From: a virus
Length of the DNA: 37,097 nucleotides
IMG/VR virus record: IMGVR_UViG_3300044608_002487
Coordinates: 1 to 37,097 of that record
Strand: one strand, 5' to 3'
Shown in pieces: positions 1 to 37,097 of the stretch (position 1 is its first letter; each line of letters opens with the position of its first letter). A model generated the notes under the pieces. That model had not been told where the DNA came from and did no database searches. It was given only the letters and a program-made list of their open reading frames with translations. Both the position numbers and the translations under genes were made by a program.

Positions 1-9
1 GGGTGCCAC
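1..9. repeat. Left copy of 9-bp terminal direct repeat
   Basis: Bases 1-9 read GGGTGCCAC and are identical to the last nine bases of the window. The repeat lies inside the sigma-like reading frame (1-292, minus strand), about 50 bp upstream of the small terminase start when the ends are joined. Either a short assembly overlap of a circular genome or a 9-nt cohesive end (cos) would give this; the position next to the terminase genes fits cos. The sequence alone cannot decide. Confidence 0.6.
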
Positions 10-292
10 CCCGGGTGGGGGGGGTCGGTTTCACACTCAGGGCCCTCCTCGCATCACGGCGGGCCTGGTCGCGTAGTACCGACCGCGCCACGACGCGCAC
101 GAAGACCGCTGCCGCCCCCCTGCGCGAGTCCCAGCCGATGCAGCCCAACAGCTTGACAACAACGTCCTGGACGAAGTCCTCCGCGCTGTACCAGGGCATG
201 CTGGCGCGCTTCACGCGCATCGCCTGCCGCACGACGAGGGCGAGAGGCACCCCCGGAACCACCTCGACCAGCGAAAGGGAGAGCGCCCTCAC
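1..292 (-). CDS. Sigma-70 region 2-like protein, N-terminal 97 codons (runs off left end)
   Basis: The frame starts at GTG 292-290, overlapping the stop of the upstream gene as GTGA, and stays open to base 1. Residues about 36-85 look like sigma-70 region 2: SAEDFVQDVVVKLL, then WDSRRGAAAVFVRVVARSVL and an Arg-rich end DQARRDARRAL. This parallels the ECF pattern 'EDLVQEVFLRLW ... FDP.RG.FRAWLYRIARN.A.D..RRRRR'. Continued from the right end of the window, the frame adds 18 codons and stops at 37035-37033, overlapping the small terminase start by GTGA. The full product would be about 115 residues with no room for sigma region 4. Lying just before terS, it occupies the place of late-gene activators in many siphophages. 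The role as a late transcription factor is inference; it may be a degenerate or anti-sigma-like fold. Confidence 0.6.
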   Translation of the reverse strand, partial: MRALSLSLVEVVPGVPLALVVRQAMRVKRASMPWYSAEDFVQDVVVKLLGCIGWDSRRGAAAVFVRVVARSVLRDQARRDARRALSVKPTPPTRGGT

Positions 293-852
293 GCTGCACC
301 GAAGGAGCCGCGCATGCGGTCCGCGTTGGCGGCGATGGTGGCGAGCTGGGCATCCGCCCGAGCCCGAGCTGCTGCCCACTCGTGCAGCGGCCTGCGCTGG
401 TAGGGATCGGGGTCGACGACCACGACCCGGTCGACCGTGTTCTCGCTCTGCTCCCAGCGGCGCTGCAGCTCGTCGTAGGCCATCTGCCCTGCGTGGCCGA
501 GGCTCTGGCCGAGGGCGCAGGTGCATGCGCAGCTGAGCTCCTGGTGCGCGTGCCTGCCCTGTGCGTCGGTCGTGTGGCGCATGACCACGCGACGGCCCGA
601 GCCCTTGCATCCGCCGCACCCGGTGCCACCTGGTGCGACCGTCTCACCGAGCAGTTCTTCGAGCTCGCCGAGGGTGGGGCAGACGCGCTTGCGCCACTGC
701 TTGGCCGCGGCCATGAGCGTGTCGTCGCTGGTGGCGTTGAGCCTGAGCACCCACGCCGAGGAGTACTTGTCGAGCGCCCGGCCAGCGTCGAAGCCGTTGC
801 GGGCGGCCATCTCGCGGATGGCGTCGCTGACGCCGCGAACAGAGGCCATCAC
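289..852 (-). CDS. Cys-rich (DnaJ-type zinc motif) phage protein with loader-like N-terminus
   Basis: 187 residues. GTG 852 and ATG 849 are both plausible starts, each overlapping the stop of the preceding gene. Residues 79-88 read CGGCKGSGRR, a DnaJ-type CxxCxGxG zinc motif, and C108, C110 and C112 could supply the second half of a zinc site. Residues 35-68 (VLRLNATSDDTLMAAAKQWRKRVCPTLGELEELL, shown in part) resemble the 'rh.r.s.fwPT.seLl' stretch of the neighbouring gene, so the two may share a helicase-loader-like fold. It sits between the loader-like gene and the sigma-like gene in the leftward operon. A role in replication is inferred from context; the biochemical function is unknown. 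Confidence 0.7.
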   Translation of the reverse strand: MMASVRGVSDAIREMAARNGFDAGRALDKYSSAWVLRLNATSDDTLMAAAKQWRKRVCPTLGELEELLGETVAPGGTGCGGCKGSGRRVVMRHTTDAQGRHAHQELSCACTCALGQSLGHAGQMAYDELQRRWEQSENTVDRVVVVDPDPYQRRPLHEWAAARARADAQLATIAANADRMRGSFGAA

Positions 853-1388
853 TGCACCCCGAGGAGTCGGCGGGGGGACTCGGCGAGGAGCAGGCGGGAG
901 GTGCCCGCCTCGGCTGCGTAGGCCTTGCCGAACGCGCGGCGGGCGAACCCGTAGCCCTGCGGGTTGTGCACCGGGTCACCGGGTTCGAAGCTGGCCCAGC
1001 GACCGACCGCGGCGAGGCAGCGGTCGACGTCCTCGGGGTCGACGCCGTAGTGCACCAGGTGGTGGCGGGCCCGGGTGGGGTCGCTCCCGCAGCTCGAGCG
1101 GGCCTTCGCGACGGCCGCGAAGAGTCGCTCGCCCTTGGCCTCGAGCTGCTTCGGGTCGGGGCGCTGGGCCGACTGCACGTCGGCGAGCAGCTCGCTGGGC
1201 GTGGGCCAGAACTTCGAGGCCCGCAGGTGGCGGGTGACGGCCTCCCGGAAGGCCCCGTCGTCGAGGTCGGGGCCGAGCAGCTCCATCCAGTCGGCGCAGA
1301 GCTCGACCATGCCCTCGGGCTCCGGCGGGTTCGCGGTGTTGCGGGCCAGCCGTTGCAGCTGGGCGAGGAGGACGTCAGGGGAGAGCAT
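849..1388 (-). CDS. Putative replicative helicase loader (G39P-like)
   Basis: 179 residues from ATG 1388, chosen because GGAG lies 6-7 nt upstream. An in-frame ATG at 1400 is possible but has no obvious Shine-Dalgarno. The N-terminal helical part contains FREAVTRHLRASKFWPTPSEL (residues 46-66, approximate). This resembles the 'v..Hi..srFfPtiaeI' segment of the small phage helicase loader/inhibitor family typified by SPP1 G39P. It directly follows the O-like initiator gene with a 14-nt overlap, the usual O-then-P order of lambdoid replication modules. The C-terminal half has no motif I recognise. Moderate confidence, by pattern and position only. Confidence 0.6.
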   Translation of the reverse strand: MLSPDVLLAQLQRLARNTANPPEPEGMVELCADWMELLGPDLDDGAFREAVTRHLRASKFWPTPSELLADVQSAQRPDPKQLEAKGERLFAAVAKARSSCGSDPTRARHHLVHYGVDPEDVDRCLAAVGRWASFEPGDPVHNPQGYGFARRAFGKAYAAEAGTSRLLLAESPRRLLGVQ

Positions 1389-2217
1389 TGCTGGCTCCAT
1401 CGGCGAGGTTTTGGCGGGCGGTGGCGAGGGCGTCGAGCAGTCGCTTGCGGCGGTCGTTGGCGGGGCTGGCTCGGGTCGGTGGGCCTGTCGCGGCCACCGC
1501 GGGCTTCTCCGCGACCATGGGCACGCCGGCCTCGGCGAGCAGCTCGGCGAGTTGCCGCGCCCTCCTGGAGCCCATGCCGCGGCGGTACTGGAGCTCCTCC
1601 AGCGGCACGCGGCGCAGCTCGTCGAGGTCTCGGATGGCCGGGTCTGCGGGGTCGGTGGGCGCGAGCAGCAGCCGCAGCAGGTCGGGCCGGGTGCCCAGCG
1701 CCTGCACCAGGGCCGCGCTGGGCGACTCGGGGGGAGTCGATGCCGGAGCCGGGTCGGGGTCGCGCGTGTTCCCTCCCCCTTCGGGTGAGGGGTGATGGGT
1801 GATGGGTGAGGAGTAGAACGCGCGTGGCGGTTTGCTGGCGGCGGGCTGGCGGAACGCTGGCGGCGGGCTGGCGGTTTCTTGCTGATTGTCGGCGTTCGCG
1901 CTTGTCGCCGCTGGCGGTTCGCTGGCGGTTCGCTGGCGGTTCGCTGGCGGTTTGCTGGCGGAATTGCGTTGGGCGAGTCCGTCGCGCCAGCTTTCCTCGT
2001 CGCGGAGAAGGCTTTTCACGGCCCAGTCCGTCCATCCCCAGTCGGCGCAGAGGGCGGGCCGGCCGGGGAAACGGATCGGGCGCCAGCCTTCGCGGGCGGT
2101 GGCCCGGTCGAGGTGCCATCGGAGATCCATGGCCGCGGCCTCCATCGGCCAGGGCTGCGGGATCGTGGCCCGAATGGTCTCCCACCACGAGGCCTGCATG
2201 GGCACGAAGCCACTCAT
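1375..2217 (-). CDS. O-like replication initiator with intragenic origin
   Basis: 280 residues, ATG 2217 overlapping the helicase stop by ATGA. The N-terminal 80 residues (WWETIRATIPQPWPMEAA, then DLRWHLDRATAREGW and WGWTDWAVKSLLRDEESWRDG) look like a winged-helix DNA-binding domain. A low-complexity linker of about 75 residues, rich in Ala, Pro, Ser and Gln, follows. It is encoded by 11-bp and 7-bp tandem DNA repeats whose periods are not multiples of three, so the repeats act as DNA, as in the origin inside the lambda O gene. The C-terminal region (residues 170-280) contains a helix-hairpin-helix-like stretch 'PLEELQYRRGMGSRRARQLA'. Proposed role: binds the iterons and recruits helicase through the downstream loader-like protein. 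Confidence 0.65.
   Translation of the reverse strand: MSGFVPMQASWWETIRATIPQPWPMEAAAMDLRWHLDRATAREGWRPIRFPGRPALCADWGWTDWAVKSLLRDEESWRDGLAQRNSASKPPANRQRTASEPPAATSANADNQQETASPPPAFRQPAASKPPRAFYSSPITHHPSPEGGGNTRDPDPAPASTPPESPSAALVQALGTRPDLLRLLLAPTDPADPAIRDLDELRRVPLEELQYRRGMGSRRARQLAELLAEAGVPMVAEKPAVAATGPPTRASPANDRRKRLLDALATARQNLADGASNALP
1783..1810. repeat. Four tandem 7-bp repeats beside the iterons
   Basis: Four consecutive heptamers, GGGTGAG, GGGTGAT, GGGTGAT and GGGTGAG, lie inside the initiator gene 13 bp from the 11-bp iteron array. Their period is not a multiple of three, so they do not encode a repeated peptide. They are probably a second element of the replication origin. Confidence 0.6.
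1823..1964. repeat. Iteron array, candidate replication origin
   Basis: Two blocks of five 11-bp units with consensus GCTGGCGGTTC (plus strand). Block one is 1823-1877 (first unit degenerate) and block two is 1910-1964; a 32-bp spacer that keeps roughly helical phasing separates them. Three consecutive units in block two (1910-1942) are identical. An 11-bp period matches about one DNA turn and cannot be explained by peptide repeats. The arrangement matches the iteron plus initiator-gene organisation of lambda ori. No strongly AT-rich unwinding segment is obvious; the spacer 1878-1891 (TTCTTGCTGATTG within it) is the most AT-rich piece. Confidence 0.75.
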
Positions 2218-4070
2218 GCCGCCCCCCTGCGCTTCCAGCCGCCCTTGCGGAGCTGCTCGGCCACCCGGAACTTCCCGGGCTCTTCGCGCTCACGGATGCG
2301 GCGGGTGATGCGCGCAGCGTCGATGAGCATGGCGGCCTCACCGCGCGACATGCCGACGGTCGAGCGCGTGACGCCGAGGCTCTGCAGCATGCGCTGGTGC
2401 ATCGACGTGGCGAGCTCGGCGAGCGTCGGGTGGTCCGGGGGGAGCACCTCGACGCCGAGCGCCCGCACGTGGCTGTCTGCCCACGACAGCGCCACCTCGA
2501 GCTCGCGGCAGCGATGGCGCTCCACGAGGATGGAGGTCACGCCGTCGAGCTCCCAGACGACGTAGCCGCTGGCGCCAGGGCGAACGGCCACCACCTTGCG
2601 GGCGCCGCCGGCGCCGAGCACCTCGCCGCCGACACAGTGAGCGCCGGAGTACTCGAAGAAGCCGATCCGGTCGCGCTTGCGGACGCCCGGCAGGAGGCAG
2701 ACCTCGTACAGCCGGCCGGTGACCGACGCGAGCTTCATGGGCACGGGCTTCTCGGCCTTGTCGGGCGCGACGAAGGCCAGCTCGGGCCACGGGTGGGTGA
2801 GCTCCTCGCCGTCCTTGTGCACCGGGCTCGGCGGCCACTCGACGGTGGCGTAGCTCACGGTGCCGATCTGGACGGCCGCCACGACCCCGACGCCCCAGTC
2901 GTCGTGGTGGCGACGGCGGACCCGGTCGCCCTCGTGCAGCGCGCGCTCGCCCTGGGCGTCCTCGGTGCTGCCGATCCCGAGGTTGGCCTCGACGGTCAGC
3001 ACGAGGTCGCAGCCGTTGTCGACGAAGTCAACGAAGTTGCAGTGGGTCTTTCCGGGGTGCCGACGAAGGCCGCGGCCGACGGTCTGCACGAACACGATGA
3101 TGGAGCGGGTGGGCCGCGCCTTGAGCACCTGCACGGTGGCCGGGGCGTCGAAGCCCTCGAAGAGCAGGTCCTTGCTGGTGAGCACCTGGATGCGGCCGGC
3201 CTGGTAGTCGGCGACGACGCGGTCGCGGTCGTGGCGGGGCATCTCGCCCCACGCCGCGGCGGCCTTGATGCCGCGCTCCATGAAGGCCGCGGCGAGGTCC
3301 TGCGCGTGCTTCACGCTCGCGCCGAACACCAGCGCCTGCCCGCCGCCGAGCTCGAGGTACTTCTCGACCACGAGGCGGTTGCGGGCCGGGTCGTTGACGA
3401 CCTTGGAGAGCTCGACCTCGTCGTAGTCGGCCCCCGACATCGCGACCTGCGAGAGGTCGATCTGCGTGTCGACCCGATGGGCCTTGAGCGGCACGAGCAC
3501 GCCTTCTTCGATGGCGCGGGCGATCGGGTACTCGTAGACGATGGCCTCGAAGACCGAGCCGAGCCCGAGGGTGGTGCCGTTCTCGCCCGCTCGGTAGGGC
3601 GTGGCGGTGAGCCCGACGACGCGGCAGTCGGGGTTGACGGCCCGGGCGGCCTCGATGACGATGCCGTAGCTGGGGGCAGTCGCGTGGTGGGCCTCGTCGA
3701 TGATGACGACGGTGCGGCGGCCAATGCGAGCGAGCCGCGACACCGAGCAGCTCTGCACGCTCGCCACGACGATCGGGCAGTCCCATCCGTCGAGGTCGGC
3801 CTTCACGATGCCGACGCGGGGCGCGCCGGGCACCTTCGCGATGCGCCGGGCGAGGTCCTGGATGAGCTCGTCGCGGTGGACGAGCACGACGACCTGCCCG
3901 CCGTGGAGGGCGGCCAGCACCGCGAGCCCTGCGAGCAGCGAGCCCTTCCCAGAACCCGTGGCGGCCGCGGCGAGCAGCGAGCGATAGCGCTGGAGGCCGG
4001 CGCGGATGGCGTCGAGGCACTCGATCTGCCAGCGAAGCGGGGACTGTCCTGCAGGGAGCGGCAGCGACAT
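2214..4070 (-). CDS. SF2 DEAH-box helicase
   Basis: 618 residues, from ATG 4070, which overlaps the RusA stop by ATGA; upstream in-frame codons overlap that gene and are unlikely to be used. Helicase motifs are clear: Walker A AAATGSGKGS (35-44), DEAH box IIDEAHH (about 123-129), motif III GLTATP (153-158), and motif VI QTVGRGLRRHPG (329-340). This is the RadD/UvsW/Res-subunit-like class of phage SF2 helicases. After the core, residues about 390-430 (LHEGDRVRRRHHDDWGVGVV) resemble a Tudor/KOW-like barrel, and a Cys/His-poor extension follows. It is likely to remodel branched DNA or assist origin opening. Its neighbours are a Holliday junction resolvase and the initiator, which supports a replication-recombination role. 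No nuclease motif is visible. Confidence 0.9.
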   Translation of the reverse strand: MSLPLPAGQSPLRWQIECLDAIRAGLQRYRSLLAAAATGSGKGSLLAGLAVLAALHGGQVVVLVHRDELIQDLARRIAKVPGAPRVGIVKADLDGWDCPIVVASVQSCSVSRLARIGRRTVVIIDEAHHATAPSYGIVIEAARAVNPDCRVVGLTATPYRAGENGTTLGLGSVFEAIVYEYPIARAIEEGVLVPLKAHRVDTQIDLSQVAMSGADYDEVELSKVVNDPARNRLVVEKYLELGGGQALVFGASVKHAQDLAAAFMERGIKAAAAWGEMPRHDRDRVVADYQAGRIQVLTSKDLLFEGFDAPATVQVLKARPTRSIIVFVQTVGRGLRRHPGKTHCNFVDFVDNGCDLVLTVEANLGIGSTEDAQGERALHEGDRVRRRHHDDWGVGVVAAVQIGTVSYATVEWPPSPVHKDGEELTHPWPELAFVAPDKAEKPVPMKLASVTGRLYEVCLLPGVRKRDRIGFFEYSGAHCVGGEVLGAGGARKVVAVRPGASGYVVWELDGVTSILVERHRCRELEVALSWADSHVRALGVEVLPPDHPTLAELATSMHQRMLQSLGVTRSTVGMSRGEAAMLIDAARITRRIREREEPGKFRVAEQLRKGGWKRRGAA

Positions 4071-4567
4071 CAGAGCACCGCCGCGAGGACGGGCGGAGGA
4101 GGAGCAGGGCGAAGCATGCCGGGCGCGGGCAGGTCGATGTCGTCCAGCGCCGCGAGCACGAGTTCGACGCCGGGCGTCTCGCCGACCGCCGCATAGACCT
4201 GCTCCTCCCGGGAGCGGGCGACCCGGCGATCGTCCGACCAGACCCCGGACTCGTTGACCCCGTCCCACACCGCCTTCAGGACGTTGTCGAGGTCGTAGCG
4301 GCCGCTGGCGAAGGCGCGGCGACCGGTGCCCCACGCATCCTCCGAGACCACCGCGGGACGCTTGGCCGGACGCGGCCAGATGACCGTCATCCGGGTCTCG
4401 ACGAGCCGATCGAACTGCTGCAGCCCGCAGGCGGCCTGCTTCACCACGAAGGCCACGCGCGCCTGGAAGTCCCGCGTCCGTTCGGGGGTGCGGTGCGCCC
4501 CGTCGCGGTGGCGCTCCTTGCCCATCGGCAGGCCGGGGACGAATACCGAGATCGTCGCGGTGTTCAC
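4070..4567 (-). CDS. rusA: RusA-type Holliday junction resolvase
   Basis: 165 residues from GTG 4567, overlapping the upstream stop as GTGA. The RusA signature is present: an N-terminal VPGLPMGKERHRDGAHRTPE, a strand MTVIWPRPAKRP, and the acidic core RYDLDNVLKAVWDGVNESGVWSDD (residues about 89-112; several acidic residues as in the RusA catalytic cluster). RusA family members are small dimeric, metal-dependent endonucleases that cut four-way junctions. Phages use them to debranch DNA before packaging. The C-terminal proline-rich tail (after residue 140) is extra. Function is well supported by the conserved acidic pattern and by the helicase and RdgC-like neighbours. Confidence 0.85.
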   Translation of the reverse strand: MNTATISVFVPGLPMGKERHRDGAHRTPERTRDFQARVAFVVKQAACGLQQFDRLVETRMTVIWPRPAKRPAVVSEDAWGTGRRAFASGRYDLDNVLKAVWDGVNESGVWSDDRRVARSREEQVYAAVGETPGVELVLAALDDIDLPAPGMLRPAPPPPVLAAVL

Positions 4568-5724
4568 TGCGAACCCCCGACGGCCGCCGCGAGGTCCTCG
4601 CTGGCCTGCATCGCGAGGATCGTGCGGATGCTGCCGAGGTGCTGGGCGTAGCGGTCGGACCCGCGAAGGTCGCCGAACTTTGCTAGCAGGTCGAGCCAGG
4701 CCTCATAGGCGCTCTGGCGATCGAACACCTCGCCGAGCAGGACGTCCTCGACGGTGCCGGCCTTGCGCTTCAGGGGGCAGTGGATGCCGGTGAGGGCCAG
4801 CTGCTCCTCGCGGACCTCGATCTTCAAGGTCGCCACGGTCAGGTCGTTGACGAACAGGGTGAGCGAGCAGCCGCCCACCTGGTTGCCCTGCAGGAGCGCG
4901 AGCCGGGCCAGCGGGTCGCGGGCGGCGTCGTCCTGATGGAGCACCGCGCGTTTCTCGCCCGTCGACAGGTGGAGGGTGAGTCCTCCTTCGAGGGCCCACG
5001 CCCAGTCGTTCTCCTGCGACCGGAACGAGGGCAGGGCCTCGGCGGAGTGCTGGTAGCCCCACCACGCCCACGTCAGCGCCTGATGGGCCACGCCGCGCTC
5101 GAGCTCGCGGGGGCGGGTCCCCTCCCCGTCCTCGGGCTCGTCGACGCTGACGGTGCCGGTGAGGCCTCGCTCTGCCTGCGGGTCGCGCGCCACCACCTGA
5201 TCGGCGAGGCTCGGACGGGCGACCGTGACGCCGTCGCGGCGAAGCACCTTGGCGATGTCGTCGATCACCGCCGGCTTGTGGGAGCCGACCAGCACCTGGT
5301 TCGACGAGAGGTCGAAGGCGACCAGCACGCCCTCGGTGGTCGGCGGGGTGCGGCGGCGGAGCTCGAACTCGGCTTCCTCGCGGACCTCGTCGACCTCGGC
5401 CTTGCTGAGCTTGCCGCCGGCTTCCATCTCGCGCATGGCGCAGAGCTGGGCTGTCAGGGTGTGGACGGCGGTCTTCGGGACCTTCTTGGTGTCCACCCGC
5501 CAGCAGACGGCCACGATGTTGCCTGCGACGCAGGCCTCGTGGGACATGGCGGCGGTGACGTCGAGCGGTGGCGCCCACCCTCGGCCGACGAGCGCGTCCG
5601 GGAACGGCGGCCGGAAGGCCGAGGTGGCGAGGGCCTCGAGCAGGACTGCCGCCGTCCAGTCGCCCTCGAGCGTCCAGACGGTGAGGCCGTGCCAGTCGGC
5701 GCGGAGGGTGGTCGGCGACTTCAC
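4564..5724 (-). CDS. RdgC-like recombination-associated protein
   Basis: 386 residues starting at GTG 5724, which overlaps the upstream stop (GTGA). In the first 160 residues the pattern resembles RdgC: FPDALVGRGWAPPLDV, then WRVDTKKVPKTAV, then 'EMEAGGKLSKAEVDEVREEAEFELRRRTPPTTEGVLVAFDLSSNQVLV' (split across about 100-150). This follows the RdgC order 'GWVPP ... KILPA ... GR.L...E...LKE.V...LLPRA ... .A.LD...g.LVVD'. RdgC is a ring-shaped double-strand DNA binder that modulates RecA. The C-terminal half is longer and less familiar. Its place between a regulator and RusA fits a recombination role. An annotation search by profile would settle it. Confidence 0.55.
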   Translation of the reverse strand: MKSPTTLRADWHGLTVWTLEGDWTAAVLLEALATSAFRPPFPDALVGRGWAPPLDVTAAMSHEACVAGNIVAVCWRVDTKKVPKTAVHTLTAQLCAMREMEAGGKLSKAEVDEVREEAEFELRRRTPPTTEGVLVAFDLSSNQVLVGSHKPAVIDDIAKVLRRDGVTVARPSLADQVVARDPQAERGLTGTVSVDEPEDGEGTRPRELERGVAHQALTWAWWGYQHSAEALPSFRSQENDWAWALEGGLTLHLSTGEKRAVLHQDDAARDPLARLALLQGNQVGGCSLTLFVNDLTVATLKIEVREEQLALTGIHCPLKRKAGTVEDVLLGEVFDRQSAYEAWLDLLAKFGDLRGSDRYAQHLGSIRTILAMQASEDLAAAVGGSQ

Positions 5725-6176
5725 GCGGACTTCCGCCGAGCGACCGCCCGGAGCGCCTGGTTGAGCTGGGCCACCGCCTGGTTGGCCCGCATCTGGAGGC
5801 CCTCGGCTTCCTCGTCGGTGATGCGACCATCGGCGAGCGCGTCGTCGATGGAGGCAGCGAAGCTGGCGGTCTCCAGCGTGGCGCGGACGCTGGCGCTCCG
5901 GGCCATCGCGAGGGCCGGGGCGGGCGTGGCCACCTGATGGCGGGCGAGGAGCGGGGCGTACACGGCATCGGCACCGAAGCGGGCGGCCAGCCGGTCCAGC
6001 TCGGCGAGGCCGACTTCGCGGGAGCCGGAGCGCCAGCGACACACGAGGCTGGCGTCAACGCCGGCGACGTCCGCGAGCTCGCGGTCGGTGGGCATGCGGC
6101 GGCTGGCGGCCATCTCGGCGGCTTTGCAGGCGTCGAGGATGCGGCCCTGCAGGTCGGACAGGTGGGCTTTCGTCAT
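5721..6176 (-). CDS. CII-like HTH regulator
   Basis: 151 residues from ATG 6176; an in-frame TTG at 6197 has no Shine-Dalgarno. Residues about 24-65 (RRMPTDRELADVAGVDASLV, then CRWRSGSREVGLAELDRLAARFG) form a helix-turn-helix of the Cro/CII type. A long helical C-terminus (ALADGRITDEEAEGLQMRANQAVAQL) resembles the oligomerisation helix of phage CII-family regulators. It overlaps the RdgC-like gene by GTGA and lies just downstream of a strong hairpin (6219-6253). It is probably an early transcription regulator deciding lysogeny or replication timing. An alternative is a primase- or origin-associated DNA binder. Confidence 0.65.
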   Translation of the reverse strand: MTKAHLSDLQGRILDACKAAEMAASRRMPTDRELADVAGVDASLVCRWRSGSREVGLAELDRLAARFGADAVYAPLLARHQVATPAPALAMARSASVRATLETASFAASIDDALADGRITDEEAEGLQMRANQAVAQLNQALRAVARRKSA

Positions 6177-6218
6177 GGCGGGTTTCCGAGGGGTCAAGGG
6201 GGGAGGCTGGAGATTGAC

Positions 6219-6253
6219 GAGTCGTCGGGTGACGATGCACCCATGGACGACTC
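6219..6253 (-). promoter_or_regulatory. Interrupted 12-bp hairpin between two early genes
   Basis: GAGTCGTC (6219-6226) pairs with GACGACTC (6246-6253), and the adjoining GGGT (6227-6230) pairs with ACCC (6239-6242). Together they give a 12-bp stem with a 3-nt bulge and an 8-nt loop that fills most of the 75-bp gap between the 6252-6587 gene and the CII-like gene. A perfect 6-1-6 palindrome (6255-6267) adjoins it. No U-tract follows on the minus strand, so an attenuator, processing site or antitermination element is more likely than a simple intrinsic terminator. Confidence 0.55.
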
Positions 6254-6587
6254 AGAAGACGGTCTTCGCGAGGTGCTGAGCAAGGCGACGCTCGCGGCGG
6301 CGCCGGGTCTTCTCGGGGAGGACCTCGTGCGGGGTGGCCGGAATGGCCGGAGCGGCCGGCGGCTGGTAGGTCACGTCGATCGGCCGGCCGAGCAGCTCGC
6401 GGGCGCGCTGGTGGACGTAGGCGCGGACCTCGCCGGCGGTGTGCAGCGGGTTGATCGCGAGCTCGGCCTCGATGATGGTCACCGCTTCCTGCAGGTCCTT
6501 GGCGCGGGCGGGTCGGGCCGGCTCGACGGGCTCGGGGGGCAGCGGCTGACAGGCAGCCGCGGCGAGCAGACAATGAAGGCTAAGCAT
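6252..6587 (-). CDS. Small protein of unknown function, first gene of leftward operon
   Basis: 111 residues from ATG 6587, the first gene of the leftward series. The N-terminus (MLSLHCLLAAAACQPLPPEP) is hydrophobic and resembles a weak lipobox, but it lacks the usual basic residues, so secretion is doubtful. The middle (ARAKDLQEAVTIIEAELAIN, then VHQRARELLGRP) is helical, and the C-terminus is very basic (KTRRRRERRLAQ). Third codon positions are strongly G/C, which supports real coding. No Shine-Dalgarno is evident. Function is unknown; first-gene position in an early operon suggests a control or host-takeover role. Confidence 0.6.
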   Translation of the reverse strand: MLSLHCLLAAAACQPLPPEPVEPARPARAKDLQEAVTIIEAELAINPLHTAGEVRAYVHQRARELLGRPIDVTYQPPAAPAIPATPHEVLPEKTRRRRERRLAQHLAKTVF

Positions 6588-6604
6588 GGGGGCCCCGGGC
6601 GGGT

Positions 6605-6633
6605 GGTAGACTCTCGGACTGCGCCGACTTCAA
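6605..6633 (-). promoter_or_regulatory. Candidate leftward early promoter (P0)
   Basis: On the minus strand TTGAAG (6633-6628), a 17-nt spacer, then TCTACC (6610-6605). The -35 box is good and the -10 box is weak (3 of 6). The flank GGTTGA.G and the following CGGCGC match the promoter upstream of the HTH gene at 7148. A CCAACGG half-site (6634-6640) abuts the -35. It would drive the gene at 6587 and the replication operon. Confidence 0.4.
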
Positions 6634-6654
6634 CCAACGGCGCGAGGAGGACTC

Positions 6655-6900
6655 ATGGCCGACGACTTGACTGCCGACCTCGTGCCCGACGGAGGCTCGC
6701 CCGCCCGACCAAGCGCCGTTCGCATTGTCGCCATCGACCTGACGGTGTGGCAGTGGGCGGTTCTTTTGACGAAAGCCACGCTCGGATCGCTGCTGGTCTC
6801 GCTGATCATCGCGGTCGTCGCGGGCGGGCTCGGCCTCATCGGCACGCTGCTGTTCAGCGCGCTCGGAATCGCAGCGCTCTTTGCGGGTGGCGGCGGGTAG
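6655..6900 (+). CDS. Small membrane protein, possible superinfection-exclusion or control protein
   Basis: 81 residues. A strong GAGGAGG Shine-Dalgarno lies 5 nt before ATG 6655. Residues about 30-50 (LTVWQWAVLLTKATLGSLLV) and 50-78 (SLIIAVVAGGLGLIGTLLF, then SALGIAALFAGGG) form one or two transmembrane segments after an acidic cytoplasmic head. It is a lone plus-strand gene ending 8 bp from the convergent HTH repressor-like gene (6909-7148). Small membrane proteins in the immunity region of temperate phages are often superinfection-exclusion factors. That role is inferred here from place and topology only. Confidence 0.7.
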   Translation: MADDLTADLVPDGGSPARPSAVRIVAIDLTVWQWAVLLTKATLGSLLVSLIIAVVAGGLGLIGTLLFSALGIAALFAGGGG

Positions 6901-6908
6901 GCGCACGA

Positions 6909-7148
6909 TCAGGCCGACGCCGCGGCGACCGTGTCTTCGGCGCCAAATGCACGGAGGCGCGCGAGCTGATCGCGCTCCTCCTCGGTGGCGCCGTAGACGT
7001 CGCAGGCGCTCCGAAGGGCCGGCTTGTCTGGTTCCTTGTCGCCACTCTCCCACGCGTAGATCGTCGCGCGGGTGATTCCGATCATCGTTGCGGCCTCGGT
7101 GACTCCGAGACCCCGACGTTCGCGGAGGGTTCGTAGGATGGTAGCCAT
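6909..7148 (-). CDS. XRE-family HTH regulator (Cro/CI-like)
   Basis: 79 residues from ATG 7148. The HTH of the XRE class spans residues 5-60: LRTLRERRGLGVTEAATMIG, then ITRATIYAWESGDKEPDKPA. It lacks a C-terminal peptidase or dimerisation domain, so it is Cro-sized. Its start codon lies within CCATGG, so the same hexamer also carries an ATG on the plus strand. A well-formed promoter (TTGACG-17-TAGTCT, 7198-7170) lies just upstream with a leader of about 15 nt and no Shine-Dalgarno. It is transcribed divergently from a second HTH gene. Likely one half of a lysis-lysogeny switch. Confidence 0.8.
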   Translation of the reverse strand: MATILRTLRERRGLGVTEAATMIGITRATIYAWESGDKEPDKPALRSACDVYGATEEERDQLARLRAFGAEDTVAAASA

Positions 7149-7155
7149 GGGCGTT

Positions 7156-7200
7156 TGTGCTCCAATGGAAGACTACTCGACTCCAAGCGCCGCGTCAACC
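7156..7200 (-). promoter_or_regulatory. Promoter P2 with operator-like element, leftward into HTH gene
   Basis: On the minus strand GGTTGACG (7200-7193; -35 TTGACG), a 17-nt spacer, then TAGTCT (7175-7170). The block GTAGTCTTC-CA-TTGGA-G-CACA (7176-7156) matches 18 of 21 bases of the block at 8982-9002 in promoter P1. The shared downstream half extends beyond any -10 box, implying a common operator as well as a common promoter core. Confidence 0.7.
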
Positions 7201-7214
7201 ATCCGAAGACGCGG
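7190..7214. promoter_or_regulatory. Inverted repeat, candidate operator between divergent HTH genes
   Basis: CCGCGTC (7190-7196) and GACGCGG (7208-7214) form a perfect 7-bp inverted repeat with an 11-bp spacer. It overlaps the -35 box of promoter P2 and sits 22 bp upstream of the probable start of the plus-strand HTH gene. This is a typical place for a repressor dimer site. Confidence 0.5.
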
Positions 7215-7236
7215 ACGCCCAGCTACCGAAGTCGAC

Positions 7237-7638
7237 ATGGACCGCGAAGCGCTCGGGAGGCTCATCCGCTCACGCCGCGAGACCCAGGGGCTAACGCTGA
7301 GGGGGCTCGCGGAGCGGGCTGGCGTGTCGCACGCATACATTGGCGCGATCGAAAACTCGAGTAACCACGGCAACCTGACTCTTGCCGCACTGTCGGCTAT
7401 CGCAGCAGGGCTCGGTGACGAGCTGCACGTATCCATCGGGCCGCGGCCGCCGATCGAATACGATCAAGGCGTGCATGCGGCCCGATCCGACCTTGTTCGC
7501 CGAGCCAGCATCGCCCTCGCCTCCCTCCCTGACGACGAACTCGAACAAGAGGCTCGTATCCTCGAGCTTCGGGCGGCCAGACACGTTCGGGAGCCCGAGG
7601 GGCAGCCCTACGAACCGAAGGCAAGGCGCCAAGGGTGA
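7237..7638 (+). CDS. XRE-family HTH regulator, putative repressor
   Basis: 133 residues from ATG 7237. In-frame ATGs at 7147 and 7168 exist, but the codons before 7237 have low third-position G/C and overlap the operator and promoter P2, so I prefer 7237. Residues 3-68 form an XRE HTH (LGRLIRSRRETQGLTLRGLA, then ERAGVSHAYIGAIENSSNHG). The remaining 65 residues are helical (IALASLPDDELEQEARILEL), with no peptidase-like catalytic residues. If translation began at 7168, an AT-hook-like RRRGRP would precede the HTH. It faces the other HTH gene divergently. Probable lysogeny repressor or antirepressor partner. Confidence 0.75.
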   Translation: MDREALGRLIRSRRETQGLTLRGLAERAGVSHAYIGAIENSSNHGNLTLAALSAIAAGLGDELHVSIGPRPPIEYDQGVHAARSDLVRRASIALASLPDDELEQEARILELRAARHVREPEGQPYEPKARRQG

Positions 7639-7665
7639 CGAGTCATTGCTCCGGCGCCGCAGTGG

Positions 7666-7890
7666 TCACGAACCGCTTCCGCACATCGGCTGGGTGGCCC
7701 GCGTCCATGGCGTGAGCGGCAGGACCTTCGCATGAGGGCCCGTTCGGCGTGGCGCGGCCCCGGCAGCCAACCGGGCTGCAAGGTCGGCGACATCAAGTTG
7801 CTCCCCGAGTAGCCGCCACTCGAGTAGCAGCTCGTCTCTGGACTTGAGCGGCCCGCTGCGCACGTCATCCAAGATCACCAGATCACCCAT
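7666..7890 (-). CDS. Unknown small protein, cargo-like
   Basis: 74 residues from ATG 7890; GAGG lies 5 nt upstream, and an upstream in-frame TTG at 7959 is less likely. The sequence begins MGDLVILDDVRSGPLKSRDE and continues with amphipathic helices (LLLEWRLLGEQLDVADLAARL). No motif is recognised. It is convergent with the HTH gene ending at 7638 and isolated from both operons. Together with the 8082-8912 gene it looks like a later insertion (moron) in the immunity region, perhaps expressed in the lysogen. Confidence 0.6.
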   Translation of the reverse strand: MGDLVILDDVRSGPLKSRDELLLEWRLLGEQLDVADLAARLAAGAAPRRTGPHAKVLPLTPWTRATQPMCGSGS

Positions 7891-7950
7891 AGGCACCTCA
7901 GCCTCAAGGTTAGCTATACGGGCGTTCAGGTGCAACGATGCCGCAGCATG

Positions 7951-7967
7951 ACCAACCAACGGTTGGT
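7951..7967. promoter_or_regulatory. Perfect palindrome, operator-like
   Basis: ACCAACC-AAC-GGTTGGT is a perfect 7-3-7 inverted repeat containing CCAAC-G-GTTGG (7956-7966). The same core, one mismatch, overlaps the -35 of P1 (8952-8962), and a half-site CCAACGG abuts the -35 of P0 (6634-6640). It lies in the 191-bp gap between the genes at 7890 and 8082. Confidence 0.5.
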
Positions 7968-7977
7968 GCTATCGGCC

Positions 7978-8082
7978 TCCAATCATGACTTTACCTGCGA
8001 CGCTCGGCCGCGGCACGCATGCGAGCATGCTCCGGCATGTCAGGTGCCCACCAGGGCGGCACGTTCTGGTAGCATGATTGGA
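7978..8082. promoter_or_regulatory. Long-range 10-bp inverted repeat in leader of 8082 gene
   Basis: TCCAATCATG (7978-7987) and CATGATTGGA (8073-8082) are perfect inverted repeats 85 bp apart. The second copy touches the ATG at 8082. The segment between also has clustered GCATG motifs (8016-8040). No Shine-Dalgarno precedes the ATG, and TAGCAT at 8070-8075 could be a -10 for a nearly leaderless message. A protein-bound loop, or an RNA stem hiding the start, are both possible. Confidence 0.4.
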
Positions 8083-8912
8083 TGCTTCTTCTTGCCTCCT
8101 TGGCGTTCGCTGAGTCCCCCGAAATGGCCGCCCTTTGCAGAGCCGTGGAGCGAGGCATGCCTGATGCCGCCTTGGTCGCGGCCGTCTCTGGACTGGCGCC
8201 GCTGAGCGACCAGGAGGCGGCAGACATGCTGCGAATGGGCGTCACCGAAGAGGTCCTCCGGCTGGCCTCTGGGGGGGAGCAGCCCAGCCCTGCTGCGCTC
8301 GCCGCTGCGGGCAAGGGCGAATACTCCCCGTGCCCTTCAGCGCCAGCCGGCGCGCAACACGCCACCGAGTACAGCCAGCTTGGGGACGGGGCCTGGATTC
8401 TGCTGCAGGGGAGGGAGCTTGTCCTCCGGGATGCGCTCGGCTCCGCCACCGGCAGGCTCCTCGATTTCGACGTGGACGCCCGGACACTGACCTTTGAGGT
8501 CGACGGCAAGGAGATACTGATCCCCCTGGGCGCCGTGGTGTCGGTTCGGCGTGCGGATGGCGTCGCCATCGTCGAGCGAACCGATCGCGACGTGGAGCGC
8601 GCGGAGCGATCGGATCGCGACCTTCCGCCGCGGGTTGTGGCCGGGTCGCCGGCCCTCGCCGCGACCGGCCGCAGCATGATGGTTGCCGGGGCTGTACTTG
8701 GTGGGATCGCCATCGTCGGCGGAGTCGCCTACTCGGTCGAGCTGGAGGAAGGCTTGCGGGCGGCGGGAGAGGGCGACACGGCTGAGGCATCGCCGCACAT
8801 TAACGCTGCCGCCGCATGGGGTTGGACGTGGTGGATCAGCACGGCCGCTGGGGCTCCGCTGCTCATCGCGGGCGCTGTGACGTTCTCGATTGGGAGCCAG
8901 CCGGCCGACTGA
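8082..8912 (+). CDS. Exported membrane protein of unknown function, lysogenic-conversion candidate
   Basis: 276 residues from ATG 8082; an in-frame stop lies 12 bp upstream, so the start cannot be earlier. The N-terminus MLLLASLAFA is a short signal peptide. The middle (residues 100-175) is predicted beta-rich, with a repeated Ile/Val and Asp/Arg pattern. Two transmembrane segments follow, about 205-222 (MMVAGAVLGGIAIVGGVAYS) and 247-270 (WWISTAAGAPLLIAGAVTF). It has its own intrinsic terminator (8927-8944) and is flanked by operons that do not read through it, the typical layout of a moron. I recognise no family; a surface or exclusion function is only a guess. Confidence 0.75.
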   Translation: MLLLASLAFAESPEMAALCRAVERGMPDAALVAAVSGLAPLSDQEAADMLRMGVTEEVLRLASGGEQPSPAALAAAGKGEYSPCPSAPAGAQHATEYSQLGDGAWILLQGRELVLRDALGSATGRLLDFDVDARTLTFEVDGKEILIPLGAVVSVRRADGVAIVERTDRDVERAERSDRDLPPRVVAGSPALAATGRSMMVAGAVLGGIAIVGGVAYSVELEEGLRAAGEGDTAEASPHINAAAAWGWTWWISTAAGAPLLIAGAVTFSIGSQPAD

Positions 8913-8926
8913 GGTCGTGCCGCGGG

Positions 8927-8944
8927 CGGAGAGTCTCCGATTTT
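8927..8944 (+). terminator. Intrinsic terminator of the 8082-8912 gene
   Basis: CGGAG (8927-8931), loop AGT, CTCCG (8935-8939), then A and TTTT (8941-8944). It starts 15 bp after the stop codon of the membrane protein gene and separates it from promoter P1. Confidence 0.65.
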
Positions 8945-8956
8945 CTGTAATCCAAC

Positions 8957-9002
8957 GGTTGACGCCACTGCGGCGGCCGGAGTAGTCTTCTGTTGGAACA
9001 CA
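8957..9002 (+). promoter_or_regulatory. Promoter P1 with operator-like element, rightward operon
   Basis: -35 TTGACG (8959-8964), an 18-nt spacer, -10 TAGTCT (8983-8988). GGTTGACGC and the block GTAGTCTTC-TG-TTGGA-A-CACA (8982-9002) are nearly the same as in P2 on the other strand. A near-perfect palindrome CCAAC-G-GTTGA (8952-8962) overlaps the -35. The transcript would start near 8995 and reach the AGGAG Shine-Dalgarno of the gene at 9013. Confidence 0.7.
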
Positions 9003-9012
9003 GGAGCCTCCG

Positions 9013-9204
9013 ATGCCCTCCCATCAAGTCCCCCTCAGCAGCGAGCCCCGCAGCCTCGCGGCCCAGCTGCAGTCCCTGCACAGCGAAGAGCGCGATCGGC
9101 GCATGACGGCCGAGCTGACGGTCCGCCGTCTCGCTGACCGCCTCTCGCTCGCTGGTGTCACCGAGGACGAGATCAACGCGCTGCTCGAGGAGGCCTCCCG
9201 ATGA
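9013..9204 (+). CDS. Small helical protein, first gene of rightward operon
   Basis: 63 residues with a good AGGAG Shine-Dalgarno 8 nt upstream of ATG 9013. The sequence is hydrophilic and helical (LAAQLQSLHSEERDRRMTAE, then LTVRRLADRLSLAGVTEDEI), possibly a short coiled coil or anti-repressor-like peptide. It is directly downstream of promoter P1 and overlaps the next gene by ATGA. First genes of such operons often encode regulators, but I recognise no family. Confidence 0.7.
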   Translation: MPSHQVPLSSEPRSLAAQLQSLHSEERDRRMTAELTVRRLADRLSLAGVTEDEINALLEEASR

Positions 9205-9329
9205 GCGCCTCCGAGATCATCGCCTGCACCATCGGCGGGTGCGTACTGGTCGTCGCGCTGCTCGCCTGGTGCGAGCCCGAGCCGGCCCGCGACCCTGACT
9301 CGATCGTCTGCGACGAGGCCTGGCGATGA
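9201..9329 (+). CDS. Single-pass membrane mini-protein
   Basis: 42 residues, coupled to both neighbours by 4-nt ATGA overlaps, with GAGGAGG 9 nt before the start. Residues 5-27 (EIIACTIGGCVLVVALLAWC) make one transmembrane segment, followed by an acidic tail (EPEPARDPDSIVCDEAWR). Four Cys residues are notable in so short a protein. Function unknown. It precedes a membrane-anchored HTH protein, so the two may interact at the membrane. Confidence 0.6.
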   Translation: MSASEIIACTIGGCVLVVALLAWCEPEPARDPDSIVCDEAWR

Positions 9330-9703
9330 GTGCGCCCGTCGATAACCGCGGTGTCCGCATCGCCATCTTCGTGCGCCGACATGGTCGCAGCAAGATGGAG
9401 CAGATCGTCGCGGCCTTCGAAGCCGGGGAGACCGCAGCAGAGGTCGCTCGTCGGTTCGGCACCAGCCGCCAGAACGCCTGGCTCTGGCAGCGTCTGCTCA
9501 TCGACTCCCCGCCGCCCCGGCGCTGCCCGGAAGTTGTGCACGCTTTGGCCGGGACGAAGTCCCCGGCGGTCGAGCTGGTGGAGGTCGGCGAGCAAGTCGA
9601 GCAGCAGCTGGCCGCGGCTGACGCGACCGACGCGAAGGCCCTGCTGCCCCTCCTGCTACTGTGCGCGTTGGTCGCCGTTGGCGCGATCGTGGTGCTTTGT
9701 TGA
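9326..9703 (+). CDS. HTH protein with C-terminal membrane anchor
   Basis: 125 residues. Residues 24-58 (MEQIVAAFEAGETAAEVARR, then FGTSRQNAWLWQRLL) form a helix-turn-helix like those of transposase or Mor-type proteins. A 45-residue linker follows. Residues 105-125 (ALLPLLLLCALVAVGAIVVL) are a single C-terminal transmembrane helix ending at the last residue. A DNA-binding head tethered to the inner membrane is unusual in a phage early operon. It could recruit phage DNA to the membrane or act as a membrane-linked transcription sensor; both are inference. Start ATG 9326 overlaps the previous stop (ATGA). Confidence 0.75.
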   Translation: MSAPVDNRGVRIAIFVRRHGRSKMEQIVAAFEAGETAAEVARRFGTSRQNAWLWQRLLIDSPPPRRCPEVVHALAGTKSPAVELVEVGEQVEQQLAAADATDAKALLPLLLLCALVAVGAIVVLC

Positions 9704-10596
9704 GCGCCGGCGACGAGCCCCGGGGCATCCCCCGTGACCGGCCCGCGCGCCTCCCCATCGGCGCGGCGCTCTCCATCGGCCGCAAGGGCCCGAACGGAGC
9801 GCCCATCGACAAGGACCGCTTCTTCATCGTGCGACCCGTCGCCGACGCGCGGGGCAAGGACGGGCGGCGCGACCCGCACCCGCTGTACACCACGTTCAAC
9901 CAGCTGGCGCCCGAGGGCCCGGCCGCGAAGGCCCACAATGAGATGCGCGCCACCGTGCGTGGAGTACTCGTCCACGCCGACCACCTCGACGCGTGGACCG
10001 AGAGCCTCGTCGCGGACAAGATTCAAGGCCACCTCCACCCGACCGGCGGCCCGTCCTGCAAGGGCGATGGCACCCGGGCGATGCGGTGGAGCACCGAGAT
10101 CGGAGACTACGGGCACCTGCCCTGCCCCGACACCAAGTGCCGGTTCCGCCAGCCCACCCAGGGCCAGAACGGTCGGCCCCAGCGGCCGGCGTGCCACCCG
10201 CACGCGAAGCTGATCTTCCAGCTGCGCATGAAGTCCGCGAGCCTGCTCTGCAAGTTCACCAGCAACGCCTGGGAGACCTCGGAGAGCATCAAGGGCTTCT
10301 TCGACTTCATCCACCAGCAGGCCGCGCTGATGGGCGTCGACCACGTGAACCACTACGGCCTGCCGTTCGCGCTGACGCTGGCGCAGCGCACTGGGCAGGG
10401 CTCCCGGTACTCCGTGGTGCACATGTCGCCGGACTTCGGCGAGGACCGCACGCTGCAGGAGTGGCTCGGCTCGCAGAGCGCCGCCCGCCGCCAGCTCGCC
10501 GCCGAGGTTGGCCTGCTCCGGCTGGGCACCGCGGCCACGCTGGACGACGACGCGGACGATGTGCCCGGCGACCTCGCATCCCTCGGCGTGGCCTGA
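9700..10596 (+). CDS. Gp3-like (recombination directionality factor-like) zinc protein
   Basis: 298 residues from TTG 9700, which overlaps the previous stop as TTGA. An ATG at 9661 lies inside the preceding gene and is less likely. The core matches the phage Gp3-like family: SCKGDGTRAMRWS, then LPCPDTKCRFRQ and RPACHPHAKLIFQLRM (two Cys pairs, likely zinc). LLCKFTSNAWETSESIKGFF and GLPFALTLAQRT follow. Members include the phiC31 Gp3 directionality factor, but many homologues sit with recombination genes and not with serine integrases. This phage has a tyrosine integrase, so an RDF role is uncertain. It probably binds or processes DNA with the adjoining nuclease. Confidence 0.65.
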   Translation: MSAGDEPRGIPRDRPARLPIGAALSIGRKGPNGAPIDKDRFFIVRPVADARGKDGRRDPHPLYTTFNQLAPEGPAAKAHNEMRATVRGVLVHADHLDAWTESLVADKIQGHLHPTGGPSCKGDGTRAMRWSTEIGDYGHLPCPDTKCRFRQPTQGQNGRPQRPACHPHAKLIFQLRMKSASLLCKFTSNAWETSESIKGFFDFIHQQAALMGVDHVNHYGLPFALTLAQRTGQGSRYSVVHMSPDFGEDRTLQEWLGSQSAARRQLAAEVGLLRLGTAATLDDDADDVPGDLASLGVA

Positions 10597-11855
10597 TGCC
10601 CTCCGTCGGCCATCGCTCGACCAGCCTCCGCTACCTCGAGGACCACTGTCCGCGGGCGCTCGACCACTACGAGGCCGGCGCGCCCTACGACCGCGACGTC
10701 TTCCAGGTGGGCGTGGCGGCGCATGCGGTGATCGAGATGGTCGGCAAGCACCCCGACCGTCCTCGCGAGGATCTAGCCCAGCAGGTGGCGGTGGCGCTGT
10801 GCACCGAGGGCCGCAGCTTCGAGGGCGAGCCCGAAGGCCCCCTCCGCCCGCAGCACGCGGCAGCCGGTCGCGACATCGCGCTCCGCTTCCTCGCCGCGCA
10901 CGATCTGAGCCCCGGCGCCATGTTCGAGCATGGCCTCGCGGTCGACCGGGAGTGGAAGCCGGTGCCGTACGACTCCGCCCAGGTGTACTACCGGGCCGCG
11001 ATCGACATGCTCGAGGTGGTCGAGGACACCGACGAGGACGGGTACACCACCACCACGATCGTCTCCACCGACTGGAAGTCGGCGTGGCCCACCTCGGCCG
11101 ACGAGCTCGACACGCTGCAGCTCCACGGCCAGACGGCGCTCGCGCTCGCCCACTACCCCGAGGCGACCATCCTCCGACGGCGGGCAGCGAACCTCCGCAC
11201 GCTGGCCATCTTCGAGGCCGACGTCTTCCTCGACGACGACGGACTGGCAACGGTCGGCAAGTGGCGCAAGGACATCGACCTGCTCATCGCCGTGGCCGAG
11301 CACCGCGGCGAGGACGGCCGCCGCCCGGCCCGCCCTGGTGCGAGCTGCATCGGCTGCCCGTTTCTCAGCCGCTGCGAGGCGGCCCGCGCGTGGCTGCGGG
11401 GCAGCCTCATCGACGGCTCCCCGGTTGCGCTGGCCACCCGCCTGGCGGTGGCCGATGCGGTCCGCAAGGAGCTCTGGGGGCAGGTCAAGGCCGTCGCTGG
11501 CGAGGAGCCGATCGCCATCCCCGGCGGCGAGGTGGGCTTCATCACCACCCGCGAGCGCACCCCCCGCCCCGAACTCGGCGAGATGCTCGCGCTGGCGTGG
11601 TTCGGCGCCAGCGACCCGAAGACCTGGCGCGAGGCGAACCACTCCACCGACCAGTGGGTGGGCCTCCTGCAGACGCTGAAGCTCGGCGTCGCCTCGGCAG
11701 TGCAGGTCGCCAAGCTGCTGTACCCGCCCGGCAAGGGCCGCGACTGGCGCCCCCTCCGCGAGGCCCTCGTCTCGCAGTGTGTCGTGAGCCAACCGGCCAC
11801 GAAGTTCTCCATCGCAAAGACCAACCAGAAGGACGAAGACCATGACGAAGGATGA
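10596..11855 (+). CDS. Cas4/AddB-like Fe-S PD-(D/E)XK nuclease
   Basis: 419 residues; ATG 10596 overlaps the previous stop by one base (TGATG). Nuclease core: His43 in AAHAVIE, Asp137 in YRAAIDMLEVV, Asp159-Trp-Lys161 in STDWKS, and Gln176 in LQLHGQTALALA, the RecB-type order H, D, DxK, Q. Cys18 in DHCPRAL and CIGCPFLSRC (251-260; C251, C254, C260) supply four Cys in the one-plus-three layout of the Cas4/AddB iron-sulphur cluster. The remaining 150 residues are of unknown fold. Predicted to be a single-strand or end-processing exonuclease. It probably works with the Rad50-like and DEDDh proteins encoded just downstream. Confidence 0.85.
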   Translation: MPSVGHRSTSLRYLEDHCPRALDHYEAGAPYDRDVFQVGVAAHAVIEMVGKHPDRPREDLAQQVAVALCTEGRSFEGEPEGPLRPQHAAAGRDIALRFLAAHDLSPGAMFEHGLAVDREWKPVPYDSAQVYYRAAIDMLEVVEDTDEDGYTTTTIVSTDWKSAWPTSADELDTLQLHGQTALALAHYPEATILRRRAANLRTLAIFEADVFLDDDGLATVGKWRKDIDLLIAVAEHRGEDGRRPARPGASCIGCPFLSRCEAARAWLRGSLIDGSPVALATRLAVADAVRKELWGQVKAVAGEEPIAIPGGEVGFITTRERTPRPELGEMLALAWFGASDPKTWREANHSTDQWVGLLQTLKLGVASAVQVAKLLYPPGKGRDWRPLREALVSQCVVSQPATKFSIAKTNQKDEDHDEG

Positions 11856-12252
11856 GATCAAGAAGGCCCGCGAGAGCACGATCGAGGAGCTCCAGATGGT
11901 GCTCGCGCAAGTCGACAAGGAGGAGGCCGACGACCGAGTCGAGCGCGCCAAGCGGTTCAACGGGGTCCGCAACGAGGCGCGCAGCAGGGCCACGGCACAG
12001 CTGGTCGGTCTGCTCGACGCGGCCATGATCCTGCTCGACGAGGACGCCGACCCGGCGCCGGCGCCGCCCCCCGCCGCGAAGACCGCCGCCCCGCTGAAGG
12101 CCGCGGCCGAGCCGCAGACCGCGCAGCCGACCGCGCAGCCGACCGCACCGAAGACCGGCGGCCCCCGTCCGGTCGCGCGCGCGCTGCCCTCCACGCCGAG
12201 GCCTGCCCCCGCTGACAGCGAGCTGCCCGACGCCGGGTCGGTGTTCGGATGA
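11842..12252 (+). CDS. Helical protein with Pro/Ala-rich acidic tail
   Basis: 136 residues, overlapping the nuclease gene by 14 bp and the ATPase gene by 4 bp. The N-terminal 70 residues are charged and helical (MTKDEIKKARESTIEELQMV, then DKEEADDRVERAKRFNGVR). Residues 70-125 are a Pro/Ala/Thr linker with the repeat QPTAQPTAP. The end DSELPDAGSVFG is acidic and hydrophobic, reminiscent of protein-interaction tips such as that of SSB, though no OB fold is visible. Its tight place between nuclease and ATPase suggests an adaptor joining them; this is inference. Confidence 0.65.
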   Translation: MTKDEIKKARESTIEELQMVLAQVDKEEADDRVERAKRFNGVRNEARSRATAQLVGLLDAAMILLDEDADPAPAPPPAAKTAAPLKAAAEPQTAQPTAQPTAPKTGGPRPVARALPSTPRPAPADSELPDAGSVFG

Positions 12253-14096
12253 TCGCCGCGCTCTCGCTCGCCGGGTTCGCCGGCATCGAGCAGGCCGTGG
12301 TGGAGCTCGACCCCACTGGCCACACCACCATCACCGGCCACAGCCAGGCCGGGAAATCGACCCTCATCGAGGCGGCCTGCTACGCGCTCTGGGAGACCGG
12401 GACCGACGGCAAGTCGCTCGACACCTCAGCGGTGCGGGACGGCGCCGAGGAGCTCGAGGTCGGCCTCCGCACCGCGAAGGGCGCCACCATCTGGCGCCGC
12501 CTCCGCTCCCGCGGTGGGAGCACCCGCGCGCTTCAGTCGTCGGACGCCGTCGAGCCCGCTCCCGTGCAGACGGCCGACCAGATGGCGGCGAAGCTCGGGG
12601 CCATCGGGCTGCAGCCGGACATCGGGCGGCTCATCCTCGCCCCGCTGGGCTGGGTGCCGCTCCTGCAGGCCGAGCTCGGCCGCCCGCTTCGCGACCTGCT
12701 CACCCAGATCATGCCCGCCGGCGACCTCGGCGCGGTGGTCGTCGAGCTGATGGAGGGCGCGGGCCAGGTGTCCATGCCGGGCGACCCGCACACGGCGGAC
12801 GCCGCGCTCAAGCTGCAGACGCAGCGCAACTCCGAGCGCGACCGGGCCGCGGGGAGGCTGCAAGCCCTGCGGACCGCCAGCGACACATCAGCCGCGGCCG
12901 GTCCCACCGACGATGAGATCGAGAACGCGAAGGCCTTCGTGACGGTCGACGAGCAGTGGGCGAAGTTCGATCGCGAGGTGGCCGGGCACGCCGACGTCCT
13001 CGCTCGCTACGAGGCTGCTCGACGCGCCCGCGCCGAGGCGCTCATCGCCAACGACGCGTGGAAGCAGCGGCATGCGGCTCTCCCGCCTGCGCCGAAGCCC
13101 GACCTCGAGCAGCAGAAGGCGGTCGCCGAGCTGCGCGCGGCGAAGACGGAGGCGGAGCAGGCGGACGAGATGGCGCGCTCTGCCGTCACCAACGGCGAGC
13201 GGGCGAAGGCTGGCCTCGACGCGGCCGAGGCTGCCCACAAGGCGCTGGTGGACGGCGGCAGCAACTGCCCGACCTGCAACCGTGGGGAGTGGCAGGGCGC
13301 AGCGGAAAAGGTGAGCGACTCCGCGAAGCGCCTGGCCCTGCAGCGCAGCTCCGTGAACGCCGTCATCGACCAGGCCATGCAAGCCGAGGCAAAGAGGCAG
13401 AAGGCGGCCGCGCGCCTCAAGGCCGCCGAGAAGGCGGCCGCAGGCTTCGCCGACACCGAGGTCGCTGCGGCTGCGCGCCGTGATGCTCTCGCCGCTCTCG
13501 GTCTGGAGCCTACGGTACCGCCCGAGTCGACCGCGCCGACCGGAGTCCCCACCGCTCCCGACTGGGCGCGGCCGAGTTCGGAGGAGTCACGTCACGCCCG
13601 CAGCGTGCTGGACGAGGCGGCAGCGGCCCGCGGTGCTTCCGAGCGCCAGGCGCGCATGGCGGCCGACGTCAAGCAGGCGGAGGCCGCGCTCGAAGCAGCG
13701 ACGGCCGAGGCCACCCGCGTGGTGGTGCTCGTCGACGCCTGTCGCCGCGCGCCGACGGAGCTCGCCCGCAAGCAGGCCGACTGCTTCGGCGACACGGGCC
13801 CGGTGTCGCTCCGGTTCCCGCCGAAGGAGAATCGCGCCTCGCGCGAGATGGAGGTGCTCGTTGACGGTCGGCCCTGGCGGCGGGCGAGCCGTGGCCGGCT
13901 CATCTACGCCGACGCCGTCCTCCGCTGCGCCCTGCGTCGCGCAGCGGCGGCGAAGTTCGGGCCGGCGTTCAGCCGGTTGCCCGTCTTCGTGGACGACGTG
14001 CAGTCCTGGACGGGCGAGTGGGACGGCGTCGAGGCGCCCGCGGTGTACCTGGTGACGCAGGCCGACGTGGAGCTGAGCAGCTCGGTGGGTGCGTGA
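12249..14096 (+). CDS. Rad50/SbcC-like ATPase
   Basis: 615 residues, ATG 12249 overlapping the previous stop. Walker A GHSQAGKST (30-38) follows an N-terminal strand typical of Rad50/SMC proteins. Two Ala/Glu/Lys-rich coiled-coil arms flank a zinc-hook motif CPTC (340-343, in GGSNCPTCNRGEW). The C-terminal head has a signature-like RRASRGRLIYADAVLR (544-559) and a Walker B LPVFVDD (577-583), where Asp replaces the usual catalytic Glu. It is short for the family (SbcC about 1,000 residues), as phage versions often are. No Mre11/SbcD phosphoesterase is encoded in the window; the neighbouring Fe-S nuclease and DEDDh exonuclease are candidate partners. Confidence 0.85.
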   Translation: MIAALSLAGFAGIEQAVVELDPTGHTTITGHSQAGKSTLIEAACYALWETGTDGKSLDTSAVRDGAEELEVGLRTAKGATIWRRLRSRGGSTRALQSSDAVEPAPVQTADQMAAKLGAIGLQPDIGRLILAPLGWVPLLQAELGRPLRDLLTQIMPAGDLGAVVVELMEGAGQVSMPGDPHTADAALKLQTQRNSERDRAAGRLQALRTASDTSAAAGPTDDEIENAKAFVTVDEQWAKFDREVAGHADVLARYEAARRARAEALIANDAWKQRHAALPPAPKPDLEQQKAVAELRAAKTEAEQADEMARSAVTNGERAKAGLDAAEAAHKALVDGGSNCPTCNRGEWQGAAEKVSDSAKRLALQRSSVNAVIDQAMQAEAKRQKAAARLKAAEKAAAGFADTEVAAAARRDALAALGLEPTVPPESTAPTGVPTAPDWARPSSEESRHARSVLDEAAAARGASERQARMAADVKQAEAALEAATAEATRVVVLVDACRRAPTELARKQADCFGDTGPVSLRFPPKENRASREMEVLVDGRPWRRASRGRLIYADAVLRCALRRAAAAKFGPAFSRLPVFVDDVQSWTGEWDGVEAPAVYLVTQADVELSSSVGA

Positions 14097-14707
14097 TGGA
14101 CCTGCCCCGCGGCCAGCGCGTCTGCGTCCTCGACACCGAGACCACCGGCTTCCCCGGTCAGTCGTGGTCCCACGTCATCGAGCTGGGCGCGGTCATCCTC
14201 GACCCCGACGGCAGCGAGGTCGACAGCTTCGGCCATCTCGTGATTCCGCCCGTGCTGGACGAGCGGGCCGAGCAGGCGCTGGCGATCAACCACATCACCG
14301 CCGAGGAGCTGCGGCGCTTCGGCCGGTCGCCTGCGACCGTAGCCAGGGAGTTCGCCGACTGGCTCTGGCAGCACCAGTGCAAGTTCGTAGCCGCCTACAA
14401 CCGCCAGTTCGACGAGGCGATGCTTCAGAAGATGGACGGATGGCCGGAGGTCGACGTCCGCTGGCTGAACTGCATCATGCTGGCCTCGATGGACGTGATG
14501 GCCGCGGCCGGCGCTGCCGAGCGGTTCAGCAAGCACGGGCGCGCGAAGTGGCCAAAGCTCTCGGTGTCGGCGGAGTTCTTCGGCGTCGAGGTGACCGGTC
14601 CCGCTCACCGCGCCGTTACCGACGCGCGCACCGCAGCCGGGGTGATGGTGGCGATCGCCCGTCGCCGGCGGGCGGCGGAGATCGCGCGTGGCGAGGCGAC
14701 CCCATGA
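14096..14707 (+). CDS. DEDDh 3'-5' exonuclease (DnaQ-like)
   Basis: 203 residues; ATG 14096 shares one base with the ATPase stop (TGATG). Exo I: LDTETTG with D13 and E15. The NHITAEEL segment follows at about 65-72. Exo II: AYNRQFDEAML with D106. Exo III: HRAVTDARTAAG with H171 and D176. The full DEDDh catalytic set is therefore present. Such proteins trim 3' ends of single-strand DNA or RNA. It follows the Rad50-like gene with no gap, so it may act on ends opened by the ATPase-nuclease pair. Also possible: proofreading or RNA turnover. Confidence 0.9.
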   Translation: MDLPRGQRVCVLDTETTGFPGQSWSHVIELGAVILDPDGSEVDSFGHLVIPPVLDERAEQALAINHITAEELRRFGRSPATVAREFADWLWQHQCKFVAAYNRQFDEAMLQKMDGWPEVDVRWLNCIMLASMDVMAAAGAAERFSKHGRAKWPKLSVSAEFFGVEVTGPAHRAVTDARTAAGVMVAIARRRRAAEIARGEATP

Positions 14708-14807
14708 GCGCCGACCGCAACACCTGGAGTCCAAAGCTCAAGCTCTGCGAGTGGTGCGACCGCCCATCGAAGACCCCCATCTGTGGACCCTGTTTCCGGA
14801 GTGACCC

Positions 14808-15113
14808 ATGTTCGACGACGAAGACGACTGCGACGACCGCTGCCCCGACTGCAACCGGATCGACTGCTGGGGCTGCGACGGCTTCACCGGGGGCGGGGTC
14901 GAATGGGTCTGGTACGACGAGCCGCCAGCCCGCCGCGACTACGCCAGAGTCCGCCGCCGACTCGCAGCGAAGCGACGCCGGGCCGGCCAGCACCACGCCG
15001 CCCTCGCTCGCTTCGGACAACGACTGCAGCGGGCCATCCGTGCGGCATGGCTGCGGCGTCACCCCGGCCCCCACGCCGCCTCCTGCTCCTGCAACGACTG
15101 CGTCCCCTTCTGA
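14808..15113 (+). CDS. Cys-rich small protein, zinc-binding candidate
   Basis: 101 residues; GGAG lies 7 nt before ATG 14808. The acidic, Cys-rich head (FDDEDDCDDRCPDCNRIDCW plus C23) has five Cys in 16 residues. A basic helical middle (YARVRRRLAAKRRRAG) follows, and the tail SCSCNDCVPF has three more Cys. Third codon positions are almost all G/C, supporting this frame over the longer overlapping one. Two Cys clusters around a basic helix suggest a zinc-stabilised nucleic-acid binder. No family recognised. Confidence 0.65.
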   Translation: MFDDEDDCDDRCPDCNRIDCWGCDGFTGGGVEWVWYDEPPARRDYARVRRRLAAKRRRAGQHHAALARFGQRLQRAIRAAWLRRHPGPHAASCSCNDCVPF

Positions 15114-15122
15114 GGCCTCCCC

Positions 15123-15380
15123 ATGCGCACCCTCGTCCCCGCCATCGTCGACGACGACGGCAACGACCACACCTGCTTCACCCATCGAGGCGCCTGCCGC
15201 TGCCGCATCAAGCTCCGCGGCGACGTCAACGTCGACTGCGACGGAGACCCCGGCCCCGATGCCTTCGCCCTCCTCGACGCCGAGCTCGCCGTCCGCGACG
15301 CCGTCGGACAGCGAGCCCGAACCGACGCCTACCACCGCCGCGACACTGTCCGCTCCCACCTTCGTCTCCTCCGCTCCTGA
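15123..15380 (+). CDS. Small acidic protein of unknown function
   Basis: 85 residues; GAGG lies 6 nt upstream of ATG 15123. The sequence is Asp-rich (AIVDDDGNDHTCFTHRGACR, then VNVDCDGDPGPDAFALLDAE), with four Cys and two His in the first half that could bind metal. The C-terminal part is basic and helical. High third-position G/C supports coding in this frame. It lies in the string of small accessory genes before the integrase. No family recognised. Confidence 0.6.
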   Translation: MRTLVPAIVDDDGNDHTCFTHRGACRCRIKLRGDVNVDCDGDPGPDAFALLDAELAVRDAVGQRARTDAYHRRDTVRSHLRLLRS

Positions 15381-15387
15381 GGTTCCC

Positions 15388-16047
15388 ATGTCCCCCATCC
15401 AGAAGCTGACCGCCTGCACCTGGCCCGGCTGCATCAACACCCCGTCGGGCGCCTTCTGCGGCCGCGACCGCAAGCGAATGGACGCGCTCGGCTTCTCCGT
15501 ACGGAAGGGCGAGTTGCCGGACGATGAGACCATTCGGCGCCTCCCTGAGCTTTGGGAGGCGCGCACTGCCGGCCAGGCATCTCCGGCCGAGCCGCAGGCT
15601 GGCGACCTCGAAGACTCCCGGCTGGCGTGCTCGCAGCGCATCGAGGAGCGGGACAAGGCGCGCCGCGATCTGGCTGACGCACGGGCCGTGCTCGGCCCAC
15701 GCTTCTCGGGCACCACGGAGAGCTTGACCGGCGACATTCAGGCGCTGCTGGCGTACGTCCGCACCGTCGAGGAGGAGGGCGGCCACTACGCCCTGCTCTG
15801 CCAGCGGGCCCACGACGAGCTCGACCTGGCCAGGGTGATGAGCACCGGCACGCCGGCCGACCGGATTCGCGCTCTGCTCGCGGCGCAGGCCCACAAGCCA
15901 GAGTCGCCCCGGTCCACCGAGCTGGAGCAGTACCTCGCGCGCGAGCTGCTCTCCGAGCTGGAGGAAAACTGCGACAAGAGCGACCCCATCCTCCGACCGC
16001 TCTCCATGCTGCGGGCCATCGTCACGGGTGAGGTGCCCCGTGGGTAA
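15388..16047 (+). CDS. Unknown protein with N-terminal Cys motif and coiled coil
   Basis: 219 residues from ATG 15388, which has GAGG 5 nt upstream. The same frame is open back to 14704, so a longer product cannot be excluded. The N-terminus (LTACTWPGCINTPSGAFCGR, C10, C15, C24) could bind zinc. The middle (DLEDSRLACSQRIEERDKAR, then RDLADARAVLG) and the end (STELEQYLARELLSELEENC) are helical and probably coiled coil. No enzyme motif is seen. Function unknown; a scaffold or regulator in the accessory part of the operon is a guess. Confidence 0.65.
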   Translation: MSPIQKLTACTWPGCINTPSGAFCGRDRKRMDALGFSVRKGELPDDETIRRLPELWEARTAGQASPAEPQAGDLEDSRLACSQRIEERDKARRDLADARAVLGPRFSGTTESLTGDIQALLAYVRTVEEEGGHYALLCQRAHDELDLARVMSTGTPADRIRALLAAQAHKPESPRSTELEQYLARELLSELEENCDKSDPILRPLSMLRAIVTGEVPRG

Positions 16048-16165
16048 CGCCACGATCGAAGTCCTCCGCCTGTTCGAGCGCGAGCTCGCCGTGCTCGCGG
16101 TGGCCCTTCTCGTCTCCATATTCCTGTGCGGCGGGTGCTGCGGCTGGGTGCTCCATGTCCGCTGA
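16040..16165 (+). CDS. Single-pass membrane mini-protein
   Basis: 41 residues from GTG 16040, with GAGG 6 nt upstream, overlapping the previous gene by 8 bp. After a short amphipathic N-terminus (NATIEVLRLFERE), residues 17-38 (AVLAVALLVSIFLCGGCCGW) form one transmembrane helix ending in a Cys cluster. The stop lies 11 bp into the next gene. Function unknown. It is the third small membrane protein in this operon. Confidence 0.5.
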   Translation: MGNATIEVLRLFERELAVLAVALLVSIFLCGGCCGWVLHVR

Positions 16166-16358
16166 GATCATCCGCCTCATCGTCGACCGCGATCCCCCGC
16201 CGGCGCCTCCGCCCGGGTGGACCGTGGTGCCCGTGGGCGCTCGCTGGGTTGCCCAGCGCCAGTACGTCCCCGGCAGGGTCGCGGGCGCCGTGGTGCGCGG
16301 CGGGAGTGCTGCGGAGGCCTGCGAGGCCGCGCGCCGGTTTGAGGGGGTGCGGGAATGA
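16155..16358 (+). CDS. Small protein of unknown function
   Basis: 67 residues from ATG 16155, overlapping both neighbours. The N-terminus (MSAEIIRLIVDRDPPPAPPP) carries a hydrophobic strand then a Pro run. The rest is a beta-rich stretch (GWTVVPVGARWVAQRQYVPG) followed by a helix (SAAEACEAARRFEG). Third positions are G/C-rich, so coding is likely. No family recognised. The tight overlap implies co-translation with the excisionase-like gene that follows. Confidence 0.55.
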   Translation: MSAEIIRLIVDRDPPPAPPPGWTVVPVGARWVAQRQYVPGRVAGAVVRGGSAAEACEAARRFEGVRE

Positions 16359-16741
16359 CGCCCTGGCTCTCCACCGACGCCGTCGCCGCGCACCTCGGCA
16401 TCCCCGCGCGCACCCTGCTCGACATGGCCGACCGTGCGCCCTCCCAACTTCCGGCGCCCCGGATCGGAGTCGGCACCGGCGTGCGGCGCATGACCTACCG
16501 ATGGAAGCCGCTGCCCGTGGTAGAGCGGTGGCTGGAGGAGCTCACGCGATGGCGAGCATCGATCACCCCCGAGGACGCCCCCGCGTCCGGTGGAAGGACC
16601 CCGACGGCACGCCCCACAGCCGCACCTGCTCGACGGAGACCGCCGCGCGCCAGCTCCTCCGCGCCGTGCAGCTCTGCGAGGACACCGGCCGAATCTGGCA
16701 GCCTGAAAGCAGAGCTGCAACGCCTTCGCTCCGGGGGATAG
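16355..16741 (+). CDS. Excisionase/MerR-like HTH protein
   Basis: 128 residues, ATG 16355 overlapping the previous stop (ATGA). Residues 4-65 (WLSTDAVAAHLGIPARTLLD, then VRRMTYRWKPLPVVERWLEE) look like a winged HTH of the excisionase/MerR type: HTH, then a basic wing, then a helix. Placement directly before an integrase supports an Xis role. From residue 66 the frame overlaps the integrase by 193 bp and becomes Ala/Pro/Arg-rich, so the C-terminal half may be dispensable. No other stop is available earlier. A helix-turn-helix regulator of other function is possible. Confidence 0.6.
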   Translation: MTPWLSTDAVAAHLGIPARTLLDMADRAPSQLPAPRIGVGTGVRRMTYRWKPLPVVERWLEELTRWRASITPEDAPASGGRTPTARPTAAPARRRPPRASSSAPCSSARTPAESGSLKAELQRLRSGG

Positions 16742-17664
16742 CGCTCAAGTGGATGGCGGCCATCGACCGCCGCCTCTCCCGCCGGACCGTCGACACCCGG
16801 CAGCAGCAGGTTGACCCGTTCCTCGACTGGTACGAGGAGCGCGAGGGCGCCGGCGCCGGCCCGGAGCACCTGTCGCGCGCGCTCATCGAGGCCTACTGGG
16901 ACCACGTGCGGACACCGGCTACCGGCCGCTACATCCACCGCCGCACCGAGACCACGGCCCGCAAGCACATCGAGACCTTGCACCTGTTCTGGGAGTGGGC
17001 CTTCGACCGCGAGGAGTACGAGGGCATCGTGCCTCGCTGCCGCAAGATGGAGCTGCCCCGGAAGCCGGCCACGCGTCCGAGGCCGGCGCCGAGCTGGGCG
17101 GAGATGGACATGGCGATCAGCGCCGCGACCGGGTGGCGACGATGCCTCCTCGTGGTGATGCGGTGCACCGGCCTGCGCGTCCAGCAGGCGATGGGGCTGC
17201 GCTGGGCGGACGTCGAGGGCGCCCGCCTCACCATCGACGGCGAGCTCGGGAAGTCGGCGCAGGAGTCGCGCGGGCGTGTGGTGCCCATCGCCCCATCGCT
17301 GCTCGCGGAGTGGGCGCAGCCATCGATCGCCGAGTGGACGGACGACGCCTGGATCGTCCCCTGCCCGCACGACCACCGGCTGGTCCGGTCGCGTGACGTG
17401 GCGCTCATCTGGACCCGCACCGAAGCCCGGCGAGCGGCGTGGGAGGGCCGGCCCGATCACTGCTTCCGCGCTGGCTACCAGACGGGCCTGCGCGCGCTCG
17501 GCGTGAAGCGCGAGGCCACCGAGTACCTCGTCGGTCACGCCCTGCCCGGCCTCGATGCGTCCTACATCGACCCAGAGCAGGCGCTGCACCTCACCGCGGC
17601 CGTGTCGCTGGTCCCGGCGTTCGCGGTGGCCGAGGCCGTACCGTCGCAACTGCGGCGCGCCTGA
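16549..17664 (+). CDS. int: Tyrosine site-specific integrase
   Basis: 371 residues from ATG 16549; GGAGGAG lies 9 nt upstream. The N-terminal 50 residues (RGRPRVRWKDPDGTPHSRTC) look like the arm-type DNA-binding domain, followed by a SAM-like core-binding domain (about 60-165). The catalytic residues are all present: R210 in CTGLRVQQAM, H304 and R307 in HCFRAGYQTGLRALG, H330 in LVGHALPG, and the nucleophile Y339 in DASYID. A Lys near 235 fits the beta-hairpin lysine. It is the last gene of the rightward operon, and its stop is followed at once by the putative attP. Catalyses integration and, with the Xis-like protein, excision. Confidence 0.95.
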   Translation: MASIDHPRGRPRVRWKDPDGTPHSRTCSTETAARQLLRAVQLCEDTGRIWQPESRAATPSLRGIALKWMAAIDRRLSRRTVDTRQQQVDPFLDWYEEREGAGAGPEHLSRALIEAYWDHVRTPATGRYIHRRTETTARKHIETLHLFWEWAFDREEYEGIVPRCRKMELPRKPATRPRPAPSWAEMDMAISAATGWRRCLLVVMRCTGLRVQQAMGLRWADVEGARLTIDGELGKSAQESRGRVVPIAPSLLAEWAQPSIAEWTDDAWIVPCPHDHRLVRSRDVALIWTRTEARRAAWEGRPDHCFRAGYQTGLRALGVKREATEYLVGHALPGLDASYIDPEQALHLTAAVSLVPAFAVAEAVPSQLRRA

Positions 17665-17890
17665 ATGTACCGGGCGCGTACCATTTTCGATGCACCGTCA
17701 GATTATGCAGGTTGTTCGCCGGTCTGGCGGCAGGCCATGAGAAACGACGTGGGCACCTGACGTGCCGGCGTTGATGCTCGCTCATGCAGTTCTGAGGCCG
17801 TCTTTCCTATGATTCGTGGTCGGCGAGGAGCGACGCGATCGGGTGCGTTTGGCGGGCTTCGATGTACCGGGGATGTACCGGTACACGGAC
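17665..17890. other. Putative attP region between integrase and lysis genes
   Basis: 226 bp without genes between convergent operons. ATGTACCGG occurs at 17665-17673, then twice in tandem at 17862-17870 and 17873-17881, giving one copy on one side and two on the other, like arm-type integrase sites. GTACCGGTAC (17875-17884) is a perfect palindrome. Between them lies an AT-richer core candidate (about 17682-17718) and a 5-bp stem GGCAC/GTGCC (17752-17766). No clear intrinsic terminator with a T-tract is seen for either operon. Confidence 0.55.
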
Positions 17891-18460
17891 CTACGACCAC
17901 TCCATCAGGGTGACCGTGAACCGTTTCTGTCCGCTCGCCCGACAGAGCCCCATCAGGGTGCCCGCCGAGGTCGGCGCCGAAGGGAGATCGAATTCGACCG
18001 GGTTCGCCACCCCCACGCACCCCTCGGACCACGCGCCCACCACAGTGCTCTCCCTCACCGCGCTGGCCCGGTGGATCTGCGTCGTGCTCGACGTCGACCG
18101 TGTGGGCGTCGCATCGGTGAGGGAGTCGTAGCGATCGACCGGGATGGGCTTGGCGGGCACCAGGCACTCGTACTCCCCGTGGTGGAGGCCGAGCTTTAGC
18201 CCGTCGAGCACCTGCCCCGGCGCCCACACCGCGCAGCCGGCGGGGTTCCTCGGGTTCTGGCGCGGCCCCTTCCCGGGGTCGGTGGTGCACCGACAGGCGT
18301 GCAGCAGATCGTCGCCGCCGCGCATCACCAGCAGCATGTCGTCGAACTTGTCGACCTTCCCGCGCGCGTTCCGGAGAAGGACGACGTGCACGCCTAGGGG
18401 CATCGGGTAGCCCATGGCGTCGAAGGCGGCCGCGATGGCGGCAGGGGTCGGGATTCTCAT
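17891..18460 (-). CDS. YkuD-like murein hydrolase, putative endolysin
   Basis: 189 residues; ATG 18460 overlaps the holin stop by ATGA. The central pattern (GLHHGEYECLVPAKPIPVDR, then a gap, then TTQIHRA ... GAWSEGCVGVANPVEF) matches the 'H...IHR ... WS.GC' active-site arrangement of a phage-encoded branch of the YkuD/L,D-transpeptidase-like fold. His and Cys would be catalytic. As the last gene of the late operon, directly after a holin-like gene, it is the best candidate for the lysis enzyme. No signal peptide is present, consistent with holin-dependent release. Enzyme class is by motif and position only. Confidence 0.6.
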   Translation of the reverse strand: MRIPTPAAIAAAFDAMGYPMPLGVHVVLLRNARGKVDKFDDMLLVMRGGDDLLHACRCTTDPGKGPRQNPRNPAGCAVWAPGQVLDGLKLGLHHGEYECLVPAKPIPVDRYDSLTDATPTRSTSSTTQIHRASAVRESTVVGAWSEGCVGVANPVEFDLPSAPTSAGTLMGLCRASGQKRFTVTLMEWS

Positions 18461-18753
18461 GCGTCACCTGCACGGCGACGCGAGGCCCGCTGCTCGATGG
18501 CCTCCACGGAGCGCTCAAGGAGCTTGCGGTCCTCATCTGCGAGGACCACGCCCACGCTGATCTTGATGCCCTCCTTGGAGACCTTGCCGATCAAAAACGC
18601 CCCGTAGGCCAGCGCTCCGATCGGCCCCATGCCCATGAGGTAGCCAGACAGGTCGGTGGGGACGGCCGGGATGGCGGCCCCGTCCTGCGCCCAGGCGACA
18701 CTGTAGCTGACGGCCCAGAGGAGGAGCGGGAGGAGGTAGTTGAGACGAGACAT
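18457..18753 (-). CDS. Holin-like membrane protein
   Basis: 98 residues from ATG 18753. A hydrophobic N-terminus (LNYLLPLLLWAVSYSVAWA) resembles a signal-anchor, and a second membrane segment lies at about 38-58 (YLMGMGPIGALAYGAFLIG). A charged cytoplasmic tail follows (DEDRKLLERSVEAIEQRASR). Two membrane segments with a short basic tail, directly before the lysin gene, is the classical holin layout. The possible cleavable leader could instead make it a pinholin with a SAR-like domain. No separate spanin gene is visible. Confidence 0.65.
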   Translation of the reverse strand: MSRLNYLLPLLLWAVSYSVAWAQDGAAIPAVPTDLSGYLMGMGPIGALAYGAFLIGKVSKEGIKISVGVVLADEDRKLLERSVEAIEQRASRRRAGDA

Positions 18754-18761
18754 GGAGACTC

Positions 18762-19865
18762 CTATGTGACGGGAAGCAGGCGCACCGCCTGCGACATCTC
18801 GACGGCTCGCGATGTGCCCTGCCCGTGGTTGTAGATGAGCCAGTCCAACGCGGTGCCGGCCGCCGGCAGCGTGGCCGAGATGGACACGTCCAGCCCCGTG
18901 GCGCCCGTGTCGAGTCGGATGATCTTGACCGCCACCGAGCTGCCGCCGGTAGCGCCCGAGATCAGCATCATGTACGGCACATCGGCCACCGGGGAACTAC
19001 CGGCGGTGCCGATGGTCTGCGATGTCCCGTCGCGCGAAGCCGGCATGAAGCCGGCATCCGTCGCCACGGTGGACCACCGGGTGCCAACGAACTCGCCGGC
19101 CGCGGTGTCGCTGTCGCTCATGGTCCTGGAGCCGAGGCCGATCCAAAGCCGACGAGACGTGATCGACGACGGCAGCTTGAAGATCAAGGCATAGGCGAAG
19201 CCTTGGGTACGGCTGGCGAGCCGTGCCGACACAAACCAGCCGCAGTTGGTGGTTGAGTAGCGATGGGAGTAGGCTGATGTAGATGGCGTGGTGCTCGTGC
19301 CGGCTACCGAGATCGAAAACCCATAGCCGGACGTCGCATTGTTGACGAAGCTGGCGAACGATGCCGCATATCGCCACGAGGCCAGCACCGCGGACATGCC
19401 GAACCACCCGGCGGCGTCGAGCTGGAGCAGCCCGGAGGCCGCGGGGGAGGTGGAGGCGTTGAGGGCCGCGGCGCTGCCGAGCGCCGACTCCAACGCGTAC
19501 TGTGTGTGCGGGTCGCCGGCCGCCACATGAGCGGCGTCGCCGGCGGCGGCCGTGCCGACGGCGTCCGCCCCCACGCTCGCCGCTGTGGGCGCTGCTGGCG
19601 TGCCGTGGATGTGATCCTCTCGCGCGTAGTTCGTGCTCTGCCCGACCGCGGGCGTGATCCCGTAGGTCGTCTCGTCGGTCACGGAGGACGCCGGCGTCCC
19701 CGCGCCACCGCCGGACGCCCCGATCGTGAGCTCGACGTGACCATCGACCAGCGCTGAGGTGAGCGTGATGTTCTGGCCTTCGACGAGGACCAGCTCCCGC
19801 GAGATGATGGCGCCGCCGTCGCGGATGCGGATTGAGACGGGGCGAGGGACGCGCGCGTCAGCCAC
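18762..19865 (-). CDS. Tail fibre / receptor-binding protein
   Basis: 367 residues from GTG 19865, overlapping the upstream gene by 8 bp. The N-terminal 60 residues (VSIRIRDGGAIISRELVLVE) look like the structural attachment domain. A typical fibre linker follows (VTDETTYGITPAVGQSTNYA, then REDHIHGTPAAPTAASVGA). Residues 160-367 form a beta-rich, Ser/Thr-rich head. Last structural gene before lysis, so probably the distal host-recognition tip. Confidence 0.75.
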   Translation of the reverse strand: MADARVPRPVSIRIRDGGAIISRELVLVEGQNITLTSALVDGHVELTIGASGGGAGTPASSVTDETTYGITPAVGQSTNYAREDHIHGTPAAPTAASVGADAVGTAAAGDAAHVAAGDPHTQYALESALGSAAALNASTSPAASGLLQLDAAGWFGMSAVLASWRYAASFASFVNNATSGYGFSISVAGTSTTPSTSAYSHRYSTTNCGWFVSARLASRTQGFAYALIFKLPSSITSRRLWIGLGSRTMSDSDTAAGEFVGTRWSTVATDAGFMPASRDGTSQTIGTAGSSPVADVPYMMLISGATGGSSVAVKIIRLDTGATGLDVSISATLPAAGTALDWLIYNHGQGTSRAVEMSQAVRLLPVT

Positions 19866-21630
19866 GAGATCGCTCCTTCGCGCCCAGCATCACGAGGCGC
19901 AGCTCGAGAGGGGCGTCGGTCCCGTAGGCGATCTCCGTGACCATGCAGACCGCCTGGTCGAGATGCACCCGGGCGTCGGTGACGGTCACGATGGCGCCCT
20001 CCGAGATGTGCTGGCAGCGGGCCTCGTCGGCGACGAGGCGCAGGTATCGAAGGGGCAGCCCGTAGGCCGCGGCGTACCAACCGGCGATCGCGGTGACGGT
20101 GGCGTCCCGCCCCACCACCGGCAGGTCGAGGTCCTTGTGCAGCACCAGCGGCTGGCCGCTCAGGTCGCGCAGGCGCTGCTGGGATCGCCGGAAGGCCGGC
20201 TCGGGAATTCGGTCGGCCCGGTCGGCGTCGTAGCGGTCGCCGCCGAAGGTGAGCGTCGCCGAGCTGGACCCGCTGCGAGCCGAGCGGGCGTACTTGATCG
20301 TGACCTCGTTGCACATCTGGGAGGTCTCGGTCTCGATGCCTCCGAGTCGGTCGACGTCGGTCTGCAGGTCGAGGTTGAAGTGCTCGACGGCGTCGGCAGC
20401 GGTGGCGTCGAATCGCCAGACCACCGGGTACACGCCGAGCGGGCCCGTCACCAGCGAGACCGGCAGGATGGGCAGGAGCTGAGCCCGCACGAAGTCCCAT
20501 ACGTTGCAGGTCTCGTCGATCGCGAAGTCGAGGCGATACACGGAGAGTAGTTGCTTCGCCGCGGCGAACATGCCCGCGTCGACCGGCAGCCCCATCCGGC
20601 GAACGAGGTACTCGATGACCGACCCTGCATCGCCGTCGAGCCCGCCGCGGCTGAGGTCCTCATCGTCCGCCCACGCGACGAAGAGCTCCGGTGTGTTGTC
20701 GCCGCTCACCACCTCGTTCACGGTCAGGCTGGCGTCGCCCATCGCCGACGTCGTCGCGCCGTCGAAGTCGGTGACCGCGCAGTAGTAGTCCATGTACGCG
20801 GCATCGAAGTCGTCGTCCGGGGCCCCGTCGACGTCGGCGTCGTAGAACCAGGGGACAAAGGCGATCGGCTGGCCGAGGTCGTCGAAGCCGTTCCGAAGGA
20901 ACACCCGAGAGACCATGCCGTCTGCGTTGTAGAGGTAGCAGCGCTCCGCGGACACGTGGTGCCCCGCGACCAGCACCCGAACGTTGCTGTAGTCGGAGCT
21001 GGGCGAAGGCATCGCGACGTAGCGCTGGTCGATCCAGCGCGCCTTCGTCGCGGCCTGCCGCTCGGTGGCGTCGACGCGAGCTGCGACCTGCCCAGGGCTC
21101 CCGAACACGACCGGGTACACCCGCCCGAGCTGCTCGGGGGCAAGCGAGGTGACCGCGCTCGCAAAGGTGTAGCCGTTGACCTCCGCGCCAGGCGGGGGCA
21201 ACGAGGCCGTCGCCTCCCAGGGCGGCGCCTCGATGGTCACCGCGGTGGGCTCGTCCTCCTCGCCATAGGTCGGGTTGTGGACGTAGCCGTCGACGACCAC
21301 GCGGCGCGACTCGTAGGTCGTGCCCTCCACCCAGCGGGAAACCCGCGCACGCGAGTAGGCCAGCGGCCAGCCGTCCTCGACGAGCTCGGCGACCGCCACC
21401 GGCCAGACCGCCTCGAAGGACAGGGACGGCGCGCTCTGGACCCCGCCGATCTCCGAGAGTGCCACGACGACATCGAGCTCGGGGAGCACGCCCGCGAAGT
21501 GCAGCTCCTCGCCGGCCGCGGTCTCGACGATGACGTCCTCGGTGGACATGCGGACGGCGACGCCGCCGAAGTACACCTCGACGAGCCAGGCGACGCGGGC
21601 GCCGGTGGGAATCTCCACGCGTCGCCCCAT
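19858..21630 (-). CDS. Tail hub/baseplate-like protein
   Basis: 590 residues; ATG 21630 shares a base with the previous stop. Beta-rich throughout, starting ARVAWLVEVYFGGVAVRMST, with acidic stretches (YDADVDGAPDDDFDAAYMDY). The central part (SVIEYLVRRMGLPVDAGMFA, then AIDETCNVWDFVRAQLLPIL) resembles the hub segments of siphophage distal-tail/tail-associated proteins, where domain-order motifs 'V..Yl....g' occur. No peptidase motif is visible. The place between the Asp-box tail protein and the fibre supports a tail-tip structural role. Exact family unproven. Confidence 0.6.
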   Translation of the reverse strand: MGRRVEIPTGARVAWLVEVYFGGVAVRMSTEDVIVETAAGEELHFAGVLPELDVVVALSEIGGVQSAPSLSFEAVWPVAVAELVEDGWPLAYSRARVSRWVEGTTYESRRVVVDGYVHNPTYGEEDEPTAVTIEAPPWEATASLPPPGAEVNGYTFASAVTSLAPEQLGRVYPVVFGSPGQVAARVDATERQAATKARWIDQRYVAMPSPSSDYSNVRVLVAGHHVSAERCYLYNADGMVSRVFLRNGFDDLGQPIAFVPWFYDADVDGAPDDDFDAAYMDYYCAVTDFDGATTSAMGDASLTVNEVVSGDNTPELFVAWADDEDLSRGGLDGDAGSVIEYLVRRMGLPVDAGMFAAAKQLLSVYRLDFAIDETCNVWDFVRAQLLPILPVSLVTGPLGVYPVVWRFDATAADAVEHFNLDLQTDVDRLGGIETETSQMCNEVTIKYARSARSGSSSATLTFGGDRYDADRADRIPEPAFRRSQQRLRDLSGQPLVLHKDLDLPVVGRDATVTAIAGWYAAAYGLPLRYLRLVADEARCQHISEGAIVTVTDARVHLDQAVCMVTEIAYGTDAPLELRLVMLGAKERSRG

Positions 21631-24600
21631 CAGAGCTCCTCCTCGATGCGGAGCACGGAGCCGCGCCAGGTGTCGCCGTCGAGGTCCTCACCGTGAACGT
21701 GGTCGAGCCGGACCGACTCGGACATCAGCCGCCCGTAGAGCATCTGGGTCGGGTGTACAAGGGTCTGCTGCGACCCCGAGGCGGATAGCGACGGTAGGTA
21801 GACGGCCGGGGTCACCGCGCCGTCGAGGAAGTGCACGAGCCCATGCAGCGACCCGGGCTGGTCGGCCGGAATGCCCCATGCTGCGCCGGTTCCATCCGCG
21901 ATGAAGTCCGCTGCCGGCGACGTGCCGGCGATCGGCTTCGTGTACATGGCCGAGGTGAAGGGCAGGTCAACGGAGCGGCGCGCGGCCCCCCGACGCGTCA
22001 CCCGGCGAGCTCCGCGGCGGCTCTCGGTGACAGCCTGCTGGGGAGCCACCTCGAGGGCCCGCCCGTAGTCGTAGGGGTGGGCAAATAGGAACGCCGGGCC
22101 GAGCACGGCGGTGCCGATCTCGAAGTAGCCCTCGGCGGTGGACTGTGCCGGGATGACCAGCTTGAACTGGTAGTACGCGCTGTCACCACCACCCGGAATG
22201 ATCACGGTGATGTCGCGCGCGAGGATGGCGCCGCCCGATCCACTCGACGGAGCGCCGTCGACGTCGTCGATGACGATGCGGGTCTGCATCGTCCCGGACT
22301 GCCAGCTCCCCGCGCTGCTCTGTGTGATGAGTCGGATGTCCGAGGTGTCGAAGTCGAAGCGCGCGCCGACCAGCTCGTGCAGCGCGAAGTGCCGCGACGC
22401 GCCCGAGGCCCCCGGCAGCACCATCTTCCCGGAGCGGGTGTACGTCAGGTTCGCCTGGCCGTAGGAGGTGTCGAGGGTGGCCAGCGAGACCCACGTCCCC
22501 AGCGTGTTGCGTCCGTACAGCGTGGCAGAGCGGAAGTTCACGCGGCCCAAGAAGAGGCCGATCACCGGGGAGAGCTGGCGCATCGCTGAGGCCGAGCTCG
22601 CACCGAAGGACCAGGTGATGGTCTGCTCGGTCTCGTCGGTGCTCCGCCAGCGGACCTCGGGGGACGGCTGCGTCGAGGGGTCGATGTTCCCGATCGCGAA
22701 GGTGTACCGCGGCTCGATCGCCCAGGTCTCATCGCGGAAGGTCGGCCCGCCAACTGCGGCGACCCGAAGGCCCTGGACGACCGCAGTCGGACGCAGCGAG
22801 TAGGCCCGGCCGAGCAGGTCGTCAGGGTTCTCGGGGGCCTCAGCCCACCGCGCGAAGCCGGTGAGGTTGCCAGAGGAGTAGCAGGCGATCCGGAAGTTCG
22901 CGACACAGTCCGCGTTGCCGCTCGACGTGCCCCACTGGACGCGCGACGTCGTCGCGCTGCCCTTCGACATCGTGACCTGCACCTCCATGCGGGTCCACTC
23001 CCGGTCCTCGCCGAGGCCGCGGGGGCGGAACCAGGCCACCGCGGTCCCGTTGTCCGCCGGGGTGTCGGCGTTGTTCAGGCCGATGGCGACCTGCACCCCG
23101 GTCGCGAGATCGGTGGTGGCGACGGTGTCCTCGTCGACCGCGGCGACCACGTCGCGCAGCGTGATCGCCGCGTCGCCGACGGTGACCTTCACCTCGTAGG
23201 AATCGGCGCCGTCCGAGATGCGGAGGCTGATGAAGACGTCGCCGTCGACGGCGTCGACATCGAGGAGCGCGGCGAGGCCGTCCGGCAGGGTGGTCGTCGG
23301 TTCCGCGTACCAGCTCGCCGTCGAGGCCGCGCTCCCGGCGTGGTCGACGCTCATCCCGGTCGAGCCGATCGACACCGCCGCAGACCCCGAGATGACCGCG
23401 GTGTACGGCGACGCGCCCGTCTCCGGCATGTCCGCCGCCAGCCAGGTGTAGGCCCAGCCGCATTGTGCCCTGTACGTGAGGCTGGTCGCGTCGTAGAGCG
23501 GCGTCGTGAGCGTCGTGTAGCCGCCAAGCGCGGTCATGCAGAGCGAGTAGGGGGCCTGCCCGTAGCCGCTGCCGAGCGTCGCGAACGCATGAAGGAGCAG
23601 CGTGCGCCCGCGGTGGCTGACCGCGCAGAAGTCGCGGATGTAGAAGCTCGACGAGTCGAGCCGCCACCAGTTTGCGCCGGTGCCCGTGCCATCCCCGTGG
23701 CCGACGCTCAGCCAGGTGGCGCCACCGTCGCGGCTCGACAGGGTGTAGCCGGCGTATTGATCGTCGGAATCGCGACCTGCCATGAAGAGGACGCCGTCGT
23801 CGTCGACCCAGAGCGCGAGGTCGCCGCCGGTGAAGCTGCCGCCGCTCACCGTGCCGAACCGCGCAGAGCCCGCATCGTCGACGATCACCTTCGCCGCCGC
23901 GGTGAGGGTGTCGTAGGGCGACCCGAGCACCGCCACCCGCGGGAGCACGGTGGGCGTCTCGGCCGCGTCGTACTCCAGCCAGGCCACCACGAACGAGCCG
24001 TTCAGGACGACGATCTCGGGGAAGTCGCAGATGTCGTCGACGTACTCGTCGACCTCCTCGAAGGTCGCGCCGCCGTCGTCGCTGGCGAACTGGTAGATAC
24101 GGTCCTCGACCGCGGCGAGGAGCAGCATCCGGCCGCGGCTGTACGCGGCGCGGAGGCGGCCGGGGGTGTCGGGCGCGGTGTCGACGGTGGAGAGCAGGCA
24201 CTCCTCCTGCCCGACCTGCCACGTGAGGCCCCGATCGTCCGAGTAGGACATCCCGACCTGATGCTCGTCGCCCGAGGCCTCGCGCCAGTACAGCGCGACG
24301 AGGCGATCCCGCTCGGGAATGTAGACGATCGTCGGGTGGCTGCTGTTGCCGCTCGTGAATGCATCGGCCGGCGTGTAGACGTCGGCCATCGACCAGGTCC
24401 CGTCGGTCTCGCGACGCCAGGCCTTCGTGTGCTGCTCGTCGAAGCAGGCCACCACGACGACGACGTCGTCGGGCAGGACAACGGCGTGCGGGTTTCGCCA
24501 GGCGGCAGGAGAGGTGCTGGCGTCGTAGTCGATGTACTCGAAGTGGGTCGGCGCGATCGGACCGTCCCAGCCTCGCCACTCGTTCCCGGGGGTGCCGTAG

Positions 24601-24833
24601 CGCCAGCAGAACGTCGCGCCGAGGGGCTCGGGGTGGCCGGCGCGCAGGGTCTGCACGCGGACCTCTTCGGTGAGCGTCGTGGTGCCGCTGGTATCCAGAG
24701 CCATCCCGCTCTCGCGGTCGCAGACGGCGCGGCCAGGGAGCGGGCCGGCCTCGCTGGTCGCGGTGAGCTCGTCGGCGCCGAGGCCCGGGGCCTGCACGAG
24801 GATGGCCTGGTTGTTCGCGCGCGTGGTGGGCAT
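21630..24833 (-). CDS. Large tail protein with Asp-box (sialidase-type) beta-propeller
   Basis: 1,067 residues, the largest gene. Three Asp-box repeats occur: SYSDDRGLTW (196-205), SDDGGATF (251-258) and SSRDGGATW (366-374), each S-x-D-x-G-x-T-W/F, as in BNR/sialidase beta-propellers. The N-terminal 480 residues are therefore probably a propeller. From about 480 on, jelly-roll or LamG-like beta segments follow (SLRISDGADSYEVKVTVGDA), and the end is the structural tail-attachment portion. No Arg-triad sialidase active site can be confirmed by eye, so enzyme activity is unproven; glycan binding is as likely. Confidence 0.75.
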   Translation of the reverse strand: MPTTRANNQAILVQAPGLGADELTATSEAGPLPGRAVCDRESGMALDTSGTTTLTEEVRVQTLRAGHPEPLGATFCWRYGTPGNEWRGWDGPIAPTHFEYIDYDASTSPAAWRNPHAVVLPDDVVVVVACFDEQHTKAWRRETDGTWSMADVYTPADAFTSGNSSHPTIVYIPERDRLVALYWREASGDEHQVGMSYSDDRGLTWQVGQEECLLSTVDTAPDTPGRLRAAYSRGRMLLLAAVEDRIYQFASDDGGATFEEVDEYVDDICDFPEIVVLNGSFVVAWLEYDAAETPTVLPRVAVLGSPYDTLTAAAKVIVDDAGSARFGTVSGGSFTGGDLALWVDDDGVLFMAGRDSDDQYAGYTLSSRDGGATWLSVGHGDGTGTGANWWRLDSSSFYIRDFCAVSHRGRTLLLHAFATLGSGYGQAPYSLCMTALGGYTTLTTPLYDATSLTYRAQCGWAYTWLAADMPETGASPYTAVISGSAAVSIGSTGMSVDHAGSAASTASWYAEPTTTLPDGLAALLDVDAVDGDVFISLRISDGADSYEVKVTVGDAAITLRDVVAAVDEDTVATTDLATGVQVAIGLNNADTPADNGTAVAWFRPRGLGEDREWTRMEVQVTMSKGSATTSRVQWGTSSGNADCVANFRIACYSSGNLTGFARWAEAPENPDDLLGRAYSLRPTAVVQGLRVAAVGGPTFRDETWAIEPRYTFAIGNIDPSTQPSPEVRWRSTDETEQTITWSFGASSASAMRQLSPVIGLFLGRVNFRSATLYGRNTLGTWVSLATLDTSYGQANLTYTRSGKMVLPGASGASRHFALHELVGARFDFDTSDIRLITQSSAGSWQSGTMQTRIVIDDVDGAPSSGSGGAILARDITVIIPGGGDSAYYQFKLVIPAQSTAEGYFEIGTAVLGPAFLFAHPYDYGRALEVAPQQAVTESRRGARRVTRRGAARRSVDLPFTSAMYTKPIAGTSPAADFIADGTGAAWGIPADQPGSLHGLVHFLDGAVTPAVYLPSLSASGSQQTLVHPTQMLYGRLMSESVRLDHVHGEDLDGDTWRGSVLRIEEEL

Positions 24834-24838
24834 CTCTC

Positions 24839-26740
24839 CTACTCCATCCCGACGGCGCCGAAACGCTTGTTGATCGCCTGGCTCACGGGGTCGTTGCGGC
24901 GAAGGCCGTCATCCTTGTACCGGGCGGCCACGCGGCTGTGCTGGTACTGCGTGACCACGTACATGGGCGTCGACCGCGGCGAGACGCCGGCGTTCGCGCG
25001 GTTCAGGTCCCCATCAGAGCCTAGCGTCTGGCGGCCCGTCGGTGTGAGCATGAACTCGTTGCGGCGGGCGGTGACCGGGACCTCGTCGGGCGCGCGGACC
25101 TCGCCGCCCTTGTGCAGCGTGAGCTGGGTGCCGGCGATCGCCCCGATGGATGCGGCACCGGCGGCGCCGGCGGCAATGCTGGCGGCAATGCCGGCCGGGC
25201 CCGGGTTCGTGGCGAGCTGGTTGATCACCGCGAGCGCAGTGGCGGCGGTGGCCTCGGCGGCCTTCAGCCCCTTCGAAAGGTTGAACTGTTCGATCGCTGC
25301 GGCCTTCGCGGCTGCGGCGCGTTCGCGGAGCTGCTCCTTCTGGGCGTCGGTGAGGTGCTCCTCGCTGGCGGCGAGCTGCTCCTCGAGGCTGCGGGCGGTC
25401 GCGGCGGCCTGCTCGGACGCGCTGCCGGCTGCGTCGGCGCCGGCGGTGAGCGCCTGCGTTGCATAGCCCCCGATGCTGGCGACCATGTCGAAGCCGGCCT
25501 GACGGGCCTCGGCTGCGGCCTGCCGGGCGCGCTCCGCCACCCTCGCCGCAGCTGCGTCGCGAAGCGCGTCGACCTTCTCGGTGTAGGTCAGCTCGACCTG
25601 GTACTCGGCTTCGGCGCGGTCCTTGGCGATCCCCTCGCGTTCCTCGCTGGTCGCGTTTGCGGACGCGACCTTCGCGGCGAGGCCGATCCGAACGAGCGCG
25701 GCCTCGCGCTCAAAGCTGAGCCGCCCCTCGGCGGATGCGCGCGCCTGCGACTGAGAGGCGGCCTCCTCCCGAATGGTGGTCAGCCCGTCCCGATACAGGT
25801 CGCGCCGCTCCTTCGCCAGGGCGATGATCTCGGCGAGGCTTTCCTTCTCCTGCTTCGCTGCCGCCACAGCGCCGCCGCCCCCGGCCTTGATGCCTTCGGT
25901 CTTCGCAAGGACCCCGGCCATCTCGTCGCGCAGCCGGATGGACTTCTGCAGCTCGCGGTTCGCCTGGAACATCGCAGCAGCAGCGTCTCGCTCGAGCTTC
26001 GCCATGAACGGCGTCACCGTCGTGGCCTGGCTGTTTCGCTTCTTCTCGAAGTCGTAGCGCTCCTCAGCGATGCGGAGCACCTCACGCTGGGCGGCGATCG
26101 TGGCCTCCCAGCTCGCCGCCGCGGTGCGCTCGGTCTCGGTAGCGAGGAGCTGCTCCTTCGCTGCGGCGTCACCGGTTGCGGCGGCCAGCTCGAGTCGGGC
26201 CTTCTTGAGCGCGGTGGTGCTCTCCTGCATCGATGTGGCGATGCTGGCCCGAGCGGCGGCGGCGGCCTCCGCGGCGTCCTGCTCGCGCTTGAGCAGGGTG
26301 TAGGTGGCGGCGAGGCCGGCAACCGCGACGCCGACCACCCCAGCAGAGATGGCCAGCCCGCGCAGGCTCACACCGAGCGCGGCCGACGCGTCCGCTGCGA
26401 CCTCGCCGGCGTCGCCAAGGTCGTTCGCGACGCGAGCGACTGCCGCCAGCCGAGGGTCGACGAGCTCGAGCACTCCCGCCAGCTTGGTTCCGGTCTGCCC
26501 GAACTTGCCCGCGGCGTCGCCGGCCCGCTTGTACTCGTCGCCAAGCTTGGTGACCTCGTCGCGGGCAGCCTTCGCGGCCTTTGCCGCAGCCTTCTGTGCC
26601 GCTTCGGCGGCCTTCACGCTCTTGTTGAGCTGGGCGACCATGTTCTTGGCCTGCTCGCTCGTGATGTCGCCGGACTTTTCGAGCTGGGCGCGCAGGGCCT
26701 GCAGCTCGACCTTGATTCCGATCGCTGCTTCGTTCGACAT
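24839..26740 (-). CDS. Tail tape measure protein
   Basis: 633 residues from ATG 26740. Strongly helical, Ala/Glu/Lys/Gln-rich coiled coil over most of its length (VKAAEAAQKAAAKAAKAARD, and later LEEQLAASEEHLTDAQKEQL). Hydrophobic segments lie at about 127-150 (LAISAGVVGVAVAGLAATYT) and 490-545 (GIAASIAAGAAGAASIGAIA). The C-terminal 80 residues are a small conserved-looking domain (RRNEFMLTPTGRQTLGSDGD). Size and composition mark the tape measure; at about 1.5 angstrom per residue it predicts a tail near 95 nm. No peptidase or lysozyme motif is seen in it. Confidence 0.9.
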   Translation of the reverse strand: MSNEAAIGIKVELQALRAQLEKSGDITSEQAKNMVAQLNKSVKAAEAAQKAAAKAAKAARDEVTKLGDEYKRAGDAAGKFGQTGTKLAGVLELVDPRLAAVARVANDLGDAGEVAADASAALGVSLRGLAISAGVVGVAVAGLAATYTLLKREQDAAEAAAAARASIATSMQESTTALKKARLELAAATGDAAAKEQLLATETERTAAASWEATIAAQREVLRIAEERYDFEKKRNSQATTVTPFMAKLERDAAAAMFQANRELQKSIRLRDEMAGVLAKTEGIKAGGGGAVAAAKQEKESLAEIIALAKERRDLYRDGLTTIREEAASQSQARASAEGRLSFEREAALVRIGLAAKVASANATSEEREGIAKDRAEAEYQVELTYTEKVDALRDAAAARVAERARQAAAEARQAGFDMVASIGGYATQALTAGADAAGSASEQAAATARSLEEQLAASEEHLTDAQKEQLRERAAAAKAAAIEQFNLSKGLKAAEATAATALAVINQLATNPGPAGIAASIAAGAAGAASIGAIAGTQLTLHKGGEVRAPDEVPVTARRNEFMLTPTGRQTLGSDGDLNRANAGVSPRSTPMYVVTQYQHSRVAARYKDDGLRRNDPVSQAINKRFGAVGME

Positions 26741-27294
26741 CAGCCCCCCCCGTGCCGAGCGACGATGCGCTCACCGAGCTGGGCGGTGATCTTCGGCACC
26801 CGCGCGAGCAGTGGCTTCCGCACCAGCATCAGGAAGAGCGGCTGGCCGTCCGATGCGCCCTTGTTCGGCTTGAGCGCGTAGAAGTGGCCATCGTCGCGAG
26901 ACTTCCACGCATCGCGCGGCTTCGGGCCCTTCTTGATGCGCCCGTATTCCTCGCGGCTGACGCGGACCTTCACCCGCGAGAGCGGCATCGGCTGATGCAC
27001 CATCGCGGCGACGGGCTTCCCGCCCTGGATGCGGGTGTCCCGGCTTCGGACCCCTACGACGACGCTGCCGTCCGAGTTGAACGTCGTGACCGTCTCAAGG
27101 TCGCCCGACTTCCCGGTCTCGCGCTCGACCTCCTTGTACCACCTGGCCTTGGCCGCGAGCATCACCTCGGTAGCCTCGGCCTCGAGGAGCTCGACGGTCG
27201 CAGCCTCGGCCGCGTCGAGAAGCGAGCGCGTCCACTCGGCGAGCCCGTCGTCGAGGGTGACGGTGACCTTTCCGCTCTTGTACCGGGTGGCCAC
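26740..27294 (-). CDS. Tail-assembly protein of unknown function
   Basis: 184 residues from GTG 27294, chosen because AAGGAGG lies 6-7 nt upstream. The sequence is mixed alpha/beta (VTVTLDDGLAEWTRSLLDAA, then EAEATEVMLAAKARWYKEVE), with a basic C-terminal half. It lies between the G/GT chaperone and the tape measure, where most siphophages have no gene, so it is probably tail-related. It resembles the general build of HK97 gp10-like completion proteins, but the match is weak. Unknown function. Confidence 0.55.
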   Translation of the reverse strand: MATRYKSGKVTVTLDDGLAEWTRSLLDAAEAATVELLEAEATEVMLAAKARWYKEVERETGKSGDLETVTTFNSDGSVVVGVRSRDTRIQGGKPVAAMVHQPMPLSRVKVRVSREEYGRIKKGPKPRDAWKSRDDGHFYALKPNKGASDGQPLFLMLVRKPLLARVPKITAQLGERIVARHGGG

Positions 27295-27295
27295 C

Positions 27296-27870
27296 TCAAA
27301 CCTCCTTGAGCTCGTGCAGGGCCAGCGTGATGGCCTGGTCTTCCGGGGACAGAGAATGGAACCAGCCCGGGGCGTGCCCCAGGCGCAGACTCAAGGCGAA
27401 CCCTCGGCGGTCCCAGCGGGCGGCGGGGTCGTCCCCGCTGAGGCTTTTCGCGCGGTGTCGGTGGCCTCCTGGAGGGCGTACCACTCGCTCCGCGCATCGA
27501 AGCAGGCGCGGATCGCGACGATGCCCTGCGAGTAGACCTCGGCGTCCGCGATGAAGCGGGACGCCGAGAGCCACTCGTAGGCCTCGCCGCCGAAGTGCAG
27601 GACCGAGAACCCGCACGTCGCGAACGACTGGCCGGTCTCGCCCTGCAGCGCCTTCGCCAAACCATCGCCGCAGAGCACCAGCGCCGCAGCAGACAGCCGA
27701 AGCTGGTGCTCGTCGCCGCCGGGCTCGGCCAGCTTCGTCGACGTCGCGATGATCTGCTGCACGACGATGCGCCGGTCCGGCACGACGAGAGCGAACTCCC
27801 GCCGAACCGGCGCCGCATCGGCCGACTTGCGGCCGTGTAGGACGATGACCCTTGCGGCGGCCTCGCTCAT
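27296..27870 (-). CDS. Tail assembly chaperone GT, frameshifted product
   Basis: The 27391-27870 frame (G) ends inside a second frame, one step back on the minus strand, that runs to 27296. That frame encodes a T-like tail ending LSLRLGHAPGWFHSLSPEDQ and then AITLALHELKEV. This is the G/GT layout of lambda-type tail chaperones, made by a -1 ribosomal shift. In the overlap the most slip-prone site is CGA-AAA-G (27449-27444 region, four As at 27448-27445 on the minus strand), not a canonical X-XXY-YYZ heptamer. The shift site is therefore a proposal. Position between tail tube and tape measure supports the call. Confidence 0.6.
27391..27870 (-). CDS. Tail assembly chaperone G
   Basis: 159 residues; ATG 27870 overlaps the tail tube stop by ATGA. 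Mixed alpha/beta: VIVLHGRKSADAAPVRREFA, then RRIVVQQIIATSTKL and FRFIADAE-type segments, ending in a Pro/Ala/Thr-rich tail. It is the unshifted product of the G/GT pair. Such chaperones coat the tape measure before tail-tube polymerisation. Identification rests on place (tube, then this gene, then tape measure) and the overlapping T frame more than on sequence. Confidence 0.65.
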   Translation of the reverse strand: MSEAAARVIVLHGRKSADAAPVRREFALVVPDRRIVVQQIIATSTKLAEPGGDEHQLRLSAAALVLCGDGLAKALQGETGQSFATCGFSVLHFGGEAYEWLSASRFIADAEVYSQGIVAIRACFDARSEWYALQEATDTARKASAGTTPPPAGTAEGSP

Positions 27871-28403
27871 GCCACCGTCATCCAGTCGGTCTCGGTGGTG
27901 CCGATCATGTAGCAGTGCAGGGTAAGCTCGGCGGTCATCGCCTCGTCGTCGGCGCTGCCTTCAGCGATGGTCAGCTCGGGCCGAGCGTAGTTATACTCCA
28001 CATACTGGCTGGAGAAATGCGACGGGTCCGCGGTGAACTTCGCCTTGTAGGCGTACGTCTCGCCGCCACCGTTCGCGCTCGGAAGCGTCGAGACGAGCGC
28101 CGAGCCGGCGTTCTTCCGGCGGACCCAGTCGAGGATGTTGTGGTCGGTCGCGTGCATCAGTGCGCTGACGCGGACCTTGCACTTGATGAGCTTCTTCGTC
28201 ATCACACCAGACGGGACCACCGCAATCACCGTGCCGCGGTTGCGGTGCTCGGCGTACTCGCGGCCGCCGCCCTCGTTGAACTCGCCGAGGTCGATCGCCT
28301 CGGTGTAGGGGACCACCATCGTGATCGGAGTCCCGGTGCCGTCGGTCAGGGTCAGGGACCCATGCTTCGGGAGGATCGGCATCGCAGCTGCCATCGTCGC
28401 CAT
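27867..28403 (-). CDS. Major tail tube protein
   Basis: 178 residues from ATG 28403. The beta-rich sequence (HGSLTLTDGTGTPITMVVPY, then VIAVVPSGVMTKKLIKCKVR) and the C-terminal AELTLHCYMIGTTETDW fit the tail tube (gpV-like) fold. It precedes the G/GT chaperone in the standard order of siphophage tail genes. No sheath gene is present, so the tail is non-contractile. Major tail protein is the most economical call; sequence match alone would be weaker. Confidence 0.7.
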   Translation of the reverse strand: MATMAAAMPILPKHGSLTLTDGTGTPITMVVPYTEAIDLGEFNEGGGREYAEHRNRGTVIAVVPSGVMTKKLIKCKVRVSALMHATDHNILDWVRRKNAGSALVSTLPSANGGGETYAYKAKFTADPSHFSSQYVEYNYARPELTIAEGSADDEAMTAELTLHCYMIGTTETDWMTVA

Positions 28404-28436
28404 GTTGCGCCTCGCTCAGTCGGAAGGGGTTGATGA

Positions 28437-29333
28437 TCAGACGGTGGTGTCGAGGAGGGCCTCGGAGCCGAGCAGCTCGATGCCGATGATGTCAACGACG
28501 CCGGTCGCGGAGCCGTCGACGCTGACCGCGAGCTCGACGCAGGTCGGGTTGGCGAGCCAGAGCGGGCTGGCGAAGGTGCCGACCATCGTGTGCGCGCCGA
28601 CCGCACCGCGCTCGCCGGCGGTGTCGTGGGCCGCGTCGTAGGTGACCGCGCCGAGGCTGGTCGCGGCGGCGGGGGTCGAGCCGGTCGCCGGGGCGACCTG
28701 CACCGCACCGCTGACGGTCACGTCGGTCACGAGGTCGACGCTCACGTTGTAGACCAGGCGGAAGCCGGTCACGCGGAAGCCCTTGCTCGCGGCGCTGCGG
28801 CTGCGGGGCTTGAATCGCTGGCCCCAGACCTCAAGCGCGGCCGCGGCGGTGCGGCGGAGACGCATGCTCGCGGTGCCCTGGCGGGTGAGCGTCCAGGTGC
28901 CGGCGGCGGCCATGCCCTCGACGAAGTCGGCGACCTCGACGGCGTCGGTGTTCGCGGCGACGAGAGCGGCCGCGGTGTCGACGAGCGCGGAGCTCGCCAC
29001 GACCGACCACTGGGTGCCGTTGTGGCAGAGGATGGCCCAGTCGGTGGCCTCAGCGAGGCTGATGTCGATTCCGCCCGGAGTGGCGATCAGGTCGGCGCCG
29101 ATGGCATGCTTCAGCACCACCGTGCGAGCCGCACTGGCCGGGCGCACGATCAGCATCTGTTCGGCCTGCCCGCCGGTGATGCTGTCGAGGTCGTCGCTCG
29201 ACGCGTCGCCCTGGGTGTCGATGGTGTGCACCAGCTGGGTCACCGAAATGACGCCGGAGGCGATGGTGCGTTCGGATGCGGCCATGCCGACGAACTTGCG
29301 GATGGCGAGGAGGGCAGCTTTCCGGATGGCCAT
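28437..29333 (-). CDS. Structural protein with beta-rich decoration/fibre-like domain
   Basis: 298 residues from ATG 29333, with GGAG 8 nt upstream. Residues about 25-110 (VISVTQLVHTIDTQGDASSD, then DLDSITGGQAEQMLIVRPAS, then WAILCHNGTQWSVVAS) follow a beta-domain pattern common in phage fibre or decoration proteins. The C-terminal half is beta-rich too. The gene lies between tail terminator and tail tube, so it may decorate the tube or be a second tube-like subunit. No enzymatic motif. Confidence 0.6.
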   Translation of the reverse strand: MAIRKAALLAIRKFVGMAASERTIASGVISVTQLVHTIDTQGDASSDDLDSITGGQAEQMLIVRPASAARTVVLKHAIGADLIATPGGIDISLAEATDWAILCHNGTQWSVVASSALVDTAAALVAANTDAVEVADFVEGMAAAGTWTLTRQGTASMRLRRTAAAALEVWGQRFKPRSRSAASKGFRVTGFRLVYNVSVDLVTDVTVSGAVQVAPATGSTPAAATSLGAVTYDAAHDTAGERGAVGAHTMVGTFASPLWLANPTCVELAVSVDGSATGVVDIIGIELLGSEALLDTTV

Positions 29334-29338
29334 GACAG

Positions 29339-29764
29339 TTACTCCAAGGGTTTTTGGTGAACGGCAAGAAACGAGGACTCAAACCAGACGTGATTCTCGG
29401 TGGAGATGACTTCGGCGTCTTCGACCCAGACGATGGCGACGCCGTCGTTCTGGTAGGCCACGAGCTTCCTTGCGATCGCGTCGCGAATCGTGCCGATGTC
29501 GTCCTCGCTCGTCAGGTGGTCCTTGTGCCTCAGCTGAAGCACGACCATCACCTTCACCACCGTGTTGCTCTGCGCGCCCTCGCTGGGGCGCTGCCGGTTG
29601 TTCACCGACTGCGAGCGTCCAAGTCCCACCACGAAGCCGTGGTCAACGGGCGAGCGGGCTCGCCTCGCCAGCCAGTACGGCTCCGCCATCTCGACGAGGT
29701 CCGCGACCTCGCTCACCTGTGCAGCCACCAAGGACCGCACCTCATCCGCGCGCAGGAAGCTCAT
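29339..29764 (-). CDS. Tail terminator/completion protein
   Basis: 141 residues; ATG 29764 overlaps the connector stop by ATGA, so upstream in-frame codons are not used. Mixed alpha/beta (MSFLRADEVRSLVAAQVSEV, then VVKVMVVLQLRHKDHLTSED, then VAIVWVEDAEVISTENHVWF), in the size range and strand-helix order of tail terminators such as lambda gpU. Placed right after the connector and before tail genes, the usual spot. Function by position and size. Confidence 0.55.
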   Translation of the reverse strand: MSFLRADEVRSLVAAQVSEVADLVEMAEPYWLARRARSPVDHGFVVGLGRSQSVNNRQRPSEGAQSNTVVKVMVVLQLRHKDHLTSEDDIGTIRDAIARKLVAYQNDGVAIVWVEDAEVISTENHVWFESSFLAVHQKPLE

Positions 29765-30534
29765 CGAAGGCCCCCCGGGTACACGGGGCGATAGCGCCCA
29801 GCGCCGCGACCGGACCCCAGCCACATGGCCGGGGAAGTAGCAGCACGCCGCCCCGTCCGCTGCCACGTCGAGGGGTCCGCCTCCGTGAAGGTGAGCGAAT
29901 CCCAGGCCGCGGTGAACTTGGCCTCGTAGTCCTTGTACTCGGTCCACTCGGCCGAGGTCTCACCGGCCGTCGCCAGCCGATGGTAGATCAGCTCGAGCGC
30001 CTTGAGGATGTGCGACTCGCGGAGCGAGTAGCTGTCGAGCACCAGGTACGGACGGCGCCCCTTCTTGCGGAGGAGCTCCATCATGCTGACCCAGGCCTCG
30101 TCGATGCCGTCCTGCAGGAGCGCGGTCCGGTCGGCCTCGTCGTCCTTCACGTTGAGCAGTGCGTCGTGCCGCTTCTCGAGGTCCTCGACTGTGACGCAGG
30201 GCTCGACCGTGTAGAGCACCACCGCCGCGGGGTTGATCAGCCTCTTCACCGCCGGCGTGGTGTCGAGCGTAAGGGTCCACACGACGCGCCAGCCCTCGCC
30301 GGGGTCCTCGTCGGTGGTGAGCGCCGCAGCGAAGGTGTGGCTCGCCGAGTTGGCTGACGGCGTAGGCGTCCCCGTGGAGACCACCGTGCCGTCCGGCTTC
30401 CAGAGCGCGACCGACGCAGCACTGATGTCGATGTCCTCGCCGCCCTGTTTCACCGCCACCGAAACGACGCAGTCCTGGCCGCGGAGGATGATCTCCGGGC
30501 CGGTCCAGTCGGTGGTGATGGGGAGGGCGGGCAT
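29761..30534 (-). CDS. Head-tail connector with Ig-like N-terminus
   Basis: 257 residues from ATG 30534. The N-terminal 110 residues (EIILRGQDCVVSVAVKQGGE, then ASVALWKPDGTVVSTG) look Ig-like. The C-terminal part (VTVEDLEKRHDALLNVKDDE, then YHRLATAGETSAEWTEYKD) is helical, as in gp6-type adaptors. It precedes the tail terminator by ATGA overlap. Fusion of an Ig-like domain to an adaptor is the odd point. Connector role inferred from place and the helical domain. Confidence 0.5.
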   Translation of the reverse strand: MPALPITTDWTGPEIILRGQDCVVSVAVKQGGEDIDISAASVALWKPDGTVVSTGTPTPSANSASHTFAAALTTDEDPGEGWRVVWTLTLDTTPAVKRLINPAAVVLYTVEPCVTVEDLEKRHDALLNVKDDEADRTALLQDGIDEAWVSMMELLRKKGRRPYLVLDSYSLRESHILKALELIYHRLATAGETSAEWTEYKDYEAKFTAAWDSLTFTEADPSTWQRTGRRAATSPAMWLGSGRGAGRYRPVYPGGLR

Positions 30535-30537
30535 GGA

Positions 30538-31395
30538 TTAGTCCGGGCTCATCGAGGGGCCGGAGTCGTCCCCCTCGGCCTCGTCGGGGAGCGTGAGGTC
30601 CTCGACAGGAGCCTTCGGGGCGGGCGCGGGCTTCGCCGCGGCGGGCGCCTTGGGCGCGGCCTTGGGGGCCTTGGGAGCGGCAGGAGCCGCGGGGGTGGCC
30701 TTGGGGGCGGCGGGCTTCACCGCGGCGGCAGGAGCCACCGGGGCGGGCGCGGCGGCCGGCATCCAGCCCGCGAGCGGAAGGGGTTCGGCGCCGGCGCGGT
30801 AGGCCTCCCAGGCCTCGAGCTCCCACGCGACCAGGCGGGCGCGGCGGCCGGCCAGGACGGGGTTCTTCTGGCGCTCGCGCACGAGACGTCGGTCGAGCAG
30901 GGCGATCCGCTTGTCGACGAAGTAGCTGTCGACCTCAGTCGGGACGAGGCCGAGCTCCTGCCAGCGCGCGATGAACGCGTCGAAGCACTCGACGTCGTTG
31001 CTGCGCCGGTCGGTGCCGATCGCGGGGGCGTCCCAGGCCAGCCGGTAGGAGGTGACCTGCGAGCGGCTCGGGGGGTCCCACGCATCGAAGCGCTTGACGT
31101 AGCTGCCGTAGCCGGGCGCGGTTTCGCTGAGCGGAAGCAGGGTCTGCTTGTGCCCGTCGGTGCTGCCCATCAGGTGGTGGATCTGCTTCTTCAGATCACC
31201 GCGCATGCTCTCACCGATGCCGTGCTGGCCCGGGGAAAGCATGTAGCGACGCAGGGAGACGCGGGGGACGCCGTCTTCGTGCATGCTCCAACCGCCGGCG
31301 AAGGCGGACACGAACGGGCCCGACTCGGACGCGTGCGGAAGCTGCCGACCGAGGTTGGCGGGGCTCTCGGGGATGGTGAGATCGGACGTCGTCAT
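30538..31395 (-). CDS. Head-associated protein with Ala/Pro/Lys-rich tail
   Basis: 285 residues from ATG 31395. The first 210 residues are a folded domain (WSMHEDGVPRVSLRRYMLSP, then GYGSYVKRFDAWDPPSRSQV). Residues 212-265 are a low-complexity Ala/Pro/Lys tail (KPAAPKATPAAPAAPKAPKA) resembling histone H1 C-termini, ended by an acidic stretch. It follows the major capsid gene, so it is probably a head component. The basic tail could contact packaged DNA; this is inference. Confidence 0.55.
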   Translation of the reverse strand: MTTSDLTIPESPANLGRQLPHASESGPFVSAFAGGWSMHEDGVPRVSLRRYMLSPGQHGIGESMRGDLKKQIHHLMGSTDGHKQTLLPLSETAPGYGSYVKRFDAWDPPSRSQVTSYRLAWDAPAIGTDRRSNDVECFDAFIARWQELGLVPTEVDSYFVDKRIALLDRRLVRERQKNPVLAGRRARLVAWELEAWEAYRAGAEPLPLAGWMPAAAPAPVAPAAAVKPAAPKATPAAPAAPKAPKAAPKAPAAAKPAPAPKAPVEDLTLPDEAEGDDSGPSMSPD

Positions 31396-31420
31396 GCTGG
31401 GTCACTCCTTGAGGGTAGGT

Positions 31421-31448
31421 GGGCAGTCGGCACGGAGACCGACTGCCC
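31421..31448 (-). promoter_or_regulatory. Perfect 10-bp hairpin after major capsid gene
   Basis: GGGCAGTCGG (31421-31430) and CCGACTGCCC (31439-31448) form a perfect 10-bp stem with an 8-nt loop, starting 10 bp after the capsid stop on the minus strand. There is no U-run, so it more likely stabilises the capsid message or attenuates transcription partly, instead of ending it. Confidence 0.65.
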
Positions 31449-31457
31449 GGCCTCCGA

Positions 31458-32375
31458 TCAGGCGGTGGTTTCCCAGAGGATGCCGCGCTCCTGGGCCTTG
31501 TTCACGCCCATGAAGCCGGTGCCACGGATGGTGGTCTCGGGCTTCGTGGAGCTGCGAAGGCGCTCGAGCATGAGCGGGCCGAACGCGAGCTGGTCCGCGG
31601 TCATGGGGATCGCGCGGGCCATCGCCTTGAGCATGCCGCCCTTGCGGAACAGGCAGTTCTGGTACTTGCCCGTGTCGGTCGCGACCTGCGGGGTGGCGAA
31701 GATGTCGAAGTTGTGGATGCGACCGAGGTAGCGGTTCGTCCCGAACATCTTGGCCAGTGCCTGCACGCCGGGGTCGTCCTTCGAGAGGTTCGACTGCTGG
31801 GCGAAGTTGCCGTCCTTCGCCAGGGCGCGCGCGGCCTTCGGGTGAAGGATCGCGATGCCAGGGTCGTCGCCCGAACCGAGCAGATCCTCGACCTCGCCGA
31901 CGGCATCCCAGAAGTCCTCGAGGTCCGGGTCGCCGGCGCCCGCGTCGAGGCTCCCGGTGAAGGTCGCGCCCTCGGTGGCGAGGAGGCCGGTCCAGGTGTA
32001 CGCGAGGCTCTTCGCCAGACCCTGCGCGAACCGCTCGGGGGAGAACTGCTCGTTCGCCAGGGTGTTGAGCAGGTCGGAGATGTTCCACTGCAGGTACTTC
32101 TGGCCGATGGCCACCGAGTAGAGCTCGGTTCCGATCGCGGTGTTGGTGGTCATCGAGCCACCTTCCGACACGCTGTTGAAGGTGCGGCCGGTGAGGACGT
32201 CGTCCTCGCGGACCTTCGCGGTGTCGCTGAAGGACCCGGTCAGATCCTTCATGTCCATGATCGCGGGGTGGTTCGCGATGAAGTACTCGTCGGCGAGCGC
32301 CTCGAGGATGTAGGACTCGACGACGGTGCGACCCACGTCGCTCGAGAGAGAGGACCAGACGGCTTCGTTTGCCAT
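31458..32375 (-). CDS. Major capsid protein
   Basis: 305 residues from ATG 32375. Residues 1-120 (SLSSDVGRTVVESYILEALA, then TGRTFNSVSEGGSMTTNTAI) and the C-terminal FGPLMLERLRSSTKPETTIR with GFMGVNKAQERGILWETTA match a HK97-fold capsid subunit with P-loop-like beta strands. It follows the scaffold-like gene, as in many siphophages, and lies between leader and trailer hairpins. A GGTGA Shine-Dalgarno remnant 4 nt before the ATG is part of the leader hairpin. No separate head protease is found. Confidence 0.8.
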   Translation of the reverse strand: MANEAVWSSLSSDVGRTVVESYILEALADEYFIANHPAIMDMKDLTGSFSDTAKVREDDVLTGRTFNSVSEGGSMTTNTAIGTELYSVAIGQKYLQWNISDLLNTLANEQFSPERFAQGLAKSLAYTWTGLLATEGATFTGSLDAGAGDPDLEDFWDAVGEVEDLLGSGDDPGIAILHPKAARALAKDGNFAQQSNLSKDDPGVQALAKMFGTNRYLGRIHNFDIFATPQVATDTGKYQNCLFRKGGMLKAMARAIPMTADQLAFGPLMLERLRSSTKPETTIRGTGFMGVNKAQERGILWETTA

Positions 32376-32379
32376 GTTT

Positions 32380-32478
32380 CACCAAGGAGGAAAGAAGTTG
32401 AACTTCCCTTCGCTTGGTGTCGCGGGCTCGTCCGCGTGGGGTCAGTGCAAGCCTGACATGGACGCATTGACGCGTCAA
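32380..32478 (-). promoter_or_regulatory. Palindrome cluster in major capsid leader
   Basis: CACCAAG (32380-32386) pairs with CTTGGTG (32413-32419) around an inner palindrome GAAGTT-G-AACTTC (32394-32406), a two-stem hairpin ending 4 nt before the capsid ATG (minus strand). GTCAG (32441-32445) pairs with CTGAC (32453-32457). TTGACGCGTCAA (32467-32478) is a perfect palindrome overlapping the scaffold stop. They fill the 99-bp gap and may tune capsid translation or mark RNA processing. Confidence 0.6.
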
Positions 32479-33230
32479 GGCTTTTTCGCGGACTGCTGCT
32501 TGAGGAGCTCGGTCAGGTCCTTCATCTGCTTCTTGTTCTCGGGCGTCGGGCTGACCCGGAAGGCCTCCTGAGCGGCGCGGACCTGCTCGACCGTGATCGT
32601 GGGGCCGGCGGGCGCGGGGCTCGCCGAGACAGCAGGGAGCGCGGGGCGCGGAGGCGCGGCGGTACCAGGCGCAGCGGCCGCCGCAGCTGCGGCAGGAGCG
32701 GCGGCGGCCGGCGCGGCCATGAAGCCGAGCAGCGAGCGGGGCGCGGCGGTAGTGCCGGCGAGAATGGCCTGCCAGTATTCGACGGCGCTCGCGGGCTTGC
32801 CCTCGGCGGGCAGCTTCGCGTAGGCCGCGGCGACCGCCTCGATGTGCTCGTCGTCGCTCACGCCCGCACGCGCGAAGGCGAGCTGGGCCTGCAGCGTCGA
32901 GAGCTGCTGCGTCACCGTGTTGTGCTGGGCCTCGAGCGCAGCCTTCGCCGCGGCGTTCTCCTCGGCCAGCTTCGTCGCGGCCTTGAGTTGCTTGCCGCGC
33001 TCGTCGAAGACGTGCTTCGGGACGTGAATGCCCTTGATCTCGACCTCGGCCGCAGGAGCCGCAGGAGCGGCCGCAGCGGGGGCGGGGGCCGCGCCCCCAG
33101 TAGCGCCACCCCCACCAGCCGCAGGCGCCGCCGCAGGCGGAGCGACCACGACCCCGCCACCCGCACCAGCGCCAGCCTCCCCAGGCGAACGCAGGAGGAG
33201 CGGCGACCCGAGGAGACCGAGCCGAATCAC
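32475..33230 (-). CDS. Scaffolding protein
   Basis: 251 residues from GTG 33230, overlapping the upstream stop (GTGA). Residues 30-70 are a Gly/Ala/Pro run. The middle (LKAATKLAEENAAAKAALEA, then QHNTVTQQLSTLQAQLAFAR) is coiled coil. A second Ala/Pro stretch follows, and the C-terminus is helical and basic (TPENKKQMKDLTELLKQQSA), as in capsid-binding scaffold tails. It sits directly before the capsid gene. The hydrophobic first residues (VIRLGLLGSPLLLRS) are unusual for a scaffold. No serine protease motif is present. Confidence 0.7.
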   Translation of the reverse strand: MIRLGLLGSPLLLRSPGEAGAGAGGGVVVAPPAAAPAAGGGGATGGAAPAPAAAAPAAPAAEVEIKGIHVPKHVFDERGKQLKAATKLAEENAAAKAALEAQHNTVTQQLSTLQAQLAFARAGVSDDEHIEAVAAAYAKLPAEGKPASAVEYWQAILAGTTAAPRSLLGFMAAPAAAAPAAAAAAAAPGTAAPPRPALPAVSASPAPAGPTITVEQVRAAQEAFRVSPTPENKKQMKDLTELLKQQSAKKP

Positions 33231-33580
33231 GCGACCACCACGTCGATGTCTTCCGCGTCCGCGTCGAGCGCGAACGGACACTCGTAGACCTGCGGTGCCT
33301 CGTCGAGGCCGTCGGGGTTGGTCTCGCCGACGTGCACGACCACGCTGGTGGTCTTCTCGCTGGTGGGGTTCCACCAGCGCGCGCGCTCGCTGACCTGCGG
33401 GAGATGGGCCTTCACTGCCTTCGCGATGGCATCGCCGTCGAGGTCCTCGTCGTGCTCGACGACGACGTCGGCGACGCACTCCATCGTGATGCGGACGGTC
33501 GAGAAGACCTTGCCGTCGGACGGGGTGTAGCCTTCGCGCTCGGGCGCGATGGCCTCAGACATCGGAGGAGGGTTGGCCAT
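33227..33580 (-). CDS. Small head protein of unknown function
   Basis: 117 residues from ATG 33580, chosen because AAGGAAG precedes it at good spacing. The later ATG at 33562 has no Shine-Dalgarno. The sequence is beta-rich and acidic (VFSTVRITMECVADVVVEHD, then TTSVVVHVGETNPDGLDEAP). It overlaps the portal stop by 26 bp and the scaffold start by 4. A head-assembly or decoration role is inferred from place. Confidence 0.6.
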   Translation of the reverse strand: MANPPPMSEAIAPEREGYTPSDGKVFSTVRITMECVADVVVEHDEDLDGDAIAKAVKAHLPQVSERARWWNPTSEKTTSVVVHVGETNPDGLDEAPQVYECPFALDADAEDIDVVVA

Positions 33581-35180
33581 CGTCTTCCTTGGCCGGGGTC
33601 GCCGGCGTCGTGGTGGTTGGGGCGCCAGCCTCAGCGTTCGCGGCGACGGTGAGAACCGCCGCATACTTCGCCTTGTACTGGGTGATCGTGAGGGCGCCGT
33701 CCGCGCCGCCGATGGGCTGCAAGCCGACCGAGGCGCGCGCCTCGTCGACCGTCACCACCGTGGCGAGGTCCGTCGGCGCGAGCTGGACGGTGGCGCCGCC
33801 CGCTGCGGCGGCCGGGCCCTCGGCCTCGATGCGCGCGAGCTCCTGTTCGGCCTGCTCCTCGTTCCATCCTGGGTGGAGCTGGAGGAGCGCGGTCTTCTTG
33901 GAGTAGAGCCCGAGGGACATCCCCTCCTTCACCACCGTGAGGCGGGCGGACAGCTCGACCGGCCCGAGCTCGACGGCCTGGTAGCTGACCTGCCATACGT
34001 CCGGGCTGACCGAGACCGAGCCGAGGAGGAGCGCGCAGACGTGCAGCAGCTGCTGGTCCGAGCGGCGGAAGATGGGGGCATAGATGGCCTGCTGCTCGGC
34101 GATGCTCTCGCGCGAGATGGCCAGCGAGTAGCCAGAGCGGATGTCGCTCTCAGATCGCGTCGCGTCGGGGGTCCGCACGCCGGCGAGCCGCGCGACGTGC
34201 TTCGAGTACATCGCGATCACGCGGAAGAGCTTCTCGGGGTCCGCCGACATCGGCCAGACCAGCGCCTGCACCGTCTTGTCCCCGGTGCTCACGACCTTGA
34301 GGACCATCCCCGGGTCGGCGATGATGTGCTGCGCGCCGGTGGTCTCGTCGATCTCCGCGCCGCTGACGACATCACCGTCCGCGAGGATGCGCTGCTGCCA
34401 GGCCGTCTCGCTGATGAGGTGTCCCAGGTCGGTGTAGAACACCATCAGCCGGATGCACCCGCGGGTGACGTCGCGGCCGCTCGACCAGTCCATCAGCCGG
34501 CCGGTGTCGGCTGCGTGGTACAGGACGACCGGGATGTAGGCTGCGCCGACCGTGTCGACCCAGGAATACTCCCCCTGGGCGGGCAGGCTGCGGGGCGACT
34601 GGTCCCAGCCCTTGACCGCGGCCTCCGGTGACACGACGTAGGCCTCGGCCGGCTTGCCGTCGACGTCCTCGACCTGCCACTCGTGCAGCTCCCAGGCGTT
34701 GCCGCTCTGAATCCAGAGGGCGATGTAGGCGAGCTCTTTCGGGTCGTCCCGCTTCGCCCGCACATCCCACCAGAGGTCCGGGGTCACCTTCCGGAAGTGC
34801 AGCTTCCCGCCGCTCTCGCCGGCCACGATCGCGAGGTCGCCCAGCGCGAGGCACTCGGCCTGGTTGACCTGCATCGCCGTCCAGTGGCCAGCACGGGCGA
34901 CCGCCTTGATGACGTCTGCGTCGGGGCCGGAGCAGCGCGGCTCGTGCACGTACAGCGCGGAGAGGTCCTTGTAGAGCGCCGGGAACGCGTTCGCGGCCTC
35001 GTCCACAGCCTTGATCATCACCTCCCCGCGCTCGATGCCGAACATGGCCTTGAGCGCGGTCTCGATGTCGGGGCGGTGCTCACCGCGCATCAGCCGCAGG
35101 CGCAGGCGCAGCTCGTCGACGCGGGCCATGTCGGCCAGCCGGTAGGGCGCGGTGGGCAGCGAGGCGGCGAGAGCACTCAT
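33555..35180 (-). CDS. Portal protein
   Basis: 541 residues from ATG 35180, with AGGG 3-5 nt upstream. The N-terminal helical region (MARVDELRLRLRLMRGEHRP), the core beta/helix segments and the characteristic strand-loop region (VIPVVLYHAADTGRLMDWSS-type, near residues 215-235) followed by a long helix (AISRESIAEQQAIYAPIFRR) fit phage portals. A low-complexity Pro/Thr/Ala tail ends the protein. It lies between the large terminase and head genes in the standard order. Forms the dodecameric packaging vertex. Confidence 0.8.
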   Translation of the reverse strand: MSALAASLPTAPYRLADMARVDELRLRLRLMRGEHRPDIETALKAMFGIERGEVMIKAVDEAANAFPALYKDLSALYVHEPRCSGPDADVIKAVARAGHWTAMQVNQAECLALGDLAIVAGESGGKLHFRKVTPDLWWDVRAKRDDPKELAYIALWIQSGNAWELHEWQVEDVDGKPAEAYVVSPEAAVKGWDQSPRSLPAQGEYSWVDTVGAAYIPVVLYHAADTGRLMDWSSGRDVTRGCIRLMVFYTDLGHLISETAWQQRILADGDVVSGAEIDETTGAQHIIADPGMVLKVVSTGDKTVQALVWPMSADPEKLFRVIAMYSKHVARLAGVRTPDATRSESDIRSGYSLAISRESIAEQQAIYAPIFRRSDQQLLHVCALLLGSVSVSPDVWQVSYQAVELGPVELSARLTVVKEGMSLGLYSKKTALLQLHPGWNEEQAEQELARIEAEGPAAAAGGATVQLAPTDLATVVTVDEARASVGLQPIGGADGALTITQYKAKYAAVLTVAANAEAGAPTTTTPATPAKEDDGQPSSDV

Positions 35181-35213
35181 GCCCTACCAGTACGTCACGA
35201 CCCAGAATCTTTT

Positions 35214-36683
35214 TTACGCTGCCGTCCGAATTGTGCCCTGCGCGTTGGACCCGAACCGGAATATTACAGGTTTCAGGCCGTACCTCAGCGCGTCGATCAC
35301 GTCCTTGTAGGGATGCTCCTCGGAGTAGTCGAATACCTCGAAGGCCTTGATCAGGTGCTTGCACCGAGGATGCACCCAGAGCCGCTGCATCACGAGTTGG
35401 GCGAAGACCCACCGGGAGCCCGGGTGCCGCAGGCTGCCCTGGCGCGGGCCGTCCTTCGCGGAGGTGATCGTCGGCTTCAGCGCGTTGAACGGCACCCCCA
35501 CCCGACGCGCCACCGCCCGCAGCGTGAGCTGGTTGCCCTTCGCCGAGAACTGCGAGGTCACCGGGTTGTCGCCGTGCACCGTCGTGAGATCGCGCCAGGT
35601 GATGTTGTTCCGCGCGAGCATGCTCATCAGCTCGTCGGCAAACTGGTCCGTGGTCGCGATGCCGCTGAGGACGACCTCGTCCACGACGTGCACATAGGCA
35701 TCCATCCAGCCGGCCTTCCGCTTGACCTGCAGCACCCGGCAGAGCACCGCCACCTGGCCGAAGTCGCGATCGGCCGCGGCGTAGTCCATCCCGAGCCGCC
35801 AGCTGAGCACGCTGTTCTGGTCGAGGTTGTTGATGCGGACCGCGGCCTTGATGTGCCGCGTGGCATCCCAGCAGTGGAAGAACACCCCCTCGGGCCGCAT
35901 CTCCCACTCGCCGTCGAGCACCACCGGGGCGAACATCGCCGGCGTCTTCGTGCGCTCCTCGGCGATCCAATCGTCGTCCATCGGCCGCCCGCTGAGCAGC
36001 CGCATGCGCTCACCGGACCCCCGGAACGTGAGCGCGAGCCGGTCGAGCGGGGCGTGCACCTCCTTCACCGCGCCCCGGTCGACCAGGTCGTGCAGCCACT
36101 CGCAGGGCCGGTTGACCGGGGTCAGCGTGATGATGAGCGTGCCCTCGCGACGCATCACGCGCTTCTGCAGCTCGCGGTACATCTCGATGTCGGTCGGCTC
36201 GTCGATCCACACCCAGTCGACCGTGGCGCCCGCGATGGCGTCGGCCCCCTGCTTCGTGGTTTTGAAGCGGATGATCGACCCGTTCTTGAAGATGAGGGCG
36301 GGGTTCTCCTTGCCGAATCCCGTCCGCCGCTTGCAAATCTGCCCCGGCTCGAGCTCGCCCTTCGGAGCGAGCGCCCAGACCTTGTGCATGATGGCCACGG
36401 CCTGGGACCAGGTGGTGCACACTACCCAGGCCTCGATGGGGACATGCGCCTTCCGGCCGGTCGCTAGCTCGACCCCGAGACAGCGCGAGATCGTCAGCGC
36501 CGCCCCGATGATGGTCTTCCCCACCTGGTTCCCGGCGCGGAAGAGGGCGAGCTTGTTCCCCGCCACCAGCTCGGCGAACTCCCACTGGCGGATGGTCCAG
36601 TCCATCCACGGAAGCGGGCTCTCCTCGACCCGCTCGTTCAGCTCGGCGAGCTCCTCCTCCAGCTGGCGAAGGGCAGCGCTCAC
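35214..36683 (-). CDS. terL: Terminase large subunit
   Basis: 489 residues; ATG 36683 overlaps the small-subunit stop by ATGA. ATPase: Walker A FRAGNQVGKT (48-57), Walker B VDWVWIDEP (155-163) with its catalytic Glu. Coupling motif: ITLTPV (185-190). Nuclease: GMDYAAADRD with D300, HGDNPVT near 365, and KDVIDALRYGL near 465, the three-acid RNase H-like site. It cuts and translocates DNA into the head. Length and layout are ordinary for the family. Confidence 0.95.
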   Translation of the reverse strand: MSAALRQLEEELAELNERVEESPLPWMDWTIRQWEFAELVAGNKLALFRAGNQVGKTIIGAALTISRCLGVELATGRKAHVPIEAWVVCTTWSQAVAIMHKVWALAPKGELEPGQICKRRTGFGKENPALIFKNGSIIRFKTTKQGADAIAGATVDWVWIDEPTDIEMYRELQKRVMRREGTLIITLTPVNRPCEWLHDLVDRGAVKEVHAPLDRLALTFRGSGERMRLLSGRPMDDDWIAEERTKTPAMFAPVVLDGEWEMRPEGVFFHCWDATRHIKAAVRINNLDQNSVLSWRLGMDYAAADRDFGQVAVLCRVLQVKRKAGWMDAYVHVVDEVVLSGIATTDQFADELMSMLARNNITWRDLTTVHGDNPVTSQFSAKGNQLTLRAVARRVGVPFNALKPTITSAKDGPRQGSLRHPGSRWVFAQLVMQRLWVHPRCKHLIKAFEVFDYSEEHPYKDVIDALRYGLKPVIFRFGSNAQGTIRTAA

Positions 36684-37036
36684 TTGCCCTCGAGCTGCTC
36701 CGTCGCCAGCCGCTCTCGCATGTCTGCGGGCGCCGACTCCCAGAGCCGCTCGACGAGGACACGGTAGAGCGGGGCGGGCAGCCGCTTCGCGTGACCGACG
36801 ATGCGTCCGACCGCGTCGTCCTCGTTACCCTGGCGCGCAGCCTCGGCTGCGACACGCGACTCAGCCTCGAGGAGCGCGATCTCCGCGGCCGTCAACTGGC
36901 GCGCGAGAGTCGCGACCGCCGTGTAGGACTGGTGCCTCTCGGCCGCATCGACCTGCAGGCGAAGTTCCTTCGCTCGCTTCGCCCAGAACACGACGAGGGC
37001 GGACGCGGAGGCCCCGGTTGCGGTGGGCGTGTTCAC
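36680..37036 (-). CDS. Terminase small subunit
   Basis: 118 residues from GTG 37036; GGAG lies 7 nt upstream, so the TTG at 37057 is not preferred. The helical sequence (ALVVFWAKRAKELRLQVDAA, then VATLARQLTAAEIALLEAES, then AKRLPAPLYRVLVERLWESA) includes a probable coiled coil. No clear HTH is seen, but small terminases vary widely. It overlaps the large subunit by ATGA and the sigma-like stop by GTGA (across the joined ends). DNA recognition for packaging is inferred from place. Confidence 0.7.
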   Translation of the reverse strand: MNTPTATGASASALVVFWAKRAKELRLQVDAAERHQSYTAVATLARQLTAAEIALLEAESRVAAEAARQGNEDDAVGRIVGHAKRLPAPLYRVLVERLWESAPADMRERLATEQLEGK

Positions 37037-37097
37037 GCGCAAGCTCCAAAATCGCAAAGTTTTCTGTCCTGCGCGCGCGAAATACGACGGGTGCCAC
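37033..37097 (-). CDS. Sigma-like protein, C-terminal end (continues from base 1)
   Basis: Continuation of the 1-292 minus-strand frame if the 9-bp repeats are merged. After the junction it reads RRISRAQDRKLCDFGACA and stops at TGA 37035-37033, sharing GTGA with the small terminase start. If the repeats are instead both kept, 9 bp adds three codons without a frame change. The clean closure of the frame is the main evidence that the window ends are adjacent in nature. Confidence 0.6.
   Translation of the reverse strand, partial: GTRRISRAQDRKLCDFGACA
37089..37097. repeat. Right copy of 9-bp terminal direct repeat
   Basis: GGGTGCCAC, identical to bases 1-9. Chance identity of nine bases at two ends is about 1 in 260,000, so an overlap or cohesive end is likely. 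It lies 53 bp upstream of the small terminase start, the normal place for a cos nick site. Confidence 0.6.

Follow-up and report, generated by a model that had tools for sequence, protein, structure and literature searches.

An SbcC-like ATPase, a predicted Fe-S nuclease and a DEDDh exonuclease in a temperate phage resemble, without a recognisable annealing protein, a probable recombination cassette of other phages

The IMG/VR virus record analysed here (37,097 bases, hereafter the window) represents a complete circular or circularly permuted phage genome, its ends being joined in contig L033 with 99.7% identity over 3,000 bases. It is the genome of a temperate tailed phage with genes for a terminase and a tyrosine integrase (the latter at 16126-17664 on the + strand, with a true start that may lie further downstream). 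Four open reading frames on the + strand, encoding a nuclease, a small Pro/Ala-rich protein, a Rad50/SbcC-like ATPase and a DEDDh exonuclease, were confirmed at the positions given in a preliminary description of this DNA, and the overlaps of 1-14 nt claimed there amount to 14 nt (11842-11855), 4 nt (12249-12252) and 1 nt (14096). Viral scans recovered near-identical contigs and a single relative, IMGVR 3300020162_003413, which keeps all four genes; scans with TerL and the helicase added just one distant TerL fragment. Direct tblastn with the ATPase, the nuclease and the neighbouring Gp3-like protein gave no match in 50,697 phage records, a plasmid search returned weak P-loop matches only, two genome scans detected no relative and sequence searches of the PDB yielded nothing useful.

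The first gene (10596-11855, + strand) encodes a protein of 419 aa that matches Pfam PDDEXK_1 at 30.4 bits (cut-off 22). It had been likened to the four-cysteine nucleases of the Cas4/AddB kind, and the superfamily domain, the catalytic-type motifs (H43, D136 and D158-x-K160) and all four cysteines (residues 18, 251, 254 and 260, C...CxxCx5C) are indeed found, together with a C-terminal extension of ~145 aa. The Cas4/AddB arrangement of the cysteines predicts an Fe-S-type PD-(D/E)XK nuclease, with the CxxCx5C spacing of AddB. Comparison with IMGVR 3300020162_003413 gave a dN/dS of 0.13, indicating purifying selection, and the single-sequence AlphaFold model was poor (pLDDT 43). Kinship with the phrog_69 nucleases of the Pseudomonas-type cassettes described below was also tested; no sequence-profile match to them was obtained and the common ground is the Pfam superfamily. 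Upstream, a gene for a Gp3-like protein (PF18897; 9661-10596, + strand; E 5.6e-6, 26.8 bits against a cut-off of 23.6) overlaps the start of the nuclease gene by 1 nt and probably belongs to the same operon. The family takes its name from the phiC31 directionality factor, the partner of a serine integrase; here, where the phage integrase is of the tyrosine type, the protein may have another primary role than directionality.

Between the nuclease and the ATPase lies an open reading frame (11842-12252, + strand) for a protein of 136 aa consisting of a charged N-terminal part, a Pro/Ala-rich linker and a conserved tip, DSELPDAGSVFG. The suggestion that this protein is a conserved bridge is weakened by a dN/dS of ~1 overall relative to IMGVR 3300020162_003413, even if the tip, comprising the last 12 residues, is the same in both phages.

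The ATPase (12249-14096, + strand, 615 aa) carries a Walker A motif at residue 30 (GHSQAGKST), a zinc-hook motif at residue 340 (CPTC), a signature-like motif at residue 546 (ASRGRLIYAD) and a Walker B motif at residue 577 (LPVFVDD). Both features that the preliminary description had singled out, the zinc hook and an Asp in place of the catalytic Glu (D582-D583), were verified. In the AlphaFold model long helices (286-339 and 351-398, pLDDT mostly 70-90) flank the CPTC motif, which is thereby predicted to lie at the apex of a hook-bearing coiled-coil hairpin as expected of a zinc hook; the heads were modelled with low confidence. The gene is under purifying selection (dN/dS 0.34 against IMGVR 3300020162_003413), with heads near-identical to those of the relative and a coiled coil of ~30-85% identity per 20-residue block. 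At the DNA level the stretch encoding the coiled coil and hook (12961-13568) diverges from the relative L003 far above the level of its flanking DNA, as does the stretch for the small protein's N-terminal part; mosaic exchange or relaxed constraint could account for this divergence.

Similarity of the ATPase to its nearest family, phrog_1499, is modest (44.9 bits, residues 2-550). With hhalign the N-terminus scored 95.5% against A4, but canonical SbcC was at least as good there, the Walker A region scoring equally against it, and the C-terminus scored 95.7% against A6. A weak match to LmuB (28 bits in PADLOC) and the closeness of the module to the integrase gene would suit a prophage-borne anti-phage defence akin to the Lamassu-type systems of SMC ATPase and nuclease; the LmuB similarity is however limited to the P-loop region and comparable cassettes in other phages carry RecT or Erf, often with an SSB, so that we regard a defence function as very improbable.

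The fourth gene (14096-14707, + strand) encodes a DEDDh (DnaQ-like) 3'-5' exonuclease of 203 aa matching RNase_T at 45 bits and phrog_192 at 102 bits. Its DTETTG, NRQFDE and HRAVTDA motifs leave DxE, D and HxxxxD all intact, in keeping with the full exonuclease originally reported, and its dN/dS of 0.35 relative to IMGVR 3300020162_003413 again indicates purifying selection. The start is most likely the ATG at 14096 (TGATG) and not the GTG at 14018 of the mechanical ORF list. Another phage cassette with such an enzyme is seen in Vibrio phage VvAW1 (L005:3941-6615), where a weak Rad52-like gene, with a PF04098 match below the curated cut-off, is followed by genes for a coiled-coil protein and a DEDDh exonuclease.

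No Metallophos domain was found anywhere in the genome and, since this is circular and complete, the absence of Mre11/SbcD noted earlier can be read as real. Models for RecT, ERF, Sak4 and Rad52 likewise found no match in the window genome or in IMGVR 3300020162_003413; positive controls matched these models, the Rad52 control (VvAW1) doing so only below the curated cut-off. A scan of the window ORFs against PHROGs gave no annealing-protein match, and the genome showed no recognisable phage DNA polymerase. Further recombination-related genes lie on the - strand and encode an RdgC-like recombination-associated protein (4564-6042, 492 aa; PF04381, 50.4 bits, with only ~150 residues matching the N-terminal half of RdgC), a RusA-like Holliday junction resolvase (4070-4567; phrog_140, E 5e-19) and a superfamily 2 helicase (2214-4334; ResIII/Helicase_C). 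As RdgC directly adjoins the ATPase in phage CF418P1 and in Vibrio phage 252E42.2, the RdgC-like protein is a candidate annealing stand-in, a part that either it or the Gp3-like protein may play. The CF418P1 protein concerned (L046:4831-5991), directly before the ATPase, is annotated as a DNA translocase and matches RdgC (PF04381) with an E-value of 9.5e-89.

Because direct searches were empty, similar cassettes were reached through the weak phrog_1499 link and then by a DNA-pattern scan. R6L gp41 and PSonyx gp110 belong firmly to phrog_1499, and R6L-like ATPases occur in 222 phage records, many of them with an exonuclease and RecT or Erf, or with Sak4, in the neighbourhood. Thus R6L and ZS04 combine the ATPase with an ExoVIII-type nuclease, DnaQ, Erf and SSB; Chocolat, ZRG1 and PSonyx combine it with RecE or a PD-(D/E)XK nuclease and RecT; in FP_Lugh and EFC-1 it adjoins Sak4. 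Some neighbourhoods are without such genes, as in KASIA, where neither nuclease nor DEDDh exonuclease is annotated close by. PHROGs labels the family as of unknown function and some records misname its members MRE11. One of these is Chocolat gp43 (Arthrobacter phage, L020:6001-7236), annotated as an MRE11 endo/exonuclease, whose alignment places it among the SbcC-like ATPases of phrog_1499 type; the Chocolat genome has no Metallophos match.

The DNA-pattern scan led to the Pseudomonas prophage L042, in which a PDDEXK_1 nuclease, RecT, an FtsK-gamma protein, a zinc-hook ATPase and a DEDDh exonuclease follow one another, and via L042 to phi297, Magia, PfAn1, CF418P1 and PY223. The combination of nuclease, RecT, SbcC-like ATPase and DEDDh exonuclease is repeated in PfAn1 and CF418P1; in phi297 and Magia the cassette is without the last. 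The four cysteines are invariant in six nucleases of the L042-type group. In Bordetella phage PY223 a phrog_3657 protein (L045:4855-5949) sits between nuclease and ATPase, the place of RecT in its kin, and is a candidate new annealing protein. The neighbourhoods of TM4 (Cas4/DnaQ) and phiC31 (Gp3), checked as models, contain the ATPase in neither case. The gene combination of the preliminary description, nuclease, ATPase and DEDDh exonuclease, is thus already present in GenBank phages of the L042 type (L042, PfAn1, CF418P1).

Whether the DEDDh exonuclease belongs functionally to the module can be judged from the same neighbourhoods. If the early operon were a loose one, recombination would be the task of the ATPase and nuclease, and the exonuclease would be a mere neighbour with a proofreading or scavenging role, as might be suggested by the phrog_192 label (DNA polymerase exonuclease subunit), by the phi297 and Magia cassettes and by DEDDh genes that elsewhere adjoin a phage DNA polymerase. 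Yet the gene lies directly 3' of the ATPase in the window, L042 and CF418P1 and nearby in PfAn1, that of VvAW1 lies near a Rad52-like gene and the window genome has no recognised phage DNA polymerase, which makes the loose arrangement doubtful in our view.

Rad50-type ATPases are known as partners of Mre11. Among phage records with ATPases similar to that of the window, Metallophos is absent in 18 of 18 and no ATPase has a Glu after the Walker B Asp, whereas all three control phages with an Asp-Glu SbcC carry a Metallophos gene (3/3); the window, with Asp-Asp and no SbcD in the genome, fits the former group. An SbcD-like gene in relatives, which would have spoken against the earlier proposal, was thus seen in 0/18 records. 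The sample is small, with partly related records (R6L/ZS04; phi297/L042) and Metallophos scored per genome and not per operon, and we treat the correlation as a lead and not as a statistic. On these motifs the exchange of Glu for Asp looks like a trait common to the SbcD-less group and no peculiarity of this genome.

The preliminary description had explained the missing Mre11 by a different end-resection complex, in which the docking place of Mre11 on the ATPase is taken by the Fe-S nuclease or the DEDDh enzyme, the small protein forms a bridge and cutting depends on ATP. The absence of Mre11 from a complete genome, the tight overlap of the four genes and the joint recurrence of nuclease and ATPase in several phages are what such a complex would lead one to expect. 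The nuclease and DEDDh exonuclease vary independently of the ATPase, however, with neither annotated close by in KASIA and Sak4 adjoining it in others, and the small protein evolves at a dN/dS of ~1; we consider the complex unlikely. Nor would it be unique, since other sequenced phages combine these three enzyme types as well, in most cases alongside a RecT- or Erf-type protein, and this recurrence with an annealing protein argues for a phage recombination cassette rather than a resection complex with a substitute for Mre11.

We therefore favour, at a probability of roughly 70%, the reading that these genes form an early module for recombination and end processing in a temperate tailed phage, with a Red/RecET-like role and an SbcC-like accessory ATPase. 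The occurrence of the same enzymes with RecT in L042, PfAn1 and CF418P1 points to this, as do the RusA, RdgC-like and helicase genes of the window. Against it, no annealing protein is recognised, the nuclease is tied to those of the Pseudomonas type only at the level of the superfamily, the phrog_1499 similarity is modest and the Walker A region is as near to canonical SbcC. In the recombination module, double-strand ends of the phage DNA would be resected to single-stranded tails by the Fe-S PD-(D/E)XK nuclease, a counterpart in this role of lambda Exo or RecE. For the zinc-hook ATPase we envisage that it holds DNA ends or sister molecules, or loads onto ends by ATP-dependent dimerisation, and as its Walker B Glu is missing we propose that it hydrolyses ATP little or in an altered manner. 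Trimming of 3' ends or flaps could be the part of the DEDDh enzyme. Strands would be paired by an annealing protein of unrecognised type, for which the RdgC-like (4564-6042) and Gp3-like (9661-10596) proteins are the likeliest candidates, and RusA would resolve the junctions.

Neighbourhoods of this general kind have been reported, with recT genes of Firmicutes phages neighboured by SMC-like and AAA ATPases and streptococcal sak4 genes that can adjoin sbcC (PMC8093625), and in jumbo phages SbcC is kept together with SbcD (PMC7824862). In the literature searched, which was covered in part, we found no description of the nuclease-ATPase-DEDDh cassette as such. The combination of enzymes in phages is known; what is new here is a pair of related genomes with no RecT, ERF, Sak4 or Rad52 in either. 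A broader and tentative proposal, which we hold possible, is that SbcD-less and Glu-less Rad50-like ATPases form a distinct phage class and serve PD-(D/E)XK nucleases and annealing proteins as an end-tethering or loading clamp, the annealing protein being replaced here by one of an unrecognised type (RdgC-like or Gp3-like). A recurring class of Mre11-less, Glu-less phage ATPases that keep company with Fe-S nucleases and annealing proteins would reveal which functions the ATPase has by itself and could help to improve recombineering tools.

The module looks like a divergent version of a phage recombination cassette known from several sequenced phages, one that has no recognisable annealing protein of its own, and not like a unique machine. 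With L042/phi297, PfAn1, Achromobacter CF418P1 and Burkholderia Magia it shares a four-cysteine PD-(D/E)XK nuclease, a Glu-less SbcC-like ATPase and the lack of SbcD; the ATPases of these phages are of similar length (578-594 aa) and have a CxxC hook except in CF418P1, three of the group have the DEDDh exonuclease and CF418P1 also has RdgC. The L042-type cassettes differ in that RecT, often accompanied by the FtsK-gamma protein, separates nuclease and ATPase; in the window this place is taken by the small Pro/Ala-rich protein, no annealing protein is recognised and alignment of the nucleases does not reach beyond the superfamily. The phrog_1499 ATPases (R6L, Chocolat, ZRG1, PSonyx) resemble that of the window in their Rad50-like heads, non-Glu Walker B and lack of SbcD, and their genes often adjoin those of exonucleases and annealing proteins, but at 411-483 aa they are shorter and lack a CxxC zinc hook. 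TM4 and other cluster K mycobacteriophages have DnaQ and Cas4-like exonuclease genes near each other as in the window, but no Rad50-like ATPase between them. Compared with SbcCD, Rad50-Mre11 and T4 gp46-gp47, the ATPase of the window is alike in type, coiled coil and zinc hook, and differs in having no Mre11-type phosphoesterase, in its missing Walker B Glu and in the nuclease of a different fold encoded alongside it.
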